A stretch of DNA of 64,000 bases, from NCBI RefSeq assembly GCF_000336635.1, contig NZ_AOLY01000048.1, positions 1 to 64,000 of the forward strand. Direction: 5' to 3'. Position numbers and translations under genes: made by a program. This DNA is from Haloarcula japonica DSM 6131. GTDB taxonomy: Archaea > Halobacteriota > Halobacteria > Halobacteriales > Haloarculaceae. A model generated the notes under the pieces. It was not told the origin of the DNA and made no database searches. It was given only the letters and a program-made list of their open reading frames with translations. Each line of letters opens with the position of its first letter. The stretch's first letter is position 1. Shown here piece after piece: positions 1 to 64,000 of the stretch.

Positions 1-73
1 CAGCAACGCCGAAGCGGAAACAGCTGACGATTGGCTCAGGTCATTCAGCTTCGCATGGAATCAGCTAATCTGA
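1..73 (+). mobile_element. C-terminal end of an IS6-type (ISH14/15-like) transposase
   Basis: The window opens inside a reading frame that ends at a TGA at 71-73 and encodes about 23 residues containing WLRSFSFAWNQLI. From memory this matches the C-terminus of haloarchaeal IS6-family transposases (tail NAEAxTADDWLRSFxFAWNQLI). The rest of the gene lies to the left of the window, so I cannot tell whether the element is complete. A diverged copy of the same tail, in the same orientation, is at 20854-20958. The two bracket the catabolic region. Confidence 0.6.
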
Positions 74-131
74 ACACGATGCAGTGACCCGACGAAAACA
101 CCTATGGGCTCCCGTTCTGTTATAAAGTAGC

Positions 132-944
132 ATGGTAACACACACTATCGACGGTGCTGACGGCGTCTCGTTGGCAGTTGAGGAGACTGGAAGCGGCCGG
201 CCAGTCGTCCTGATCCACGGCTACTCTCAGAGTCGGCTCTCGTGGCGCAACCAGTTCGAGTCCAACCTGACGGAAGATTTCCGTCTGATCGCACCGGACA
301 ACCGTGGTCACGGGGAGTCAGACAAACCCCACGATGCCTACGCAGACTCGGATCTGTGGGCACGGGACCTCGACGCGGTGTTCGCGGAACTCGATGTCGA
401 TGACGCTGTCTTGGTGGGCTGGTCCTACGGCGGGCTGGAGGTTCTTGACTATCTCGATGCCTTTGGCACAGACCGGATCGCCGGGCTCAACCTCGTCGGT
501 GGCGTCTCAGAGATCGGGACCGAGGCCGGCAACGCGCGCCTCGGACAGGCGTACCTCGATCTCATGGAGGGGTTCGTCTCGACCGACGTCATGGAGAGCG
601 TCCGGACCTTACAGGAGTTCGTCGATCTCTGTGTCTACGACGACCTCTCGTCGGCCGACCGGGCCTACATGCTCGGATACAATGTCGTCGTGCCGCCTCG
701 TGTCCGTGACAGTCTGCGGGACCGAACCGTGCGACACGATTCGTCGCTTGCCGCACTCGACATCCCAGTCCTGGTCACTCACGGTGAAGAGGACGCTGTC
801 ATGCTCCCCAAATCCGCACGAGAATACGAAGACCTCGCCGACGACGCGACACTCTCCATGTATCCGGAGACTGGCCATACGCCGTTCTGGGAATCGCCCG
901 ACCGGTATAATCGCGAGCTCCGGCAGTTCGCACGCGACCTGTAG
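132..944 (+). CDS. alpha/beta hydrolase
   Basis: This 270-aa protein has the alpha/beta-hydrolase fold signature: the oxyanion-hole motif VVLIHGYSQS near residues 25-34, a nucleophile elbow GWSYGG with Ser98, a candidate acid Asp221 in HGEEDA, and the catalytic His249 in ETGHTPFWESP. No signal peptide is seen, so it should be cytosolic. The substrate cannot be read from sequence. Relatives include enol-lactonases, haloperoxidase-like esterases and C-C bond hydrolases of ring-cleavage pathways. Its place at the left edge of a catabolic cluster with a flavin reductase-like gene (41 bp downstream), a luciferase-like monooxygenase and CoA-linked enzymes fits hydrolysis of a lactone, ester or ring-fission product. 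The function is inferred; the family assignment is firm. Confidence 0.9.
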   Translation: MVTHTIDGADGVSLAVEETGSGRPVVLIHGYSQSRLSWRNQFESNLTEDFRLIAPDNRGHGESDKPHDAYADSDLWARDLDAVFAELDVDDAVLVGWSYGGLEVLDYLDAFGTDRIAGLNLVGGVSEIGTEAGNARLGQAYLDLMEGFVSTDVMESVRTLQEFVDLCVYDDLSSADRAYMLGYNVVVPPRVRDSLRDRTVRHDSSLAALDIPVLVTHGEEDAVMLPKSAREYEDLADDATLSMYPETGHTPFWESPDRYNRELRQFARDL

Positions 945-953
945 GGCAGAATC

Positions 954-960
954 TTTTTTT
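954..960 (+). terminator. T-tract after the hydrolase gene
   Basis: Seven consecutive T residues lie 10 nt after the hydrolase stop codon. This is the usual archaeal intrinsic termination signal. The tract is followed by AA and sits 26-32 nt before the next ATG (986), so it may also serve as the TATA-like element of the next gene. Confidence 0.45.
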
Positions 961-985
961 AATCTGGTCGGCGGGATGGTAGTGT

Positions 986-1612
986 ATGCCATCGCTACCG
1001 ATCACGAGAATCGAGACTGTCGGTGAGCGGACTGTCGCCATCGAAGTCGAGACACCGGCGGACTTCGAGGCCTATCCGGGGCAGTTCGTCCTCGTTCGGG
1101 CGACCGTCGACGGTGAGGAGGAGACAGGCTACTACACGATATCCTCGCCGGATGTCGCCGGGTCATTTGAAATGACCGTTGCGGTCGATCCCGACGGGAC
1201 GCTCGGTCCCTGGCTCGTCGAGCGTACGCTCGGGGAGGAGATTACGGTCGAGGGGCCCTTCGGTGATATCCAGTATACCGGGGACAGCGACGCATTCGTG
1301 TTTGCACGCGGACCAGGTATTGGGCCAGCAGTCGGTATCGCTGAACGCGCCCGCCAGTTTGGCCACGACGTGACTATCGTCCACGGCGGACCCAACCCGC
1401 CCCACGGAAAACGGCTCGCTATGCTGGAAGACCGTGGCGCGACCGTCATTCGCTCAGAAGACCTCGGCTCGACTGTTGAGTCACTCGCTCTCGAATCGGC
1501 TATCACCTACGTGTTCGGCTTCCAGGAATTCGTCGACGAGACGAAGGAGGCACTGACCGCTGTCGGCGTCGACCTTGCCGCCGTCGAAATCGAGAGTTTC
1601 GGGCCAGCCTGA
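986..1612 (+). CDS. FAD-binding ferredoxin/flavodoxin reductase-like oxidoreductase
   Basis: The 208-aa protein has the two-domain layout of the ferredoxin-NADP reductase superfamily. An N-terminal FAD-binding barrel carries YPGQFVLVRA (30-39) and the flavin-contacting GYYTISSP (48-55). A C-terminal pyridine-nucleotide-type fold carries ARGPGIGPAVG (107-117). It has no [2Fe-2S] cysteine cluster, so it is a minimal reductase module. It could pass reducing power to the flavin monooxygenase encoded at 11623. The start at 986 gives a normal N-terminus and sits behind a T-rich element. The electron partner is unknown. Haloarchaea often carry such stand-alone modules, so the link to the local pathway is only an inference from position. 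Confidence 0.8.
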   Translation: MPSLPITRIETVGERTVAIEVETPADFEAYPGQFVLVRATVDGEEETGYYTISSPDVAGSFEMTVAVDPDGTLGPWLVERTLGEEITVEGPFGDIQYTGDSDAFVFARGPGIGPAVGIAERARQFGHDVTIVHGGPNPPHGKRLAMLEDRGATVIRSEDLGSTVESLALESAITYVFGFQEFVDETKEALTAVGVDLAAVEIESFGPA

Positions 1613-1694
1613 CCACACCACACTTGCTCGTTCCCGACCTATCGTTTCGCTCGGAGTCCGCGGCAGAACGTGCCCCCACTGATGCAAACAACTT

Positions 1695-1709
1695 TACTCC
1701 CTGGGAGTA
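1695..1709. promoter_or_regulatory. perfect 7-bp inverted repeat upstream of the thiolase operon
   Basis: TACTCCC-T-GGGAGTA is a perfect inverted repeat (7-bp arms, 1-nt spacer). It ends 12 nt before the thiolase ATG at 1722. The position overlaps where transcription should start, so it is a candidate repressor operator. I found no second perfect copy in the window. A degenerate relative (TACTGGGAGG) precedes the CaiB-family gene at 19344-19352, but that is probably just its Shine-Dalgarno sequence. Confidence 0.4.
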
Positions 1710-1721
1710 GATGTCAGTGCT

Positions 1722-2891
1722 ATGCAAGACGTGTACGTCGTCGGAGCGGCGCAATCCGACTTCGGCGCATTCCCGGAGGAATCGTACCGCTCGCTGTTTG
1801 CGACAGCTCTCGAACACGCGCTCGACAGTGTGGACGGTCAGCTGGATCGAACTGATATCGATGAGGCGTTTCTCGGGACGCTCGGCGTCGGCGGCCGCCA
1901 ATTAGGACTGAGTGCGCCCAGTGTCACCGAGTACGCAGGGCTCGACGGGACGTCCGCGACCCATATCGAGAACGCCTGTGCAGCTGGCGGCTCCGCCCTG
2001 CGCCAGGCGGTCCAGTCTATCCGTGCTGGCATGGCAGACGTCGCGCTCGCCGGCGGTGTCGAAATCATGACCGATATGAGCGGAGACCGGACCCGTTATT
2101 GGCTCGGCGTTTCCGGCGAAACCGAGTGGGAGCGAATGGCAGGGACGACTTTCGCGGGGGTTTACGCACAGATGGCCGACGCCCACATGGGGGAGTACGG
2201 GACGACGCGGGAGCAACTCTCCACCGTTGCGGTAAAGAACCACAGAAACGGTGCAAAAAACCCCCACGCGCACCTCCGATTCGAATGCTCACTTGAGGAC
2301 GCCGTCAACGGGACCGTCGTTGCAGACCCCCTGAACCTCTATGACTGCTGCCCGACATCGGATGGCGCAGGTGCCGCCATACTCGCGAGCCGCGAGGTTG
2401 CCAAAGAGTTGACCGACGATCCGGTCCGAATCACCGGGAGTGGCCATGCCAGCAGCCGTGTCGGCCTGTTCCAGCGGCCGTCCTTGACAAGCATTCCGGC
2501 TTCGCAGGGGGCCGCCAAGGAGGCCTACGACGACGCTGGCATCAGCGCCGAAGACGTGGATTTCGCCGAGGTCCACGACTGTTTCTCTATCGCTGAGCTT
2601 CTCGCCTACGAGGACCTAGGTTTCTGTGCCCCCGGCGAGGCCGGTACGTACATCGAGAGCGGTGCGACAGAGCCCGACGGGGAGCGGCCGGTGAACCTCT
2701 CCGGCGGTCTCAAGTCCAAAGGCCACCCAATCGGTGCAACAGGCATCGGCCAGGCCGTCGAAGTTTTCAAACAGCTTCGGGGCGAGGCGGGGGATCGCCA
2801 GGCTGATGGGCTCGAACGCGGACTCACGCACAACGTGGGTGGTTCCGGTGGCGCTGTTGCCGTCCACGTCTACGAGGGGGGATGGGCATGA
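1722..2891 (+). CDS. thiolase family protein (SCP2/acetyl-CoA acetyltransferase type)
   Basis: The 389-aa protein is a full-length thiolase of the SCP-x/archaeal type. The acyl-accepting cysteine is Cys86 in ENACAAGGSA. The middle VHDCFSIAEL motif and the C-terminal GGLKSKGHPIGATG block supply the catalytic His region. The second cysteine of classical degradative thiolases is replaced by a glycine-rich NVGGSGGA segment, as usual for this subfamily. The gene starts a three-gene operon: its stop overlaps the next start (ATGA at 2888-2891), and the HMG-CoA-synthase-like and DUF35 genes follow without a gap. In archaea these three families form a thiolase/HMGCS/DUF35 complex. Here the set lies in a catabolic context, so thiolytic cleavage of a 3-oxoacyl-CoA is as likely as condensation. 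Confidence 0.9.
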   Translation: MQDVYVVGAAQSDFGAFPEESYRSLFATALEHALDSVDGQLDRTDIDEAFLGTLGVGGRQLGLSAPSVTEYAGLDGTSATHIENACAAGGSALRQAVQSIRAGMADVALAGGVEIMTDMSGDRTRYWLGVSGETEWERMAGTTFAGVYAQMADAHMGEYGTTREQLSTVAVKNHRNGAKNPHAHLRFECSLEDAVNGTVVADPLNLYDCCPTSDGAGAAILASREVAKELTDDPVRITGSGHASSRVGLFQRPSLTSIPASQGAAKEAYDDAGISAEDVDFAEVHDCFSIAELLAYEDLGFCAPGEAGTYIESGATEPDGERPVNLSGGLKSKGHPIGATGIGQAVEVFKQLRGEAGDRQADGLERGLTHNVGGSGGAVAVHVYEGGWA

Positions 2892-3838
2892 CTGTTATCG
2901 AGGGTGTCGGCTCGTATCTGCCGACCTACCGCATCACGGCCCAGGAAATCGGCGAGGCTTGGGACGGTTTTCGAGCCCGTGGTATTCAGGAAAAACGTGT
3001 CCCCGGTGCCGACGAGGATGCGGTGACGATGGCTGTAGCGGCGTGTAAAGATGCGCTTGCCGACGCATCGGTCGGCCGTAACTCGCTGACGACGCTGAGC
3101 GTCGGAACGACGACGCCGCCCCGAGAAGAGGGTGACATCGGAACCACCATCGCCGAAATTCTCGGGCTGGAAAACGACATTGAGGTGTCGGTCCACACGC
3201 AGTCGACTCGCGCCGGAACGCGAGCACTACTGGCGGCGGTTCGGGCCGACGGACCGGCGTTAGCGGTGGCGGCAGACTGTCCACAGGGCGACCCAGACGA
3301 CGCAATCGACCACGGGGCGGGCGCTGGCGCAGTCGCCGTAGTGACCGGGGACAGCGGTCCGACCGTCCGGCAGACAGCTACTTACACCCGTGAGTTCCCC
3401 GGGACCAGGTTCCGGCAACGGGGATCTGAGTCCGTCGAGACGTACGACGCGACTGCGTACGAACGCGAGGCGTACACGACGACCATTAACGGGGCACTGG
3501 AGTTACTCGACGACGTGCCCGCCGCGCTCGCACCGACCGCGCCGGACGGGAGTCTCCCAGGACGCGTCGGCAGATCGGCCGACGTCGATTCTGTCCATCA
3601 TCTCGCTTCAGAGCTCGGGGACACCGGTGCAGCAAGCCCGCTGTTCGGCCTCCTGGCTGCGTGGGATGCAGGCGAGGAGACCGTGGCGGTGCTTGGCTAC
3701 GGCGCAGGGTCGTCTGTCGACGCGATTGTGATCGAGGGAGCGCTCGATGTCGACTGGGCGCGCCCGGCGACGGATATCTCTTACCCGGAGTACCTCCGAA
3801 AACGTGGACACGTGCTGTCCAATGGAGGTGACCACTGA
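2888..3838 (+). CDS. HMG-CoA synthase-like protein lacking the catalytic cysteine
   Basis: The product (about 316 aa) belongs to the 3-hydroxy-3-methylglutaryl-CoA synthase / KAS III-like thiolase superfamily: N-terminal IEGVGSYLPTYRI, a mid-domain DAVTMAVAACKDAL helix and the DHGAGAGAVAVV strand. Where archaeal HMG-CoA synthases have an ACKAGT-type active site, this protein reads STRAGT, so the acyl-accepting Cys appears replaced by Thr109 (numbered from ATG 2882). It is therefore probably not a genuine HMG-CoA synthase and may be a structural or CoA-binding partner of the upstream thiolase. ATG 2888 overlaps the thiolase stop and is preferred; ATG 2882 adds two residues. The stop overlaps the start of the DUF35 gene, indicating translational coupling. 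Confidence 0.8.
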   Translation: MTVIEGVGSYLPTYRITAQEIGEAWDGFRARGIQEKRVPGADEDAVTMAVAACKDALADASVGRNSLTTLSVGTTTPPREEGDIGTTIAEILGLENDIEVSVHTQSTRAGTRALLAAVRADGPALAVAADCPQGDPDDAIDHGAGAGAVAVVTGDSGPTVRQTATYTREFPGTRFRQRGSESVETYDATAYEREAYTTTINGALELLDDVPAALAPTAPDGSLPGRVGRSADVDSVHHLASELGDTGAASPLFGLLAAWDAGEETVAVLGYGAGSSVDAIVIEGALDVDWARPATDISYPEYLRKRGHVLSNGGDH

Positions 3839-4251
3839 TGGGGGCGTATCTGAGTGTCCCGGCGTGGTGGCGTAACCTCGACGGCCGGTACCGGCTAGTC
3901 GTCGGCGAATGTCAGGAGTGCGGTGGGTACACGTTCCCGGCTGAGGGGGCCTGCGTCGAGTGCAACGCCATCGACGCTCTGACTCCGACCGAACCTGAGG
4001 GCACCGGAACGGTGGTCGCACAGACAATCATTGAGAGCGGTGCGCCACCGGAGTTCACTACGCTCCTCGATGCCGAGGGTGCAATCGGGGTCGTTCTCGT
4101 GGAACTTGACGAGGGCGTCCGCGTCCCAGGTATGCTGACAGACTGTGATCCCCACGATATCGGACGCGGAGACCGTGTTACAGCGGTCGTGCGTCGTATC
4201 TACGAGCAGGAAGGCATCACCCGGTACGGCACGAAGTTCCGGCCAGATTGA
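3838..4251 (+). CDS. Zn-ribbon / OB-fold (DUF35) acyl-CoA-associated protein
   Basis: The 137-aa protein has the DUF35 layout: a short N-terminal helix, a rubredoxin-like zinc ribbon with two CxxC pairs (CQECGGYTFPAEGACVEC), then an OB-fold (GTVVAQTIIESGAPPEF and following strands). DUF35 proteins bridge thiolase and HMG-CoA synthase in archaea and shuttle the CoA ester between their sites; they also pair with thiolase-like proteins in bacterial steroid degradation. The ATG overlaps the stop of the HMGCS-like gene by one base, so all three proteins are probably made together as one complex. A 69-nt gap separates it from the transporter genes. Confidence 0.85.
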   Translation: MGAYLSVPAWWRNLDGRYRLVVGECQECGGYTFPAEGACVECNAIDALTPTEPEGTGTVVAQTIIESGAPPEFTTLLDAEGAIGVVLVELDEGVRVPGMLTDCDPHDIGRGDRVTAVVRRIYEQEGITRYGTKFRPD

Positions 4252-4320
4252 CGCATGATACCAGTCACCAAAAAGTATAAGAAACGCCTCGTCACACAAC
4301 TGATTAGGATTCAATAGATC

Positions 4321-5184
4321 ATGGTCGCCAATACACTCGTACGCATAGGTGCATTAGCAGTTGATGGGCTGAGCCTGGGCCTCCTGTACGCAATGCTCGG
4401 GCTTGGAATCACACTCGTCTTCGGCCTCGGTGGCATCCTGAATCTGGCGTTGGGCGTTTTCACCGTCATCGCCATCCTGCTTGTCGTGGAACTCACTGCA
4501 AGCGTTCCGGTCGTACTTGCGGCCGTGTTCGCGATTGCACTTACTGGTGGGTTGGGCATCGTTCTTGAACGGTCGGTCCTGCAACTGGTCTACCGTTCTG
4601 AGGGCGACGAACGTCTTCTGCTTGGTATCTTCACGACGCTTGGGCTCTCGATTGCCCTTCAAGGTGCGCTTTCGCTTCGCTACACTGGTGAGTTCGCTGT
4701 ACCAGTCGAGATTCCCTCTGTCGAGGTCTTTGGCGCGTTTATCCGGGGGAGCTCACTCGTCATCATCGTTCTCTCGCTGGTCATTCTGCTCGCGATGTAC
4801 CTCTTCTTCAGCAGAACCTACACCGGACTCGCCACACGAACCATCATGCAAGACGAGACGGGCGCGGTCTACTGCGGTATCGACACGAGCCGGATGCGGA
4901 CGTTCGTCTTCGTGTTGAGCATCGTCATCGCCGCCTCCGCAGGCATTCTCTATGGGCTCTCCTTCGAGACGAACGTCGCCGGAGCATTCAACCTGACTAT
5001 CACCGCAGTCATCGTTTCTATCGTCGGCGGCGTCACGAGTATACTCGGCGTCGTTGTTGCGGGGGTCGGTCTGGGTATTCTCACGACGTTCCTGAGTGCA
5101 TATCTCGGTTCGTATATTTCGACGATTGCGCTGTTTGGGGCTGCGATTGTCACCCTGGTCCTCAAACCGGAGGGAATCCAATGA
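4321..5184 (+). CDS. branched-chain amino acid-type ABC transporter permease (LivH family)
   Basis: The 287-aa, very hydrophobic protein has about eight membrane spans and the LivH signature: GLLYAMLGLGITLVFGLGG near the N-terminus, and the cytoplasmic EAA-like loop with TGLATRTIMQDETGAVYCGID. It is the first permease of a HAAT-family importer. The next gene, LivM, overlaps it by 4 nt (ATGA). HAAT importers carry branched-chain amino acids, amides, urea or aromatic and other organic acids. Given the neighbouring degradative genes, an aromatic or organic acid is the likelier cargo. No LivJ-type binding protein is encoded in the window. Confidence 0.92.
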   Translation: MVANTLVRIGALAVDGLSLGLLYAMLGLGITLVFGLGGILNLALGVFTVIAILLVVELTASVPVVLAAVFAIALTGGLGIVLERSVLQLVYRSEGDERLLLGIFTTLGLSIALQGALSLRYTGEFAVPVEIPSVEVFGAFIRGSSLVIIVLSLVILLAMYLFFSRTYTGLATRTIMQDETGAVYCGIDTSRMRTFVFVLSIVIAASAGILYGLSFETNVAGAFNLTITAVIVSIVGGVTSILGVVVAGVGLGILTTFLSAYLGSYISTIALFGAAIVTLVLKPEGIQ

Positions 5185-6191
5185 AGCGAGATCGGTATCA
5201 CCTCCTGCTCGTCGCCGGAGTTCTCGCGGCTATTCCACCCGCTTTCTTCGCGCCAGGAGAGAGCTACCTCGCACGCGTTTTTATCCTGATGGTCCTCTAT
5301 GCCATCCTCACCACGGCACTTAATCTCGTGTTCGGTCACACAGACCAGTTGCTTCTGTTCACTGGTGCCGTCGCGGCTATTGGGGCCTATACGACGGCAT
5401 TGACGGCGCAGTGGCTCGGAATCTCACCGTGGTTTTCACTCCTCGCGGGTGGGCTGCTTGCGGGCGTCGTCGGCGTCACAGTGACCTACGTAGCAGCGAT
5501 TCGAGAACTCACTGTTATTGTAATTTCTATTCTGACCCTTGCGCTGCAGTTCTCTATCATCGAACTGGTCAACAGCCTCCGAGACGTTACTGGCGGCGTC
5601 ACGGGGCTGGCCTTCGACGGGCTCACGATTCCGCCGCTGGTGAACCTGCCGTGGTTCACCGAAGATATCGTCCTCTTTTATACGCTCGGTGTCGTGCTGC
5701 TCGGTATGCTGGCAGTTTACCAGTACTTGATGAACTCCCGTTATGGATTGGCCTTTGAGATGATTCGCCAGGACGAGACTGCAGCAAAATCGGTCGGACT
5801 GGACACGGTGAAGTACAAAGTCATCGCTGGCTTTGTCGCTACGTTCGCTATCGGGCTCGTTGGACCATTCTTTGCCCAGCTCTCAGGCTTCGTCTCTCCG
5901 GGCACGTACCAATTTAACAACATCGACGTTCTTATCCTCATCATGCTCATCGTCGGTGGCCTCCGGACAATGTACGGCCCGCTCGTCGGTTCAGCCATCA
6001 TTATCCTGCTGAATGAGCAACTCCGAGCGTTTGCCGAGTTCCGCTCCATCTTGTTCGGCACCCTGCTGGTCGTCTTGTTCCTGTACTTCCGTGACGGGGT
6101 CGTCCCGTTTGTCGATGATTACCTCGACAAGTGGGATGTCAAACGACGCGCACAGGATCTCATGCCGGGATCGCGGGCTCCCGAGCGATAG
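5181..6191 (+). CDS. branched-chain amino acid-type ABC transporter permease (LivM family)
   Basis: The 336-aa membrane protein has about nine or ten spans and the LivM hallmarks: ILTTALNLVFGHTDQLLLF near the N-terminus and the conserved loop RYGLAFEMIRQDETAAKSVG that docks on the ATPases. It overlaps LivH by 4 nt and must form the heterodimeric pore with it. The two ATPase genes follow in the opposite orientation, convergent with this block, instead of downstream on the same strand as is usual. This suggests a local rearrangement or separately controlled halves. Confidence 0.92.
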   Translation: MKRDRYHLLLVAGVLAAIPPAFFAPGESYLARVFILMVLYAILTTALNLVFGHTDQLLLFTGAVAAIGAYTTALTAQWLGISPWFSLLAGGLLAGVVGVTVTYVAAIRELTVIVISILTLALQFSIIELVNSLRDVTGGVTGLAFDGLTIPPLVNLPWFTEDIVLFYTLGVVLLGMLAVYQYLMNSRYGLAFEMIRQDETAAKSVGLDTVKYKVIAGFVATFAIGLVGPFFAQLSGFVSPGTYQFNNIDVLILIMLIVGGLRTMYGPLVGSAIIILLNEQLRAFAEFRSILFGTLLVVLFLYFRDGVVPFVDDYLDKWDVKRRAQDLMPGSRAPER

Positions 6192-6580
6192 CCCTCCACC
6201 TCCGGCAGACGCTCTTACGTGCCAATTTCATACTCCGGATACTATGGGAAACAACCGACTGGCTCCAGCGGATGGCAGCCAGGAGGCGTGTGGTGAGACG
6301 CCACGTACCATGTCTTGTGCGTTATTGATACGATAGATCTGGGCCACTTGTATGCGTTAGAGACACTGGCCGAATCCGTCTGATAAGGGATAGGCAGCTT
6401 GTTGCCGAGGACCTCCAGCGCATCGAATTCACCGATGTCGGAGAGTTTTCCCCGCTATCGCTGGCGCTGGACAGACTGACCGACTGGCACCTATTTTCTC
6501 GCCATCCCAGATTTCGAGGGTCGAAAATCCAACGTAGAACGCACGTATCTCTCCGGAGCTATCGCCGAAACTGTGCAGTT
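6192..6580. other. gene-free convergent spacer between livHM and livFG
   Basis: No gene can be supported in these 389 bases. Short open frames occur (for example a plus-strand stretch around 6400-6570 with fair haloarchaeal codon use), but none has a start and none resembles a known family. It may be the scar of a lost gene, possibly the missing binding protein, but nothing recognisable remains. Confidence 0.5.
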
Positions 6581-7279
6581 TCACCCGCTGAGGTAGCTTT
6601 CCTTGACGTGGTCGCTCTCGAGCAGGTCGGCCCCGCTGCCTTCGGTTGCGATGCGACCGTTCTCGAAGAGATAGGCTCGGTCCGAAAGATCCAATGCCCG
6701 GTCGACGTGTTGCTCGATCAGAATGACAGTTGTGTTCTCGCTGATCTCCTCGATCTTAGCGAACACGCGCTCGGCTAACTGTGGTGCAAGTGCTCCGGAA
6801 GGCTCGTCAAGCGCTAAAATATCCGGATGCGCCATAAGGCCGCGACCGATGGCAAGCATCTGCTGCTCGCCGCCGCTGAGGGTACCGGCCTTCTGATCCC
6901 GGCGCTCGTCGAGCACTGGGAACATGTCGATGACTTCCTCGAAGGTGGCCCGGAACTGATCGCGTTCGGTATAGGCTCCCATCTTGAGATTCTCGTAAAC
7001 CGTGAGGTCATTGAAGAGGTTCCGCTTCTCGGAAACGTGGACGAACCCTTCCTCGACGATCTTGCTGGGGGACAGTGTTGTCGCGTCTCTCCCGAACAGT
7101 TCGATGCTGCCACTGGTTGGCCTGAGAACGCCCGACATCGACTTCAGAAGCGTCGTCTTGCCAGCGCCATTGGGCCCCACGATGGCGACGACAGAGTCGT
7201 TTTCCCGAATCTCAAGCGAGAGATCCCACAACACCTGCAGGTCGCCGTAGTGGACGCTGATGTCTTCTACTGTAATCAT
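6581..7279 (-). CDS. branched-chain amino acid-type ABC transporter ATP-binding protein (LivF family)
   Basis: The ATPase (232 aa from ATG 7279) has Walker A GPNGAGKTT, the signature LSGGEQQML and Walker B DILALDEPSGAL, with LivF-type spacing and a short C-terminus. ATG 7279 gives the canonical MITVEDISVHYG N-terminus; the open frame extends 12 codons further upstream, but that segment overlaps the 3' end of livG and lacks similarity. The start lies one base after the livG stop, so the two ATPases are translated together. LivF and LivG form the heterodimeric engine for the LivHM pore encoded just to the left. Confidence 0.92.
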   Translation of the reverse strand: MITVEDISVHYGDLQVLWDLSLEIRENDSVVAIVGPNGAGKTTLLKSMSGVLRPTSGSIELFGRDATTLSPSKIVEEGFVHVSEKRNLFNDLTVYENLKMGAYTERDQFRATFEEVIDMFPVLDERRDQKAGTLSGGEQQMLAIGRGLMAHPDILALDEPSGALAPQLAERVFAKIEEISENTTVILIEQHVDRALDLSDRAYLFENGRIATEGSGADLLESDHVKESYLSG

Positions 7280-7280
7280 G

Positions 7281-8006
7281 TCAGGCCTCCGCCCCGCCGA
7301 GATACGCGTCCGCAACCTGGCGGTTCTGTTGGATCTGGCTCGGCGACCCCTCAGCGATCTTCTGCCCCTGGTTGAGAACGATTATCCGGTCAGTTGCGTT
7401 CATGATGGCGTCCATGACGTGTTCGATCCAAAACACAGAGATACCGAACTCGTCGCGCGTCCGCTGAAGATTCCGGGACAGTTCGTCGAGTTCCGTCGGC
7501 GTAAGTCCGCTCCCGATCTCGTCGACAAGGATTAGCTTCGGTTCTGATGCGAGCGCCCGGGCGAGTTCGAGTTGTTTCCGGTGGGCAATCGTGAGGCTGC
7601 TGGCGTCCTCGTTGCCCTTGTCCTCGAGCCCGAGGAACTCAAGGTATTCCCACACATTCTCGCGTTCTTCCTCCAGCGAACCCGAATTCTTCCTGCCGAA
7701 CATCGCCCCTGCGAGAACGTTGTCCACCACAGTGGATTCATTGAACGTTCGCGCCGTCTGGAACGTCCGTGTGATCCCCTGGCGTGCGATTTCGTGGGGC
7801 GCCTTCCCGACGAGTTCCGTCCCATCGAACGTAATCGAGCCCTCCTCAGGTGTGTACACGCCGGCAATGGAGTTGAACAGGGTCGTCTTTCCGGCACCGT
7901 TGGGCCCGATAAGGCCGATTATCTCCCCGTCGTCTATACTGAGGTCTACCTTGTCGACAGCGGTGAGGCCGCCGAACCGTTTTGTCACTCCGCTAGCCGT
8001 TAACAT
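7281..8006 (-). CDS. branched-chain amino acid-type ABC transporter ATP-binding protein (LivG family)
   Basis: The ATPase (241 aa from ATG 8006) begins MLTASGVTKRFGGL, the standard LivG start. It carries Walker A GPNGAGKTT, the Q-loop region GITRTFQTARTF typical of LivG, a degenerate signature (LTIAHRKQLELARAL) and Walker B LILVDEIGSGLT. An open frame continues about 93 codons upstream but has no ABC similarity and runs into the divergent promoter. It is transcribed with livF and diverges from the iron-ADH gene at 8175. Confidence 0.92.
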   Translation of the reverse strand: MLTASGVTKRFGGLTAVDKVDLSIDDGEIIGLIGPNGAGKTTLFNSIAGVYTPEEGSITFDGTELVGKAPHEIARQGITRTFQTARTFNESTVVDNVLAGAMFGRKNSGSLEEERENVWEYLEFLGLEDKGNEDASSLTIAHRKQLELARALASEPKLILVDEIGSGLTPTELDELSRNLQRTRDEFGISVFWIEHVMDAIMNATDRIIVLNQGQKIAEGSPSQIQQNRQVADAYLGGAEA

Positions 8007-8174
8007 AGGCTGCCATATCCTGCAGGCCAACATAAAACATAGGGTCTGTAGCTGGCTTTCTCGGGGAACGCTGGCTGTCGACGCACGACTCGCGGAGGTT
8101 CTGCTGTGCCGGGTAGGCCGTCCCGCACCCGTGAACCCGGAAGAATTAATTGGAAACCCGAAAATGGATACAGT

Positions 8175-9410
8175 GTGACATACGAGACCCCTCTCTCGCG
8201 AGAGACACGAACAGTCGTATCGCCGAGTAGCGTCGTCGTCGGTGCCGGTGCTGTCGAGCAAGTCGGTGAGTACGCTGCCCGTCACGGGACCACCGCGTTA
8301 CTCGTTGCGACCGAACAGATATTCGAGTTCCACGGTGACAAGGTCATCGACGCACTCGACACCGCTGGCGTCGAGTCCGTTTCCTACACCGACGTCAGGC
8401 CAGACCCGACAGTTGAGAACATCGAGTCGGCCTACGAACTGTGGAAGCGCCACGACTGCGATGTTCTCGTCACGCTTGGTGGGGGATCATCCATTGACAC
8501 AGGCAAGGGTGTCGGCATTCTCGCCAGCAACGACGGCGAGATTCGCGACTTCGGGGTTGACAGGGCAGGCTATGAGGGCGTGCCCGAGCCGACGCCACCG
8601 CTCATCGCCGTCAACACAACCGCTGGTACCGGAAGCGAGGCGACACGGTCGGTTGTCGTCAGCGACGAGTCCACGTCGACAAAGTTCCTAATCGTCTCGG
8701 AGAACGTCGTCCCCGACATCGCTATCGAGGATCCGGAGCTCACCGTCTCATTGCCCCGCAGCCACACCGCCTTCACCGGTATCGACGCCTTGACCCACGC
8801 CATCGAAGCCTACGTGTCGGTCAACGCCTACGACATCCCCGATAGCTCCGCTGAGGAGGCTATGGAACGCATCGCCCGCTCGCTGCCGGTCGCCTGGGCC
8901 AATGGCGACGACCTCGATGCCCGCGCCGATATGCTCGTCGGACAGCTCCAGGCTGGTCAGGCCTTCACTAACTCCTCTGTCGCACTCGTCCACGGGCTCG
9001 CGAGGCCGTTAGGCGCGCAACTTCACGTCCCACACGGCCTGGCGAACGCGCTCATCCTGCCCTACGTCGCCGAGTTCTCCGCGATGGCCGCGCCGGAGAA
9101 GTATGCCACGGTGGCTCGCATCCTCGGCGCTGCCGACGAGTCGGATACTACCCGTGAGGCTGCAGACAAAGCTGCTGAGGGGATTCTTCGGCTCTGTGAC
9201 GACCTGGATCTCACCGGCTATCTTGACGATTTTGGTGAGGTCCCGTCCCGGGAGAGATACCTCTCGGTCGTTGACGAAATGACGCAGGATGCAATCGACT
9301 CCGGTTCGCCGGCCAACAACCCTCGAAAGCCTACCAGCGACGAGATTCGAGACCTTTACATCGATATCTACGACGACGCCCTCGCTCCCGACAGCCCTCG
9401 CCGCTCCTGA
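8175..9410 (+). CDS. iron-containing alcohol dehydrogenase (complete metal site)
   Basis: The 411-aa protein is a group III (Fe-dependent) alcohol dehydrogenase. It has the nucleotide-binding GGGSSIDTGKG motif, TTAGTGSEATRS, and all four metal ligands: Asp and His in GIDALTHAIEAY, His in LVHGLARPLG and His in VPHGLANA. The GTG at 8175 is the preferred start: an AT-rich TATA-like element (around 8143-8151) lies about 26 nt before it, as expected for a leaderless mRNA. An ATG at 8106 would add 23 residues without similarity. It should oxidise or reduce an alcohol/aldehyde pair. The CoA-type semialdehyde dehydrogenase directly downstream could take the aldehyde on. Confidence 0.9.
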   Translation: MTYETPLSRETRTVVSPSSVVVGAGAVEQVGEYAARHGTTALLVATEQIFEFHGDKVIDALDTAGVESVSYTDVRPDPTVENIESAYELWKRHDCDVLVTLGGGSSIDTGKGVGILASNDGEIRDFGVDRAGYEGVPEPTPPLIAVNTTAGTGSEATRSVVVSDESTSTKFLIVSENVVPDIAIEDPELTVSLPRSHTAFTGIDALTHAIEAYVSVNAYDIPDSSAEEAMERIARSLPVAWANGDDLDARADMLVGQLQAGQAFTNSSVALVHGLARPLGAQLHVPHGLANALILPYVAEFSAMAAPEKYATVARILGAADESDTTREAADKAAEGILRLCDDLDLTGYLDDFGEVPSRERYLSVVDEMTQDAIDSGSPANNPRKPTSDEIRDLYIDIYDDALAPDSPRRS

Positions 9411-9502
9411 GATTCCAGGTCTAACTGGCTGATGGCTTCGACATGGAGCCTCGAAACCGTCGAATCCAAACTACTAATTGGAATGCTTTGGAACTGCAGG
9501 GT

Positions 9503-10981
9503 ATGTCCGAACCACAGCAAAGTGGACAAAACCAGGTACAGAACTACATCGGCGGCCAATGGACGGACGCCACGGGAACGGACGGCATGGACGTCGTCAA
9601 CCCTGCGACGGGTGAGACCCTCTCCTACGTCGGATTCAGTACTGACGGTGATGTCGACGAGGCAGTCCAGCACGGTCAGGCGGCCTTTAATACATGGAGC
9701 CAACGCCCCATCGAGGAACGCATCCAGCCACTGTTCGAACTGAAGCAACTGCTTGAGGAGCACCTCGACGCCCTTGCAGAGGTCCTCGTTGAGGAGCACG
9801 GGAAGACACTCGATGAAGCACGGGGGGAACTCCGCCGTGGCATCGAAAACGTCGAGACGGCCTGCGGGATGCCGACGCTGATGCAGGCTGGCCACGTTGA
9901 GAACGCTGCCCCAAACATCGACGAGACGGCCGTCCGGAAGCCCCTCGGCGTCTTTGCGGCCGTCACGCCGTTTAATTTCCCCGGGATGATTCCACTCTGG
10001 TTTCTGCCCTATGCTGTTGCCTCGGGTAACTCGTTTATCCTCAAGCCCAGCGAGCGGGACCCGCTCACGACGAAGTATATGTTCGAACTCATCGACGAGG
10101 CCGGATTTCCTGACGGCGTCGTCCAACTTGTCAACGGGAGCGTCGATACAGTCGACGCGCTCATCGAGCACGACGGCATCGAGGGCATCTCCTTCGTCGG
10201 AAGCACCCCCGTCGCGAAGACCATTTACCAGAAGGCCGCTGCGAACGGAAAGCGGGTCCAGGCACAGGGTGGGGCGAAAAACCACATCGTCGTCTCAGAG
10301 ACTGCGGATCTGGAGTTTGCCGCCCGAAAGAGTGTTTCATCGGCACTCGCCTGTAGCGGTGAGCGGTGTCTTGCCAACGATGTCGTCTGCGTTGAGGAGA
10401 GTGTCTACGGGGAGTTCAGGGATCTCGTCGTCGACATCGCCGCCAGCCAAGTCGTCGGCTACGGCCTTGACGAGGAGACCGACGTAGGGGCGCTCATTAC
10501 GCCCGAACACGAGGAGCGAGTCCGGAACTACGTAGAGACGGGCGTACAAGAGGGAGCAAACCTCGTCCTTGACGGCCGCGACGTGTCCGTCGAAGGGTCC
10601 GAGGACGGCAACTTCCTCGGGCCCTGTATCTTCACTGACGTCACACCAGACATGGTCATCGCGCAGGAGGAGATATTCGGACCGGTCCTCAGCCTCATGT
10701 CCGTCACCGACGTTGATCAAGGCATCGAGGTGCTGAACAGTTCAGACTTCGGCAACGCCGCAAGTCTGTTCACGGGTGAAGGTGCCGAGGCACGAGACTT
10801 CCGTCACAACGCGCAGGCGGGTAACCTGGCGATCAACGCGGGTACGGCGGCACCGATGGCCTTCTTCCACTTCGGTGGCCAGAAGGATTCCTTCTTCGGG
10901 GACCTCCATGCACAAGCCGAAGACGTCGTCCGCTTCTACACCGACGAAACGGTCTACATCGAGCGCTGGCCGGATGCTTGA
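9503..10981 (+). CDS. mmsA: CoA-acylating methylmalonate-semialdehyde dehydrogenase type (MmsA)
   Basis: The 492-aa protein is an aldehyde dehydrogenase of the MmsA family: TPFNFPGMIPLWFLPYA, KPSERDPLT, the AQGGAKNHIVV block and the catalytic cysteine region ACSGERCLA (Cys284 and Cys289; Cys289 aligns with the MmsA active site). MmsA enzymes turn methylmalonate or malonate semialdehyde into propionyl- or acetyl-CoA with NAD+. ATG 9503 yields a typical N-terminus ending in YIGGQW; an upstream ATG at 9443 adds 20 unrelated residues. Following the Fe-ADH by 92 nt, it probably converts that enzyme's aldehyde product into a CoA ester. The exact substrate is uncertain. Confidence 0.88.
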   Translation: MSEPQQSGQNQVQNYIGGQWTDATGTDGMDVVNPATGETLSYVGFSTDGDVDEAVQHGQAAFNTWSQRPIEERIQPLFELKQLLEEHLDALAEVLVEEHGKTLDEARGELRRGIENVETACGMPTLMQAGHVENAAPNIDETAVRKPLGVFAAVTPFNFPGMIPLWFLPYAVASGNSFILKPSERDPLTTKYMFELIDEAGFPDGVVQLVNGSVDTVDALIEHDGIEGISFVGSTPVAKTIYQKAAANGKRVQAQGGAKNHIVVSETADLEFAARKSVSSALACSGERCLANDVVCVEESVYGEFRDLVVDIAASQVVGYGLDEETDVGALITPEHEERVRNYVETGVQEGANLVLDGRDVSVEGSEDGNFLGPCIFTDVTPDMVIAQEEIFGPVLSLMSVTDVDQGIEVLNSSDFGNAASLFTGEGAEARDFRHNAQAGNLAINAGTAAPMAFFHFGGQKDSFFGDLHAQAEDVVRFYTDETVYIERWPDA

Positions 10982-11000
10982 GCGCCCCCGTGAAAAACGA

Positions 11001-11034
11001 CCGTAGATCCCCTCGGGATCACGGCGGTATTTTT
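11001..11034 (+). terminator. hairpin plus T-tract terminator after mmsA
   Basis: CCGT-a-GATCCC-CTC-GGGATC-ACGG forms a near-perfect stem with a 3-nt loop (11001-11024). The run ATTTTT follows at 11029-11034. The stop of mmsA is 20 nt upstream. It resembles a bacterial-style intrinsic terminator and lies in the convergent space before the NTF2-like gene. Confidence 0.5.
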
Positions 11035-11060
11035 CGAGACTGTTCGGTCAAGCGGCTAAC

Positions 11061-11489
11061 TCAGAGCCAGGGGTACTGGTCCGTGTCCTTCCCGGCGTAG
11101 TCGGGGTCCAGGTAAATGAACAGCCGCTGGATCTCGCCGTCGCGGACCTCGAAGACGTCACACCAGCGGCCGCCGCCAGGTGCGCCGTCCGGCTGCCATT
11201 CGATCCCCTCGGCTGTCTCACCAGTGCTCGTCCCCTCCACGACGACCGTGTCGCCGTCGATCACGTAATTGAACGTCTCGTAGTCATGGGACATCGACGA
11301 TACGAGGGTGCCGACGTCACCGAACATCTCGCCTATTTCGTCATGCCCCGTCGCAATGCCCCATTTCGGATAGAACACACGCGCATCGTCGGCAAACAGT
11401 CCGAGAAAGTCCTCACCGCGATCAAGCCGCTGGAAGTATTCGAGAACGATACTCTTCCGTTCGATGGCTGGGTCTGGCATGTTACCCAT
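11061..11489 (-). CDS. NTF2/SnoaL-like small protein
   Basis: The 142-aa protein has the SnoaL/NTF2 fold pattern: an N-terminal helix with VLEYFQRLDRGEDFLGLFADDARVFYP, then strands with GHDEI and a C-terminal DGEIQRLFIYLDPDY. Family members are cone-shaped dimers that include ketosteroid-isomerase-like enzymes, polyketide cyclases, dehydratases and dioxygenase beta subunits. ATG 11480 (three codons in) is an alternative start. It is divergently arranged with the luciferase-like monooxygenase and may share a promoter region with it, so an isomerase or dehydratase step in the same pathway is plausible but not proven. Confidence 0.75.
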   Translation of the reverse strand: MGNMPDPAIERKSIVLEYFQRLDRGEDFLGLFADDARVFYPKWGIATGHDEIGEMFGDVGTLVSSMSHDYETFNYVIDGDTVVVEGTSTGETAEGIEWQPDGAPGGGRWCDVFEVRDGEIQRLFIYLDPDYAGKDTDQYPWL

Positions 11490-11622
11490 ACTCTATCTAG
11501 TACGGTTGTCTTTCTATAATACTTCCGCCGCGGCACTTCTGACGGCTGTGGAGGCCCCACGCGGGATGAGGAATGTTAACTTCTGGGGAAATATTAAGTA
11601 ACTGGAATCTTCAATAGCCGGT

Positions 11623-12798
11623 ATGGAACTGTTCGACTTCCATATTATGCCGTACCAGTGGGTAAACGACCATGCCTGGCCGTTCCCCAACGACAAATGG
11701 GACAAGGAGAAAGGATCCAAGCTGTACAAAGACTATCTCAATCAGTTGGAGTACAGTGACGAACTCGGTTTCGACGGTCTCGGTGTCAACGAACACCACT
11801 TCTCGGCCTATGGTCTGATGCCCTCGCCGAATATCATGGCCTCGAATCTCGCGGCTAGGACGGAGGATGCGACCATCGCCTTCTTCGCGAACGTCATCCC
11901 GACACGGGAGAACCCAGTACGACTTGCCGAGGAGATCGCGATGCTCGACAACATGACGGAGGGCCGCATCATCAGCGGGTTCGCTCGCGGTATCCCCACC
12001 GAATATGCCTCTTGGAGCGTCCCTATGGAGGAGTCGCGTGACCGCTTCGAGGAGGCCTGGAAGCTCATACTCAAGACGTGGACGGCGGACGAACCCTTCG
12101 ACTGGGACGGTGAGTACTGGCAGTATGACAACGTCTACACGTGGCCCCGCCCGTACCAAGACCCGCATCCCGAACTCTGGATGCCCGCCGAAAGCGAGGA
12201 GTCGCTCCGCTGGGCCGCCGAGAAAGACGTCGGAATCGGTTCAGTCTTCAACTCTCCACAGGAGATGCGGGAAATCTTCGATGAGTACCGCGAGTACGCC
12301 AACGAGGAAGGCAACTCGGTCGGCGACGACAAGTTCACTGTCAGCCGGACGGTGTATGTCGCCGAGACCGACGAGAAGGCCACTGAAGAGGCGAGAGAAG
12401 CCCTGAAATACCACTACAAGAACATCACTGCGGGCGTTCACAAAGGCGCGACCGCATGGATGATGGGCGACGACGAGTACGACCCCGAAAAGGAGGAGAC
12501 CTACATCGAGAACCTCCATCCCCACGGCGAACTTGCGTGGAACTTCGACTTCGACGAATTCTCGGACCGCGGCGAGGTCATCGTTGGAAGTCCCGAGACC
12601 GTCGCTGCCGAAATCGAACGGCAGTACGACGTCGTCGGTGGCTTTGGCCGATTTGCCGGCCAGTTCACCTTCGGCAACCTCAGCCACGAAAAGGCAATCA
12701 GGAACCGCGAACTCTTCGCGGACGAGGTCATGCCTGAACTCCGGCGCATGGGTCAGGTCACCGGCGGTACCGCCCAGACGGCCGGAGCAGACGACTAA
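11623..12798 (+). CDS. LLM-class flavin-dependent monooxygenase (luciferase-like)
   Basis: This 391-aa TIM-barrel protein belongs to the bacterial luciferase family. Key segments are LGFDGLGVNEHHFSAYG (30s-60s), the barrel strand with FFANVIPTRENPVRLAEEI, the flavin-contacting MLDNMTEGRIISGFARG and the late EIERQYDVVGGFGRF. Enzymes of this class use reduced FMN and O2, for hydroxylation, Baeyer-Villiger oxidation or C-S/C-N cleavage. A TATA-like ATATTAAG at 11591-11598 is about 25-30 nt before the ATG, so the mRNA is nearly leaderless. The flavin reductase-like gene at 986 and the riboflavin genes at 13472 and 14660 could supply reduced FMN. Confidence 0.9.
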   Translation: MELFDFHIMPYQWVNDHAWPFPNDKWDKEKGSKLYKDYLNQLEYSDELGFDGLGVNEHHFSAYGLMPSPNIMASNLAARTEDATIAFFANVIPTRENPVRLAEEIAMLDNMTEGRIISGFARGIPTEYASWSVPMEESRDRFEEAWKLILKTWTADEPFDWDGEYWQYDNVYTWPRPYQDPHPELWMPAESEESLRWAAEKDVGIGSVFNSPQEMREIFDEYREYANEEGNSVGDDKFTVSRTVYVAETDEKATEEAREALKYHYKNITAGVHKGATAWMMGDDEYDPEKEETYIENLHPHGELAWNFDFDEFSDRGEVIVGSPETVAAEIERQYDVVGGFGRFAGQFTFGNLSHEKAIRNRELFADEVMPELRRMGQVTGGTAQTAGADD

Positions 12799-12887
12799 CT
12801 CTACCAACCGTCCTTAGATATTCGAGGCTTTGCTCCGCATTCTTTTTGAGATAGTATTAAACGATAGGCGCTCGGTCGTAATGACGT

Positions 12888-13286
12888 ATGAGCCCAGCAC
12901 TGCACCAGTCACTGCTAATGGTGACTGATCTCGACGCATCGAGTGAGTTCTACGAAACCGTTGTCGGAGTCGAACCAGACGAGATCAGCGACAGTAACAT
13001 CGAATACGACACCGGCCAAGCCACGCTCGTCTTGGAGTCGGATTTCGATCCAGCAGTGCTAGACGCCTTTGGGCTTGAGGAGCCCGGTGACGACCGCGGT
13101 GACGGTGTGATCGTCGCAATCGAGGTCGATGGTCCTAACGAAGTTGATGCCGTCTGCCAGCGGGCGCACGACTCCGGGGAGACAGTCCGGATGGACCCGA
13201 CCGACGTGGACTGGGGACGACGGATGGCGATTCTGGCTGATCCGGACGGGTACACAGTTGAGATTTCGGCTCCGCTCGATAACTGA
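12888..13286 (+). CDS. VOC (glyoxalase/extradiol dioxygenase) superfamily protein
   Basis: The 132-aa protein shows the paired beta-alpha-beta-beta-beta layout of the vicinal oxygen chelate fold: HQSLLMVTDLDASSEFYETVVG at the N-terminus and MAILADPDGYTVEISAP at the C-terminus, with candidate metal ligands His5 and the Glu in YTVEIS. Members include glyoxalases, fosfomycin-resistance proteins and ring-cleaving dioxygenases. One VOC domain suggests a homodimer. A TATA-like ATTAAAC (about 12857) sits about 27 nt before the ATG. Its place after the flavin monooxygenase hints at a catabolic role; the reaction is unknown. Confidence 0.82.
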   Translation: MSPALHQSLLMVTDLDASSEFYETVVGVEPDEISDSNIEYDTGQATLVLESDFDPAVLDAFGLEEPGDDRGDGVIVAIEVDGPNEVDAVCQRAHDSGETVRMDPTDVDWGRRMAILADPDGYTVEISAPLDN

Positions 13287-13425
13287 GCGATACGACGACG
13301 CTGGTATCAAGTCATCTGCCCGAGACGCCACCGGTGCCAATACGTAGACGGTGGTGCGTGGGTAAGCTATATTATCGCCCGTTGAGATGAGAGAACAAGC
13401 GACATGATACAAGTAGACAAGCCTC

Positions 13426-13468
13426 TCCACACGCGAGTGTGGACAGCGCAGCATCCCCGGAGGTGCTG
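13426..13468 (+). promoter_or_regulatory. two-hairpin RNA leader that sequesters the ribK Shine-Dalgarno
   Basis: Two stems abut the start of the riboflavin-kinase gene. Stem 1 is TCCACAC-GCGA-GTGTGGA (13426-13443), 7 bp capped by a GNRA tetraloop. Stem 2 pairs CAGCATC (13449-13455) with GGTGCTG (13462-13468), leaving a CCCGGA loop. The Shine-Dalgarno GGAGGTG (13459-13465) lies in the loop and 3' arm of stem 2, six nt before ATG 13472, so folding would hide it. Together these look like a translational on/off switch. No match to a known riboswitch consensus was recognised. Confidence 0.5.
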
Positions 13469-13471
13469 GTG

Positions 13472-13876
13472 ATGAGCCTGACGGTTTCGGGCACGGTAAC
13501 AAGTGGCTTCGGCCGGGGTAAGGAGTTCGTCACGATGGAGGGGTACGCGGATCAGTTTTCGGAGTTACTGGGATACGAGCCATATCCGGGCACACTGAAT
13601 CTCGACCTCGATTCGGACATTGGTGACCAACTTACCACACTTGAATCCATTCGTGTGACCGAATGGGAGACCGATACCGGCACGTTTGGTGCAGTCGACT
13701 GCTATCCAGCCTCACTGGGCCCGGCTGATGACTCCCTTCGGTTACACGCCATCGTTCCCGACAAGACCGACCACGATACGTCCACAATCGAACTCATCTC
13801 ACCGGTCCGATTACGCGACCGGTTGGACCTCGTAGATGACGAACCGCTCGAAGTCTCCATCTCTTCACCACGGTAA
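13472..13876 (+). CDS. ribK: CTP-dependent riboflavin kinase (DUF120), stand-alone form
   Basis: The 134-aa protein is a DUF120 domain, the archaeal CTP-dependent riboflavin kinase that makes FMN. It has the N-terminal VSGTVTSGFGRGKEFV strand-turn and the conserved LGYEPYPGTLNL motif. Most haloarchaeal RibK proteins, as I recall, carry an N-terminal winged helix (about 230 aa). This one is only the catalytic domain, like the short methanogen enzymes, so it may be a second copy without transcriptional function. ATG 13472 has a strong Shine-Dalgarno. An upstream GTG at 13439 is in frame but lies inside the leader hairpin and is less likely. It is close to ribB and to an FMN-dependent monooxygenase gene. 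Confidence 0.85.
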   Translation: MSLTVSGTVTSGFGRGKEFVTMEGYADQFSELLGYEPYPGTLNLDLDSDIGDQLTTLESIRVTEWETDTGTFGAVDCYPASLGPADDSLRLHAIVPDKTDHDTSTIELISPVRLRDRLDLVDDEPLEVSISSPR

Positions 13877-13901
13877 ACGCAAGAGCTGGAAGCGACAGCG
13901 T

Positions 13902-14459
13902 TCAGTCGTGGTTAATTTTCACGGCTCCCTGCTCGTCCTCCGCTTGGACACTGTCGATGTCGAGTAACGCGTCTCGAAGACGGACATATGTCTCGTTGAC
14001 CGCTTCTTCAACGATAGCGGTATTTGCCGTCAGCGGCATGAACGATGTATCGCTCTCCCAGCGCGGGATGATATGGAGGTGGAGGTGATCGTTTATCGAT
14101 GCCCCACCCGCACTACCGATGTTACAACCAAGATTGAATCCGTCTGGCGAGAGTCCGTCAGTCACCGCCTGTACGGCCACCTGTGCCGTCTGCATACAAT
14201 CGAGTACGGTGCGTTCGTCCAATGTCTGGAACTCACCAGTGTGTTCGTACGGAATCGTCATCACGTGTCCCGGATTGTAGGGTCTGTTGTTGAGCAACAC
14301 GTACGACGAGTCACTCCGGGCGACGATGTTGTTCTCGCGGTCATCGTCTACCACCGGCAACCGGCAGAACGGACACTCCGGGCCATCGGGGTCGCCGGAG
14401 CGGTCTCTCGTGACCCATTCCATCCGCCATGGGGCGAATAAGGCGTCCATCGCTGTCAT
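13902..14459 (-). CDS. HIT-family nucleotide hydrolase/transferase
   Basis: The 185-aa protein has the histidine-triad catalytic motif HLHLHIIPRW (H-x-H-x-H) near the centre and an N-terminal zinc-type CPFC pair typical of larger HIT proteins (the GalT/Ap4A-phosphorylase-like branch). The segment VLLNNRPYNPGHVMTIPYEHTG is the classic HIT beta-strand region. HIT proteins act on nucleoside phosphoramidates, Ap4A or similar compounds. ATG 14450 is an alternative start that gives MDALFAPWRMEW, the more conserved N-terminus. It lies on the opposite strand between the two riboflavin genes and is probably an unrelated housekeeping gene. Confidence 0.88.
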   Translation of the reverse strand: MTAMDALFAPWRMEWVTRDRSGDPDGPECPFCRLPVVDDDRENNIVARSDSSYVLLNNRPYNPGHVMTIPYEHTGEFQTLDERTVLDCMQTAQVAVQAVTDGLSPDGFNLGCNIGSAGGASINDHLHLHIIPRWESDTSFMPLTANTAIVEEAVNETYVRLRDALLDIDSVQAEDEQGAVKINHD

Positions 14460-14659
14460 TTTTGGCTGAAACCATAATAAAACGTCTGGTGGTCGACCTG
14501 TTCTAAACGATCCTGCCTATTGCGAGAGCTGTTCATACGGCCTCTACTGGCCGATATCTATCGTGTTACAACGGAATCTAGGAGGAATATTTATTAGACA
14601 TCCTACCGAACAGTTGCCTATGCAGAGCCGAAATGTGCTCTTTCGAGAGGAGAATATCT

Positions 14660-15364
14660 ATGTGGAGTGACAGCATGCTCCCGGAGAGTCGAAGTTACAG
14701 GCAAAACAAGCCTGCCGGCGGGCTTGACAACGCGATAGCGGCGTTCCAGCAGGGTGAGCCGGTTCTCATTCACGATGCCTCCGACCGCGAGAACGAAGTT
14801 GATCTGGTCTACCCGGCCCACACCGTGACATCGTCCGACGTCGCTCGACTCCGGAACGACGCCGGTGGTCTCATCTGTGTCGCACTCTCGTACGATGTCG
14901 CAGAGGCGTTCGACCTCCCATTTGCGGCGGACGAACTGAGCCACCCGGCTGGATCCGAGACTGGTATCGAGTATGATGACAGGTCGTCGTTCTCGCTGAC
15001 AGTTAATCACCGGGATACGTTCACCGGAATCGTCGACAACGACCGTGCACAGACAATTTCTGTGCTTGGTGAAGCAGCACGAAACCCTGATGATGTCGAC
15101 TTCGCGTCCGAATTCGACATTCCAGGGCACGTCCATCTGCTCAAAGCCGCTCCGAATCTCCTTGACGACAGGCAGGGCCACACGGAACTAGGTATCGCCC
15201 TCGCCGAGATGGCGGACGTTCCCCCTGCTGCCGTCGTCTGTGAGATGCTTGACGACGAAACTGGTGGCGCGCTCTCCCGGACCAACGCCGCTGCATACGC
15301 CGGTGAGAACGACTTCGTCCTGCTTGACGAATCGACAATCATTGACGAAGTGATGAGAGAGTAA
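14660..15364 (+). CDS. ribB: 3,4-dihydroxy-2-butanone-4-phosphate synthase
   Basis: The 234-aa protein is RibB, which turns ribulose 5-phosphate into the four-carbon precursor of riboflavin. Motifs seen are VLIHDASDRENEVDLVYPA (metal- and substrate-binding acidic loop, with ENEVD where bacterial enzymes usually read ENEGD), RLRNDAGGLICVAL, FSLTVNHRDTFTGI and GHVHLLKA followed by GHTELGIALAEMADV. ATG 14660 is preceded by GAGAGGAG with good spacing. ATG 14633 (in frame) and ATG 14675 are alternatives. With the ribK-like gene 0.8 kb upstream it would raise flavin supply. Haloarchaea normally have another ribB in the core genome, so this may be a second copy. Confidence 0.88.
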   Translation: MWSDSMLPESRSYRQNKPAGGLDNAIAAFQQGEPVLIHDASDRENEVDLVYPAHTVTSSDVARLRNDAGGLICVALSYDVAEAFDLPFAADELSHPAGSETGIEYDDRSSFSLTVNHRDTFTGIVDNDRAQTISVLGEAARNPDDVDFASEFDIPGHVHLLKAAPNLLDDRQGHTELGIALAEMADVPPAAVVCEMLDDETGGALSRTNAAAYAGENDFVLLDESTIIDEVMRE

Positions 15365-15616
15365 CTCTCTCTTCTGGGGAGCGTGATACTCGACAATATG
15401 TTCAGGATATCTGGTCCGGACGCCACCGTTCACTGTACCGACATCTCAGGGCCAAGGATCCACTTCTCGAAAATGTGAGGGACGTCTGTGACGCAGTCAC
15501 AGTTGACACACATCCAAATAGACAAGGACTGTGCTAGCCTTATTTACCGTTCTCATTTCCTTGGCTAACACTAGGTCACCTGCTGTGATCCCCTCAATTT
15601 GAATACCAGTGCGGGG

Positions 15617-15808
15617 TCAGAACTCCGGCGGTTCCTCGCCGGTTATCCGTTCGATAGCTGTGCGGAGTTTCTCGATATTTTCATCCGAGTCGGCCTCGAA
15701 TGAGGCCCTATGCCTTGGAAGACTCGTCGCCCACCCGAGTTCTTGTTTCGTTTCGATATCGTACTGATTTTCTACGTACTGGTAGTATTCAAGTAGTTTC
15801 TCAGCCAT
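15617..15808 (-). CDS. small acidic protein coupled to the XylR_N/V4R sensor
   Basis: I do not recognise this 63-aa protein. It is charged and mostly helical (LLEYYQYVENQYDI near the N-terminus, NIEKLRTAIERITG near the C-terminus), with no cysteines or membrane segment. Its ATG is two bases after the stop of the sensor gene, so the two are translationally coupled. Because the sensor has no output domain of its own, this small protein is a candidate partner or adaptor; that is inference from position only. Confidence 0.6.
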   Translation of the reverse strand: MAEKLLEYYQYVENQYDIETKQELGWATSLPRHRASFEADSDENIEKLRTAIERITGEEPPEF

Positions 15809-15810
15809 TG

Positions 15811-16416
15811 TTATACATCAAGCAAGTCGCCATATGCCTCGCGGTACATGTCTGCCTCCTCCCCCCATTCGTCAGCAATTCGTGACTCCATTGTACAGTA
15901 CTCATGACCCGCACCGATACATTGCTTTTCCACCGAAATAACGGGGGCATTCATCATCCCCGTCCCGTATCCTGCGGCGTATCCTATCTGTGACCAGCAG
16001 ACTGGTTCAACGGACTCCTCGTAGAACATCCGGTGTTGGCTCCCCTCGTAGGAGTTGTACCAGTGTCCTTTCACGTGGAGTCGCCCGTCGTCGATATCAA
16101 TCTCCACATGGGTTGTTTCAGCGCGACAGATGCCCTGATAGGTATGCAGGCGCGGTGCCATCTCGAGTAGATCGCGGTCAGTATCCCAGTCGTAGGCCAC
16201 CTTCATCTCTAACGCATCGGAGAATCCCGCCCGGAATCCGAACCTGAGGAAAATCTCTCGCGCACGCTCAAATCCGATCTCTTCGATGATTTGATAGCGC
16301 AACAGCCCGAGGGCGTCCGCATGGAGGATAACCATGCGGTCACTCCCGTAGGTTGTTATCCCTCGCTCGAGGTCGAATTTGAGGTCGCGGACGAGGTCGA
16401 AGTCCGATGCTTTCAT
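15811..16416 (-). CDS. stand-alone XylR_N/V4R aromatic-sensor protein
   Basis: The 201-aa protein matches the sensory half of bacterial phenol/toluene regulators (XylR, DmpR, MopR): a XylR_N segment (about 5-90) and a V4R domain (about 100-180). From memory, MopR binds phenol with His106 and Trp134 and zinc with Cys155, Glu178, Cys181 and Cys189. Here His91, Trp119, Cys140, Glu163, Cys166 and Cys174 keep exactly the same spacing. The AAA+/sigma-54 and DNA-binding domains are absent, as expected in archaea, and no other output domain is seen. It diverges from the iron-ADH-family gene at 16564 and is followed by a coupled 63-aa gene. It most likely senses a phenolic or aromatic effector in the cytosol. 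Confidence 0.85.
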   Translation of the reverse strand: MKASDFDLVRDLKFDLERGITTYGSDRMVILHADALGLLRYQIIEEIGFERAREIFLRFGFRAGFSDALEMKVAYDWDTDRDLLEMAPRLHTYQGICRAETTHVEIDIDDGRLHVKGHWYNSYEGSQHRMFYEESVEPVCWSQIGYAAGYGTGMMNAPVISVEKQCIGAGHEYCTMESRIADEWGEEADMYREAYGDLLDV

Positions 16417-16563
16417 TCTTATACGGCAATACTTGCATTACGTATTAATGGTTTTTACCAGAGAAAGAACATGAACCTCGATCTCGTGTTGTCGTATACT
16501 TCTGGCTGACCCGGTTGCGGAGATACTATTATGTGGACACGTGCGTAATCCAAACTCGGTAGA

Positions 16564-17787
16564 ATGGATGGTAACGCCTACAGCTTCGAGTATCAGCCGG
16601 GTGCGATCCATCATGGCCCGGGAGTAGTTGCAGAGTTCGGCTCCGAACTGGAGCGATATGGTGCCTCGCGTGCGCTCATTGTTACCGACGCGACGCTGGC
16701 TGACGTGCCTGCGATCATGGATCCGCTCCGTGATGGCATCGGTGATCGACTGCACGGGGTCTTCGATGACGTCACGCCTGAAAAGTACCTACGAGACGCT
16801 GCCGCCGGAGCCCGTCGCGTTCGTGAGGATGACATTGACGCACTGGTCCCGCTCGGCGGCGGCAGCAGCCTCGACATGGCCAAACAGATCAGCGTTCTCG
16901 CGGGACACGACCGACCGGTCGATGAGGTCACAGACGAAATTCTCGACCGCGGAGAGATGGTTCTCCCCGACGACGAGGTTGTTCTCACGGACATCTTCGC
17001 CGTTCCCACGACACTTCCGGGCGCTGACCTTTCTCAGGTTGCAGGCGTCAAACTCAGTCTGGATCCAGCAGGGAAATCTAAGGATGAGATTCCCAGTGCT
17101 GGTGTCTCCGATAGTAGGCTCATGCCGACTGCGGTCTTTCACGACCTCAACCTGTTTGCGACGACACCGAATCCGATCCTTGCACGGTCAGCGATGAACG
17201 GTTTCGATAAGGGCATCGAGATGATCTATACCCGACATCACAACCCCCTCACTGACGGTACTGCGATCCGCGGCGTCCGACTGCTCTATGAGAGCCTCCC
17301 CGCACTCGCTGACGATTCCACGAGTGAGGAGGACCTCTCACAGATCTTGCGGGGCATCGCAGCCGCTCAGTACGGCCTATCGACGCCAAACGCGTACCGG
17401 GCGTCTGTAATTCACTCGTTCGGCCACGCGATTGCCCGGAACTACAACGTTCAGCAGGGCGTAGCCCACGCTATCGCTGCACCCCACGTGCTTCGCTATC
17501 TATTCGAACAAGTGGACGGCCGACGTGACCTGCTCGCCGAGGCCTTCGACGTACGAGACGAGGCTGCGACCCCGGAGGAGACAGCTGATGCCATCGTCGA
17601 CGCCGTTACCCAGACGCGTGATGCGCTTGATCTTCCGTCACAACTCCGCTCAATCGATGGAACCGAGAAGGCGCATTTCCCCTCCCTCGCAAAAGCGGTC
17701 ATCGAAGATCCGTTCATGGATGCAGGGCCGGAACACCTTGACGCCGCACAGTCAGACCTCGAAGCCGTGTTTGAGCAGATGTGGTAA
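16564..17787 (+). CDS. iron-ADH-superfamily protein with a degenerate metal site
   Basis: The 407-aa protein has the group III alcohol dehydrogenase/dehydroquinate-synthase-like fold: a nucleotide-binding domain with PLGGGSSLDMAKQ (96-108) and an all-helical C-terminal half. Compared with classical ligands, the Asp and His of DALTHAIE are Asn212 and Lys216 (MNGFDKGIE), and the late His of VPHG is Gln298 (YNVQQG); only His284 and His288 remain. It is therefore unlikely to bind iron normally and may use no metal, a different metal or a different reaction. The start is the first ATG after the divergent promoter shared with the aromatic sensor, which suggests control by that sensor. A TatD-like hydrolase gene follows after about 100 nt. 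Confidence 0.82.
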   Translation: MDGNAYSFEYQPGAIHHGPGVVAEFGSELERYGASRALIVTDATLADVPAIMDPLRDGIGDRLHGVFDDVTPEKYLRDAAAGARRVREDDIDALVPLGGGSSLDMAKQISVLAGHDRPVDEVTDEILDRGEMVLPDDEVVLTDIFAVPTTLPGADLSQVAGVKLSLDPAGKSKDEIPSAGVSDSRLMPTAVFHDLNLFATTPNPILARSAMNGFDKGIEMIYTRHHNPLTDGTAIRGVRLLYESLPALADDSTSEEDLSQILRGIAAAQYGLSTPNAYRASVIHSFGHAIARNYNVQQGVAHAIAAPHVLRYLFEQVDGRRDLLAEAFDVRDEAATPEETADAIVDAVTQTRDALDLPSQLRSIDGTEKAHFPSLAKAVIEDPFMDAGPEHLDAAQSDLEAVFEQMW

Positions 17788-17883
17788 GGTAGCCCGACGA
17801 CGCTGGACGTATATCTGACAGTTCGTTGTGCGGTGAGATCTTCCGGTGCCAACTTTCAAATCACTCTCGCCCTCATATCCGAT

Positions 17884-18885
17884 ATGACACAACAGCCCAC
17901 CCGTCGACCAACTGACGAAGCTCACCTCACTGACGATGAATTCTCCCCGCCGCCGTCGCTTCTGAATCTCCCCTGGATAGACTGTCATAATCACGCACAG
18001 ACGCTCTCGTGGGAGGACCGAGAGCGGTACTCGCTTACCGGCTGCCAGGGGATGGTCATGGTTGCGTCAGGATACCACTGGACGCCGTACAAACCCGTCG
18101 AAGCCGAGGACATCCGATTTCTCTGGGACGATGTAATCAACCGGCGACGGACGATAGAGCGGAATCACTTTTTCGAGGCCCGGCTCGCTTTCGGTGTCCA
18201 CACCGGCGTTCCGATAGCCAACCCGGACGACCTCTTTGCGGCGATGGACGAATACTGTCGTACGGAGCCAGTGGTTGCTCTCGGCGAAACGGGTATTACT
18301 CCCGCACAGCACGTCCAGTCCTGGGGGCTTGATGAACAACGTACAGTCGTCGGGGCACAAATGGAACTGGCGGCCGACCACGACCTCCCTATTATCCTTC
18401 ACACGCCGAACAAGCGCCCTGCCGACCAACCGACCTACCGGCCAGGCGTCGGTACTCCTGGCTATGAGAAGAACACAAACCTGACGCAAGACCCGGTACT
18501 CACGGGAGAGAATCCGTCACTCGAAGCGGTTCGCATGGATATCGATATTGCCGACCAGGTGGGCCTTCCCGAGGATCAAATCGTTGCCTCGCACGCCGAC
18601 CCGAACAATGTCGACTTCCTATTGTCAGAGACGGAATGCTACGCCAGCTTCACGCTCGGATATCCGTGGTTGACTGGTGTCACTGCCGCCGATGTCGCCG
18701 ATGCTATCGACCGATACGGACCCGACCGGATTCTCGTCGAGACTGATTGTGCGAATGTTCTCCGCACTGATGTCCGCTCGGTCAAACGGGCTATCCTCGA
18801 ACTGTACCGCCTGGGCGTTGACGAGGACGATATCCGACAGGTTGTGTTAACGAACCCGTCCGCTGTGTTTGGATTTGATTACTGA
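17884..18885 (+). CDS. TatD-like metal-dependent hydrolase
   Basis: The product (333 aa from ATG 17884) is a TIM-barrel amidohydrolase of the TatD type. Metal ligands are visible in order: IDCHNHAQ (HxH), ALGETGI (bridging Glu), IILHTPN (His), IVASHADPNN (His) and LVETDCAN (Asp). An in-frame ATG at 17833 exists, but the first 17 residues have no similarity and the region holds promoter-like sequence. TatD proteins act on phosphodiesters or small amides and lactones; this branch is not a typical nuclease. It follows the odd Fe-ADH-like gene on the same strand. The pairing may form one pathway step. Confidence 0.85.
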   Translation: MTQQPTRRPTDEAHLTDDEFSPPPSLLNLPWIDCHNHAQTLSWEDRERYSLTGCQGMVMVASGYHWTPYKPVEAEDIRFLWDDVINRRRTIERNHFFEARLAFGVHTGVPIANPDDLFAAMDEYCRTEPVVALGETGITPAQHVQSWGLDEQRTVVGAQMELAADHDLPIILHTPNKRPADQPTYRPGVGTPGYEKNTNLTQDPVLTGENPSLEAVRMDIDIADQVGLPEDQIVASHADPNNVDFLLSETECYASFTLGYPWLTGVTAADVADAIDRYGPDRILVETDCANVLRTDVRSVKRAILELYRLGVDEDDIRQVVLTNPSAVFGFDY

Positions 18886-18990
18886 CGCTGCCCGCAATAT
18901 TTTGTGTTGTCTCGAGGTTGGTTGCAACACCGGGACAGGTTATTATCTTGATTCGGTGCCAGAATTCTGCTGTTCACCGTTCTGATGATA

Positions 18991-19188
18991 TCACTGGTTT
19001 CCCTCGCTCTTGCGTCCGGTCATCGTCTTGCTATCGAGTTCCAGTCGCTCAACGTCGTACACTGTCAGACTAACCGTCCCGTCCGCATCCGCGAAGTTGA
19101 GGTTCTCGCTGTCATCGCCAAACTGAATCAGAGAGACGAACAGGTAGCCGTACCAAACTCGCCCGTGATGAAACGGTTTCCTGGAACG
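18991..19188 (-). pseudogene. 3' fragment of an unidentified gene
   Basis: On the minus strand a frame of about 65 codons ends at TGA 18991-18993. It reads like genuine haloarchaeal protein (FHHGRVWYGYLFVSLIQFG, then FADADGTVSLTVYDVERLEL), but a TAG at 19189-19191 cuts it off and no start codon fits. It is probably the tail of a gene deleted when the neighbouring segments were joined. The family was not recognised. The remaining bases between 18886 and 19358 hold only the CaiB promoter. Confidence 0.35.
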
Positions 19189-19358
19189 CTACCCAGATCT
19201 TGCAAAGGTTTTACCCACTGGTAATGTGATAACCTATCACGGATGTGTACTAACCACACGCCCAACGTGAATGAGACACGAAAATCCACAATTTTTTCCG
19301 CTTCCGATGTTCAGACTATAAGATCACTGGATATGAACGCCGTACTGGGAGGACAAAT

Positions 19359-20576
19359 ATGAACCCAGACGGGAAAATTCTGGATGACATCAAGATTATC
19401 GACCTCTCGACGTTCGTCACTGGTGGGTTCTGTTCAGCGATGCTGGCTAATCAGGGGGCGGAGGTCCTCAAGGTTGAACAGCCTGGTTACGGCGATGCAG
19501 TCAGACATTCCGGTCCCCCGTTTATTAACGGCCAATCGCCGTACTACTGGACACTGAACTACGGGAAGAAGAGCCTCGAACTCGACCTAAAAAACCAGAA
19601 AGCGAAGGAGGCGCTGTATGACCTCATCGCAGAGGCCGATGTCTTTATTCAGAACTTCCGACCCGGGACTGCGGAGCGCCTTGATGTCGATTACGAGACT
19701 TTCTCCGAGTACAACGATGACCTCGTTTATCTCGCAATCTCCGCGTTTGGACAGACAGGACCCTGGAGTAAGCGGTCGGGATACGACCTGCTCATTCAGG
19801 GAATGGGTGGGATCATGGACGTGACTGGCGAAGAGGGCCGCCAGCCGGTCAAAGTCGGTTTACCGATGACGGACCTCATTACTGCCATGTGGGCTGCTTT
19901 CGGCACGATGACCGCACTCTACCGAAGGGAACAGACCGGCGAGGGCGAGTACATCGATCTCGGGATGCTCGAAGCGACACTCCCGTGGCTCACAAAACAG
20001 GCCGGCATGGTATTTGCCGGTGAGGAGACCCGGCGGATGGGAACTAAAGATCCAGTACTCGCTCCCTACCAGACATTCGAGACGAAGGACGGGTACCTCA
20101 ACATCTGTATCCTCAATGAGAAGCTCTGGGGCGAGCTCTGCGAGGCACTCGACCGACCTGATCTCCCTGCCGACGACCGCTTCGAGATGAACAAAGACCG
20201 CGTCGAGCACGTCGACGAGTTAGAGGCGGAAATCGAGGACACTCTCGCCGAGAAGACTACGGATGAGTGGATCGAGATCATTGCGGAGGACGCTGGTGTC
20301 CCGGCTGGACCGGTTTACGATGTCGAAGAAGCTCTGGACAATCCACAGATAGATGCAAGGGGAACGATCACCGAAATTGAACATCCGGAACTCGGGGAAG
20401 TCCCAGTTATCGAACACCCGATCCAGTACCACAACGCAGATAGCGGGTTCGACTCCGCGCCGCCGCTGCTCGGTGAGCACAATCGTGAGGTCTTCCGCGA
20501 GCTCGGATATTCTGAGGCGGAGGTTGAAGCGCTCGCAAACGCCGGTGTTTTCGGCTCTGCGGACGACGAGGAGTAG
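19359..20576 (+). CDS. CaiB/BaiF family (class III) CoA transferase
   Basis: The 405-aa protein has the family III CoA-transferase features: IIDLSTFVTGGFCSAMLANQ at the N-terminus, the FIQNFRPGTAERLDVDYE segment, AFGQTGPWSKRSGYD and the catalytic Asp172 in KVGLPMTDLITAMWA, which forms the aspartyl-CoA anhydride. These enzymes move CoA between acids, such as succinyl-CoA to an incoming organic or aromatic acid. The ATG has a good Shine-Dalgarno (GGGAGG, 19347-19352) and a TATA-like ACTATAAG about 40 nt upstream, so this mRNA has a leader, unlike most genes here. It would activate the imported acid for thiolase-linked degradation. Confidence 0.9.
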   Translation: MNPDGKILDDIKIIDLSTFVTGGFCSAMLANQGAEVLKVEQPGYGDAVRHSGPPFINGQSPYYWTLNYGKKSLELDLKNQKAKEALYDLIAEADVFIQNFRPGTAERLDVDYETFSEYNDDLVYLAISAFGQTGPWSKRSGYDLLIQGMGGIMDVTGEEGRQPVKVGLPMTDLITAMWAAFGTMTALYRREQTGEGEYIDLGMLEATLPWLTKQAGMVFAGEETRRMGTKDPVLAPYQTFETKDGYLNICILNEKLWGELCEALDRPDLPADDRFEMNKDRVEHVDELEAEIEDTLAEKTTDEWIEIIAEDAGVPAGPVYDVEEALDNPQIDARGTITEIEHPELGEVPVIEHPIQYHNADSGFDSAPPLLGEHNREVFRELGYSEAEVEALANAGVFGSADDEE

Positions 20577-20853
20577 ATACCGCCTGTTTCTCTGGGATTA
20601 GGCCGACGATCTTCCGACAGGCGTAACGATTCTCGTTGATCGCCTGCAAACATCTGTCGAAACACGGACGGGCGATAATAAACGAACACATTCCTTCATA
20701 TAAATATAAGGCCAACTATAACGAAGATACTTCTCGCACATCTTCCACTGATAGCCCCTAAGATATTACTAAAAGTAAGCAAATTATGTATGTCTATCTG
20801 TATATACAAAGATATAGAGATAATATGCTGTTGATTTGGGTTTATACAAACAC

Positions 20854-20958
20854 AAGCGCGAGGATATAAGCTCCCTAAGCTGTTCCAGCACCGCCAAAGC
20901 AGAAATAGACAATGATTGGTTCAAGCCGTTCAGTTTTACATGGAATCAGTCCAGCTGA
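20854..20958 (+). mobile_element. decayed C-terminus of an IS6-type transposase
   Basis: A frame ending at TGA 20956-20958 encodes a tail with NDWFKPFSFTWNQ. About 12 of the last 23 residues match the transposase tail at the start of the window, and nucleotide similarity is visible over about 75 bases. Upstream codons (KR...S...C.S.A.AE) still match the family pattern as I remember it, but the rest of the element is gone. It has the same orientation as the copy at position 1. The surrounding stretch 20577-21023 is otherwise AT-rich and without genes. Confidence 0.6.
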
Positions 20959-21023
20959 ATGCGAGCCAAATGATAGTACGCACGTTTAATAGTCGCCAAC
21001 CCTTTAATTCGGGTAGAAACAGT

Positions 21024-21779
21024 ATGGGATGCAAGGTCGAGACACTGGCTGACCGGTATGACCTCACGGCCCCTGGATCAGGGAACCACTCTCTCGACGA
21101 GTATCTCGTGGCTCGCTGGACCGGCCGTGACGGACGATCAGCGGTCGGGTACAAATCGCTCACGGAGTGGTTCAACAAACGGGTTCTCAAAGAGCTATAC
21201 GCCGAAGTAGATCGGGAAACACTGGGTGTCCATCTGGACCGTGAGTACGAACTCATAACCGGTGATGACGACGTAGCGTACGACGAGCTGGCAGCCGCGC
21301 TTGCTGCTGATGGACTCGACATCGAGCGCATCGAGAGCGAACTCATCTCTTGGAGCACGATGCGCCATCATCTCAAGGGGTGTCTCGAAGCGGACAAAGA
21401 CACTAACGAGGCGAAGACCGACTGGGAGTCAAACACCGTCGAGGTTGCCCGACAGCGGACCGAAGAAAAGGCCCAGTCAGTTCTTTCTTCGCTGGCATCG
21501 AAGGAGCGACTCGCAGATGCTGAGTCCGCCGAAGTAGATGTTCAGGTAAAACTCGGCTGTTCGGATTGTTCCGTTCGGGTCCCGTTTGACGAGGCGGTCG
21601 AGCGTGGTTACGTCTGTGAACAGCACGTCTCAGATGAGGACGAGAAAGAGACCACCGTGGATAGCTGGAAGAACACTCTCTCATCAGTGATTACACCCTA
21701 TGGTGCGGTCGAAGCGGTCCAGTGTCTGTTGCTCGAAGAACCATCCCTCCTAGAGACACTCCTGCTCCCAGTACTCTGA
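21024..21779 (+). CDS. RdfA-like (rod-determining factor family) protein
   Basis: The 251-aa protein resembles the haloarchaeal RdfA family: a helical N-terminal half with SLDEYLVARWTG and SLTEWFNKRVLKELY, the IESELISWSTMRHHLKGCL segment, and a C-terminal zinc ribbon with CSDC (179-182) and CEQH (198-201). Family membership is from memory of the sequence pattern. RdfA is needed for rod shape in Haloferax volcanii; many haloarchaea have extra paralogues next to SMC-like genes. ATG 21024 gives the conserved start; the open frame extends 36 codons upstream into the transposase relic. The next gene starts two bases after the stop, so both proteins are made together. Confidence 0.75.
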   Translation: MGCKVETLADRYDLTAPGSGNHSLDEYLVARWTGRDGRSAVGYKSLTEWFNKRVLKELYAEVDRETLGVHLDREYELITGDDDVAYDELAAALAADGLDIERIESELISWSTMRHHLKGCLEADKDTNEAKTDWESNTVEVARQRTEEKAQSVLSSLASKERLADAESAEVDVQVKLGCSDCSVRVPFDEAVERGYVCEQHVSDEDEKETTVDSWKNTLSSVITPYGAVEAVQCLLLEEPSLLETLLLPVL

Positions 21780-21781
21780 AC

Positions 21782-23560
21782 ATGACATGGGAACTCACAG
21801 TTGAGAATATCGCCGGGATTCGTAGCGCAAACGAGGCAATCGAACCTGGTGTGAACGCCGTCCGTGCGAGCAACTGGCAAGGGAAATCGAGCTTTCTACA
21901 GAGTATCCAGACAGTGTTCGGGACTGAGACGCCGCTCACTGAGGGTACTGACCAGGGCCGGGTCGAGCTCAACGCGGACGGCGAGGCGTTCGAAGTTCGA
22001 CTCGAACGGGACGGCGTGGCGGTCAGTCGCCGCGGTACCCCGTACCTTTCGTCCGAGTATGATCAAATCTGTGCCGATCTATTCGCATTTCTCGACGAGA
22101 ATAACGCTGTTCGAAAGGCAGTCCGAGACGGCGACCCGCTTGAGCCGGTCCTTACGAGGCCGCTCGATTTCGAGGACATCGACGGCCAACTGGCCGAACT
22201 GCGGTCCGAACGAGACCAGGTCGAACGCGAACTCGAACGGGCTAATGATGCGGCAGAGCGGCTCCCCAAACTGCAGGAGCAAGAGACCAAGTTTGAGGCT
22301 GAGCTTGAGGAACTACGCAGCGAACGGGAGGCGCTCGACGCCGACGGCGACAACACCGAGGCCAGAGCAGAACTCAGCGACCTCCGTGCAGAGCGAGAAC
22401 GCGTGCAGCGACGTGTCGACCGGCTTGAGCAGACTGTCGAGCGAGTGGAAACCCGGCTTGCCGAGAACCGCACTGAACTCTCTGAGCTGACTGTCCCGGA
22501 GGAGAGCGATATAGAGATGGAGTTAGAACAGGTTCGCGAGCGTCTCCGATCACTCGAACGGGACCGAGAGCTGTTACAGGGGGTTTTCGAGGCTAACAAG
22601 CGGGTACTCGACTCGGACCGAACTGAGTTGCTGACTGACGTCTCTCGGGATGTACTCGGGGACACAGTCGAATGTTGGCTCTGTGGGACGGAAACGACGA
22701 GCGACGAAATGGCTGACAAGCTCGACGCACTGGACGAGCAAATTACCGAGCTACGTCGGGAGGAATCAGAGTACCGGACACGAGTCGAAGAGCTTGAGGC
22801 CCGCCGAGACGAGGTCAAAACCGCCCGCCGGCAGGAAGCGGACTTGACGGACCGAATCGGCGAGCTGGAAACTTCTCTCGACGAAAAAACCGAGGAACTC
22901 TCTTCAGCCCGCGACCGACTGGCTGATCTGGAGGCCCGCGTCGATGAGGTGACAGAGTCCGTCGAGACAGAATCGGAACGGCTCACCGACATAGAGAGTG
23001 AGATCAAATACACAGAAGCCGAACTCGAAGACGCTCGGGCGGAACTGGCCGACGCCGAATCCCGTGCCGAGCAGCGTGAGATGCTGAGCGCAGAGTATGA
23101 CGATCTCACAGCGGAAATCGCTTCGCTTCGGAACCGTAAAGATGAGATCAAGCAGGACCTCCGTGAGTCGTTTTCGACAGCGCTAGCGGAGCTGTTCGAA
23201 CGCTTCGATACGGGCTTCGAGATGGCTCGCCTGACCAGTACGTTCGACCTCGTCATCGCCCGTGATGGGCGCGAGACGACACTCGATGCCCTTAGCGAGG
23301 GTGAGCGGGAGCTACTCGGCTTCGTCGTTGCACTCGCTGGTCACGAGGCGTACAACGTGGGTGAGCGTGTCCCGGTGTTGCTCCTCGACGGGCTGGGAAG
23401 CCTCGCAAGTGACAACATCGCCACCTTCGTCGAGTACACTGTGGACCGGGTTGACTATCTTGTCTTGACGGCGTATCCTGAACACGACGGATTCGAAGCA
23501 AACGAACTTTCCCCGTCTGACTGGGATGTCATCTCTCATCAGGCCGAAACCAAATCGTAA
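21782..23560 (+). CDS. archaea-specific SMC/Rad50-related ATPase
   Basis: The 592-aa protein has the SMC/Rad50 layout: Walker A in ASNWQGKSSFLQ (about 30-40), a long coiled coil, a central zinc-hook-type CWLCG (Cys298, Cys301), a second coiled coil, the ABC signature LSEGERELLGF and Walker B VPVLLLDGLGS at the C-terminal end. It is shorter than true SMC or Rad50 (over 800 aa). The start follows the rdfA-like stop by two bases; in-frame codons upstream overlap that gene and are not needed. SMC-related genes beside rdfA are a recurring haloarchaeal pair, suggesting a role in DNA organisation or cell shape. The hook would dimerise two molecules around zinc. Confidence 0.85.
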   Translation: MTWELTVENIAGIRSANEAIEPGVNAVRASNWQGKSSFLQSIQTVFGTETPLTEGTDQGRVELNADGEAFEVRLERDGVAVSRRGTPYLSSEYDQICADLFAFLDENNAVRKAVRDGDPLEPVLTRPLDFEDIDGQLAELRSERDQVERELERANDAAERLPKLQEQETKFEAELEELRSEREALDADGDNTEARAELSDLRAERERVQRRVDRLEQTVERVETRLAENRTELSELTVPEESDIEMELEQVRERLRSLERDRELLQGVFEANKRVLDSDRTELLTDVSRDVLGDTVECWLCGTETTSDEMADKLDALDEQITELRREESEYRTRVEELEARRDEVKTARRQEADLTDRIGELETSLDEKTEELSSARDRLADLEARVDEVTESVETESERLTDIESEIKYTEAELEDARAELADAESRAEQREMLSAEYDDLTAEIASLRNRKDEIKQDLRESFSTALAELFERFDTGFEMARLTSTFDLVIARDGRETTLDALSEGERELLGFVVALAGHEAYNVGERVPVLLLDGLGSLASDNIATFVEYTVDRVDYLVLTAYPEHDGFEANELSPSDWDVISHQAETKS

Positions 23561-23652
23561 CGATAACCGAAGCGGCGACCTGTTTGGCTCGTGGTAACGT
23601 GTAATACCTTCTCGCCAGACTTATGTTTTCGATTACGCTACCTGTTGCTGTG

Positions 23653-23871
23653 ATGAGCGAGTTTACCGAGGCCCACGAGCGTGGAGTCCAAGCATTCACT
23701 CAGAGCTTATTGCACAGGGAATAGACGTGTAGCAACTGTGATTTCCAGGATACAGTCCTCCACGGCGACTGGCAGACCCACGCCGAGACGGACCACCAGT
23801 CGGGCCACATACGGTATCGGCTCACGTGTCCGGACTGTCAGTCAGAGGAAGTGCTCGATATCGATATTTGA
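23653..23871 (+). pseudogene. small zinc-finger gene interrupted by a TAG codon
   Basis: The frame from ATG 23653 codes for 72 residues with two zinc-binding pairs (CSNC and CPDC), as in small haloarchaeal zinc-finger proteins. Codon 24 is TAG (23722-23724), directly before TCSNCDFQ; a Trp (TGG) would fit there. The sequence stays in one frame on both sides. It is probably a recent nonsense mutation. Readthrough or start of translation downstream cannot be excluded. Confidence 0.5.
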
Positions 23872-23974
23872 GTCCGACGGAGCGGTTGGAGTCGACCCCG
23901 ATGACCCCGTAGTAACAACCACTCAGTCATTATTAGAACTGGTCTGTCTAGAGGGAGGATACTGTCTCGGTGTA

Positions 23975-24718
23975 TCACTCCTGAGGCACCGCGGAGGCAC
24001 CGAGGATGAAAACCAGCGCGGCGAACATCGCCAGTACGAGCAGGTCGGACCAGGCCGGTTGGCCGAGATAGGTGACCTTTCTGACCCCGCGAGAGAAGTA
24101 CGTGAGTGGTGAAAGACCGATCACCGGACGGAACCACGTTGGAAGCCGCTCCGGCATCACGAATGTCTCGGAGAGGAACACGAGCGGCAGCGCGATGGCG
24201 TTACTGGCGGCGACGACACCATCCTGTGAATCGGTAATCCGTCCCAGTATGGCTCCGAGGCCGCAAAAGACCACCACTGCGAGAATGATAAACAGGAGTA
24301 ACAACGGTGAGAGTCCGATAGTCCCGTCCACGAGCAGTTCCAGAACCCCCAGTACGACGGTACTCGCAAGAATGATGATAGCGATGTTGACGAGTGTGTG
24401 TGCAGCCAACCACTCGCGAGAGGTCGCAGGTGTGGTCGACAGCTTCTGAAACCGGTTCCCATCCCGGTATCGAGCGAACGCACTCCCGATTCTGGACAGC
24501 GGGGTGAACAGGACGATAACAGCCAGATAGCCCGGCACGTAGAAACTGGTCGGGTGTCCGAACAGACCGCCACCCGCCGGGTTCGCCTGAACGATGATGC
24601 CGAATATCGCGACGAGGATGAGCGGGAATCCGAAGGTGAAAAAGACCGCTGTCCGCCGCCGAAGGAATGTTCGCCACGCCGCGCCGGCCTCGGCAGTGAC
24701 ACGGCTCGTCCGACTCAC
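23975..24718 (-). CDS. ABC-2 type exporter permease
   Basis: The 247-aa protein has six predicted membrane spans in the ABC-2 pattern: an N-terminal cytoplasmic stretch, first span FFTFGFPLILVAIFGIIV, and a C-terminal part with RPVIGLSPLTYFSRGVRKV, the short amphipathic segment typical of the family before the last span. It follows its ATPase gene with a 4-nt overlap (ATGA). Such two-gene exporters move drugs, lipids or polysaccharide precursors, or serve as daunorubicin-type efflux pumps. The cargo is not evident here. Confidence 0.88.
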   Translation of the reverse strand: MSRTSRVTAEAGAAWRTFLRRRTAVFFTFGFPLILVAIFGIIVQANPAGGGLFGHPTSFYVPGYLAVIVLFTPLSRIGSAFARYRDGNRFQKLSTTPATSREWLAAHTLVNIAIIILASTVVLGVLELLVDGTIGLSPLLLLFIILAVVVFCGLGAILGRITDSQDGVVAASNAIALPLVFLSETFVMPERLPTWFRPVIGLSPLTYFSRGVRKVTYLGQPAWSDLLVLAMFAALVFILGASAVPQE

Positions 24719-25653
24719 CGGGACCGACCCCCGGCAGTCATGGGCTCTCGCGAGGGTCTGTTTTCGTCGATACGCTCATCGGTGAGGCTCAAGTAGACAT
24801 CTTCGAGGGAAGGGTCGGCCCATGTGAGCGTCTCGTACGTGACTCCCTGCGTGTCCAGCTGTCCGACGATCCGCCCGATATCAGCCGTCGCAACATCCAG
24901 AATTCGTATGCCGTCTTCTGTCGGCTCCACATCAGCCTCAAGTACCGACAGTTGCTCCGGGGATGTTTCTGTCTCAACGAGGAGATGCGTACCACCGCCG
25001 TAGGATTCGATAAGGTCGGTCGGCGGGCCGACTTCGACGATTGTCCCGTCATCGAGCAAGGCGACTCGGTCTGCGAGCTGCTGGGCTTCTTTCATGTAGT
25101 GGGTCGTGAGAAATATCGTCGTCCCCCCGGCCGACAAGTCGTCGATGAGTGACCAGAGCGACTGACGGCCAGCCGGATCGATTCCCGTCGTTGGCTCGTC
25201 GAGAAAGAGGAGATCAGGGTCGTTAACGAGAGTAATGCCGACGCAAATACGCCGCTGTTGTCCACCCGACAGGTTTGTGTACCACGTATCGTCCTCTGTT
25301 TCCATGCCAACAGCGGCGAGTACGTCATCGCCGCGTTGTTGGTCGTCATAGAGTCCCTGATAGTACGTTACTAGTTCACGTGCTGTTAGCCGTTCCGGCG
25401 GTGTAAACGACTGAGGAAGCAGTCCGACACGTCCGTCCTCGACACTGGTCGGTGACTCGCCGAAGATGCTAACTGAGCCCGAATCAGGCGTTGTTGTTCC
25501 GGTAAGGGCTTCGACGAGGGTTGTCTTTCCAGACCCATTCGGGCCAACTAACGCGAAAATCTCCCCGCCGTCGACATCAATCGACACGTCGTCGAGTGCG
25601 ACTGTGTCGTCGTACCGTTTGCTGATACTCTCAGCTAGAACTGCTGGGGGCAT
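24715..25653 (-). CDS. ABC-2 exporter ATP-binding protein (DrrA/CcmA-like)
   Basis: The 312-aa ATPase has Walker A GPNGSGKTT, signature LSGGQQRRI, Walker B DLLFLDEPTTGIDPAGR and a C-terminal extension (about 220-300) as in DrrA-type multidrug exporters. It is translated with the ABC-2 permease gene that overlaps its 3' end. The divergent DUF106 gene begins 114 nt upstream. No regulator gene is adjacent. Confidence 0.9.
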   Translation of the reverse strand: MPPAVLAESISKRYDDTVALDDVSIDVDGGEIFALVGPNGSGKTTLVEALTGTTTPDSGSVSIFGESPTSVEDGRVGLLPQSFTPPERLTARELVTYYQGLYDDQQRGDDVLAAVGMETEDDTWYTNLSGGQQRRICVGITLVNDPDLLFLDEPTTGIDPAGRQSLWSLIDDLSAGGTTIFLTTHYMKEAQQLADRVALLDDGTIVEVGPPTDLIESYGGGTHLLVETETSPEQLSVLEADVEPTEDGIRILDVATADIGRIVGQLDTQGVTYETLTWADPSLEDVYLSLTDERIDENRPSREPMTAGGRSR

Positions 25654-25766
25654 AGCTGAACGTGTGATGTCTTCGGACCTAAGCTATTCGCTTCGCAGCG
25701 ATGGGAGTACGAAAACGGCAGGACGGAAGCATTGATAACGATTCAGTCTGAGATTCACTTGTTGGA

Positions 25767-26663
25767 ATGCCAGATAAACCGGTACCATCGGTTATAGAAG
25801 AACCAGCGATGCGTGATGCTCTCGCTACGGTGGTTGAGCACAGTGACAAGGGAAACGAACCGCTCCAGTGGAACGACGTGAGCGAGTCGCTGTCCAATGA
25901 AGAGTGGGGACGACTCATACGGGAGGGGGTGCTTGTCAGTGATGGCACCGGATTCACCGTGGCGAATCCAGAGCGGGTGCGAGAGGCACTGCAACCGGAC
26001 GAACCGATGGATACAACGACGGACACAGACGGAATCGAAGCTGAATCGTGGGCCTGGTATGACAAAGCAGCAGGGCTGGCGGCCCTCTCACTTTTTGCGG
26101 GGTACTGGAGCACCGGTATCAGGGATACCATCGCATCGTACGACGACCTCCTTCTTGCCCCCGTCACGGATGCGTTCCCGTTTTTCGCCGTCATCATACT
26201 ACTCGCAATCGTCACCGGACTGTATTCGACCGTACTGCAGTCACGGCTGAGAGACACCGAGAAGATACAGGCATATCAGAAGCGGGTAAACGAGCTGAAA
26301 GAGCGCAAGGAGGCGGCAAAAGAGCGCGGTGACGACGAAGCTCTTGCGGAGCTACAGGAGGAACAAATGGAAGTCGCCAGCGACCAGCTCGGGATGTTCA
26401 AACTGCAGTTCCGGCCGATGGTGTGGATCATGCTTTTGACCATTCCAGTGTTCCTCTGGCTTCGGTGGAAAGTTCGCGGTGGTCACCTCGGCGCGAGTGA
26501 GTTCGGCTTGATCGTGCCGCTGGCTGGCGCCGTCGGCTGGCAAGAGCCGTTGTTCGGACCCATGAAAACATGGATTGTCTGGTACTTTCTCTGTTCGATG
26601 GTGTCGCGGCAACTCATCCAGAAGACGTTCGATATTCAGCCGACCGCCTCGCAATCAGATTGA
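25767..26663 (+). CDS. DUF106 family membrane protein insertase-like (EMC3/YidC-type)
   Basis: The 298-aa protein has an N-terminal winged-helix-like acidic region (WNDVSESLSNEEWGRLIREG), then three membrane segments split by a charged coiled coil (KRVNELKERKEAAKERGDD) and the conserved FRPMVWIMLLTIPVFLW and WIVWYFLCSM motifs. This is the architecture of archaeal DUF106, a relative of EMC3, TMCO1 and YidC/Oxa1 that helps insert membrane proteins. Haloarchaeal core copies sit beside the ribosomal-operon secY. This one lies away from ribosomal genes but close to another secY-like gene, so it appears to be a paralogue within an accessory translocation module. Confidence 0.88.
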   Translation: MPDKPVPSVIEEPAMRDALATVVEHSDKGNEPLQWNDVSESLSNEEWGRLIREGVLVSDGTGFTVANPERVREALQPDEPMDTTTDTDGIEAESWAWYDKAAGLAALSLFAGYWSTGIRDTIASYDDLLLAPVTDAFPFFAVIILLAIVTGLYSTVLQSRLRDTEKIQAYQKRVNELKERKEAAKERGDDEALAELQEEQMEVASDQLGMFKLQFRPMVWIMLLTIPVFLWLRWKVRGGHLGASEFGLIVPLAGAVGWQEPLFGPMKTWIVWYFLCSMVSRQLIQKTFDIQPTASQSD

Positions 26664-26743
26664 CAGGAGCTAAGTGGTTGTTACACGATTCCGGGAGAGC
26701 AAAGGCGAAACTGATTAGCAACACGACGACAGGATGTCGAGTG

Positions 26744-27421
26744 ATGCCGTCGTCACGCTCGCATCTCCAATCACCGGTATCGATAGTTGTCTTCAGCATC
26801 GGTGTCTGTTTCCTCGTATTGGGAGCATTTGGGGTACTGGCCGACACTCACCCGGCGATAAGTGTCTCAGGGTGGGGACTGTATGCCGACAGGAATCTGG
26901 AGGTCATCGGAGTGCTTACCGGCGGTGTTGCACTCCTGGGGGAGTCGGTTCTCATACCGGCGGGCTGTGATACACCGCCAACGCTCGATTGCCAGACAGT
27001 GTACATGGCCGAGCCACTGCAGGAGATGCTCCTTTCGCTTGCCGCCGAGGCAGAGCCGGACACGGTGTCGTTCGGCCTCGCGGTCACGCCAGCGGGCAAC
27101 CTCGCATCCGGTACCAACGTACCCGATCAGACTCCGGTCTTTTCAGACGTCTATCTACCCGAAGAGCCGAACTCAGTCAGTTCCGTATTCGGCATCGACT
27201 TGTCGACCCCACCACAGCGGACGCAGGGTCGGTTCATTTCTCACCCACGCTCCGGACTGGAGGTGACCAAGCGCGATGACCTGCACGAAGTCGTCTTTGT
27301 GGCTGTGCCACCCTGGCACGATGCATCTATCGCGGCGTTTGATCGGGCAGGCCGGCGCCACCGTCTCGAAACGGTGGACGCTACGGCGGTCCCGGACGTT
27401 CCCGAACCAGTAAACATTTGA
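26744..27421 (+). CDS. unknown membrane protein between DUF106 and SecY genes
   Basis: The 225-aa protein (ATG 26744; GTG 26741 is also possible) is not recognised. It begins with a short basic stretch and two hydrophobic segments (SIVVFSIGVCFLVLGAFG and VIGVLTGGVALLGES), followed by about 155 soluble residues with two Cys (CDTPPTLDC), several strand-like segments and no known motif. By the positive-inside rule a short hairpin with the soluble domain on the cytosolic side is likely. Its place between an insertase-like and a SecY-like gene on the same strand suggests it is part of the same translocation module. Confidence 0.6.
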   Translation: MPSSRSHLQSPVSIVVFSIGVCFLVLGAFGVLADTHPAISVSGWGLYADRNLEVIGVLTGGVALLGESVLIPAGCDTPPTLDCQTVYMAEPLQEMLLSLAAEAEPDTVSFGLAVTPAGNLASGTNVPDQTPVFSDVYLPEEPNSVSSVFGIDLSTPPQRTQGRFISHPRSGLEVTKRDDLHEVVFVAVPPWHDASIAAFDRAGRRHRLETVDATAVPDVPEPVNI

Positions 27422-27539
27422 AAGGCCACACAAGAAATAGCGACAACCACCGCGTCAGCAGTATCATCGGCAGCGCTACGTAGAGTAGCAGCGGTAGAGC
27501 TGTCTGTGACCTGTTCTGGCGTGGGGGTCCCACAAGCAT
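27381..27539 (-). CDS. possible small membrane protein
   Basis: A 52-codon minus-strand frame from ATG 27539 codes for a short protein with one strong hydrophobic segment (LPLLLYVALPMILLTRWLSL). Its 3' end overlaps the neighbouring gene by 41 nt. No family was recognised, and the composition could arise by chance, so this is a weak call. Confidence 0.2.
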   Translation of the reverse strand: MLVGPPRQNRSQTALPLLLYVALPMILLTRWLSLFLVWPFKCLLVRERPGPP

Positions 27540-27611
27540 GACGCATATGATTCGTTGTCGGTATAGCTGTCAGTATGGTATCGTCACTTGGCCGTGCGCT
27601 GGAGGACAGCG

Positions 27612-29081
27612 ATGAGCTGGAAAGACACGGCAGAACCCGTGCTGGTCCGGATGCCAGCCGTCCGCAAGCCGGACCGACACATCCCGTTCAAACGGAAACT
27701 GGCGTGGACGGCAGGCGTGCTCGTCCTCTATTTCTTCCTGACGAACGTGATGTTGTTCGGGCTTGATATCACCCGTGACCAGGCCGTGTTCGGTCGCTTC
27801 AGCTCGATACTTGCGTCCGGCCAGGGATCAGTGCTACAGCTCGGTATCGGGCCCATCGTCACGGCGAGTATCGTCTTGCAGCTGCTGGGTGGGGCCAATC
27901 TCCTTGGACTCGATACACAGAACGACCCACGCGACCAGATACTCTATCAGGGGCTTCAGAAGTTGCTGGTGCTGGTGATGATTTGCCTGACCGGTCTACC
28001 GATGGTGTTTGCAGGGAATTTCCTCCCCGTGGACACCCAGGTGGCCCAGTCACTGGGTGTTGGAATTGCCGGTGTCCAGTGGCTCATTTTCGCACAGATG
28101 TTCCTCGGCGGTGTGCTTATTCTGTTCATGGACGAAGTGATCTCCAAGTGGGGGGTCGGCTCCGGTATCGGCCTGTTTATCGTCGCTGGCATCAGTCAGC
28201 GACTCGTCGGTGGGTTGCTTACACATCCGGCTATCGGCGGTCAACAGTACGGTATCATTTTGACCTGGATACGGATGGCGACCGGTGCCGTTCCTATCGG
28301 TCCCGTCTTTAGTTCCGACGGCCTACAGGCACTCCTATTCACACAAGGCCATTTGCTTCAACTTTTCACGACACTCCTCATCTTCGCTATCGTTGTCTAC
28401 GCCGAATCCGTGCGTGTGGAGATCCCACTCTCGAATGCGAGAGTAAAGGGTGCGCGAGGTCGGTTCCCGGTGAAACTCATTTACGCTAGCGTCCTCCCGA
28501 TGATATTCGTCCGCGCGATACAGGCGAACATTCAGTTCCTGGGCCGTATTTTGCGGGCACAACTGCAGAGTCTGCCAGCGTGGCTCGGTGTCTACGCGAA
28601 CGGGCGTCCCGTCGGAGGGCTGTTTTATTATCTTGCACCGATCCACTCTCCGCGTGACTGGATGTGGTTCCTCGGCGGGGCTACCCAACCTGTCTGGAAA
28701 GTACTGCTGCGGATGGGCATTGACCTCACGTTTATGATCAGCGGTGGTGCCATCTTCGCCGTCTTTTGGGTCGAGACTGCCGATATGGGGCCTGAGTCGA
28801 CGGCACAACAGATTCATAGTTCCGGGATGCAGATACCTGGCTTCCGCCAGAACGTCGGCGTCATTGAGAAGGTTCTAGAGCGGTATATTCCACAGGTCAC
28901 GGTCTTGGGAGGCGCGCTTGTCGGTCTGCTGGCGGTCATGGCGAACATGCTTGGTACCATCGGCGGTGTCGGGGGGACGAGCTTACTGCTCACTGTCTCG
29001 ATCACGTATAAACTGTACGAGGAGATCGCTGAAGAGCAACTCATGGAGATGCATCCCATGATGCGCCAACTGTTCGGGTGA
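27612..29081 (+). CDS. secY: SecY-family protein translocase channel (apparent second copy)
   Basis: The 489-aa protein is a full-length SecY with ten membrane spans. It begins MSWKDTAEPVLVRMPAV like core haloarchaeal SecY and keeps the pore motif region (LQLGIGPIVTASIVLQLLGG), the cytosolic loop VEIPLSNARVKGARGRFPVKL and the C-terminal YEEIAEEQLMEMHPMMRQLFG. ATG 27612 has Shine-Dalgarno GGAGG at 27600-27604; an in-frame TTG at 27588 is unlikely. There are no ribosomal protein genes nearby, unlike the usual secY locus, so this is probably an additional channel. The DUF106 gene upstream supports a complete accessory insertion system. Confidence 0.9.
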   Translation: MSWKDTAEPVLVRMPAVRKPDRHIPFKRKLAWTAGVLVLYFFLTNVMLFGLDITRDQAVFGRFSSILASGQGSVLQLGIGPIVTASIVLQLLGGANLLGLDTQNDPRDQILYQGLQKLLVLVMICLTGLPMVFAGNFLPVDTQVAQSLGVGIAGVQWLIFAQMFLGGVLILFMDEVISKWGVGSGIGLFIVAGISQRLVGGLLTHPAIGGQQYGIILTWIRMATGAVPIGPVFSSDGLQALLFTQGHLLQLFTTLLIFAIVVYAESVRVEIPLSNARVKGARGRFPVKLIYASVLPMIFVRAIQANIQFLGRILRAQLQSLPAWLGVYANGRPVGGLFYYLAPIHSPRDWMWFLGGATQPVWKVLLRMGIDLTFMISGGAIFAVFWVETADMGPESTAQQIHSSGMQIPGFRQNVGVIEKVLERYIPQVTVLGGALVGLLAVMANMLGTIGGVGGTSLLLTVSITYKLYEEIAEEQLMEMHPMMRQLFG

Positions 29082-29101
29082 TTCTGCGAGGCAAGTGATC
29101 G

Positions 29102-29116
29102 TTTTCTACGTTTTTT
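29102..29116 (+). terminator. double T-tract after secY
   Basis: TTTT (29102-29105) and TTTTTT (29111-29116) follow the secY stop by 20-35 nt. Closely spaced T runs without a required hairpin are the normal archaeal terminator. Confidence 0.5.
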
Positions 29117-29220
29117 CGAAATGCACATGATACCAACGTTGCCCGAAAAACAACCACTTAGTCCCTGTTAATATGTTACTTTTCCGGGAGCTATAGAAGC
29201 ATGAGTGTGTTTTCGCCCCC

Positions 29221-29574
29221 ATGGACGAAGAGACCAATCCTCCGAAACCACCAGTTGACTTGCCCGATGACATCGCATCTGTGTTACAAGATGCCACTGT
29301 ACATGACCTCCGGGAGGGTTTGATATATGCTCAGGAGCCACTCCAGCATAATCATGAACCGACCGAGCAGATCGAGCCATTACCAGGTGAAGAGATCGTC
29401 GAAATAAAAGGTGAAGGCAAGCGGTTCACGGTACTGAAACGCCAGCCGTGTGCGGATAATTGTCCCGACTGCCCACACGGGCCGTATGTTTACGAAGTTA
29501 CACAAGAAAAACAACTGAACGGCGAGACACACTTTCACTGGGCGTTCATCGGCCCATATATTGTAAACGAATAG
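29221..29574 (+). CDS. small cysteine-containing protein (DUF6788-like)
   Basis: The 117-aa acidic protein has a C-terminal motif CADNCPDCPHGPYVYEV followed by THFHWAFIGPY, resembling small zinc-binding proteins of the DUF6788 type (CxxCxxGPYxY). The first 60 residues are proline- and acid-rich without recognisable domains. Similar proteins occur near mobile DNA and DNA-related genes, but their role is unknown. Its stop lies two bases from the end of the convergent halocyanin gene. Confidence 0.65.
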   Translation: MDEETNPPKPPVDLPDDIASVLQDATVHDLREGLIYAQEPLQHNHEPTEQIEPLPGEEIVEIKGEGKRFTVLKRQPCADNCPDCPHGPYVYEVTQEKQLNGETHFHWAFIGPYIVNE

Positions 29575-29575
29575 C

Positions 29576-30253
29576 TCAGTCGTTGCCGCCGCTGGTATGC
29601 GGTGATTCGGCGTACTTGAGCTGGAAGAAGGCGAATATCATTGGGAGAATCACGGCGAAACCTGCACCGAAGCCAATGAAGTGTGGTTGCAACGGGACTC
29701 CCGCTTGGTGGGGGTCTACTTCGACGGGACCACCGCCACCAACAGTCGTTGTCGGATACTCTTCGCCCACGACCACAGCGCCCTTCATCCCGAGGCCCTT
29801 GTGTGGGTCACAGTAATACTTGTAGAGACCAGCCTCCTCGAACGTGTATTCGTAGTTGACTCCAGCACTCCCTGTTGCTGAGCCTGAGTCAAGTGGACCA
29901 TCGCCGTCTGAGACCACGTTGTGGCCACCACCTTCGCCCGTCCATTCGAACTGAACTGTCGTGCCCGTGTCGACGTGAATTGCGGGCGGGCCGAAGCCGA
30001 ACGCGCCGCCGTTCGCCTGCACACCGACTTCGACAGTTTCCGACTCCTGTCCTGTCGCGTCGACGGTGCTCGTCGGGTCACTGAAGTTACCGACGTCACT
30101 AAACCACCCGCCGTAGTCCGGGACTGTGGTCGCTTCACTCCCACCACTCTCACCGCCGCCGTCTTCCTGTGCGGCTGCGGTTCCAGATACGCTGAGCGTG
30201 CTCAGAGCGGTCGCTGTACCTCCGGCTGTCTTGACGAACTGCCGTCTGTCCAT
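29576..30253 (-). CDS. halocyanin-like blue copper protein with C-terminal membrane anchor
   Basis: The 225-aa protein has a twin-arginine signal (MDRRQFVKTAGG) with cleavage near AAA at about 26-29, an acidic linker, a plastocyanin/halocyanin domain and a hydrophobic C-terminal anchor (about 195-213). Copper ligands are in place: His111 (GGHNVV), Cys148, His151 and Met156 (YYCDPHKGLGMKG). It would act as a small electron carrier on the outer membrane face, exported by Tat. It has no Cys lipobox, so the anchor replaces the usual lipid. Partner oxidases are not in the window. Confidence 0.9.
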   Translation of the reverse strand: MDRRQFVKTAGGTATALSTLSVSGTAAAQEDGGGESGGSEATTVPDYGGWFSDVGNFSDPTSTVDATGQESETVEVGVQANGGAFGFGPPAIHVDTGTTVQFEWTGEGGGHNVVSDGDGPLDSGSATGSAGVNYEYTFEEAGLYKYYCDPHKGLGMKGAVVVGEEYPTTTVGGGGPVEVDPHQAGVPLQPHFIGFGAGFAVILPMIFAFFQLKYAESPHTSGGND

Positions 30254-30314
30254 CTCGTTTCTACCGTCATGTACACATCTGCATAAATCTACGGAAAGAG
30301 AAATCGCCGACTCG

Positions 30315-30551
30315 CTACCGGTGGTACCCGCGGAGCCACCGGATCGCGAACGATGTGATACCGAGACCGCGTTTGGCCATGATGACCGTACTCTGTGCGC
30401 GCCGTCCGACGGCTTCGGGAACGGCCCCGACGACTAATTGCTGGAGCATACTCTCACACGATGCACTGATAACGGTCATATCAACGTCGGCAGTTGCCTC
30501 GACGATGGTGCCGGCGATGTCGTCACTCTCGATACGCCTCCGGGTCGCGTC
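30315..30551 (-). pseudogene. UspA-domain C-terminal fragment (inverted piece of a permease/UspA gene)
   Basis: The minus-strand frame ending at TAG 30315-30317 reads IAGTIVEATADVDMTVIS, then LLQ-type residues QQLVVGAVPEAVGRRA and TVIMAKRGLGIT. This is the C-terminus of haloarchaeal amino-acid permease/UspA fusions. A stop just upstream (30552-30554) cuts it off at the point where the plus-strand UspA fragment begins. Confidence 0.55.
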
Positions 30552-30778
30552 TCAACGTCGTTCAGATTCTCGTTCCAAGTCGGGGTGAGAACGCCACCTC
30601 GCTGGCGCTTCTCGCCGGCCGAATAGCCGCGGTGCATGATGCTGGGAAGGTCGTCCCCATGGGTTCCATCACGACCGAAACTATCGACCAACTCGAAGCA
30701 GACCTCGCAACCAGCGAGTCCGAGACAGACCCGACCAAGGAAAGAGACCGACTCGAAGAGGGTATGATCACTGAATAA
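30551..30778 (+). pseudogene. UspA-domain fragment on the opposite strand
   Basis: The plus-strand frame from 30551 to the TAA at 30776-30778 reads LNVVQILVPSRGENATSLAL and then GRIAAVHDAGKVVPMGSI, the beginning of a universal-stress-protein domain, then an acidic tail. It abuts the inverted C-terminal UspA fragment at 30551. The two pieces probably came from one gene and were placed head-to-head by an inversion. Confidence 0.45.
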
Positions 30779-31741
30779 TCCTTGTCCAGACTTAAACGGA
30801 TACAGGATTCGCTTACGTCGGTCGTCGACATCATCTGTGAGTTCGTCGTAGCCGTCGAATCCGGCGGGCCCGGTGAAACTGTTCACCGGACCACAGCCGA
30901 CGAGAACTGTGATCCGGTCGGGCACCAGACGAAGTCAACGAAGGGCAACCGACGAAATACATTAAATAGCATCTGGGCGGACCGACCGATGTAATCACAT
31001 TCCGGTCGGCTACTGGGATGACTGAGTGGCATCACGTTCTCGTCATGGTGGGGAATGTAGGGTCGGTTACGAACGCAGTGTTCGAGTCCGCCCAGCGACT
31101 TTGTCCGAAGCATGGGGTAGTTAGTGTCTGTACTTGCACAAGCAACGTGCCAGTCGAAGAAACGCCGAGATAATGCTCGAAAGCCTCGAACAGCCATTCT
31201 ACAGGCCGGTCGAAACGAGAGTCCCGCACGACTCCATCGAGCACTGACCGGAGTACGTTTTCGCGCTTGTTTTCTGAACCGACGCACGAATCACTTCGTG
31301 ACCTCAACTGTGACTTGGCCGTCGTCCACCAGAGTTGATTGTCCGCCGTGAAAGGAAAGAGCGGACGAGAACCGTACTACCAAAGGACACGAGCCATACG
31401 ACTCTCGTCGTTCAGAACCGCTCTCACGGTCGGCGGCGTATCGAGTTGCCGCTTTGGTAAATCGGTATGACAATCACTCAGTGATTGTTACTAGATCAGC
31501 GGTATACTGATTTTTGAAGTGAGGAGCGTAAACAGGCCCGGGCTACTTCCACGGATCGCATATCGATAAACAGTGATTTGATCTATGCCCTGCGTGTGCC
31601 AAGCAGTTCAATCCTGGGGTGGAGTCACTTTTCGCGAGACCCGGATAATCCATCTGTACGGTTGGGTTCATAAGGCAGTTGATGACTACAACGGTGGGCA
31701 AGCGATTGGTATCAACCCGCGGAGCCGAGTGTACAGGTGAA
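30779..31741. other. gene-poor decayed segment
   Basis: No complete gene is supported across these 963 bases. Several short minus-strand frames (31032-31307, 31291-31473) have some haloarchaeal-like codon choice, for example a stretch VLDGVVRDSRFDRPVEWLF, but they lack starts or recognisable domains. It looks like degraded DNA at the junction between the UspA fragments and the glycosyltransferase gene. Confidence 0.45.
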
Positions 31742-33454
31742 TCAATCCCGTCGGTCGGGCACCCGCTCGTAAACGACGTATCCGTTGTGTTCTGCGACCG
31801 GTTCGTAGTTGGTCTCGATGTACATGACCACCGGTTCCCGTGCGTCGGGGTAGTAACCGTGGGTCGGGTCGATATGGCCATCCACGACCTGCTGACGCCT
31901 GACGAGCACGTAGGGGACCTCGTCACGCTCGAGGTCCGTCACTACCCGGTCGGCAAGTGGCTCCCCGTAGGGGGGTGTGATGAACGTCCGTGCTGGGCGG
32001 GCCTCGCCGAAGTACGCTAGCTCGTATCTCGTGGGTGGGCCGAGCGAGTAGAAACGCCCGTCGACGACCTCGTTGAGTTCCTCGGTGGAAGCCGATTGCG
32101 TCTCGATGTGGTCGCCGCTGAGCCTGATCTCTCTCACCCCATCAACTGCCACTGTCCCGCCGAGTGCAGAAAGCACGAGGAAGACCCCGGCAACCAGTGC
32201 GACCCACTGACGGGTGTCCAGCTGACCGGTGCTCCCGGCCCACCGGACCATGACGTAACTGAGGACGATAGCACCGACGACCATCAGAGCGAAGCCAAAT
32301 TCTAAGAGGAACAGGTACTGGTACCCACTGTTCGCTGCGACGAGTGTGAGTATTGCCTCGGAAACGGCGACAGCAAACGCTAAACCAGCCCACTCCAACC
32401 GCGAGAATGGCCTCGGCCTGTCGGCGAGAAAGTGAAAAAGCCGACGCAACCCGACGCCGGCGAGCACGGCGGCCGCCGGCATGGCGAAGATATACCGGTG
32501 GCCGCCATGGAACGCCTGCAACCCCGGAATCGACATAATGACGAGCCACAGCGAGAGGAACGCGAGCCGGGTGTCGAACGACCGCGAGGGTATCGACCGG
32601 AATACGTAAAGTGCGGTCCCGCCTGCGAGCAGCCACACCGGCAGGTAGGAGGCCGCGCTCAGCAACTGCCCGTCAAGGAAGTACGGCGGGTTGTATTGGT
32701 TCAAGGGCAGGAGGAAGGTGTACCAGAGCGTCTCCTCGAGAGTTCCTTGACTTGCCGCGAACAGCGCCACGGCCCCGAGCGGCGTGAGGAAGGTCGTCCC
32801 GATTCGGCCGTAGCGGACCGCGATGGTCGGGAGGTCAGTCTCGGCGGCGTAGAGGCGTGCGAGCGACCAGCCAATGATGACTAGCCCAAACAGGAGGACA
32901 GTTTGGTTGAATAGCACTCCGAACGCGAGCGACAGCCCAGCGAGGAGATCGGTCACGCGCCGTTCGGCGAACAGCCACAGCACTGCCGCAGTCAGGAACA
33001 GTGCGGCGAAGGGCTCGGTCATGAGGTTGAATCCGTCGAAAACCGGTGCGTACACCCCGAAGAGGTACGCGAGGGAGCCGACGGCCGCAACCGGGCATCC
33101 CCACAGCGAGCCGAGGCGATAGACGAGCAATGCCGTCACTGCGTGGATTGCGTAGATGAGTATCCGTCCAGCGAGGTACGGTTCAGGAACCGTCTCCCAG
33201 AGCAGTGCAGTCAGGTAATACACGGCGGGGGTTTTGTGATCCGCGATGCCAGCGTAGAGCGTCCCTCCGGAGGCTATTTCACGGCCGATGACGAGGTAGG
33301 TCATCTCGTCGTGCACCAGCGGTTGTCGGAGGTAGAACAGCGGTGGGATGACCGCCAGCGCTATGAACACAGTGTAGAACGCTGGCATACCCCATGACTC
33401 AAGAACGCTCCAAAAAATGAACGCGGGGCTACGTTCGTTCTCGAGTATCGGCAT
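31742..33454 (-). CDS. GT-C type membrane glycosyltransferase (ArnT/PMT-like)
   Basis: The 570-aa protein has about 11-13 membrane spans and the GT-C signature: the first luminal loop has an acidic motif (LVHDEMTYLVIGREIASGG) followed by YAGIADHKTPAVYYL, as in ArnT/PMT-like dolichol-phosphate-sugar transferases. The C-terminal soluble part (about 430-570) lies outside. It should move a sugar or aminosugar from a lipid carrier to a protein, lipid or glycan on the cell surface. It stands alone among decayed genes and is probably intact, since the frame is open along its whole length. Confidence 0.82.
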   Translation of the reverse strand: MPILENERSPAFIFWSVLESWGMPAFYTVFIALAVIPPLFYLRQPLVHDEMTYLVIGREIASGGTLYAGIADHKTPAVYYLTALLWETVPEPYLAGRILIYAIHAVTALLVYRLGSLWGCPVAAVGSLAYLFGVYAPVFDGFNLMTEPFAALFLTAAVLWLFAERRVTDLLAGLSLAFGVLFNQTVLLFGLVIIGWSLARLYAAETDLPTIAVRYGRIGTTFLTPLGAVALFAASQGTLEETLWYTFLLPLNQYNPPYFLDGQLLSAASYLPVWLLAGGTALYVFRSIPSRSFDTRLAFLSLWLVIMSIPGLQAFHGGHRYIFAMPAAAVLAGVGLRRLFHFLADRPRPFSRLEWAGLAFAVAVSEAILTLVAANSGYQYLFLLEFGFALMVVGAIVLSYVMVRWAGSTGQLDTRQWVALVAGVFLVLSALGGTVAVDGVREIRLSGDHIETQSASTEELNEVVDGRFYSLGPPTRYELAYFGEARPARTFITPPYGEPLADRVVTDLERDEVPYVLVRRQQVVDGHIDPTHGYYPDAREPVVMYIETNYEPVAEHNGYVVYERVPDRRD

Positions 33455-33759
33455 GTTTATCCACCGTACTGTCAGCTATCTGTTTAGTTACTCGGCGATT
33501 ACTTCCACTTGAGCCGATCGAGACGCTTACTACGGTGATTCAGAATATCGAAGAAACGGCAATCGTGGTGTGCCATCCATTCAGTGACAGATTTGGAGTG
33601 TTAGATGTGTTCGTCTGGATACGCTACCGTCTTTGTGGCTTCGAGCCGCGGCCCGAACATGTGGTGAGAGGCAGTCGCCGCTTAAGTCACCCGCTTCGAG
33701 TGATTCTCTGTCATCGAGAGCATTTACACTTGTGCGACCAGACTATCTTATGGCGGAAT

Positions 33760-34400
33760 AACTGGGTCTCCGAGAGATCGTCGCCATGAGCATTGGCGGG
33801 CTCATCGGTGGTGGCATCTTTTCGGTACTCGGAGTCGCTACCAAGATTTCCGGTAATGCTGCGTTCCTTGTGTACTTGATTGGTGGAGGCGTCGGGCTAC
33901 TCCTATGCACGGCTCACAGCCCACCGCAACGAAGAGGGGGGCTTGGTTACCTTCATCGAACACTATACCGGCAACGAAAACGTCGCGGGGCTGGTCGGAT
34001 GGACATTGATCGTGGGCTACGTTGGAATCATGGCGATGTACGCGTCGGCGTTCGGATAGTTCGCGGCCGATTTTTTCGTGGGTACGTCTGGCACATGGCT
34101 GCGGAGAGCGCTATCCGTTGGTATCATGATTCACCAGCATCAATCCCATCGGCCCGCGTAAGAGCGGCGAATCTCAGGACCTCCTCGTCTACGTGAAGAT
34201 AGCTATCTTCTTGGCGTTCGGACTCGACGGTCTCTGGACGATTTTCGTCGACCACCGCGCCCAGCGGTTCGTCGGTGGCGTCTTCTCCACGGGGCTACTC
34301 GCATCGATTGTTGGAACCGGAGCCATTTTCGTCTCTTTCGAGAGTTTTCTAGTTACTTTCCTACGAAGACATCGACATTGAAGAGGAAATCAATGCTATA
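33760..34400 (+). pseudogene. APC-family amino-acid permease, N-terminal part, multiply frameshifted
   Basis: Successive frames show a typical APC permease: LREIVAMSIGGLIGGGIFSV, then LVYLIGGGVGL, a frameshift near 33903, then RLTAHRNEEGGLVTFIEHY and GLVGWTLIVGYVGIMAMYAS, a TAG at 34057-34059, and later pieces (YVKIAIFLAFGLDGL, GGVFSTGLLASIVGTGAIF). A TAA directly before the first residues and at least two frameshifts show it is dead. It is the likely source of the UspA fragments at 30.3-30.8 kb, since haloarchaeal permeases of this kind end in UspA domains. Confidence 0.75.
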
Positions 34401-34549
34401 GGGGCGGAATTTGTATTTTGATTGCTATATCTGCAATTATATACCCTCGTAGAGTTCATGACGACGACGGTTTTATCTCCCGAACAGATACTCCAGTCAA
34501 AGGAGACCGTACTCGCTGTTTCGGCAAGCAGGCTCTCTCCCGGAGTAGA

Positions 34550-35386
34550 CTATTTTGAGGGCCTCATCCTCCACCGAATCAAGTACACGATTGTCGATAT
34601 CCAGAATGCAGCAAGGAAGACATACATCGCATCACCTTGGGGAGATATCGACTGTGTGAATCGCGACGAAGCCGCGTAGCCGATAGCAGCGACAAGAATA
34701 GGGACGCCGACGTGTACAACAACGTATGGCTTTTGGGCGTCGCCCTGCAACCAATCTCCTTTGCTGTGAAGATACATTGCAACCCCTGCCAGCGGGGTCA
34801 AGACCAGTATTAGGCCGATCAGACCGAAAGCCGAAAGAATCGACACGATATCGTTTGTTGAAGCAAAGAAAACGGCCCAGATGAGGAGTGGTGACAGGAC
34901 GACGTATCCGAGTATAACGAGTGGCCATCCACCGGGGAGATTAATATGGGACTCAAACCGCTCGACGAGAGCTAATGAGAATGGATACCGCCATGCCGTC
35001 CCAAATATGGCTTTCACCATCGCGATGAGTCCGACAGCAAATGTCCACAGTGTGGTAGCGAACCAAAGCGTGAACAGTGCGGAAATACCGACACTGGCGG
35101 CCGTCGACACGGATGAGGGAAGAACCGAAACATCGGCGATGCCCTGTCCAGTAAGCTCGGCATAAGTGAACAGAGAGCCGAAGGTGATGGCTGTTATCAG
35201 CAACACGGTAAGGTGCCAGTCAAGCGCATTGCGGGCGTTTCGCTTTGTGAACTCGTCAGTGGCGAGGAGATACAGGAGTCCAGCTCCAACGACACTAGTT
35301 GGAATCGCGAGGAAATGGATAAGGATTCCACTGAGTGAGCGTTCATCAAGCAGTTTGGGTCCGGGCGTAGGTGTTGTGGAGGACAT
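34550..35386 (-). CDS. multi-span membrane protein (DUF4870-like)
   Basis: The 278-aa protein has about seven membrane spans. Its N-terminal half resembles the DUF4870 pattern: ILIHFLAIPTSVVGAGLLYL followed by DEFTKRNARNALDWHLTVLL, where a short amphipathic stretch rich in N and A precedes the second span. The C-terminal spans have no known match. Function unknown. The next gene upstream on the same strand (stop 35439) encodes a membrane-anchored winged-helix protein 52 nt away, and the two may be co-expressed. Confidence 0.7.
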   Translation of the reverse strand: MSSTTPTPGPKLLDERSLSGILIHFLAIPTSVVGAGLLYLLATDEFTKRNARNALDWHLTVLLITAITFGSLFTYAELTGQGIADVSVLPSSVSTAASVGISALFTLWFATTLWTFAVGLIAMVKAIFGTAWRYPFSLALVERFESHINLPGGWPLVILGYVVLSPLLIWAVFFASTNDIVSILSAFGLIGLILVLTPLAGVAMYLHSKGDWLQGDAQKPYVVVHVGVPILVAAIGYAASSRFTQSISPQGDAMYVFLAAFWISTIVYLIRWRMRPSK

Positions 35387-35438
35387 GGGTTGTATGGGAG
35401 GTTTCGAAGTCGTGTTATTGGTTTCTGATACGTTTTGA

Positions 35439-36095
35439 TCACGTCGACGGCAGGAGGTTCAGCGGGCCATATTTGTCACGAACCCACCGAGCGGTTCGTT
35501 CGGTGACGAGCAACAGTATGCTCACGAATACCAGGTCGAACGCGGTGTCCCAGAGTACAATGTCGCTTTGGGTACCGCTTACGTCAGCACCAATGACTGT
35601 GAGGACGCCACCAAGTGCGAGCAGGACGAGGCTCAACTGGAATCCAGCGAGCACAAGCGTGCGGATTCCAGCCGTGTCCGAGAGGGTAAGGAATCCGCGA
35701 GTGGAGAGCCGATCCAGCGGGGAGTTTGCGTTTAGCGCACGTCTGCCCTCGGGCGATACCGGCCAGTCCGACTCCGGATGGTTGATGTAGTACAGACTGA
35801 TCGAGTCAGGATACGTTTCAGTTGCAACGACATCGATCTCCTGAAGTTCCTGAAGTCGGTTCCGAACCGTGGCCCGACTGACATCGGGCTTGATGCGCGC
35901 ATGCAGTTGGCGGATCGAGAAGAACGGTCGATCGGACTCAAGCATCGTCTCGACAACGTGTTCTTGCGTGAGCGTGTTGTCGAGGTTACGGTCAACCCGT
36001 TCGTCGATCCAAGTTGGAATCACGGACACGGTATCAGTGGATAATTGACGGGGGTAATTAAAATCGGACGAGGATTTCAGCCCCTTGAACTGCAA
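35439..36095 (-). CDS. membrane-anchored winged-helix protein
   Basis: The 218-aa protein combines an N-terminal winged helix (about 45-115: QEHVVETMLESDRPFFSIRQ, then SRATVRNRLQELQEIDVV) with two C-terminal membrane spans (GIRTLVLAGFQLSLVLLALGG and DLVFVSILLLVTERTA). It thus appears to be a DNA-binding domain tethered to the membrane. Such proteins occur in haloarchaea but their targets are unknown. It may regulate its own operon with the DUF4870-like gene downstream. Confidence 0.7.
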   Translation of the reverse strand: MQFKGLKSSSDFNYPRQLSTDTVSVIPTWIDERVDRNLDNTLTQEHVVETMLESDRPFFSIRQLHARIKPDVSRATVRNRLQELQEIDVVATETYPDSISLYYINHPESDWPVSPEGRRALNANSPLDRLSTRGFLTLSDTAGIRTLVLAGFQLSLVLLALGGVLTVIGADVSGTQSDIVLWDTAFDLVFVSILLLVTERTARWVRDKYGPLNLLPST

Positions 36096-36410
36096 TTTGA
36101 TGGCCGCGAAACGGAGTTAGTCCATCTTCAAGACCTGAAAAATCACCGTACTGCGACGGTTTTGAATACAGCTTTTGAAAACGGAAACCGAAGGGAGTTC
36201 ATAGCCATGTATTAGCCATTTTTGTCGTTGACACTGACCGTCGGTTGCCTATACATACTGACAAGTGCGCCATTGACCAGTACGGAAACTATCTGATACT
36301 AAAGCTCCCGACTAGTTCGGTCGTTGTCAGTAGCAGCAACGCCCCCTATCAATTCCGGTAGATGGCCCGCAAACGTACGTATCGACACAGGTTGTGGTTC
36401 TATCCATGGC
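36096..36410. other. gene-free stretch
   Basis: Nothing supportable: AT-rich sequence containing the promoter of the winged-helix gene. No open frame with family similarity or convincing codon use was found. Confidence 0.5.
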
Positions 36411-36905
36411 TCAAATCTTCTTCACAGCGGAAAAGGCTGCAAAGAGAGCGAATACTCCACCGATTCCAATAGCTATGATTGGTGCATTCGATGTTTTGTT
36501 CTTCAGAAACGCATCTCCTGGCTCGTCTGGCGACACGTATGCAGTTGTCTGTGTCCCCTGCTCGTAATCTTCAATTGCTGATTCGGCTGCTGACCGTGTC
36601 TCATAATTGCGCTCAATATTTGCTGGATAGAGTTTTGTCCCGGTGTATCTTGTCCCATTGTACGTGTACTCAAATTCGACGGTAGGTTCGTACTCTACGC
36701 CGGGGTTCGATGACGTGCCACTGTCTGTCTCGATACTGAGTTCTGTGACAGTTGCGTCCACCTCGACTGAATTTCGAACCGCTTCGGTCTGCTGGACATA
36801 ATCGTACCCCCCGTAGCTGGCGATAGCAACACCGGCAAGAATGTATAGCACTGCGCCACCCAAGCTATCAGGACCGTTCACACTGAAGTCTGAATCCTTA
36901 GCCAT
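36411..36905 (-). CDS. DUF3592 domain membrane protein
   Basis: The 164-aa protein has an N-terminal span (GAVLYILAGVAIASYGGYDY), an extracytoplasmic DUF3592-type beta domain (VDATVTELSIETDSG, then PTVEFEYTYNGTRYTG and TTAYVSPDEPGDAFL) and a C-terminal span (IIAIGIGGVFALFAAFSAV). The family is widespread and uncharacterised. It stands alone, flanked on both sides by non-coding DNA of about 300 bases. Confidence 0.8.
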   Translation of the reverse strand: MAKDSDFSVNGPDSLGGAVLYILAGVAIASYGGYDYVQQTEAVRNSVEVDATVTELSIETDSGTSSNPGVEYEPTVEFEYTYNGTRYTGTKLYPANIERNYETRSAAESAIEDYEQGTQTTAYVSPDEPGDAFLKNKTSNAPIIAIGIGGVFALFAAFSAVKKI

Positions 36906-37221
36906 CTACCAAGCTCCGTCAGATTCATTGGACGTTCTCGGAATCCAATTTTCACCACAGTCTTCGATTAATTGAGGGGTAACTCGTTTCTGCAGATGAA
37001 CGTGACAGGGCAAGCAGGTCATACTTACAGTTCGGATACCATACCGTGGGAGTGGTCGGTAGTACCTCTGGAGGGCAGAATTCACAACGGAGAGTCCTGT
37101 TCTCCAGTCACTAAAAGGATGTTACAGAAATGTTCGCATGTCCTCGTTAAAGCCTCCTGACAACCGGTTAGGACAGTGGCCGATATATTATTGTGATAGG
37201 AGCCTGACCTGTCAAGTACAA
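36906..37221. other. gene-free stretch
   Basis: No gene is supported. The right end carries the promoter region of the short coiled-coil gene. Short frames here have no similarity to anything I recognise. Confidence 0.45.
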
Positions 37222-37362
37222 ATGCCAAGTAGGATGAAGGAAGCAATAAAACAGATTCGGATTGTCAAGGAAGATATAGACGACCCTGAAGTAACTCAGG
37301 AGTTGGAACAAGCTCTGGAATCGCTTGAAAACGCGGTGGAAATGCTCGAAAACGATGACTGA
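37222..37362 (+). CDS. very small acidic coiled-coil protein
   Basis: The 46-codon frame (ATG 37222; ATG 37234 also possible) encodes one amphipathic helix rich in E, I and L (IRIVKEDIDDPEVTQELEQ and ALESLENAVEML) with heptad-like spacing. Its strong acidity is typical of haloarchaeal proteins. Family and role unknown; it may act as a small dimerising adaptor. Confidence 0.45.
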   Translation: MPSRMKEAIKQIRIVKEDIDDPEVTQELEQALESLENAVEMLENDD

Positions 37363-37512
37363 TTCATATTGTTAGAGGATTCTCTGTGGAACGGTTTGTT
37401 TAATAAGCCGTCCTACTGAGCAGACATTTCGTATCCTTTGACCAATAAGAACCCGTATCACAGCGACTGTTACTCCGGCAATAGTCGATCCAAAACAACA
37501 CTCGTCCCATCT

Positions 37513-37821
37513 TCAGTCAGGAACTGTATCCTCCATTAGATGCTGATTCCTCTCCTCGACGTCGAGGACACCGGTTTCGATAATGCGGGGACCGTCCTCT
37601 CGCTCGCCGATGAGGATCAGGCACAGCTGACCGTCGACTTTGCCGCCGCCGACCGAGACCGAGTCGACTGCGTCGGGAAACGAAACGGTTGTCCAGCCAT
37701 CGGTTTCCGGACCCGAAACTCGGTCATTAGCTCTTTTTATTTCGGCGAGCGGTATCAGCGCTCTGTCTGGCCTACGAGTGATTTTGTGTCTCCCTGTGGC
37801 GGAGGAGATGATGAACACCAC
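37513..37821 (-). CDS. hypothetical haloarchaeal protein
   Basis: The 102-aa frame shows protein-like composition: LIPLAEIKRANDRVSGP, then GWTTVSFPDAVDSVSVGGGK and an acidic end. No domain is recognised. The first 15-20 residues look less conserved, so the true start may be later, or this may be the tail of a longer former gene. It slightly overlaps the start of the frameshifted gene on the other strand. Confidence 0.4.
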   Translation of the reverse strand: MVFIISSATGRHKITRRPDRALIPLAEIKRANDRVSGPETDGWTTVSFPDAVDSVSVGGGKVDGQLCLILIGEREDGPRIIETGVLDVEERNQHLMEDTVPD

Positions 37822-38187
37822 AGAGCCATCGTTCGAAGCGTATGATTTCGGTCACGGTGACCACGTCCGGGTCGACTGGACAGACGGCAACGGCCCACTT
37901 GATGCGGTCGTTGAACCGTGTCAGGTATCTCGCGCTCCGGCAGCAACGTGATCGTTACTGTCGAGGCTGACGACGACCGGTATCCCAAGAAATCGGTCTA
38001 CAGCGGTACTCACGACGCTGCTACCGAATGGATCGAACCAATAGAGCAATCTCAGTCCGACAGCAAGGATACTCTCCCCTCGTTTTATGAGCTCTTGGGG
38101 ATAGACTGGCTTGTTGAGCGCTGCAGTACACGACGAAATCATCGTACTATCGCAGAAGTATCTTTTTCGTCGAACGTCAGTACATGA
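37808..38187 (+). pseudogene. small hypothetical gene with a frameshift
   Basis: A Shine-Dalgarno (GGAGG, 37801-37805) precedes ATG 37808. The first frame reads FGHGDHVRVDWTDGNGPLDA and the second, from about 37915, reads SGSNVIVTVEADDDRYPKKS and on to TGA 38185-38187. Together they look like one acidic beta-rich protein split by a single-base shift near 37914. The family is not recognised. Confidence 0.4.
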
Positions 38188-38611
38188 CACTATTACTGGG
38201 TGCAGTTAGCGGACAGATCTACGAGCGAACTCGTGAGTGTCTGGCCAAGTGACAGCGAGAATTTGAGCGGTCGTGCGAAACCGCTGTGTCGGCGTCCGCT
38301 GTGGTTGTTGGTGAGGCCAGCCGATATATGGCTGTCTGGGAGAGCCTGTGAGCGCACCTACAAGGCGACTGACTTAGCTCGCTAGCGCTTACTCGCTTAC
38401 TCTCGACCACTTCATCCGAGAGTTCTTAAGCGGATTCCAAGGCATCAAAACAGGCGATACTCCACAACCGGATGAATAGCCACACGGCTAGCAGCACCCA
38501 CACAAGTACAGCGTCCGAGACATTCCATCGACGGACAGAATCGCAGTTGTTATGCAAAGTCAAACAGGTCTCCACTAGAGCGAAAGAGTAGTCTTCCCTG
38601 CACGCTCGCAT
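38188..38611. other. gene-poor stretch
   Basis: No complete gene is supported. A minus-strand frame at 38426-38611 ends in a hydrophobic segment (VSDAVLVWVLLAVWLFIRLW) that could be a small membrane protein or a gene remnant, but it has no convincing start. Confidence 0.35.
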
Positions 38612-38827
38612 TCAAGTCGTCGAATAGCGTTGCTGGTCACATATGATGACCTCGTAACCCTGCACAGCAAGCGCCTGCTTGCACGCCCGTCGCTTGCCGT
38701 CGTCAGTGATCGTATAGGTGACCCGTGGCTGCGTCAAGTCTTCCGACCACATTAGCCCACCGTTACGGGCATACCGAAGACGTGCAATAGACTTCCCCGG
38801 AGTCCAGTCTGACGGCGGCCCGGTCAT
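38612..38827 (-). CDS. small hypothetical protein
   Basis: The 71-aa basic protein contains RVTYTITDDGKRRACKQA followed by a short C-terminal strand with a single CDQ. The TYTITDDGKR segment resembles the wing of winged-helix domains, so it may be a minimal DNA-binding protein, though this is weak. Its ATG overlaps the stop of the 36-aa gene upstream by 4 nt, indicating coupling. Confidence 0.4.
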   Translation of the reverse strand: MTGPPSDWTPGKSIARLRYARNGGLMWSEDLTQPRVTYTITDDGKRRACKQALAVQGYEVIICDQQRYSTT

Positions 38828-38934
38828 TCATGTCCAGTACCGGCCGAGGGCTGGGTGTAAAAGTGTCCGAGGCCGGAAAGCATCAGAAAGACACCCCACA
38901 TAGGGAGCAGTATCGAGGTCTGTATAGCGTTCAT
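38824..38934 (-). CDS. 36-aa membrane peptide
   Basis: From ATG 38934 the frame encodes a single hydrophobic helix (TSILLPMWGVFLMLSGLGHF) with a short polar tail. The open frame runs further upstream but without protein-like sequence. The stop overlaps the start of the next small gene (ATGA). Function unknown. Confidence 0.35.
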   Translation of the reverse strand: MNAIQTSILLPMWGVFLMLSGLGHFYTQPSAGTGHE

Positions 38935-38970
38935 AGCAATCCAATTTAGTATTGCCCGGAACAGCCGTGT

Positions 38971-39768
38971 ATGCAAGACGCAACATGCCCCCAACTGTGG
39001 GCCGCCGTCCGGGCCGCACGGAAAGCCGGACGCACGCTTGAGTCCGTCAAACCGGCCGCCGATCAGTTTCAGGTGAAACATAACGGCGATATCGTCACCG
39101 AGGCTGACCGCACAGTCGAGGAGACGATACTAGCGGAGCTAAGTGGGAAGTTCCCCGACCACACCGTTGTCTCCGAGGAGAGTGCCCCGGAGTTCACGAC
39201 AAAACCGCGCTGGATCATCGACCCAATCGATGGCACGACGAACTTCCTCAACGGCATCCCGCATTATTCCGTCTCTATTGCCTTTGAGGGCGCTGGTGAA
39301 CCCGATGTCGGGATTGTCTATCACGTCCCCTCAGAGACGATGTACACTGCCATTGAGGGTGGCGGCGCATACGCCAATGGCCAGCCGTTATCACTGTCGG
39401 AAACAACTGAAGTTTCCGAAGCTCTCATGGTAACGGGGTTCGACGCGGCGTCAATGCAGGCACAAGAGTATGACCACTTCCGTGCCATCCTCAATGTGAC
39501 ACAGGGCGTCAGGAGGTTTGGATCGGCGGCCGGCGAATTAGCGATGGTTGCTGCCGGCCAGTTTGATGCGTTCTTTGAGCGGCAACTCTCTGTCTGGGAT
39601 ACCGCGGCGGGGGTCAAAATCGTAGAGGAGGCCGGCGGCGAGGTGACCCGCATCAAAGCCCTTGACGGAAAGAACAGCGAGATGGTCCTGGCCTCGAACC
39701 AGGCCATCCATCAGGACCTCGTTGCACTGGTGTCGGCTGGGACTGTCCCCGAAATGGGCGGCCAGTAG
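38971..39768 (+). CDS. inositol monophosphatase family protein
   Basis: The 265-aa protein is a lithium-sensitive-type Mg phosphatase: VSEESAPE near 70 (Glu ligand), WIIDPIDGTTNFLNGIPHYS near 90-105 (metal-binding DPIDGT) and SVWDTAAGVKIVEEAGG near 210 (WDxAAG). Archaeal members hydrolyse inositol-1-phosphate and often fructose-1,6-bisphosphate. It precedes the first sugar-type ABC operon by 128 nt but has its own transcription unit, since a strong AT-rich promoter lies in between. Together with the PI-PLC-like gene at 44488 it could serve inositol-phosphate use. Confidence 0.9.
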   Translation: MQDATCPQLWAAVRAARKAGRTLESVKPAADQFQVKHNGDIVTEADRTVEETILAELSGKFPDHTVVSEESAPEFTTKPRWIIDPIDGTTNFLNGIPHYSVSIAFEGAGEPDVGIVYHVPSETMYTAIEGGGAYANGQPLSLSETTEVSEALMVTGFDAASMQAQEYDHFRAILNVTQGVRRFGSAAGELAMVAAGQFDAFFERQLSVWDTAAGVKIVEEAGGEVTRIKALDGKNSEMVLASNQAIHQDLVALVSAGTVPEMGGQ

Positions 39769-39870
39769 ATGCGAGATGGGGTAATTAGTGACTCGACACG
39801 ATCACATTCGTTTAAATACCCACCTTTGTAGATATATAGCTACGTATAGCATAATATTATAAGATCTTTT

Positions 39871-39877
39871 TTATATA
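39871..39877 (+). promoter_or_regulatory. TATA box of the first ABC sugar operon
   Basis: TTATATA lies 20-26 nt before ATG 39897, within a very AT-rich stretch (39826-39880). This spacing fits a leaderless haloarchaeal transcript for the binding-protein gene. Confidence 0.5.
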
Positions 39878-39896
39878 CTTCTACTCCATTCGGGTG

Positions 39897-41231
39897 ATGA
39901 CACGGAACAGTACCACAGCGCAGGGTGAGGGCCGACAGACGCGGCGGCGGTTCATCACCGCTGCAGGTACAGCGGGGGCGACGGCACTCGCCGGGTGTAT
40001 CGGCGATTCGAGTGGCGGGTCCGGAACACAGACGGTCACACTCGCTGTGTCCAGCGGTGATGGGGAACTGATCAAGCGGTTGCTTAAGAACCACGTTGAA
40101 TCAGAGGTTGGCGTGACGACTGAGACGACGATTCTCCCGAACGCGAACCTCTTTGAAAAACTCTCGACGATGTTTCAAAGCGAGAAGTCGACGTATGATA
40201 TCGTCGCCATGGACGACCCGTGGATGCCACAGTTCGCACGGCATCTCGCGCCGATCCGGGACCACGTCGACTCGCTGCCAACCGATCAGATTATTCAGCA
40301 GACTCTCGATATTGGAACCTGGCCGACACCTGGTGAGGCTGTCCCACCAAACGCACAGGATGCCGAACCGGAACTGAAGGCGCTGTGTGCAGTCGGGAAC
40401 TCACACATCTTCGTCGTTAACGAGCGGTTGTATTCAGAGGTTGGCGAGGACTTGCCTGAGACGTGGGAGGATGTCTACCGCGCTGGACAGAAGATTTCTG
40501 AGCAGGTCGACAGTGCAGACGGGTATGCCATGCGTGGCAAGAGCGGGAACCCCATCATGTCCTCGTATTTCAGCGTCGGCATGAGCATGGCTGGGAATAT
40601 GTTTGACGAAAACTGGGGCTACGATTGGGCCGATCAGAACGGTATCGAGGCAGCCTCCTTCTTCATCAACGATCTTGGCTCCATCAGCCCCGACGGGGTT
40701 GCCTCCTTCGACAACAGTCAAGTGCTCTCAGGATTGGCTGACGGGAGTATTGCCGCGGCCCCACAGTGGCCCTCTGGTACTTCGCTCCTATTAAACGAGG
40801 ACAAGGCGACCGAGTACGACAACATCACGTTCCTGCCGGTCCCTGAAGGCAGGGAGCGAGCGGCCCCCGTCCAAGGGAACTGGCTGCTGGGCATCAATAA
40901 TTACGCCGATTCAGAGACAAAGAGTGCTGCTGGGGACGTGCTCCAGTCGTTCGTCTCGAAGCAGGCCCAGGAGCAGTACGTCGACCTCGGTGGCGTGCCG
41001 TTCCGCCATGACACATTTGAGGAGAACATGGACGCCCAGCCGTGGTTCGAGGCCCTGTATGGCAGCCTCCAGAACGCAAAACCACGGCCACGGACGCCAC
41101 TGTGGAGCGAGATCGAGACCGCGCAGGGGCAGCCACTGAACGCTGCGCTCGTCGACGATATGTCTGTCGAGGAGGCGATGGCCGAATCCGAATCACAGAT
41201 CGAATCGATTCTCGATGAGAACGGCTACTGA
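39897..41231 (+). CDS. extracellular substrate-binding lipoprotein, CUT1-type ABC importer (1)
   Basis: The product (444 aa from ATG 39897; GTG 39894 is also possible) has a twin-arginine signal (TRRRFITAAG), an LAGC lipobox with Cys34 as the lipid anchor, and a type-1 sugar-binding fold with TYDIVAMDDPWMPQFA and LPETWEDVYRAGQ, typical of UgpB/MalE-like proteins. It hands substrate to the permeases encoded directly downstream. The ligand cannot be predicted. The flanking IMPase-family and PI-PLC-like genes raise an inositol- or glycerophosphoinositol-type compound as a possibility. Confidence 0.9.
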   Translation: MTRNSTTAQGEGRQTRRRFITAAGTAGATALAGCIGDSSGGSGTQTVTLAVSSGDGELIKRLLKNHVESEVGVTTETTILPNANLFEKLSTMFQSEKSTYDIVAMDDPWMPQFARHLAPIRDHVDSLPTDQIIQQTLDIGTWPTPGEAVPPNAQDAEPELKALCAVGNSHIFVVNERLYSEVGEDLPETWEDVYRAGQKISEQVDSADGYAMRGKSGNPIMSSYFSVGMSMAGNMFDENWGYDWADQNGIEAASFFINDLGSISPDGVASFDNSQVLSGLADGSIAAAPQWPSGTSLLLNEDKATEYDNITFLPVPEGRERAAPVQGNWLLGINNYADSETKSAAGDVLQSFVSKQAQEQYVDLGGVPFRHDTFEENMDAQPWFEALYGSLQNAKPRPRTPLWSEIETAQGQPLNAALVDDMSVEEAMAESESQIESILDENGY

Positions 41232-41255
41232 ATCGGATCGGGACACCCAATAGCC

Positions 41256-42158
41256 ATGTCGCTTCAATCAGACACAGCCATCGGCAGCCGCTACGAGAGC
41301 GCGCTGCTGTGGGTTGAGGACCATCTCCGATGGCTACTGACACTTCCGGCGCTTGCCGTGCTTGCAGCGTTTTTCGTTTATCCGGTCGGTCGCGCGGGGG
41401 TGCTGTCGCTGTACCGGTTCGACGTGGCCGGGCGGCAGTTCGTCGGCCTCGGGAACTACGTGGCGATACTGACGGCAGGCGCATTCTGGCAGTCGCTGTG
41501 GATCACAGCGAAGTTCATGTTCTTCGCCGTCTCGCTCGAGGTCGGCCTGGGTATCGCCATCGCATTCGTCCTCAACAGCCAGGTACGGTTCCGGGGGCTG
41601 GTCCAGACCATCGGCCTCGTCCCACTCGTCATCTCACCGACCGTCGTCGCGCTCCTGTGGCAGTTGCTGTATCAGAACGGCGGCGTCCTCGATTCGCTGG
41701 TCGCCCCGCTGACGAACGGTCCGGTCCCGTGGCTGAGCGACCCCTCAATCGCGCTGTACGCGCTCGTCCTCCCTGATGTCTGGCAGATGACACCGCTGGT
41801 GACGCTCATCGTACTGGCCGGCCTCCAGTCGGTTCCCGACCACGTCCAAGAGGCAGCGATGATGGACGGTGCCGGACGAATGCGGCGGCTAGTCGACGTG
41901 ACGCTGCCGTACATTAAGGAACTGGTCGTGCTGGTCCTGATCCTCCGGATCATCGGGACGATGCGCGTGTTCGCGAAAGTGTTCGTCCTCACCCGGGGCG
42001 GCCCGGCCCGCTCCACGGAGGTCATCAGCATGGCCATGTACCGGGAGGCGTTCAGTTACGGGAACTACGGCCGGGCGTCGACGATGGCGCTGCTCCTATT
42101 GCTCATCGCCGTGGCGATCACCTACGCCTTCGCGACGGTATCGGAGGTGGAGTTCTGA
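41256..42158 (+). CDS. CUT1 ABC importer permease, MalF/UgpA type (1)
   Basis: The 300-aa protein has six membrane spans and the inner-membrane component EAA loop (EAAMMDGAGRMRRLVDVTLPYI) at about residues 197-220, which docks on the ATPase. It begins 24 nt after the binding-protein stop and ends one base before the second permease. It pairs with the product of the next gene to form the pore. Confidence 0.92.
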   Translation: MSLQSDTAIGSRYESALLWVEDHLRWLLTLPALAVLAAFFVYPVGRAGVLSLYRFDVAGRQFVGLGNYVAILTAGAFWQSLWITAKFMFFAVSLEVGLGIAIAFVLNSQVRFRGLVQTIGLVPLVISPTVVALLWQLLYQNGGVLDSLVAPLTNGPVPWLSDPSIALYALVLPDVWQMTPLVTLIVLAGLQSVPDHVQEAAMMDGAGRMRRLVDVTLPYIKELVVLVLILRIIGTMRVFAKVFVLTRGGPARSTEVISMAMYREAFSYGNYGRASTMALLLLLIAVAITYAFATVSEVEF

Positions 42159-42159
42159 G

Positions 42160-43074
42160 ATGGCGACCGACACACAACCGAACCGGGACGTCAGCAGAAC
42201 ACTGCTTGCTGGTGTCGAGCGTATCCACGAAACCCTCGACAGCTATGGGCTTGTCCCGACCGTAACAAACGGTATCGCCCTGTTGTTCGTCGTCTGGACA
42301 CTGTTCCCGGTGTACTGGATGGTATCTGGATCGCTCCGGACCCGAAGCGACCTGCTCGCGACGCCGCCAAAGCTGGTCTCGACCGCGCTCACAGTCGGGA
42401 ACTACCCCGAACTGTTCGCCCAGCGCCCGGCGTTTTACGAGTTCCTGTTCAACAGCGTCGTCGTGACGGTCGGCTCGACAGCCCTCGCAGTGTTGCTCGG
42501 TACCGCAGCGACCTACGGGTTCGTGAACTACGAGTTCCCGTACAACCTAGGGCGGTTTCACCTGCCCTTCCTCGTGTTGACGACACGCTTTCTGCCGCCC
42601 ATCGTGACGGTCATCCCGCTGTACGTCATCTTCGATACCGCGGGCCTGCTCAACACGCGGCTGGGCCTCGTGCTCGCCTACGCCGCCTTCAACATCCCCT
42701 TCGTCGTCTGGATGCTGAAGGGCTTTTTCGCCGAGCTACCGGACAGCATTGTTGAGGCCGCTGTTCTCGATGGGCATACGGAACTCGGCGCGTTCTTCAA
42801 GATCGTGTTACCGATGGTGCGCCCGGGGCTGATAGCGGCGACCATCTTCACCGTCATCAACGCCTGGAACGAGCTGCTGTTTGCGGTCATCCTCACGAGC
42901 AACACCGAGGCACAGACGCTCCCGGTCGCGCTCGCGACGTTCAAGACGGCCTACGCAATCCAGTGGGAGCTACTGACGGTAGCGGGGACAATCGCGATGG
43001 CTCCCGTTCTGTTGTTCGCGTTCCTCGTGCGGGAGAAGTTGCTGCGGGGCTTCACCATGGGGGCGGTCCGATGA
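42160..43074 (+). CDS. CUT1 ABC importer permease, MalG/UgpE type (1)
   Basis: The 304-aa protein has six spans, the MalG-type first loop (LFPVYWMVSGSLRTRSDL) and the EAA motif region (VEAAVLDGHTELGAFFKIVL). It is the second half of the pore. The gene follows the first permease without a gap and the ATPase gene follows after 58 nt. Confidence 0.92.
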   Translation: MATDTQPNRDVSRTLLAGVERIHETLDSYGLVPTVTNGIALLFVVWTLFPVYWMVSGSLRTRSDLLATPPKLVSTALTVGNYPELFAQRPAFYEFLFNSVVVTVGSTALAVLLGTAATYGFVNYEFPYNLGRFHLPFLVLTTRFLPPIVTVIPLYVIFDTAGLLNTRLGLVLAYAAFNIPFVVWMLKGFFAELPDSIVEAAVLDGHTELGAFFKIVLPMVRPGLIAATIFTVINAWNELLFAVILTSNTEAQTLPVALATFKTAYAIQWELLTVAGTIAMAPVLLFAFLVREKLLRGFTMGAVR

Positions 43075-43132
43075 TGGTGGCGATACGGCCCCAAGTACAG
43101 ACAATAACCAGCGATAATCGGAACAAATACTG

Positions 43133-44272
43133 ATGGTACGCGTACGCTACGACGACGTGACGAAACGGTACGGTAACGAGATTGGTGCGAAAGACATCGA
43201 CATCACCATCGATGACGGTGAGTTCGCCGTGTTGCTCGGCCCGAGCGGCTGTGGGAAGACGACGACACTGCGCTGCCTTGCGGGACTTACCGACCCCACC
43301 GAGGGCGGGATACGCATTGATGGGACAGACATCACCAACAGACATCCCAAAAACCGTGACATCGCGATGGTGTTCCAGGAACTCGCCCTGTACCCGCATA
43401 TGGGCGTCGCGGCGAACATCGGCTACCCGCTCAAAGTCGAAGGCATCGACAAGGCAACCCGACGGGAGCGAGTCGAAGAGGTCGCTGAGACACTCGACAT
43501 CAGCGAGCTACTCGACCGCGAGACAGACGAACTTAGCGGCGGTCAACGCCAGCGGGTCGCCATCGGACGGGCGATCATCCGTCGTCCAAGCGTATTCCTG
43601 ATGGATGAACCGCTGGCGAGCCTTGACGCGAAACTGAAAGTCGAGATGCGAAACGAGATCAAGAAGCTCCAACGGGAACTGGGTATCACGACACTGTACG
43701 TCACCCACGATCAAGAGGAGGCGATGACGCTGGGAGACACGCTCATCGTGATGAACGACGGGACCGTCCAGCAGGTCGGGACGCCAACCGAGGTGTACCA
43801 CGACCCAGCAAACCAGTTCGTTGCCGGCTTCATCGGCAGCCCGAGCATGAATTTCTTGCAGGTCCGCCGCGAGGCGGTCGGCTCACAGCGAGTCGTGGCT
43901 GCCAACGACGCTACGTTTTCCTTCAGCGTCAAGGGACTACCCACCGCTCTTGACGATACCGAACCATTCGTTCTTGGTGTCCGGCCCCAGTACTTCTCGG
44001 TTCACCAGTCCCCCGTTGACGGCGCGGCGAAAGCCGAGGTCACAGTAACGGAACCGATGGGTGATGAACAACTGCTTACCGTCCAGCTCGACGATGACAA
44101 TAGAGAACTCGCAGTTCGGGCTCCGTTCGATGTGGCCGTTTCGCGGAGCGACACCATCTGGCTGGGCATCTCTGCTGACAGTGCCTACGTGTTTGACGCT
44201 GAGACAGGGGAACGAATTCGACAGGCTGAGGCGTCTCCGGATACCGTGGTCCCCACCGGTAGCCGGCCGTAG
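43133..44272 (+). CDS. CUT1 ABC importer ATPase, MalK/UgpC type (1)
   Basis: The 379-aa ATPase has Walker A GPSGCGKTT, signature LSGGQRQRVAIGRA, Walker B VFLMDEPLASLDAKL, the H-loop YVTHDQEEAMTLGD and a C-terminal OB-type regulatory domain (about 240-360). It probably energises the permease pair encoded upstream. The sequence ends with a short tail, and 215 nt separate it from the PI-PLC-like gene. Confidence 0.92.
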   Translation: MVRVRYDDVTKRYGNEIGAKDIDITIDDGEFAVLLGPSGCGKTTTLRCLAGLTDPTEGGIRIDGTDITNRHPKNRDIAMVFQELALYPHMGVAANIGYPLKVEGIDKATRRERVEEVAETLDISELLDRETDELSGGQRQRVAIGRAIIRRPSVFLMDEPLASLDAKLKVEMRNEIKKLQRELGITTLYVTHDQEEAMTLGDTLIVMNDGTVQQVGTPTEVYHDPANQFVAGFIGSPSMNFLQVRREAVGSQRVVAANDATFSFSVKGLPTALDDTEPFVLGVRPQYFSVHQSPVDGAAKAEVTVTEPMGDEQLLTVQLDDDNRELAVRAPFDVAVSRSDTIWLGISADSAYVFDAETGERIRQAEASPDTVVPTGSRP

Positions 44273-44487
44273 GATGAATAGTCATATAAGTGACAGAACT
44301 CGGCCTACTGATGACAGCACCACACAAACGGATGAGTGGTTCCAGACACCACAATGGTCGATAACACAGAGAACAGGCACCATATGATGGATGGACAGGC
44401 CTTGAATGACGACTACCCGGCGAGTCAGCGTGTGGTGCTACGAACAGCTGGTCTCGTGGTGGTAGTACGGCACTCGGAGAGATAGCG

Positions 44488-45834
44488 ATGACTCACACAG
44501 CAACAGCAGAAAGTTCGTTCGAGACGAAGACGTGGCAGACTGACACTGTCCCGGAAACGCCGGTCCGGGAACTGTGTTTCCCCGGGACTCATCATGCTGC
44601 AATGGTGACCAACCAGCCAGACTCGCCAGAGTACTACGACTGCCAAACCAGGGATGTCTACACGCAGCTCTCGGACGGGATCCGGTTTCTGGATGTGCGC
44701 GTCGAGTCACAGGGCGACGGCGACGAAACCGAATTCTACGGTCATCACGCCGATGAGACCGGACAGTCCCTCAACGAGACGGTGTTCCCACAGATTTCTC
44801 AGTACCTTTCGGAGGCCGACGATACCGGGGCCTCGGAGCTGGTCTTGCTCAAGCTCTCGCATTTCTATGATTCCGGGCCGTGTAGCAACGATGTATTCGA
44901 GGCCGACGACTGGGAGGCGCTATCGTCACTTCTGGCCGACACGTTCGGGGAATACGTGTTCGACCTCGGCGCGGCGAGCAGCTCCGATTCTCTCCTCGAT
45001 GCGACGCTCTCGGAGTTCGACGGACCGAAGATAGCAGTCCTCTATCGGACGGTCACGGACCACGACAGCCCGGTGTCGCTGCCCCGTTTCACCGCGCAGT
45101 GGGCCGATTGGGTGGCGAGTTCCTATCCAGATACAGCTACACCGGGGAACGTGCTGGCAAACGGCATCAGGACCGACCACACCGAGACGGAGCGCCTCGG
45201 TGAAACCCAGTGGATCATCCGCGCGCCGACGGACCTCTACAGCGGTGCACAGCAGACGAACGCGATGTTGCCCCTGTACGAGCAAGTTGTCAGTACCGCT
45301 CCCGAACTGAATCCGAACTTCATCCGTGTCGACTACTACGAAACGTCCGACATCGTCCCGCTATGCCGCCGACTGAGTGTCGCCGAGCTGGACGGAACAG
45401 CAAGTGATACCCTCCCGATTTCAGAAGGTGTCTATTCGATCCAATCGGTAGAGACGGGCGACGTCATCGAAATCACGGATGGAGATACCACCGACGGCGC
45501 GAGCGTAGTTGCGGCCGACTGGACCGGGAGCGACCACCAACGGGTCAGCGTCGAGCAGACTGACGACGGCACGTACCGACTCGAAGCAGTACACAGCGGC
45601 AAGGTGCTCGATGTCAAAAGCGACGGGACCGAAGACGCGGTCGATATCATTCAGTGGTCTTGGACCGGGAATACGAACCAGCGGTGGTACGCCGTGTCAG
45701 TCGAAGACGAGCGCTATGCGTTCATTAACAAACATAGCGGTCGCGTACTCGACGGCGAACAACCCGGCGTGAACGTCCACCAGTGGCACTGGGAGGGGGA
45801 CCCGAACCAGAAGTGGACGCTGCATAGTCCGTGA
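44488..45834 (+). CDS. PI-PLC-like phosphodiesterase fused to a ricin-type lectin domain
   Basis: The 448-aa protein has a phosphatidylinositol-specific phospholipase C X-like barrel (about 20-310): LCFPGTHHAAM with candidate catalytic His35, IRFLDVRV and EFYGHHADE with candidate second catalytic His86/87. A ricin-B beta-trefoil follows (about 315-448) with three repeats (SGKVLDVKS..., NQRWYAV, NQKWTLH; QxW-type). No Sec or Tat signal, lipobox or membrane span is visible, which is odd for a lectin-bearing phospholipase. Possible substrates are inositol phospholipids, glycosyl-phosphodiesters or cyclic inositol phosphates. It stands after the first ABC operon and may belong to its regulon. Confidence 0.82.
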   Translation: MTHTATAESSFETKTWQTDTVPETPVRELCFPGTHHAAMVTNQPDSPEYYDCQTRDVYTQLSDGIRFLDVRVESQGDGDETEFYGHHADETGQSLNETVFPQISQYLSEADDTGASELVLLKLSHFYDSGPCSNDVFEADDWEALSSLLADTFGEYVFDLGAASSSDSLLDATLSEFDGPKIAVLYRTVTDHDSPVSLPRFTAQWADWVASSYPDTATPGNVLANGIRTDHTETERLGETQWIIRAPTDLYSGAQQTNAMLPLYEQVVSTAPELNPNFIRVDYYETSDIVPLCRRLSVAELDGTASDTLPISEGVYSIQSVETGDVIEITDGDTTDGASVVAADWTGSDHQRVSVEQTDDGTYRLEAVHSGKVLDVKSDGTEDAVDIIQWSWTGNTNQRWYAVSVEDERYAFINKHSGRVLDGEQPGVNVHQWHWEGDPNQKWTLHSP

Positions 45835-46568
45835 GCATGACTATACCAATCTCTACATAGGGCCCTCATCGGGTTCGTATACACTTCCATGGCTGGCTAC
45901 CGTCAGTGAGAGACAAGTCGTGTATCACCAAGGTTCAGAGTGAGCGCGACTCGAACGTTGGTCTACCAACTCTGGCTCAATCCGAAGTCATCATCGGCGT
46001 AGCACTGAACATCGATGAATCGGTCACTCGAGTGACTCAGTGAGGTCGGACGACCTCATGTGAGGGTTGTCTGACTGTGTCCAAGTTACGATGTGGGCCA
46101 CAGTTCGTGAAGCCAAATATATTTTCCCCAACAGGTTCTCTTGTGGGGGTGAGTATGCCAGTCTCCGCTCTGGGTGGATTCTGCAATCAACCGCCTACGC
46201 CTATGGTCTATATTTTATGAATGCTTACTTATACTTCTCGCGCTTCCGGATAGACATGCGCGGCAAGGTAAAGAGTGTAGTCTGTAACGGATTTTGCATG
46301 GTTTATACCCGCGCAGTCCTGTGATTCTCCGATTATTCACTGTATAGTTTGAGTGATTCACCGTGATTCAGATTAGTGAATTACCGCTGCAGTCTGGCGG
46401 TTTCACATATAGAAAGGTGCGAAGAATATAATTTCAATTTCTCTAATACAATGGGATGGCGCAGTCTCGACAGTACCCAGTTACCAACTTGAAGAGTTGT
46501 ATCACAACGTCACAGATATGAGGTGTTTAAGATATCTTATGTTTAGAGGGCGGGCTAATTGATATGGG
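45835..46568. other. gene-free AT-rich stretch
   Basis: No gene is supported. The segment is AT-rich from about 46060 on. A short plus-strand frame (46067-46324) has no similarity and poor codon use. I see no clear inverted repeats or transposon ends. Confidence 0.45.
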
Positions 46569-46796
46569 TTACATGAACTCAGATGGTTTATGTCGCTCCT
46601 TTCTTGACTCAGTCTCGTCCCGATCTTCACTCTCGTCAGTATCACCCTCCGTCTCTGAGTCATCGGGTGATTCACTCTCTTCTTTCTCAGCAGGTTCTGA
46701 CCCAGATTGCTCTCCAAACGCCAATCCTGTTGAATCATCAACCATACATGCGAATTTAGACGGGTTTCGGCAGCGTAGCCACTCAAAGTCACTCAA
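46569..46796 (-). CDS. possible small low-complexity acidic protein
   Basis: The 75-codon frame (TTG start at 46796; a later ATG is possible) begins FEWLRCRNPSKFACMVD and then becomes a low-complexity run of Glu, Ser and Asp. The acidic tail is typical of haloarchaeal proteins, but it could also be a remnant or chance. No domain is recognised. Confidence 0.3.
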   Translation of the reverse strand: MSDFEWLRCRNPSKFACMVDDSTGLAFGEQSGSEPAEKEESESPDDSETEGDTDESEDRDETESRKERHKPSEFM

Positions 46797-47408
46797 TTAT
46801 GGGGAGAATCCCACTCTCCTCACCCGATTCCAGCTTCCGTCTTCAACAGCGTTAGTATATGTCTGCTGTCACGATTGGGGGAGTGTTCATACTCACCGGT
46901 CAACTCTACCTGCACGAGTAGATCCACCGCTCGCCAATCGCACAGAAAAAGTGGTAGTATAATAAAAGAAAAGAATTATTTACGATTGTTTGATCGTATT
47001 CAATCCTATAAGTGATAAATATGGATGAAAAAATAGAAATTGAGTCATTGATACGTTTTGACGAAGATAAACGGTATGAGGGCGCTCGTGTGATATCGGT
47101 CCTGTGCCATGATAGAGACGCTACTGGCTCGCCACTCATCGCCGGCCATTGTTTAACAATGTTGACCGCAAGCTGCCATGTCTCGGAAGTTCCGGACCCG
47201 CTTCAAGGACCATTCGAATTCGGTATCTCTCGCGTTCATCGCTCGACTCTACGGATTGCTCGCCGTACCGTTTCGAATGAAATCCCGCCTTTGTTATAAT
47301 ACTCGTACACCTGTTATTTCCATAGGGCATCCATGTCATAACCACCCACAAACCCCGTCCAACAGTGTTGGATGGTGAGAGCGAACAATCGCCGCCGTCG
47401 ACGGGCGA
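46797..47408. other. gene-poor stretch before the IclR gene
   Basis: No complete gene is supported. A plus-strand frame beginning at ATG 47021 starts like an AT-rich gene (MDEKIEIESLIRFDEDKRYE) but loses protein-like character after about 30 codons, so it may be a truncated gene. A frame at 47178 also looks like a fragment. Confidence 0.4.
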
Positions 47409-48188
47409 TCAATAGTGGGAAAATCCGAGTTCGATGACGTTTGCGCTCTTCTTGACGGCGGCGACCAATTCTTCGAACCGCTCGGTCTCCTCGATCCGAC
47501 TCTTTGGTCCCGAGACCGACACGGATCCGACGACTTCGTCGTTGCTCCGACTGTGTATCGGTGCACCGATTGTGAGGACTCCCTGTCGCCTGTCCTGGTC
47601 CTCGATGGAGTAGCCGCGGTCGCGAGTTCGCTCAAGTTCTTCAAATAGTTCGTCCCGTTCAGTGATGGTGTATTTGTTCGCGCGCGGGAGCCCGTGTCTA
47701 TCGATGATGGAATCGACGCGATCTCTCGGGTAGTGTGCGAGGATCGCCTTACCGAGGGCCGTCCAGTGCATATGAGTGTACTCCCCCACGGGTGCATTGT
47801 CGTGAATCGCGTCCGGGCCTTCGGACTTGTAGATGAGGACGCGAAGCCCGTTCTCCTCGATGCCGAGGCTCGCGACCTCGCCCGTATCGGCTTCGAGCTT
47901 GTCCACTTCCGCCCTCGCCGTTCGAAACAGCTTCGAACGATTTCGGAAGCTCCCGCCGTACTCGAGGAAGCGATAACTCAGGGTGTACTCCTCATCGATC
48001 TGGACGATGAACCCCTCGCTCTGGAGCGTCTGAAGGTAGATGTGGACGGTGCTCTTGGGGATGTCTAGCTGCCCCGCGAGGTCCGAGAGGCCGATCTGGC
48101 CCTCGGATTTGATCTGGTCAAGAATGTTGAATGCTTTCTCGACCGAACCGAGCGTCTTCCGCTCGTCCGCCGGTGAGTTGCTGGCCAT
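47409..48188 (-). CDS. IclR family transcriptional regulator
   Basis: The 259-aa protein has an N-terminal winged helix (about 10-75: VEKAFNILDQIKSEGQIGLS, IPKSTVHIYLQTLQSEGFI) and a C-terminal effector domain with HMHWTALGKAILAHYP and the C-terminal half SVSVSGPKSRI. Haloarchaeal IclR proteins control sugar catabolism and transport operons, such as XacR. It is on the same strand as the D-2-hydroxyacid dehydrogenase, downstream of it, and near the second sugar ABC operon. It probably binds the CCAAAC/GTTTGG repeats in that divergent promoter. Confidence 0.92.
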   Translation of the reverse strand: MASNSPADERKTLGSVEKAFNILDQIKSEGQIGLSDLAGQLDIPKSTVHIYLQTLQSEGFIVQIDEEYTLSYRFLEYGGSFRNRSKLFRTARAEVDKLEADTGEVASLGIEENGLRVLIYKSEGPDAIHDNAPVGEYTHMHWTALGKAILAHYPRDRVDSIIDRHGLPRANKYTITERDELFEELERTRDRGYSIEDQDRRQGVLTIGAPIHSRSNDEVVGSVSVSGPKSRIEETERFEELVAAVKKSANVIELGFSHY

Positions 48189-48312
48189 ACAGACATTGAC
48201 TCGCTTCGCGGATTTAATTGTATCCGTCGGTCCGCATGGTCCCTCAAGCGTCGACTCGAATAAATCCGACCGGTCACGCCGGAAAAGCCGATACGGTCTG
48301 AAGTCTCTCGTG

Positions 48313-49284
48313 CTAGGACTGCACGAGGTTCCGCAGGGACGCTTCGTCGCCGGTTTCCGAAAGCGTCGTCACGTTCCCCGCGACGATATCGGCCAGCCGC
48401 TCCCAGTGCTTCGGACTGTGGCCCGCGTTGTGGGGCGTGATGAGTACGTTTTCGAAGTCCCACAGTGGATGGTCAGCCGGCAGTGGCTCGGGATCGGTCA
48501 CGTCGAGGGCGGCCCCCTCAATTTGGTTTTGTTGCAGCGCGGCTACGAGTGCGTCGGTGTCGATAATCTGCCCGCGACCGACGTTGATCACTCTGGCGTT
48601 CGGTGGGAGCGTCTGGAACTCCGCTGTTCCGAGGAGCCTGCGCGTCGTGTCCGTCAGCGGGGCCGCGACGACGAGATAGTCCGTCCGGGCGAGAGCGGCC
48701 TCGAAGCCAGGTCCATCGAAGCCGATGACCTCGTCAGTCGGCCCTCCCTTTTCGGGTGTATACCGGACGCCGATCGTCTCCACGTCGAACCCGGACAGCC
48801 GCTCCGTGACCGCTGTTCCGATTGCGCCGAGGCCGACGATCGTGACCGTGCTCCCCATCAGTTCCTCTGCCTGATAGTGCCGCCACTCGTTTCGCTGCTG
48901 TCGGTGCAGTCCCTCACGAAGCTGACGGGAGAAGGTCAAGATGTAGCCGGCGACCTGCTCCGCGATGTTGGGTGCGTGGATGCCCGACGCATTCGTCACC
49001 GCGACATCCATCTCGGCGAACTGCTCTAGTGGCAGATGGTTGTACCCCGCTGCGACACCGGCGAACAACCGGAGATTCTCCGCGCGTTCTAAAAGCGCCG
49101 CATCGATGTCGACGCCGCTGACGACGGTGGCGCGTTCGACGAGTTCACGTTCCTCTGTCGGCGTGGGTGCGAACCGTACGTCGTGATCCGGGAGTCTGTC
49201 AGCGAGCAAATCGGCGTAATCGCGTGCGTGTAGTCCGTGCGTGTCTGCGCGCAGGACAAGCACGTCGGGTGCGTTGTCATTCAT
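48313..49284 (-). CDS. D-2-hydroxyacid dehydrogenase
   Basis: The product (323 aa from ATG 49284) has the D-isomer 2-hydroxyacid dehydrogenase layout: a catalytic-domain start, the NAD-binding GLGAIGTAV, the catalytic Arg in VINVGRGQIIDTD, Glu in DPEPLP and His in TPHNAGHS. The frame extends upstream by about 100 codons into the intergenic region without similarity, so ATG 49284 is preferred. It reduces or oxidises a 2-hydroxy/2-oxo acid such as glyoxylate or hydroxypyruvate. It diverges from the second sugar importer and probably acts on a breakdown product of the imported sugar. Confidence 0.9.
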   Translation of the reverse strand: MNDNAPDVLVLRADTHGLHARDYADLLADRLPDHDVRFAPTPTEERELVERATVVSGVDIDAALLERAENLRLFAGVAAGYNHLPLEQFAEMDVAVTNASGIHAPNIAEQVAGYILTFSRQLREGLHRQQRNEWRHYQAEELMGSTVTIVGLGAIGTAVTERLSGFDVETIGVRYTPEKGGPTDEVIGFDGPGFEAALARTDYLVVAAPLTDTTRRLLGTAEFQTLPPNARVINVGRGQIIDTDALVAALQQNQIEGAALDVTDPEPLPADHPLWDFENVLITPHNAGHSPKHWERLADIVAGNVTTLSETGDEASLRNLVQS

Positions 49285-49317
49285 GGCTATCGCTGCCAGC
49301 AGGAGACCGCGCTCTCC

Positions 49318-49345
49318 GTTTGGCTGTGTGTGCAACCAACCAAAC
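49318..49345. promoter_or_regulatory. inverted repeat GTTTGG...CCAAAC, copy 1
   Basis: GTTTGG (49318-49323) and CCAAAC (49340-49345) form a 6-bp inverted repeat with a 16-nt spacer. It lies 34-61 nt upstream of the dehydrogenase start codon, where a regulator could control the minus-strand gene. Confidence 0.4.
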
Positions 49346-49406
49346 GGACATATATTAATGTTTCCCAAGTCGCGTCGAGATCGGACTACAAGACTCTCCA
49401 CGTACC

Positions 49407-49428
49407 CCAAACTATTATGTATGTTTGG
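49407..49428. promoter_or_regulatory. inverted repeat CCAAAC...GTTTGG, copy 2
   Basis: CCAAAC (49407-49412) and GTTTGG (49423-49428) are separated by 10 bases of AT-rich sequence. The repeat lies 27 nt upstream of the binding-protein ATG (49456), overlapping the expected TATA region, so binding there would block or guide transcription. It uses the same half-site as the repeat at 49318-49345. Confidence 0.5.
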
Positions 49429-49455
49429 AGTATCGGTGAGAGTGCAGAGATTACA

Positions 49456-50838
49456 ATGAACAGGCGTCAATTTATCCAAGCGGCGGCTTTCAGTGGTACA
49501 GCCGGCCTCGCCGGATGTATCGGCGGGTCGAGCGATTCGAACGGTTCGGACAGTTCTGAGGATACCACCTTGGAGTACTGGGAGTACTTCCATTCACAGT
49601 CAGAGGTCGCGAAGACTCTGATGGAGTCTTCGGTCGAGGAGTTCCAGTCCGAGACCGACACTCAGATGCAGATGAACTGGGCGAGCTGGAACGACATCAA
49701 CGGCGGCAAGTGGAAAAACAACATCCAGAACGGGAACCGCCCGGTTATCTACGACTCGACGAACTCCCTCGACGGGCAGTTCATCGATCCGGGATGGGTC
49801 AAGCCGGTCAGCGAGTACAAGGACCGCTTGGACGACGAGGCGGTCGCACAGCTCGAATGGGCCTTCGAGATGTCACAGAGCTGTTACCGTGGCTTCGACG
49901 AGGAGCTCTACGAAATCCCCATCGGACTGGAGGTTGGCGCTCCGTTCATTGCGCGGACAGATCACTTCGAAGCGGCGGGACTCTCCATTGAAGACGACTT
50001 CCCGCCCGAGAACTACGAGCACTTGGTACAGATCGCGACCCAGCTGCAGGAACAGGGACCAGCGGACTACGGCTTCCAGATCTACGGAGCGCAGGGCGAC
50101 GTGACCGACGAGGCCCTCGTGACCTGGACCGCTTCGGAAGGCGGCTACGACGGGATGTACCTCAACGAGGACTGGTCGGACGTTAACTACGATAACGACG
50201 TGTGGAAGGAGATGACGAAGAAGTACGTCGACCTCTACCAGGAACACGGACTGTCCTCCGAAAAGGCCCCGACGGCGTCAAACGAGGGCGCAGCCCAGAT
50301 GCTTATCCAGGGCACTGTGAGCATGGTCCAAGGAAGCACGAAGGACTTCGGGCTGCTCCGGAGCCGTGCGGAGGACATGCTCGCCGACGGGACTATTATG
50401 TTCGGGCCGCCCTGGGAGGGGGCCGCTGGCAACCGCGGCGACTTCTTCACCCAGTGTATCGCGCTGATGCGAAAGCCCGACGGTGTCGATGCGGACACCT
50501 GGCAACGGCAAGAGGACGCGGCCATCGCCTGGATCAACAAGGTCCTCTCGAAGGAGTTCCAGCAGGAGGTCCCCCGGTCGCTGGCCACGCTCCCCGCTCG
50601 CAAGGACGTCTGGCCGGCGCTCAAGGAGGACGAACTGCTCAGCCAGAGCAACTTCATCTCAACGCTGGAGACGACCGTCGACGGGATGGAGCACGGCTGG
50701 TCTAGCCACCCCGGCATGAACGCAATCCAGTACAACATCGCCGGGCCGCTGTTCCAGGAGGCAGTCCGTGGCGAGATTTCGGCGGAGGAGGCCTGTGATC
50801 GCGCTGCCAGCGAGATACGGAACCAGGTCACCTTCTAA
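49456..50838 (+). CDS. extracellular substrate-binding lipoprotein, CUT1-type ABC importer (2)
   Basis: The product (460 aa from ATG 49456) has the Tat signal NRRQFIQAAA, an LAGC lipobox with Cys21, an acidic Ser-rich linker and the CUT1 binding fold (LEYWEYFHSQSEVAKTL start, RPVIYDSTNSLDGQF). The frame is open for 73 codons upstream, overlapping the divergent dehydrogenase promoter; those codons are not used. It is the first gene of a tight operon with two permeases, an ATPase and an IMPase-family gene. The sugar is unknown; the dehydrogenase and IclR gene nearby point to an acid-yielding sugar. Confidence 0.92.
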   Translation: MNRRQFIQAAAFSGTAGLAGCIGGSSDSNGSDSSEDTTLEYWEYFHSQSEVAKTLMESSVEEFQSETDTQMQMNWASWNDINGGKWKNNIQNGNRPVIYDSTNSLDGQFIDPGWVKPVSEYKDRLDDEAVAQLEWAFEMSQSCYRGFDEELYEIPIGLEVGAPFIARTDHFEAAGLSIEDDFPPENYEHLVQIATQLQEQGPADYGFQIYGAQGDVTDEALVTWTASEGGYDGMYLNEDWSDVNYDNDVWKEMTKKYVDLYQEHGLSSEKAPTASNEGAAQMLIQGTVSMVQGSTKDFGLLRSRAEDMLADGTIMFGPPWEGAAGNRGDFFTQCIALMRKPDGVDADTWQRQEDAAIAWINKVLSKEFQQEVPRSLATLPARKDVWPALKEDELLSQSNFISTLETTVDGMEHGWSSHPGMNAIQYNIAGPLFQEAVRGEISAEEACDRAASEIRNQVTF

Positions 50839-50839
50839 A

Positions 50840-51769
50840 ATGTCTTCACAAACGAGTCATGCGCTGATTCGCAAGACCGAACGCTACAGGGATGTTCTCT
50901 CTGAGAACTGGTTCGCGTACCTGTTGATCCTCCCGGTGTTGCTGTTTCTGGTGTTGCTGATGTGGATCCCGTTCGTACAAGGGATCTTCATGAGCCTCCA
51001 CAACTGGCCCTTCGGTGGCGACCCCTCCTGGGTCGGGCTCGGTAACTACGAGTACCTGTTCGGCTGGCAGCCCTTCGTCACGTCGCTGAAGGCGACGCTG
51101 ATCTTCTCGCTGACCACGCTGTTCCAGCTTGGCGTCGCACTGGCGGCGGCACTCGCCGTCCGCGAGATCCGACGCGGGAAGAGCCTGGTCACGGGATCGT
51201 TCCTCCTCTCGTACACGCTCCCGCCGCTCGTGACCGGTACGATTTGGGCGTACATGCTCGAACCGGATCTCGGCCCGATCTTCGGGTACCTCACGCAGTG
51301 GGAACTCCTCGAAGAGACGATCTACTGGGGGAGCCACGGCGACTCCGCTCTCGCTGTTATCCTGTTCGTGACAACGTGGACGTTCTGGCCGTTCATGTTC
51401 CTCATCATCTCGGCCAGCCTCGAGAGCATCCCCGAAGAGATGTACGAGACGGCACGGATGTACGGGGCGAACCGCGTACAGACGTTCCTGCGCGTGACGC
51501 TCCCGCAACTCAAGAGCGCCATCCTCATCGCGCTCAGCATCCGCATCATCTGGAACATGACGAAGATATCGCAGGTGCTCCAGCTCACCAACGGCGGACC
51601 GGGGTACGAGACTTCGATCCTCGCAGTGTTGCTCTACCGGTTCAGCTACGAGCAGGGACAGATGGGAATCTCCTACGCCGTCGGCGTCGTCCTGCTCACG
51701 ATGACTATCGGCTTCGTCTTCGTGTTCATCCGCGAGTTCGAGCGGGCCAGCGGCGGTGATGCGGCGTGA
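50840..51769 (+). CDS. CUT1 ABC importer permease, MalF/UgpA type (2)
   Basis: The 309-aa protein (ATG 50840, one base after the binding-protein stop) has six spans and the EAA loop around ETARMYGANRVQTFLRVTLPQ. Longer in-frame starts inside the upstream gene are not needed. It forms the pore with the next gene product, whose start overlaps its stop by 4 nt (GTGA). Confidence 0.92.
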   Translation: MSSQTSHALIRKTERYRDVLSENWFAYLLILPVLLFLVLLMWIPFVQGIFMSLHNWPFGGDPSWVGLGNYEYLFGWQPFVTSLKATLIFSLTTLFQLGVALAAALAVREIRRGKSLVTGSFLLSYTLPPLVTGTIWAYMLEPDLGPIFGYLTQWELLEETIYWGSHGDSALAVILFVTTWTFWPFMFLIISASLESIPEEMYETARMYGANRVQTFLRVTLPQLKSAILIALSIRIIWNMTKISQVLQLTNGGPGYETSILAVLLYRFSYEQGQMGISYAVGVVLLTMTIGFVFVFIREFERASGGDAA

Positions 51770-52599
51770 GCCTCGCCGACTACGATGCCGTCGGCGTCAC
51801 GCTGAAAGCGTCGACCTACGGCGTCGTCTGGTTCCTGGTGCTGTTGAACCTCGTCCCGCTCCTGTTCATCTTCTCGGTGTCGTTCATGCCACCGACGGAG
51901 TTTTTCGGCGCACCTCACATCATCCCGTACGAACCGACGCTCGAAGCGTGGACGAGTGGGTTCGCCGAACTGAAAGACAACCTCATCAACAGCTTCCTCA
52001 TCGGCAGCGGCACGGCGCTGCTCGCGCTCGCCATCACGATCCCTGGCGCGTACGCGTTCGCCCGCAAGGAGTTCTACGGGAAGAAGCTCGGCTTCTACGC
52101 GATCATCCTGGCGATGATGTTCCCGTACATCCTGCTAGTCATCCCGATCATGGGACTATGGAACGACCTCGGGCTTTACAACACCATTCCCGGGATGATA
52201 CTGGCGTACCAGGTGTTCGTCGCACCGTTCGCCATCTGGATCCTGCGAGACTTCTTCGAGACCCTTCCGAAGGACATCGAAGAGGCGGCACAGGTGTACG
52301 GCTGCACGCAGTTCTCGGCGTTCGTCCGTGTCATCCTGCCGCTCGCCGCCCCCGGTATCGTCGCCGTCGGGTTCCTCGCCTTTCTCACCGGCTGGAACGA
52401 CTTCCTGTTCGCGAACCTGCTCACGACCGGAACGGGACCGGTGCCGGCCGTGCCAGTACTGTACGGGACGATAGGCGGCGGGTCCGGTGAACGGGTGTAC
52501 TGGGGGAAGCTCATGGCGGAAACGCTCATCATCGGAACGCCGCCTACGGTACTGTACCTCGTGGCGAGAAACTACCTCGAAAGCGCATTCACTGTATGA
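51766..52599 (+). CDS. CUT1 ABC importer permease, MalG/UgpE type (2)
   Basis: The 277-aa protein starts with GTG 51766, overlapping the previous stop. It has six spans, the first-loop motif FSVSFMPPTEFFGAPH and the EAA region EEAAQVYGCTQFSAFVRVIL. The stop overlaps the ATPase start by 4 nt, so the genes are translationally coupled. Confidence 0.92.
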   Translation: MSLADYDAVGVTLKASTYGVVWFLVLLNLVPLLFIFSVSFMPPTEFFGAPHIIPYEPTLEAWTSGFAELKDNLINSFLIGSGTALLALAITIPGAYAFARKEFYGKKLGFYAIILAMMFPYILLVIPIMGLWNDLGLYNTIPGMILAYQVFVAPFAIWILRDFFETLPKDIEEAAQVYGCTQFSAFVRVILPLAAPGIVAVGFLAFLTGWNDFLFANLLTTGTGPVPAVPVLYGTIGGGSGERVYWGKLMAETLIIGTPPTVLYLVARNYLESAFTV

Positions 52600-53795
52600 G
52601 TCGAAACACCACCACACAACGAGAGACGGAGCGGACCGAGACTGACCCACCGGAAGAGAGTATGAACACGACCACTGACCAGACCCAGGCGGAGACGAAC
52701 AGCGACGGCGACCACATTCGGATCGAGAGCCTCCGAAAGACCTTCGATGACGGCGCGATCGTCGCCTGTGACGACGTAAACATCGACATTGACGAGGGGG
52801 AGTTCGTGATCCTTGTCGGTCCATCGGGGTGTGGCAAGACGACGACGCTGCGATGTATCGCGGGGCTCGAGGAGCCAGATCAGGGGCAGATCCTCATTGA
52901 CGGCGAGGACATCACCGGCCGCAAGTCGAAAGACCGGAACCTCGCCTTCGTGTTCCAGAGCATCGCGCTGTTCCCGCACATGAGCGTCCGGAAGAACATC
53001 CGGTTCGGACTAGACATGAACACCGACCTCGGCTCGGACGAGAAGAGCCAGCGTGTCGAAGACGTCGCCGAAACCCTCGGGCTGGCGGAGATGCTGGACC
53101 GGAAACCGAGCGCGCTCTCGGGCGGCCAGCAACAGCGCGTTTCCCTCGGCCGCGCGATGGTGATGGAACCGAAAGCGTTCCTGCTGGACGAACCGTTTTC
53201 GGCCCTCGACGCGAACCTCAGAGACGAGATGCGCGTCGAGGTCAAGAAGATCCAGCGCGACCTGAACACCGCGATGGTGTTCGTCACCCACGACCAGGAG
53301 GAGGCGATGACGCTCGGCGACAAGATCGTCGTGATGAATGACGGGCACGTCCAGCAGATCGGGACGCCATACGAGATCTACAACGACCCGAAGAATCGGT
53401 TCGTCGCCGATTTCATCGGCTCTCCGTCACCGAACCTCGTCGAGTGCACCGTCGAGCGTACCGAAGACGGACTCGCGTTCGTCTCGGAGTTCTGTTCGAT
53501 TCCGGCGACGGAGGAACAGATCGAACACGTCGAACACCGCGTCGGCGAGACGCTCGTCTACGGGATCCGACCGGAGTACCTCGACATCGTTCCCGACGGC
53601 GGCGCGTTCGTTGCGGACCTTGACGTCGTCGAACCGCTCGGCGACCGGGACGCCATCCACCTCTCGGCGAACGGAACGTCGCTCTCGGCAGTCGCCCCAC
53701 AGGGGGAGGTCGCGCGCGGCACCGACCGCGTCAACATCGACATCCAGACCGAGGAGTCCTGGCTGTTCGAACAGGACGGCACTCGGATCGTCTGA
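52596..53795 (+). CDS. CUT1 ABC importer ATPase, MalK/UgpC type (2)
   Basis: The 399-aa ATPase has Walker A GPSGCGKTT, signature LSGGQQQRVSLGRA, Walker B AFLLDEPFSALDANL, the H-loop FVTHDQEEAMTLGD and a C-terminal regulatory OB-type domain. The first 30 residues are a Thr/Glu-rich tail; ATG 52662 would omit most of it, but ATG 52596 overlaps the upstream stop (ATGA) and is favoured by coupling. Confidence 0.92.
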   Translation: MSRNTTTQRETERTETDPPEESMNTTTDQTQAETNSDGDHIRIESLRKTFDDGAIVACDDVNIDIDEGEFVILVGPSGCGKTTTLRCIAGLEEPDQGQILIDGEDITGRKSKDRNLAFVFQSIALFPHMSVRKNIRFGLDMNTDLGSDEKSQRVEDVAETLGLAEMLDRKPSALSGGQQQRVSLGRAMVMEPKAFLLDEPFSALDANLRDEMRVEVKKIQRDLNTAMVFVTHDQEEAMTLGDKIVVMNDGHVQQIGTPYEIYNDPKNRFVADFIGSPSPNLVECTVERTEDGLAFVSEFCSIPATEEQIEHVEHRVGETLVYGIRPEYLDIVPDGGAFVADLDVVEPLGDRDAIHLSANGTSLSAVAPQGEVARGTDRVNIDIQTEESWLFEQDGTRIV

Positions 53796-53872
53796 ACGAA
53801 CCGAGATCGCCCAGTACCCCGTCACACGAAGATTTAAGCGATACCGCAAAGCAATAAACACTACTTGAAGTT

Positions 53873-54667
53873 ATGTCACGACACGAGACCGCCTATCACG
53901 CCGCCCTCGAAGGCTCGGAGGTCGCACATCGCCTCTACCGAACAGAACTGTCCGTCACGACGAAAGACTCGGCCATGGACTACGTGACGAGAGCGGACAC
54001 GGAGACACAGCGCCGAATCATCGACCGTATCGTCGAGGACTACCCCGACGCGACAATCGTCGGTGAGGAAGGGGACGAACTGAAGTCCGTCCCCGCGGAC
54101 GGGAGCGCTTGGGTCATCGACCCGATCGACGGGACGTCGAACTTCGTCCATGACATCCCGTTCTGGGCAACTACCGTCGCGGCGGTCCACGACGGCGACA
54201 CCGTCGGTGCCACAACGATCATGCCCGCGCTCGGAAACACGTACACCGCTGGTCCCGACAGGGTGACGCTCAATGGGTACCGGATGACCGTGAGCGAGAA
54301 GACGGCGGTCGAGGAGTTCAAAGTCGCCGCCATCCTTCGTTACGGGCCCGAGCGAGACGACGTGTTCGGCAATCTCCTGTCTACCCTCATCCGGGAATTC
54401 GGGGACCTCCGCCGGCTCGGGTGCGCCCAGGGAACGCTTGGCATGGTCGCTTCGGGATCGCTCGACGCAGCCGTCTCGACGCAGTCGAACCCGAATCCCT
54501 GGGACACGATTGCCGGCGTGTATCTCGTCGAACGCGCCGGCGGCACGGTGACCGACATCGCTGGGGACCCGTGGACCCCCGACGCTGATGGATTCGTCGC
54601 GTCGAACGGGCAGGCACACGACGCCGTCATCGAGCGCGTCAGTGACGTATCGAACCGGAAAAAGTAA
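53873..54667 (+). CDS. inositol monophosphatase family protein (second)
   Basis: The 264-aa protein has EEGDEL near 65 (Glu ligand), WVIDPIDGTSNFVHDIPFW near 80-98 and NPWDTIAGVYLVERAGG near 210, the three metal-binding blocks of IMPase/FBPase-type enzymes. It is the last gene of the second ABC operon, 77 nt after the ATPase, with a TATA-like sequence in between. It differs clearly from the paralogue at 38971. It could dephosphorylate a sugar phosphate made from the imported substrate; true inositol specificity is unproven. Confidence 0.9.
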   Translation: MSRHETAYHAALEGSEVAHRLYRTELSVTTKDSAMDYVTRADTETQRRIIDRIVEDYPDATIVGEEGDELKSVPADGSAWVIDPIDGTSNFVHDIPFWATTVAAVHDGDTVGATTIMPALGNTYTAGPDRVTLNGYRMTVSEKTAVEEFKVAAILRYGPERDDVFGNLLSTLIREFGDLRRLGCAQGTLGMVASGSLDAAVSTQSNPNPWDTIAGVYLVERAGGTVTDIAGDPWTPDADGFVASNGQAHDAVIERVSDVSNRKK

Positions 54668-55941
54668 TACTATCTGTAATTCGGAACACTCACTTCGACG
54701 TATAGTTGTCTGTAATATTGCTATTATTCGAAAATTAAGTATTATATACTCGCATAGCTAATGTATCTGGTATTATATATCGTACATTTATTTTTATAAC
54801 TCGGAAATTGTCACACGTAATTCCCCCAATACATGAACAGCCTGACCATCCCTCGGAACGAATCGAATACTGTGTGCCACTATGGATAGCTGTCATCAAC
54901 CTACTCTGTGTAAAGCGGAAACTCGCGATTATAGAAACAGAGTCTCTATTTTTAGTCCCAAATGGGCTAAAAGACGAATACCTATGGACGGCACTACACG
55001 CACATCTGTCTTGATTATCTCGATACCGTTCCGCACTCTGGATGCTTCCCTCGTTTCCGCTCAGATCACCACCAGTTGATATGGGTCCTGCCTGTTTCAG
55101 TATCTTTGTAAGGGTGGTCCCCGTTTCGGAGTGGTAGTCTTCTGGTGAGCGGTATTTATACCGCCCCACCAATCTGACCTTGTTTGAGGCGGCCGACGCA
55201 TGCGGACAAGAACATAACCGCGAAAACCCGACAAGACTGCACACACTGACCTAGAGTCCACATTTACTGATGAAACAGCAACAGTCGAGGGTTCCGTTCG
55301 GTGACTGGCCTCTCTCCCGCAACTGAAAATCAGAGTCCCAGTCTCGTACTTGGTGTTTCGGACTGCTGCCGCGTGCGGACCTGTCCCACTGTTCTTTAGC
55401 CATGTCTGATTAAAACAACGTGTCCCGGTATTTGGCCTCATTCCGGAAGTAGGCTTCTGCTGTTTCGTTATCTGGAACGCACCATACAAGTACAGTTTGA
55501 TACGACACAACGCCTGTAGGACAGAGGAGTCCGTATCTCCCCGGTATGGGTCGCTAAAACCGATATGAGTGAAAGTATCCGAGCTATCTGCAAAACTAAC
55601 AGGTGTACCCCTGTTATTATCTGCGTTCCACATTTATGAACAGACTTTTGGGCAATAGGAACAGGCGTATAAAGCCAACGACGGGACCAAGCACACAGCG
55701 TGTGTTGGCCGGCGTTCGACAGTCGATACGCCGGATCTGGTATGTCTCGGCCGACAGGGACTGCCGACTGGCCACTCGCTGCTTGAATGAATCGAAAGCA
55801 ACGGTCGGCTCAGAGACTGTTCTGCAAAGGCCCGCTGGTCGAGAGTCGACAACCGACCTCGACGGCTGTCAGTCCTACGAGCGAAGCGCCTCAACGCAGG
55901 CCACTGCTTCCCAGGCCACGATTCAGATGCCTCTACTAGGC
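54668..55941. other. long gene-free segment with decayed fragments
   Basis: About 1.27 kb without a supportable gene. The left third is very AT-rich. A minus-strand frame ending at TAA 55410-55412 reads VVSYQTVLVWCVPDNETAEA and looks like a protein C-terminus without its beginning. Other long frames here have no similarity and biased composition. The segment probably contains gene remnants between two ABC operons. Confidence 0.45.
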
Positions 55942-57075
55942 CTACTCGGCTGGTGGGATTTCAGCCGAAGGTCCCTCTCCGGCGAGAATGTTGATGCCGT
56001 CGGACTGCCGGAACAAGTGGAGATGATCCTCGTCGAACGCGAGCGACAGTTCCTGGTTCGTCTCGGGCTTGACTTCGCCGGGCACGCGGACCCAACATTC
56101 CTGCCCGTCGATATCCATGTGGAGATAGTTATCAGAGCCGATCGGCTCCCGGACGTCAAGGTGTGCACGGATCGTGTTCGGTGCCCCGTCGTCGGCGATG
56201 GTGATGTTCTCCGGACGGATACCGAGGACGAACTCGTCGACCCCCTGTGCGTACTGGTCGAGGCGTTCCTGAGTCGAGTCCGAAACCTCGTAGGTGAAAC
56301 CGTTGCCGACGAGGGTTGATCCGTCGAGGCGAACGTCGAACTGGTTCATCGGTGGACTGCCGACGAAATCACCCACGAACAGGTTCCGGGGCTCGTCGTA
56401 AATCTCCTCGGGGGTTCCGATCTGCTGGAGTTCGCCAGCGTTAACGACGGCGATGCGGTCGCTCATCGTCATCGCTTCCTCTTGGTCATGTGTAACATAG
56501 ACGGTCGTGGTACCGAGTTTGTCCTGCAACTGCTGGAGTTCCGTTCGCATGTGGAGCCGGAGCTTCGCGTCCAAGTTGCTGAGCGGTTCGTCGAACAGGA
56601 ACACGGACGGTTCGCGGACGATGGCGCGTCCAGTCGCGATTCGCTGCTGTTGGCCGCCCGAGAGATTCCCCGGTCGTTTGTCGAGTTGCTCCGTAACGCC
56701 CATCATCTCGGCCGCCTCCTCGACGCGCTGCTGGATTTCTTCGTCGGAGAGGTCGGTGGTCAGTTCCAGCCCGTAACTCATGTTCTTCCGCGCGGTCATG
56801 TGCGGGTATAGCGCGTAGTTCTGGAACACCATCGCTACGTCGCGGTCCTGTGGCTGGACGCCGTTGACGACTCGGTCTCCGATTCGGATCGTCCCGTCGG
56901 AAATATCTTCGAGCCCCGCTATCATCCGTAGCAGTGTTGACTTCCCCGAACCCGATGGGCCGACAATCGTGAGGAACTCTCCGTCCGCAATATCAAAGCT
57001 CACGTCTTCGACCGCCACAACCTCTGGGTCACCGTCGTAGACTTTCCGCACATTTTCGATGTTAACCGTACCCAT
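55942..57075 (-). CDS. CUT1 ABC importer ATPase, MalK/UgpC type (3)
   Basis: The product (377 aa from ATG 57075) has Walker A GPSGSGKST, signature LSGGQQQRIATGRA, Walker B VFLFDEPLSNLDAKL, the H-loop YVTHDQEEAMTMSD and a C-terminal regulatory domain. The frame continues about 35 codons upstream without similarity; ATG 57075 gives the standard MGTVNIENVRKVYDG start. It diverges from the third binding-protein/permease operon and should energise it, as that operon has no ATPase of its own. Confidence 0.92.
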   Translation of the reverse strand: MGTVNIENVRKVYDGDPEVVAVEDVSFDIADGEFLTIVGPSGSGKSTLLRMIAGLEDISDGTIRIGDRVVNGVQPQDRDVAMVFQNYALYPHMTARKNMSYGLELTTDLSDEEIQQRVEEAAEMMGVTEQLDKRPGNLSGGQQQRIATGRAIVREPSVFLFDEPLSNLDAKLRLHMRTELQQLQDKLGTTTVYVTHDQEEAMTMSDRIAVVNAGELQQIGTPEEIYDEPRNLFVGDFVGSPPMNQFDVRLDGSTLVGNGFTYEVSDSTQERLDQYAQGVDEFVLGIRPENITIADDGAPNTIRAHLDVREPIGSDNYLHMDIDGQECWVRVPGEVKPETNQELSLAFDEDHLHLFRQSDGINILAGEGPSAEIPPAE

Positions 57076-57325
57076 AGTGCAGTAATTGCCAAGTGGTATT
57101 ATAATAGTTGTGACTGGAAATCGGCTGAACACCCGGACTGCTCTCATATCGGGTCTGCTGTTTTGCCGGGACCGCTCCACTACACGGCCTCAGGGAGTCA
57201 TGCCCTGTTGCCTCTCTGCGTACGTTCCACACGGTTACCGTCCTGATTCGAAGGCACAGGTCAACAAACACTATAAACCCCACTAAATATAAAATTATAA
57301 ATAACCTACGTTGTAGTATGCGAAC

Positions 57326-58669
57326 ATGGTTCGGAAACCCTCGAGTAGCGAAACCCGTCGAACGTTCGTTAAATCACTCGGTGTCGCCGGTACGGTGGCG
57401 CTCGCTGGCTGTGGAGGTACTGGCGGCGATGGGGGCGACGGTGGGAGCACGGGTGACGCTGGGAGCGAGTCCTACGAGATCACCTTCTGGGAGCTCTTCA
57501 GCGGCGGTGAGGGTCCGATCATGGAGAGCATCGTCAACAAGTTCAACGAGGAACAGCCCCTCGATACCAGCGCAGAGGTGACCATCAACCGACAGCGTAC
57601 ACCGTGGAACGAGTACTACAACAAACTGTTCACCGCCCTCTCCGGCGACCAGGCGCCTGACATGGCTGTGATGCACGCCGCGTATCTGCGTGCGTGGGGC
57701 GGCGGCGTCGATTCTATCGGCCAGTACGTCGACACCGGGACGTTCCAGGACGACTACACTGAGAGCCACTGGAACCTCGTCACGGTCGAGGACAACGTCA
57801 ACGCCCTGCCGATGGACCTCCATCCCATCGGCGTCTACTACAACAAGGACCTGTTTGAGGAGGCCGGACTGGACCCGGAGAGCCCCCCGACAAACTGGTC
57901 CGAGTTTGAGGAGGCCGGCAACGCAGTCGCCCAGAACACCGACGCCGCTGCGTTCACCCAGTCGCCGTACAACGACGGCTTCGGGTCGTTCCGGACGTGG
58001 AGTACCTGGGTCAAACAGCAGGGCGGAAGCCTCTACGACGAGGAGTGGAACCCGACTTTCGACAGCGAGGCCGGGATGAACATCGCCCAGCTCTTCTCCG
58101 ACATGACCGGCGACATGGGGTGGGCACCGGCCACCAGCGAGGACACCTGGGGGAACAACGCGTTCCAGAACGGCTCCTGTGCGATGGCGATGAACGGGAC
58201 TTGGTACGTCGCAGCACTGTCGGGTGTCGACGACCTCAACTGGGGCTTCTTCGAGCCGACTGTCGGTCCGAACAAGCAACAGGACAAGGTGTGGGCTGAC
58301 GGTCACTCGATTGTCCTCCCGAAGAAGGAGGGTCGCAGCGACAAGAAATCGGAACTCGCCGCACGGGCGGCCCACTGGATGACCACGGAGAACCCCTCGT
58401 GGGGTGCCGAGGCCGGCCACCTACCCGCCGCAAACAGTATCTACGAGTCCGACGCGTTCCAGAACAGTCCATACTACGACAAGACACTCAACAAGTACGT
58501 CGGGATGGCCGAAGACGGCGACTACTTCTACCACCCGAAGGTCCCGAACGGCGACCCGAACGCCCAGAACTGGTACACCTGGCTCGTCGATATCTGGGCG
58601 CACAACGCCGAGCCCCAGGCAGGGGTTCAGTCCGGCATCGAGACGGTCTCCAGCGGCATCTCGGAGTGA
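57326..58669 (+). CDS. extracellular substrate-binding lipoprotein, CUT1-type ABC importer (3)
   Basis: The 447-aa protein has a twin-arginine signal (TRRTFVKSLG), an LAGC lipobox with Cys29, a Gly/Asp-rich linker and the CUT1 binding fold (ITFWELFSGGEGPIMESIVN, DMAVMHAAYLRAW). AT-rich TATA-like sequence lies at 57285-57305. Given the GH51 and Asp-box exo-hydrolase genes at the right end of the locus, its ligand is probably an arabinose-containing oligosaccharide. Confidence 0.92.
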   Translation: MVRKPSSSETRRTFVKSLGVAGTVALAGCGGTGGDGGDGGSTGDAGSESYEITFWELFSGGEGPIMESIVNKFNEEQPLDTSAEVTINRQRTPWNEYYNKLFTALSGDQAPDMAVMHAAYLRAWGGGVDSIGQYVDTGTFQDDYTESHWNLVTVEDNVNALPMDLHPIGVYYNKDLFEEAGLDPESPPTNWSEFEEAGNAVAQNTDAAAFTQSPYNDGFGSFRTWSTWVKQQGGSLYDEEWNPTFDSEAGMNIAQLFSDMTGDMGWAPATSEDTWGNNAFQNGSCAMAMNGTWYVAALSGVDDLNWGFFEPTVGPNKQQDKVWADGHSIVLPKKEGRSDKKSELAARAAHWMTTENPSWGAEAGHLPAANSIYESDAFQNSPYYDKTLNKYVGMAEDGDYFYHPKVPNGDPNAQNWYTWLVDIWAHNAEPQAGVQSGIETVSSGISE

Positions 58670-58676
58670 GTAGACG

Positions 58677-59609
58677 ATGGGGATAACAGAACGCATCTCG
58701 GGAGGTGAGGCGAGCACGAACCGCAAGACCGTGATGGGTCTCCGGAAGGAGACGATAGAGGGAATCCTCTGGTCGCTCCCATACCTTGCCGTGTTCACCG
58801 TGTTCCTCGTCTGGCCGGCGGTGAAGGGGCTCTACATGAGCCTCCACACCTACCCGAACAAGTTCGATCTCACGGAGACCGAGTGGGTCGGTATCCAGAA
58901 CTACGTCGAACTGTTCCAGGACCCGGTGTTCTACAACGCCATGGAGGGGACGCTCCTTTTCGTCGCCGTCTCGGTCCCGGCGCTCGTGATTCTCGGACTC
59001 GTAATGGCGCTCGGCGTGAACCGTGATGTCGCCGGCAAGCGGACGCTTCGGGCCATCTACTTCAGCCCTTACGTCCTGACCGTCGCGGTCGTGGCGCTGG
59101 TCTGGGGGCAGGTGTACTCCCAGAGCTACGGGCTCATCAACTACTATCTCGGCTTCGTCATCGAGAACCCACCGGGATGGCTTACCTCGCCGGACCTCGT
59201 GATGGGGTCGCTCGCGTTCATGACGGTATGGTGGCTCGTAGGCTTCAACTTCGTCATCTTCCTCGCCGCCCGACAGAGCATCCCTGAGCGGTTGTACGAG
59301 GCTGCTCGGCTCGACGGGGCGACCGGCTGGCGTGCGTTCAGGGACATCACGCTCCCACAGATGCGAAACTCGGTCGTGTTCGTCGTGATGGTCCAGTTCA
59401 TCCTTCAGTTCCAGGTGTTTGCCCAGCCGTACATCATGACCCAGGGTGGGCCGAGCAACTCCTCGGACACGCTGGTCTACTACCTCTACCGGAGCGCGTT
59501 CTCCCAACAGCAGTTCGGGTACGGCGCGGCGATGGGCTACGTACTGGTCGCCATCCTTATACTGATCGCCGTTATCAACTTCAAGGTAATCGGTGATTCC
59601 AATGTCTGA
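58677..59609 (+). CDS. CUT1 ABC importer permease, MalF/UgpA type (3)
   Basis: The 310-aa protein has six spans and the EAA loop (EAARLDGATGWRAFRDITLPQM). The gene begins 7 nt after the binding-protein stop and its stop overlaps the following gene by 8 nt. It forms the heterodimeric pore with the next gene product. Confidence 0.92.
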   Translation: MGITERISGGEASTNRKTVMGLRKETIEGILWSLPYLAVFTVFLVWPAVKGLYMSLHTYPNKFDLTETEWVGIQNYVELFQDPVFYNAMEGTLLFVAVSVPALVILGLVMALGVNRDVAGKRTLRAIYFSPYVLTVAVVALVWGQVYSQSYGLINYYLGFVIENPPGWLTSPDLVMGSLAFMTVWWLVGFNFVIFLAARQSIPERLYEAARLDGATGWRAFRDITLPQMRNSVVFVVMVQFILQFQVFAQPYIMTQGGPSNSSDTLVYYLYRSAFSQQQFGYGAAMGYVLVAILILIAVINFKVIGDSNV

Positions 59610-60477
59610 ATCGACACAATCACAGTCGCTGCGCGCCTATCTGAGCGGTGATGCCGTTCGGAGCGCCCTGTTGCACGTGTTCCTCTACGGGCTCGCCCTC
59701 CTCATGGCGGTCCCGTACCTGTACACCATCTCACGGTCGTTCCAGCCCAACGAACTCCTTCGGGACCCGCGGCCGTACTGGATTCCGCCGCTCGTGGGTG
59801 AACCAATCACGTTCGAGCACTACCAGTACCTGCTGAACAACACGCTGGTCGTCGAGTGGACGATAAATACCTTCATCATCGCCGGCGGGGCGACGATACT
59901 CATCGTGGCTATCGACTCGATGATAGCGTTCTCGCTCACCCGTCTGGACTGGCCCGGACAGGGGGTCATCATGGGGATTATCCTCGCGAGCTTCATGGTT
60001 CCGTACTACATGAACATCGTGCCCCTGTACCAGATCGTCTCGAACCTCGGGCTCATCAACTCCTACTGGGGCGTAATAATGCCGGCAGCCGCCAGCCCGC
60101 TCGGGGTATTCCTCCTCTATCAGTTCTTCAGGGACATCCCGGAAGAGTACGAAGAGGCGGCCAGGCTCGACGGGTTCTCGACGTTCCAGGTGTACACGCG
60201 CATCATCCTCCCGCTCGCAAAGCCCATCCTCTCGGCGCTCGCGCTGTTCATGTTCGTCTACAACTGGAACGCGTTCCTCTGGCCCCTGCTCGTGCTGTCG
60301 AACGAGACGGCCTACACGCTGCCCATCGGGCTCGTGAACCTCTACCAGGGGAACATCGACACGCCCGGCCTCCACATGGCCGTCGCCATCCTCGGCTCGC
60401 TGCCGCTGTTCATCATCTACCTCCTGTTCCAGGGGCAGATCGTGCGCGCAGTGCAGATGCAGGGTGCGACCGGGTGA
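59602..60477 (+). CDS. CUT1 ABC importer permease, MalG/UgpE type (3)
   Basis: The product (291 aa from ATG 59602; an in-frame alternative start at 59593 adds three residues) has six spans, the first-loop SRSFQPNELLRDP and the EAA region YEEAARLDGFSTFQVYTRII. It overlaps the end of the first permease gene and is followed after 2 nt by the DUF624-like gene, so all are probably on one transcript. Confidence 0.92.
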   Translation: MSESTQSQSLRAYLSGDAVRSALLHVFLYGLALLMAVPYLYTISRSFQPNELLRDPRPYWIPPLVGEPITFEHYQYLLNNTLVVEWTINTFIIAGGATILIVAIDSMIAFSLTRLDWPGQGVIMGIILASFMVPYYMNIVPLYQIVSNLGLINSYWGVIMPAAASPLGVFLLYQFFRDIPEEYEEAARLDGFSTFQVYTRIILPLAKPILSALALFMFVYNWNAFLWPLLVLSNETAYTLPIGLVNLYQGNIDTPGLHMAVAILGSLPLFIIYLLFQGQIVRAVQMQGATG

Positions 60478-60479
60478 CC

Positions 60480-61190
60480 ATGACCAACGGCGACTCCGCG
60501 GACGCGACCATCGGCGTCCACCGCGCGCTCGCCACCGCGGCGCGTCAGGTATATCGCCACCCGCTGCCGATGGTGGCGATCAGCGTCGGCTGGGTCCTCG
60601 CGTCCATTCCGCTGATCACTATCGGCCCGGCGACGCTTGGGGCCTACCGCGCGGTCCGGTCTGTCCGCGAGGACGGCCGGATCGACCGCGGAGCGGTCAG
60701 GGAGACGCTCGCGGCCCACTGGCTCGATGCGGTCCTGTTCAGCGGGCTGCTGGTCGTGTTCCCTGCCATCGCCGTCCTCTATCTCGGTCAGTACGCAGCC
60801 ACTGGCGCGCCGCTATCGGGCGTTCTCGGCGCGGTCGGATTCTACCTGACGTATCACGCCTGGGTCGTCTTCGCCCTGGCGTTCGTCTCGCTCGCTGACG
60901 GCGCGGACGCGGTCGACGCCGTCACGGGCGGCTACCGGTGGTCGGTCGAGAACCCGGTCGCGACCGTGCTCGTCGGCATCGTCACCGCGACGCTGTTGAT
61001 CGCGAGTGCGGTCCTGACTATCGCGCTCCCGCTCGTCTTCCCGGCGCTCGCGGCCGCGTTCCACACGGAACTGTTCGCCGAGAACCGCACAGCGTCGGAC
61101 GGCGACGAAACGGAAGCGACCGTCTCTCCGGAGCGTTCCGTCTCCGGTGGCGGTCGGAGAAACGACTTTTCGACGACGTTCGGACGGTAA
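60480..61190 (+). CDS. DUF624/YesL-like membrane protein
   Basis: The 236-aa protein (ATG 60480) has about five or six membrane spans: PMVAISVGWVLASIPLITIG near the N-terminus, then YRAVRSVREDGR and further spans to a cytosolic Gly/Asp-rich tail. The layout resembles DUF624/YesL proteins that accompany sugar ABC importers and glycoside hydrolases in Bacillus. The role is unknown, perhaps stabilising the importer. The frame continues upstream in a different frame from the permease gene; those codons are not used. Confidence 0.65.
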   Translation: MTNGDSADATIGVHRALATAARQVYRHPLPMVAISVGWVLASIPLITIGPATLGAYRAVRSVREDGRIDRGAVRETLAAHWLDAVLFSGLLVVFPAIAVLYLGQYAATGAPLSGVLGAVGFYLTYHAWVVFALAFVSLADGADAVDAVTGGYRWSVENPVATVLVGIVTATLLIASAVLTIALPLVFPALAAAFHTELFAENRTASDGDETEATVSPERSVSGGGRRNDFSTTFGR

Positions 61191-61192
61191 CC

Positions 61193-62530
61193 CTAGGTTC
61201 CGTCGTCGTCAAGATTCAGCGATTCGACCCCGTAACTGATCTCACACAGTTCCGAGTCGGCCGCAGTTGAGGTCATCTGTAGCAGTTCGTCGCCGCGGCG
61301 CGAAGGCAACAGCGGCGTGGTCCAGCCGACGAACGTCCGGCCGCCGAGTTCACTCTCTGTCTCGAAGGACAGCGGGGCGTCTACCGGCTCCCAGTCCCCA
61401 CTCCCGTCGAGATTCGAGTTCGCCAGCACGACTTCGCCGTTGCCCTCCGCAGGTTCGCGGTTCCCGTCGACGAGCTGTTTCCCGGAAATGAGTATCGTTC
61501 CGTCGTCGCCGCCGGCGCTGGTCCACGTAACGTGGGGGCCGTTGACGAACCGCCGGCCGTCGGCCGTCGAGACGAGGGTGCCCACGTCGCTTGGGTCTCC
61601 CCAGTCGCGCCCGTCGGGCGAAGTCTTGACGTGTACCTCGCCGTGCAGGTACTCCGGGCCGACGACCTCGTAGGTGATCATGTACGTGTCGTCGGGCAGC
61701 GACGTAACGGACGGCATCCCCGGCCGCGTGGTCCCGTTCGGGATGGCGGCTACGAACTGCTCGTCGCCCCACGTCTGCCCGCCGTCGTCTGAAGCCTTGT
61801 AGGCGACAAGCTGATTGTAGTCGTCGTCGGTCCCCATCCGTTCGTCGGCGAAGTAACAGACGAGGTTCCCATCGGCGTCGAGCCCGAGCTCGGGCTCCCA
61901 GACGGGGTTGTTCCCCTCGTGGGGAACGGCCGTACCTCCGGTGACGACAGTGCTGACGTACTCCCAGGACTCCCCGCCGTCGGTGCTCGCATACAGGTCG
62001 ATGCTCGTCTCGCCGAGTTCGCCGATTGCTCCCTCTGGGACTTCTTCGGGAGCATCGAGGATCGGGATGGCGTTGCCCGCGGCCAGTACCGTCCCGGCCG
62101 ACCACGGACCGACAGACTGCGGAAGCTCGAACAGGGTTGGCTGGTATCGAAGCCCCCAGTCCTTCCCGCTCGTGTCGTGGATCTCCGAGTACTCCGACCA
62201 GGTGCGGCCGCCGTCCGTGCTCCGGTAGACCGGGAAGTACGGCACCGAGCCGCCGCTCATCGACGGGTAGAACTCGAAAGTTGCCAGCAGCGGCCCCTGC
62301 GTTCCGTCGCTCGACCCGTGTTCCAGTCTCGTCACACGCGGGTACATCGACCCCGGTGTTGGTTCGCCTTCTGGGGGCGAGTAGAGCGTATCCTCTACGG
62401 CCGCCGGTTTGCCGCCGTCGGATCGGAACCCGAGACAGCCGGCCGCGCCGAATGCGACGCCACTCGTTGCGGCGATGGCCGTCATGTATTCACGCCGACT
62501 ACACTGCCCGATTGAGAAGCGGTCGCTCAT
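61193..62530 (-). CDS. Asp-box (BNR) exo-glycosidase, GH93/sialidase-like
   Basis: The product (445 aa from ATG 62530) has a twin-arginine-type signal (SRREYMTAIA) and a probable lipobox GAAGC (Cys32), then a beta-propeller with repeated Asp-box motifs: STDGGRTWS, STDGGESWE, SDDGGQTWG and SPDGRDWG. This is the fold of sialidases and GH93 exo-arabinanases. Since it neighbours a GH51 arabinofuranosidase and a sugar importer, an exo-1,5-arabinanase is a better guess than a sialidase. Catalytic residues could not be assigned with certainty. It would act outside the cell, anchored to the membrane. Confidence 0.8.
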   Translation of the reverse strand: MSDRFSIGQCSRREYMTAIAATSGVAFGAAGCLGFRSDGGKPAAVEDTLYSPPEGEPTPGSMYPRVTRLEHGSSDGTQGPLLATFEFYPSMSGGSVPYFPVYRSTDGGRTWSEYSEIHDTSGKDWGLRYQPTLFELPQSVGPWSAGTVLAAGNAIPILDAPEEVPEGAIGELGETSIDLYASTDGGESWEYVSTVVTGGTAVPHEGNNPVWEPELGLDADGNLVCYFADERMGTDDDYNQLVAYKASDDGGQTWGDEQFVAAIPNGTTRPGMPSVTSLPDDTYMITYEVVGPEYLHGEVHVKTSPDGRDWGDPSDVGTLVSTADGRRFVNGPHVTWTSAGGDDGTILISGKQLVDGNREPAEGNGEVVLANSNLDGSGDWEPVDAPLSFETESELGGRTFVGWTTPLLPSRRGDELLQMTSTAADSELCEISYGVESLNLDDDGT

Positions 62531-62609
62531 GGACGTACCCGACGTTTGGTAGAACACCACAATAATGATATCCCTTCTGTCAGCTTGAAACAGAAGGGCT
62601 GCGGCTCTG

Positions 62610-64000
62610 TTACTCCGAGAGAGTCAGTCCGACGACAGAGGCCGGCGGCGCATCGAACGTGACCGCACCGTCGCCCTCATCGTCGACAGACAGGTCCGAA
62701 CTCGCGAAGGATTCGGCGTTGTCCTTCGTCGAGTACTCGCGAATGTCCTTCCCGTCGAACAGTACAGTGGCCGACTCGACCGTTGCCTCGGTCCCGGCGT
62801 CGACGGTGATCGTCTCGGCTTCGTCGTGGCGGCGGTTCGACGCCGTGACGAACAGTTCGCCGTCGCCTTTCGAGGCAGACGCCGAGACCATCGGCACGTC
62901 GTGGTCCTCCGCCTCGAAGGATTCCACGTCGGTGTCGACGCTCGTCTCCAGCGCGGTCTGTCCCACATGGTTCTCGTAGAGCTCGAACACGCGGAACGTC
63001 GGCGTACGCCACGCGTCCTCCTCGTCGGTCTGGACGAGACACTGCAAGACGTTGACGGTCTGAGCGATGTTCGCCATCGAGACCACGTCCGCGCGGTCGT
63101 GGATGAGGTCGAGGACGCCGGCCGTCGCCACCGCGTCCCGGACGGTGTTCTCCTGTTCGAGGCCGTTGTCGTTCTTCGCCTCCGGATGCCACGCACCCCA
63201 CTCGTCAACGATGATGCCGACCTCGTCCTTCGGGACGAAGTCCGAGATGGTCTCGGCGGCCCGGTCGATGTCGCCCGCGATCTTCTCGGCCCGCGCGAAC
63301 ATCTTGTAGTACTGGTCGTCGGAGAAGTCCACGTCACCGCCCGCTTGGTAGTAACGATGGACCGAGAAGTGATCGAGCAGATTGAACGGGGAGCCCATCC
63401 CGAGGAAGGTGCCTGGGCCGAACTCCATGCCACCGTTGAGGTTCTCGAAGAAGACCCGGTTCCAATCGTCGGTGAGGTGACCGCAGGCGATGAACTCCGT
63501 CGATTCGGCGTTCATCAGGTTGTCGAAGCCGTTGAAGTAGTTCGCGAAGCGGCGATACTCGTCGGCGTACTCGTCCGGCGCGAACCGGCCGCCACAGCCC
63601 CAGTTCTCGTTCCCGATTCCCCAGTACTTCACCCCATAGGGCTCTTCCTGGCCGTTCTCGCGTCGGCGATCCGCCAGTTCTGTGTCGCCATCGTAGTTAC
63701 AGTATTCGATCCAGTCCAGGGCCTCCTGTGGCGTGGAGGACCCGACGTTGACCGCGATATACGGGTCTGTTTCGAGGAGCTGACAGAGCCGGAGGAACTC
63801 GTCTGTGCCGAACTGGTTCGACTCCTCTGGGACGTTCTCACGGCCCTGTGTCCACCACAGGTTCCGGCGTCGGGGCCGCTCGTCTCGGGGGCCAACCCCG
63901 TCCTCCCAGTGGTAGTCGTCGGCGAAACAGCCGCCCGGCCATCGAAGGACGGGCATTTCGAGGTCACGGAGGAGTTCGACGGTGTCCATCCGAATGCCGT
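62610..64000 (-). CDS. GH51 alpha-L-arabinofuranosidase (5' end beyond window)
   Basis: The visible 463 residues match GH51: PVLRWPGGCFADDYHWEDG, GPRDERP, the acid/base Glu in YWGIGNENWG and the nucleophile Glu in GIIVDEWGAWHPE, followed by the C-terminal beta-sandwich. The frame is open to the window edge, and residues GIR precede the first visible Met (63989), as in family members, so the true start lies outside. GH51 enzymes release arabinose from arabino-oligosaccharides inside the cell. No signal peptide can be judged. It completes an arabinan-use module with the Asp-box enzyme and importer 3. Confidence 0.92.
   Translation of the reverse strand, partial: GIRMDTVELLRDLEMPVLRWPGGCFADDYHWEDGVGPRDERPRRRNLWWTQGRENVPEESNQFGTDEFLRLCQLLETDPYIAVNVGSSTPQEALDWIEYCNYDGDTELADRRRENGQEEPYGVKYWGIGNENWGCGGRFAPDEYADEYRRFANYFNGFDNLMNAESTEFIACGHLTDDWNRVFFENLNGGMEFGPGTFLGMGSPFNLLDHFSVHRYYQAGGDVDFSDDQYYKMFARAEKIAGDIDRAAETISDFVPKDEVGIIVDEWGAWHPEAKNDNGLEQENTVRDAVATAGVLDLIHDRADVVSMANIAQTVNVLQCLVQTDEEDAWRTPTFRVFELYENHVGQTALETSVDTDVESFEAEDHDVPMVSASASKGDGELFVTASNRRHDEAETITVDAGTEATVESATVLFDGKDIREYSTKDNAESFASSDLSVDDEGDGAVTFDAPPASVVGLTLSE

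Follow-up and report, generated by a model that had tools for sequence, protein, structure and literature searches.

The locus lies in a stretch of 64,000 nucleotides from the archaeon Haloarcula japonica DSM 6131, referred to here as the window, and comprises the following features.

15617..15808, minus strand: module gene, encoding a 63-aa protein predicted to be all-helical (ORF, BLAST, alignment and model)
15809..15810, minus strand: gap of 2 nt between the sensor stop and the module start
15811..16416, minus strand: sensor gene, a 201-aa ORF with an ATG start, with XylR_N at residues 7-107 and V4R at residues 119-177
Within the sensor: putative anchor His91/Trp119 and putative zinc ligands Cys140/Glu163/Cys166/Cys174, assigned by homology
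16417..16563: intergenic region (GC 0.43) separating the sensor start from a divergent gene for an Fe-type alcohol dehydrogenase (Fe-ADH)
16564-18885, plus strand: genes for the Fe-ADH and a TatD-like hydrolase, divergent from the sensor

The intergenic region probably holds the promoter of the sensor-module pair. A sequence-based scan for sigma-70 promoters found nothing and was set aside as not apt for archaea.

The product of the sensor gene is a genuine archaeal member of the XylR_N-V4R group, as the initial annotation had proposed. Both domains, in that order, exceed their curated Pfam cut-offs: XylR_N (PF06505) matches at an E value of 7.1e-26 over the entire profile (1-101 of 101; 90.3 bits, cut-off 23) and V4R (PF02830) at 6.5e-9 over positions 1-59 of 62 (36.2 bits, cut-off 31), so that the outcome against which the annotation had warned, a generic V4R match only, did not arise. 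Four significant matches in all were obtained from the PDB by sequence, namely, PoxR (5fru, E = 6.6e-42), two sequences of MopR (7vqf, E = 7.5e-29; 5kbe, E = 1e-28), and CapR/DmpR (6iy8, E = 3.7e-28), and these alignments run without gaps across 178-185 residues. The sole NCBIfam match was to the MobR phenol regulator model, at 107.7 bits against a model cut-off of 999, and MetOD1 gave no Pfam match. Neither an AAA+ domain nor a Fis-type helix-turn-helix (HTH) was recognized by Pfam in the 201-aa ORF, in agreement with the annotation, and the chain architecture of a sigma-54 activator (bEBP) is absent.

In the gapless register, residue i of the sensor corresponds to residue i+15 of the MopR chain, and the six residues singled out by the annotation, together with their spacings, coincide with MopR residues 106, 134, 155, 178, 181, and 189. 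The available excerpts of PMC10715001 name His106 and Trp134 of MopR and describe zinc bound by three cysteines and one glutamate; those of PMC7264223 give His100, Trp128, and Glu172 of DmpR, all in agreement with the sensor register, along with Cys151/177/185, each 2 above the register-derived positions 149/175/183. None of the six varies among the window protein and its 10 same-class relatives (11/11). Among 24 aligned proteins (these 11, L025, L049, and 11 plasmid-borne bacterial proteins), the tryptophan is present throughout, and the histidine in all but XylR of pWW0, which has a tyrosine (23/24). As a control, seven distant archaeal ORFs in six loci (L050-L055) were inspected: they keep the Cys/Glu/Cys/Cys set but have Phe at the histidine position and Val or His at the tryptophan position. 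Because these distant ORFs retain the zinc set only, that set is not diagnostic by itself, whereas the His/Trp pair is; judged by the alignment, the dyad marks the phenol-type group and the zinc set is general. In L055, two such XylR_N/V4R-like ORFs (800-1432, minus strand; 1393-2052, plus strand) lie on opposite strands with their starts overlapping by 40 nt, and both have the zinc residues without the anchor dyad.

The annotation had also spoken of a complete ligand and zinc site, of which the anchor and the zinc ligands stand and most of the remaining pocket does not. Of 11 further pocket positions of MopR named in the accessible part of PMC10715001, the sensor keeps four (the equivalents of Pro, Tyr161, Ala162, and Tyr165) and differs at seven (Phe99 to Leu, Val112 to Cys, Val114 to Ala, Phe132 to Gly, Ser166 to Gly, Tyr176 to Ser, and Ile191 to Met), and thus does not have the hydrophobic wall of the MopR phenol pocket. 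Given these differences, the pocket of the sensor is likely to be larger than that of MopR and differently shaped. The position of MopR Tyr176 (sensor 161) is occupied by Ser in the window protein, by Glu in the six other unfused relatives, where it is an odd residue for a phenol pocket, and by Ala or Gly in the four fused ones. An AlphaFold2 model of the sensor, computed from an input of only two sequences, has a mean pLDDT of 39, and it is homology that suggests that the six residues cluster in the fold.

The description of the sensor as stand-alone is not supported as it was worded. The 63-aa module gene begins 2 nt past the sensor stop, and a module gene adjoins the sensor gene in all seven unfused loci (the window, L015, L017, L020, L021, L022, and L023), in each case 2-3 nt after the sensor stop, a spacing that suggests translational coupling of the two; in the other four loci (L016, L018, L019, and L024), the module forms the C-terminus of the sensor protein itself, in fusions of 262-269 aa. 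Of 391 genomes searched from the same class, 11 contain PF06505, and the module occurs in those same 11, with one copy each. The module profile was made from these 11 PF06505 genomes and recovers them by construction, and, for the same reason, the informative part of the result is that the other 380 genomes have no match and that there is no second copy. A chance figure of 1/C(391,11) for the co-occurrence was not used, since the profile was derived from those genomes.

This regularity bears on the idea that the sensor is a decayed or captured bacterial domain with no dedicated output, next to which the 63-aa protein is incidental. The distribution of the sensor is patchy, as might be expected of such a remnant: only 3 of 32 genomes of the same genus encode it, with just 44-46% identity to the window protein, which implies a history of horizontal transfer or of much, repeated loss. 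The six functional residues and many others are nevertheless invariant in all 11 proteins, the frames are open and free of stops in all 11 genomes that carry PF06505, and the module is adjacent or fused in every one, so that we consider this explanation very improbable.

In a midpoint-rooted tree of 24 sequences, the 11 same-class proteins fall on one side together with L025 and L049 (support 95/91). Within the eleven, the four fused proteins group together (98/90), and so do six of the unfused ones (93/94); the seventh, the window protein, is the lone basal branch, weakly supported (84/79). The two relatives from outside the class encode different chains.

L049:34-1926, minus strand: XylR_N + V4R + PAS + HATPase_c, from an archaeon outside the class, anchor and zinc residues all present
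L025:9935-11056: XylR_N + V4R fused to STAS, from Myxococcota

The STAS domain of L025 suggests that an output of the partner-switching type is also used after XylR_N-V4R. Among bacterial plasmids, 107 records matched XylR_N; of the 40 of these matches that were listed, 29 carry a sigma-54 regulator annotation, 6 are labelled "XylR N-terminal domain-containing protein" (two of these were inspected, with annotated coding sequences of 1,929 and 1,815 nt), and 5 have no annotation, and no bacterial stand-alone XylR_N protein was found among the plasmid matches listed. A search of genome contigs with one sequence returned one locus. The textbook XylR_N sensor works with sigma-54, a factor that archaea do not have, and from this the initial annotation had concluded that the output of this sensor must be new. 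The absence of sigma-54 does not imply this, as ordinary outputs are found in the nearest relatives outside the class (PAS and HATPase_c in L049, STAS in L025); an unfamiliar output is nonetheless likely here, because the module belongs to no Pfam family above cut-off.

The module was searched in several ways. No Pfam family matched its members above the cut-off, and none appeared at E <= 5 when five members were rescanned singly. DUF6945 (PF22182) stayed below its cut-off, reaching 17 bits against 28 in 1 of 11 members; a whole-genome search for it gave 0/20 with the control also silent, and no paper on it was found in the literature. There was no confident match in the PDB by sequence, plasmids yielded matches by tblastn at E values of 0.7-1 only, and no relatives were found in IMG/VR. 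The AlphaFold2 model of the module, computed from the single sequence, has a mean pLDDT of 78 and four helices, of which the third is the least certain; Foldseek comparison of this model with the PDB gave nothing significant, the best hit, at E = 3.4, not being an HTH.

These data weigh on the simplest proposal for the function of the module, namely, that it is a DNA-binding HTH and that sensor and module make up a one-component transcription factor, split in seven genomes and fused in four. The conserved stretch GKIELAKxTNLPGTKAS resembles, by eye and with no tool involved, the core of an HTH, the four helices of the single-sequence model would suit one, and sub-threshold similarities point the same way, to CENP-B_N in 3 of 11 members (best E = 0.038) and to a PHROG annotated as a transcriptional repressor in 1 of 11 (E = 0.086). 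There is also a parallel in MetOD2, the four-helix output of methanogen response regulators, which the part of PMC5847659 at hand presents, as a guess, as an HTH variant. On the other hand, no HTH family exceeded the cut-off in the members scanned, those rescanned singly included; the Foldseek search did not retrieve one; and the net charge of the module is -4 to -11. Direct DNA binding by the module is a serious rival to the reading that we prefer, that of an output acting through protein contacts, although we regard it as unlikely.

A further observation, awkward for a DNA-binding output, comes from a membrane sensor. When 324 genomes sampled from the phylum were searched with the module profile, two matched, that of the window and G613, which belongs to another class.

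L069:5949-6992 (G613): a 291-aa HAMP sensor, followed without a gap by a 55-aa relative of the module

The 291-aa protein has a HAMP domain above the cut-off, sub-threshold matches of the cache type, and no kinase domain. The relative was retrieved in this one genome with a profile E value of 3.5e-8 and shares 25% identity with the window module (E = 7e-7 in a single comparison); a BLAST comparison of the L022 module with it gave no alignment, and the link between the two, seen at the level of sequence, is weak. PF06505 occurs in eight genomes of a phylum sample of the same size, presumed to be the same sample, and G613 is not among them. Should the similarity be real, the module would be a separable unit placed after sensors without an output of their own.

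The gene neighborhoods bring in aromatic oxidation. PF02332, the family of methane/phenol/alkene hydroxylases, was found in 4 of the 391 same-class genomes, exactly the four in which sensor and module are fused, and in neither the window genome nor the six other unfused genomes. The four PF02332 genomes represent only two genera and therefore are not four independent cases; the figure of 3.4e-7 for the overlap of monooxygenase and fusion assumes independent genomes, and we do not lean on it.

L016:9394-17172: toluene-4-monooxygenase-like gene set, with PF02332 alpha and beta subunits among the genes; also in L018, L019, and L024

By Pfam and BLAST, the order in L016 is IclR, an extradiol-dioxygenase-like protein, TmoB, Rieske ferredoxin, MmoB/DmpM, and the beta and alpha hydroxylase subunits; the fusion gene lies 1.1 kb past the alpha gene and is encoded on the other strand. 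L018 has the same set, as judged from BLAST homologues; L019 has homologues of the hydroxylase, TmoB, Rieske, and MmoB/DmpM genes, after which the contig ends; in L024, ~6 kb separate the alpha gene from the fusion, and another PF02332 gene is located at a greater distance. The interval that separates the L016 fusion from the alpha hydroxylase gene also encodes two proteins, of 65 and 78 aa (10318-10515 and 11010-11246, minus strand), with homologues in L018, L019, and L024 and no Pfam match.

Proximity to monooxygenase genes would also suit a pair that handles a ligand rather than regulates, that is, an accessory protein acting as an aromatic carrier or buffer or, in the fused clade, as an assembly or activity factor of the monooxygenase. 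According to the portion of PMC2253512 available, V4R domains also exist on their own and are believed to be binders of hydrophobic compounds. No DNA-binding or catalytic domain was recognized in the pair. Against this, the pair is found without PF02332 in 7 of 11 genomes, its closest solved relatives (PoxR, MopR, and DmpR) are regulators, and the strand of the L016 fusion, opposite to that of the monooxygenase genes, is unlike that of an operon subunit; we rate an accessory role as rather improbable and retain the regulatory reading.

No aromatic pathway was recognized among the neighbors in the window, which include the Fe-ADH, TatD-like, CoA-transferase, luciferase-like, and riboflavin genes. 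The Fe-ADH and TatD-like genes are a possible target of the sensor, by position only, and are common to no other locus. Elsewhere in the window (20916-23560, plus strand), the gene for RdfA (rod-determining factor A) overlaps the first part of a 612-aa ORF, for which AAA_13 gave a weak match below threshold. Families typical of haloarchaea, RdfA among them, and the acidity of the proteins point to Halobacteria as the class of the window. Comparison of 12 loci, with imperfect gene calls (greedy, longest ORF), found no common neighborhood of the unfused pair; apart from the pair and the monooxygenase genes, no neighbor is common to more than 3 of the 12, and composition-scored ORFs and Pfam scans of the neighbors gave a mixture without a common theme (COX1, FtsZ, PrkA, aminotransferase, amidohydrolase, Usp, and others). 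The extradiol dioxygenase family PF22247 was found in 4 of 31 genomes searched, the same four with the fusion, and in none of the seven unfused ones, that of the window included. Strong matches to gentisate dioxygenase (E < 1e-58) occur in eight of the 31 (4/4 fused, 1/7 unfused, this being G367, and 3/20 others), and HpaB_N has weak matches in 14 of the 31, none over the cut-off; both families were considered as a key to the unfused group and rejected, neither accounting for its distribution. Archaea that degrade aromatics are known: in Sulfolobus solfataricus, phenol induces catechol-2,3-dioxygenase and, strongly, tmoA-E, a cluster similar to that of the fused clade (PMC7820114, in part), and the word "regulator" is absent from the available text of that paper on the induction. 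For the fused clade, a role in phenol sensing is a reasonable guess, but for the window protein it is no more than a lead, because no PF02332 or PF22247 was found in the unfused genomes and the neighbors in the window form no recognized aromatic pathway; phenol as the ligand of the window protein should be read accordingly, as a possibility drawn from homology.

We propose that the pair is a two-subunit, sigma-54-independent, ligand-sensing regulator, the output of which is the small module, a proposal for and against which we see the balance as even. The sensor would dimerize like DmpR and PoxR. Its ligand, hydrophobic and probably hydroxylated, would lie between His91 and Trp119, and the pocket would be wider than that of MopR. 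Ligand binding would then shift the C-terminal helix of the sensor; in DmpR, phenol moves this helix and the linker that follows (PMC7264223, excerpt). The shift that drives the B-linker and AAA+ domain in DmpR might here move or expose the module, which, in the fused proteins, sits where the linker of DmpR follows the C-terminal helix of the sensor. The module may thus stand in for the AAA+ and DNA-binding domains, acting in cis in the clade with the monooxygenase and in trans in the window. In the fused clade, phenol or a related aromatic compound would be the likely signal, and the regulator would probably control the monooxygenase genes.

Of the two ways in which the module might act, we consider contact with another protein, for instance a DNA-binding regulator, more likely than direct binding of DNA. 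Contact is favored because the module is acidic and has no HTH above threshold, its relative lies beside a membrane sensor, and archaeal outputs act mainly through protein contacts, or are thought to in the section of PMC5847659 available. Relatives with STAS or PAS and HATPase_c after the same sensor indicate that other outputs are possible and count for the proposal, and the position of the G613 relative, directly after a HAMP sensor that lacks a kinase, is as expected of a separable output part. More tentatively, as a possibility toward which we incline less, the module may be an undescribed, separable archaeal output for at least two unrelated sensors (XylR_N-V4R and HAMP), and XylR_N-V4R plus module may enable some archaea to sense phenolic compounds and, without sigma-54, to switch on a toluene/phenol monooxygenase. 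The combination of a phenol-class sensor with one small module, fused exactly in the genomes that encode the monooxygenase, is a concrete candidate for the detection of aromatics by archaea, and the existence of split and fused forms makes the output function of the module directly testable.

In open-licence full-text searches, no description came up of an XylR_N sensor from archaea with a partner of this kind, nor of a haloarchaeal toluene/phenol monooxygenase; either may still be in print. MphX, a repressor from a phenol cluster, was considered and rejected as a counterpart: it has 293 aa, and the accessible text of PMC3063778 reports no link to XylR_N.

With PoxR, MopR, and DmpR (CapR), the window protein shares XylR_N and V4R without gaps over ~180 residues, the His/Trp anchor, and the Cys/Glu/Cys/Cys ligands; it differs in lacking the AAA+ domain, the sigma-54 engine, and the Fis-type HTH, in place of which it has a 63-aa helical partner, and from MopR also in the pocket wall, at 7 of 11 named positions. 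XylR of the TOL plasmid pWW0 (L061) belongs to the same sensor fold family and likewise has a small residue (Ala) at the position of MopR Phe132, but it has Tyr for the anchor His, responds to the toluene/xylene class, and is annotated as a sigma-54 activator. L049 and L025 resemble the window protein in the anchor, the zinc set, and Gly at position 117 and differ in their output domains (PAS and HATPase_c, and STAS, respectively), with no module found. That V4R domains occur alone or in archaeal signaling is already known: the available parts of PMC2253512 suggest that they signal in cis or in trans, and those of PMC5847659 describe a V4R-like fold in archaeal signaling and, in MetOD1, the three-Cys cluster of PoxR and MopR. 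Unlike MetOD1 and stand-alone archaeal V4R proteins, the window protein combines XylR_N with V4R and has the His/Trp anchor. Finally, HalX, HalOD1/2, and MetOD2, as presented in the same excerpts of PMC5847659, are short helical archaeal signaling domains that occur alone or fused, as the module does; the module has no Pfam match to them and goes with an XylR_N sensor, not a receiver domain.

Follow-up and report, generated by a model that had tools for sequence, protein, structure and literature searches.

In streptococci and staphylococci, the SecA2/SecY2 system places a second SecY beside the housekeeping one and provides it with dedicated partners and a subset of substrates. To our knowledge, SecA does not occur in archaea. 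Haloarchaea possess a canonical SecY–SecE–Sec61beta channel and an EMC3 insertase of the MJ0480 type. In the eukaryotic EMC/Sec61 multipass translocon an insertase of the EMC3/TMCO1 family works with Sec61, and the cytosolic EMC8/9 subunits of the EMC are inactive proteins of the MPN fold. The cooperation of Sec61 with insertases has been described in eukaryotes (PMC7505659, PMC9630114); an archaeal EMC3/YidC protein with an EMC6-like partner has been described as well, in a paper noting the absence of biochemical data from archaeal cells (PMC8675477). The literature searched, in which subscription journals were poorly covered, yielded no account of an accessory archaeal SecY; the earlier note on this DNA had considered such systems undescribed in haloarchaea.

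The accessory SecY gene and its neighbours in Haloarcula japonica

The window, i.e., the whole stretch of 64,000 nucleotides of Haloarcula japonica DSM 6131 that was analysed, constitutes most of a 72,760-base contig. It carries three intact genes on one strand, called here EMC3-2, JAMM-TM, and SecY2, within an island comprising the following features:

21024..21779, + strand: RdfA family protein (rod-determining factor paralogue), island core; 89% to the annotated RdfA of H. pelagica
21782..23560, + strand: ASRP, archaea-specific SMC-related protein, island core; NF045487, 464 bits
23653..23871, + strand: 72-aa zinc-finger-like protein, kept in most of the islands; codon 24 is an in-frame stop in the window
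23975..24718, - strand: ABC-2 exporter permease, optional in islands; PF01061, 73 bits
24715..25653, - strand: ABC-2 exporter ATPase, optional, found in some islands; PF00005, 103 bits
25767..26663, + strand: EMC3-2, 298 aa, second DUF106/EMC3/YidC-like insertase; PF01956, 139 bits
26744..27421, + strand: JAMM-TM, 225 aa, with two spans at the N-terminus followed by a degenerate JAMM/MPN domain in the C-terminal part (residues 84–213)
27236..27277, + strand: degenerate JAMM motif I-S-H-P-R-S-G-L-E-V-T-K-R-D, first His lost, from alignments
27612..29081, + strand: SecY2, 489 aa, accessory SecY; PF00344, 233 bits; PF10559, 33.6 bits
28506..28508, + strand: SecY2 F299 codon, L in SecY1; M. jannaschii L261, TM7, adjoining pore-ring I260
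28779..28781, + strand: SecY2 A390 codon, T in SecY1; M. jannaschii T338, end of TM8
28980..28982, + strand: SecY2 S457 codon AGC, G in SecY1; M. jannaschii G403, TM10, one turn before pore-ring L406
29221..29574, + strand: 117-aa protein without a Pfam or NCBIfam family, optional; relatives in other islands
29576..30253, - strand: halocyanin with a twin-arginine motif, among these islands in Haloarcula only; TIGR03102, 156 bits

The earlier note had recognised a complete SecY and a complete DUF106 protein outside a ribosomal context, and the profile matches of both are full-length. SecY2 covers positions 1–306 of the 306 of PF00344 and also matches the plug domain, so that it is a full-length archaeal SecY with a plug; its score against NF006341, the archaeal SecY model, is 307 bits (cut-off 300). 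Translation most likely starts at the ATG at 27612, giving 489 aa as in the relatives, and not at an upstream TTG. All six hydrophobic pore-ring residues are retained (I79, V83, I186, I190, I298, and L460), as is the conserved C-terminus. The ring residues align with I75, V79, I170, I174, I260, and L406 of Methanocaldococcus jannaschii SecY (1RHZ), which we take to be its pore-ring positions, as we do the helix names TM7, TM8, and TM10. EMC3-2 matches PF01956 over profile positions 1–168 of 169 (139.4 bits, cut-off 27.1) and the MJ0480 structure 5C8J (E 6e-10).

The separate ribosomal-operon secY and separate DUF106 gene for which the note proposed to look are both present: the canonical SecY gene lies directly after rpL15 (contig C9) and the canonical EMC3 gene in the order adk–EMC3–cmk–cbf5 (contig C39), so the SecY gene of the window is not the only one in the genome. 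SecY2 is 82% identical to the canonical SecY (SecY1), and EMC3-2 49% identical to the canonical EMC3. SecE, detected with TIGR00327, occurs in one copy, as does Sec61-beta; PF00584 misses haloarchaeal SecE, even that of Haloferax volcanii, and PF07019 (EMC6) stays under its cut-off in every control. The cell thus has two SecYs and two EMC3s per one SecE and one Sec61-beta. The module thus belongs to the same protein families as the canonical haloarchaeal system, but it is non-ribosomal, brings neither a SecE nor a beta with it, carries three signature residues in SecY2, and is linked to an anchored pseudo-JAMM protein.

The note had also drawn a parallel to the second SecY of Gram-positive bacteria, which holds as an idea and not as a family assignment: SecY2 of the window scores 11.2 bits against TIGR02920 (cut-off 249.6). 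Moreover, the partners here are an EMC3 and a pseudo-JAMM protein, and no SecA2, Asp, or serine-rich glycoprotein genes were found among the recognised island genes.

Judging by dN/dS, SecY2 is under purifying selection: the ratio is 0.04–0.10 across comparisons, in the range of SecY1, and 0.04–0.05 for the window copy against four relatives. The corresponding values are 0.13–0.21 for EMC3-2 and 0.07–0.26 for JAMM-TM. The amino acid permease and HPP genes beside the module, whole in H. sebkhae, are remnants in the window, where the three module genes are intact.

The membrane-anchored JAMM-like protein

The protein encoded between EMC3-2 and SecY2 had been described as an unrecognised 225-aa protein with two spans. 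It is intact, has the two spans, and matches no Pfam or NCBIfam family; it is not an orphan, having a JAMM-like domain. Its residues 84–213 share 52% identity with a soluble protein, some 140 residues long and encoded in the same genome (contig C37), which has matches in 140 of the 146 genomes of the family and in all 96 of the more complete ones. A 32-member profile run against the PDB matched only the AfJAMM entries 1OI0 and 1R5X (E 5.6e-8 and 8e-8), over profile positions 4–127 of 137; none of the matches within E 10 was an EMC8/9 chain. Alignment with hhalign to true haloarchaeal JAMMs gave 96.5%, and to the EMC3 control 0.1%. By these profile comparisons, the C-terminal part of JAMM-TM is a JAMM/MPN domain over its whole length.

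The motif H-x-H-x7-S-x2-D of JAMM proteins reads [VI]-S-H-x7-[ST]-x2-D in most aligned rows, with V or I in place of the first His in almost every member and the Glu position variable. Because the first His and the catalytic Glu are not kept, both the anchored and the soluble forms should be inactive as proteases. JAMM-TM therefore shares its domain with AfJAMM and the haloarchaeal JAMM (Prok-JAB) metalloproteases but differs from them in having neither the first metal-ligand His nor the catalytic Glu, and the island form differs also in its membrane anchor. The two hydrophobic spans, identified by eye, are N-terminal and found in the island form alone; the Haloferax proteins have several arginines just behind the second one (also a by-eye reading), so the JAMM domain would be cytosolic. 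An AlphaFold model of JAMM-TM from a three-sequence input had a mean pLDDT of 29.5. Viral contigs yielded no relative of this JAMM-like protein, and the neighbours of the canonical soluble gene displayed no link to Sec genes.

Distribution of the islands and history of SecY2

Among 391 haloarchaeal genomes, each at least 90% complete, an intact second SecY is present in 15 (3.8%). Split second SecYs in three genomes (G270, G277, and G371), an incomplete copy close to the canonical gene (G033), and a SecY remnant (G017) were not counted as intact. A plasmid match in Natronorubrum bangense was rejected as a second SecY, being the ribosomal-operon SecY itself and no paralogue. A scan of genome contigs returned two Haloarcula loci only.

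Sixteen loci from six genera and three families were read, together with the annotated Haloferax lucentense plasmid. In all of them JAMM-TM adjoins SecY2 and EMC3-2 lies in the same island, and the three-gene order that the note had suggested searching for recurs in several genera. RdfA and ASRP are present in every locus long enough to show them, the 7.5-kb contig of G086 being too short. The usual order is RdfA, ASRP, the 72-aa zinc-finger-like protein, sometimes the ABC exporter, EMC3-2, JAMM-TM, and SecY2; in the Haloferax islands RdfA–ASRP lie downstream, and in G372 EMC3-2 is located beyond them. Several islands reside on complete plasmids, of 191 kb in Haloarcula pelagica and 285 kb in Haloferax lucentense. 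The islands are rich in transporter genes, and several carry MATE/TetR and ABC-2 exporters. No substrate gene common to all islands was found.

Close relatives of EMC3-2 occur in about 18 of 213 genomes. Plasmids of Halorubrum sp. BOL3-1, Halobaculum magnesiiphilum, and Natrinema caseinilyticum carry RdfA–ASRP–EMC3-2 without SecY2. Eight of these roughly 18 genomes, with a module-type or nearby EMC3-2 and a single SecY, have no intact JAMM-TM, only the soluble form; Halobaculum still has a disrupted piece of the two-span region of JAMM-TM, and one of the eight (G167) has an EMC3 that falls outside the module clade. The co-occurrence of SecY2 and JAMM-TM is thus strict among the genomes examined. 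Both are absent from the single-SecY genomes; they are thus gained or lost together upon an RdfA–ASRP–EMC3-2 core, and EMC3-2, which with RdfA and ASRP also occurs without SecY2, may have a separate role.

A phylogeny of both SecYs, likewise proposed in the note, divides SecY2 into two groups. Twelve sequences from several families form one clade (support 100/98), and five Haloarcula sequences, that of the window included, are sister to the canonical Haloarcula SecY (97/88); monophyly of SecY2 is rejected (p-AU 0.0012), the Haloarcula copy having originated from the SecY of its own genus. JAMM-TM, in contrast, forms one clade (95/87), so the SecY place beside it has been filled at least two times. 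The module EMC3-2 sequences also constitute one clade (98/95).

Near-invariant columns, 261 in number, were defined over 37 canonical SecYs; five of them are changed in the big SecY2 clade and seven in the Haloarcula group. Three columns are common to both groups and have the same new residue, L299F, T390A, and G457S, an overlap with a hypergeometric p of 1e-4 for groups defined after the tree had been seen. Two of the three sites (299 and 457) lie beside the pore ring on M. jannaschii SecY. Codon 457 is AGC in the Haloarcula group and TCA or TCG in the other clade. As these serine codons are unrelated, S457 arose separately, by convergence, and gene conversion was rejected as the source of all the shared residues. 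It is possible at 299 and 390, where the codons are the same or synonymous in both groups. SecY2 of H. pelagica has no S457 and keeps GGC, one step from AGC. Nowhere along its length did the Haloarcula SecY2 resemble the other SecY2 clade more than the Haloarcula SecY1.

Possible roles of the module

The reading favoured here, with moderate confidence, is that of an accessory haloarchaeal translocon in which SecY2, an anchored pseudo-JAMM adaptor, and EMC3-2 share the SecE and beta of the cell and serve a subset of substrates. SecY2 is predicted to be a working translocation channel, assembling with the only SecE and Sec61-beta available. Because the membrane-anchored pseudo-JAMM is the one obligate companion of SecY2, its simplest interpretation is that of an anchored adaptor specialising the channel: JAMM-TM would be a dedicated partner with its two spans placed next to SecY2 and its cytosolic, catalytically dead JAMM domain docking a nascent chain, the ribosome, or a regulator. 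Co-occurrence alone does not establish a complex of SecY2 with JAMM-TM; we infer a physical one, as well as the use of the host SecE and beta, the adaptor role, and the topology. EMC3-2 would act as a companion insertase helping to position transmembrane segments, and the unit as a whole, controlled by the island, would take charge of some of the membrane or exported proteins.

With regard to substrates, the part of the earlier proposal that stands is an accessory module with a conserved third partner; no substrate was identified among the islands. The nearby halocyanin, suggested in the note, is a poor candidate because of its Tat signal (twin-arginine motif MDRRQFVKTAGG); it is encoded on the other strand and among the islands only in Haloarcula. 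The exporter, also suggested, is an ABC exporter found in some islands only. The presence of RdfA–ASRP hints at surface or shape proteins, and at nothing beyond that. The RdfA and Sph3 families control cell shape in Haloferax volcanii (PMC10869688), and the same two gene families are adjacent at the island head. Unlike the Haloferax volcanii pair, the island RdfA and ASRP are plasmid-borne paralogues that are coupled to EMC3-2 and often to SecY2; a tie of the unit to RdfA/SMC-like cell-shape functions is possible.

The proposed translocon has to be weighed against an unspecialised one. The channel features of SecY2 are all in place, at 82% identity to SecY1, and the many transporter genes of the islands could make extra housekeeping insertion genes useful as added Sec capacity, e.g., for the many permeases of the plasmids, with no dedicated function. 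An extra SecY alone would, however, need no anchored JAMM protein, and yet none of the 16 loci is without JAMM-TM; SecE and beta are not duplicated, and shared, partly convergent changes at near-invariant sites argue for an altered function. This explanation is considered unlikely. A role of SecY2 as bait is very improbable; here the SecY2/JAMM-TM pair would be no channel unit but a regulatory or quality-control device, in which JAMM-TM calls in a protease or ubiquitin-like (SAMP) system when translocons are clogged or damaged. The haloarchaeal JAMM relatives, such as HvJAMM1, act on conjugates of the ubiquitin-like SAMPs, to which a dead JAMM could still bind, but the plug, pore ring, and conserved C-terminus of SecY2 are retained as in a working channel.

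The signature residues beside the pore ring and the MATE/TetR and ABC-2 exporters would also suit a resistance cassette, in which SecY2 would be a reserve channel unaffected by a natural product or toxin that blocks SecY: altered pore-side residues would lower binding, and the MATE and DrrA-like ABC exporters would remove the compound from the cell. We know of no inhibitor that blocks an archaeal SecY, and the tie of SecY2 to JAMM-TM would be left unexplained, as would the presence of EMC3-2, RdfA, and ASRP, so target replacement is rated as quite improbable. Inhibitors of Sec61 do exist, and resistance changes work via translocon dynamics, but the mycolactone-resistance sites in Sec61-alpha lie for the most part in the plug or close to it, on the lumenal side, and not at the signature positions (PMC7427319).

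A more far-reaching version of the accessory translocon, entertained as an unlikely one, unites SecY2, EMC3-2, and the anchored pseudo-JAMM in one archaeal holo-translocon for multipass proteins. It would be a parallel to, or a distant relative of, Sec61 united with EMC3/TMCO1 and with an inactive MPN subunit of the EMC8/9 kind, and the soluble near-universal pseudo-JAMM would likewise serve the main SecY and EMC3. The systems differ in that the MPN subunit of the EMC is soluble, the EMC is without Sec61, and the 32-member profile matched AfJAMM, not EMC8/9.

If the accessory translocon is real, accessory SecY systems exist in archaea as well, with an EMC3/TMCO1-family insertase and a pseudo-JAMM protein as partners, and the latter may hint that the ordinary archaeal translocon has factors not yet recognised. 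That SecY was recruited repeatedly, with partly convergent pore-side changes, constitutes a natural experiment on translocon tuning, and a dispensable plasmid-borne SecY–EMC3 set in the genetically tractable Haloferax could be tested without killing the cell.

Interrupted and remnant genes in the window and in related islands

In the window, the gene coding for a zinc-finger-like protein of 72 amino acids (23653-23871) carries an in-frame stop at codon 24; this gene is kept in most of the islands, and its reading frame is open in Haloarcula pelagica. On the other side of the accessory secY gene, a permease gene and an HPP-family gene are present as remnants (30318-31332), and intact counterparts of both occupy the same place in Haloarcula sebkhae, where the amino acid permease is 803 amino acids long. 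A broken remnant is also found on a plasmid of Halobaculum magnesiiphilum (G263:C2:254286-254519; about 11577-11810 of locus L049), namely the two-span part of JAMM-TM, the membrane protein with a degenerate JAMM domain; it adjoins the gene of EMC3-2, the second DUF106 protein, in an island devoid of SecY2, the accessory SecY.

Paralogues and other island genes

The soluble pseudo-JAMM protein, a paralogue of JAMM-TM lacking the spans, is near-universal (L035, 5737-6144; L056-L075) and matched no Pfam or NCBIfam family. Its gene usually lies near those of a CopG-like regulator and of a further conserved protein that is likewise uncharacterised. Very divergent EMC3 paralogues are encoded by Haloferax gibbonsii pHGLR2 (L055, 9001-9903), within a polysaccharide locus, and by Halalkalicoccus jeotgali plasmid 2 (L054, 9001-9903), both falling outside the clade of the module's EMC3-2 sequences. 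In Halorubrum sp. BOL3-1, the RdfA-ASRP-EMC3-2 island comprises a gene for a TATA-box-binding protein (L048, 8196-8762).

Further SecY copies and fragments

In Natronorubrum bangense, an 828-kb replicon labelled as plasmid unnamed1 (L053) carries a ribosomal-protein operon including secY; this replicon appears to be either a chromid or a piece of the chromosome under the wrong label. Haloarcula pelagica plasmid unnamed3 (191 kb; G020:C4) bears two copies of the island (L042 and L043), with SecY2 fragmented in the second. In a Haloarcula relative, a partial second SecY (G033:C1:1854640-1855725; residues 134-497, 80% identity to the window SecY2) lies ca. 6 kb from the canonical gene. Finally, a C-terminal SecY fragment of 108 residues, 89% identical to the window SecY2, is encoded in genome G017 (C23:8636-8959; L132) and is likely a trace of a lost island.
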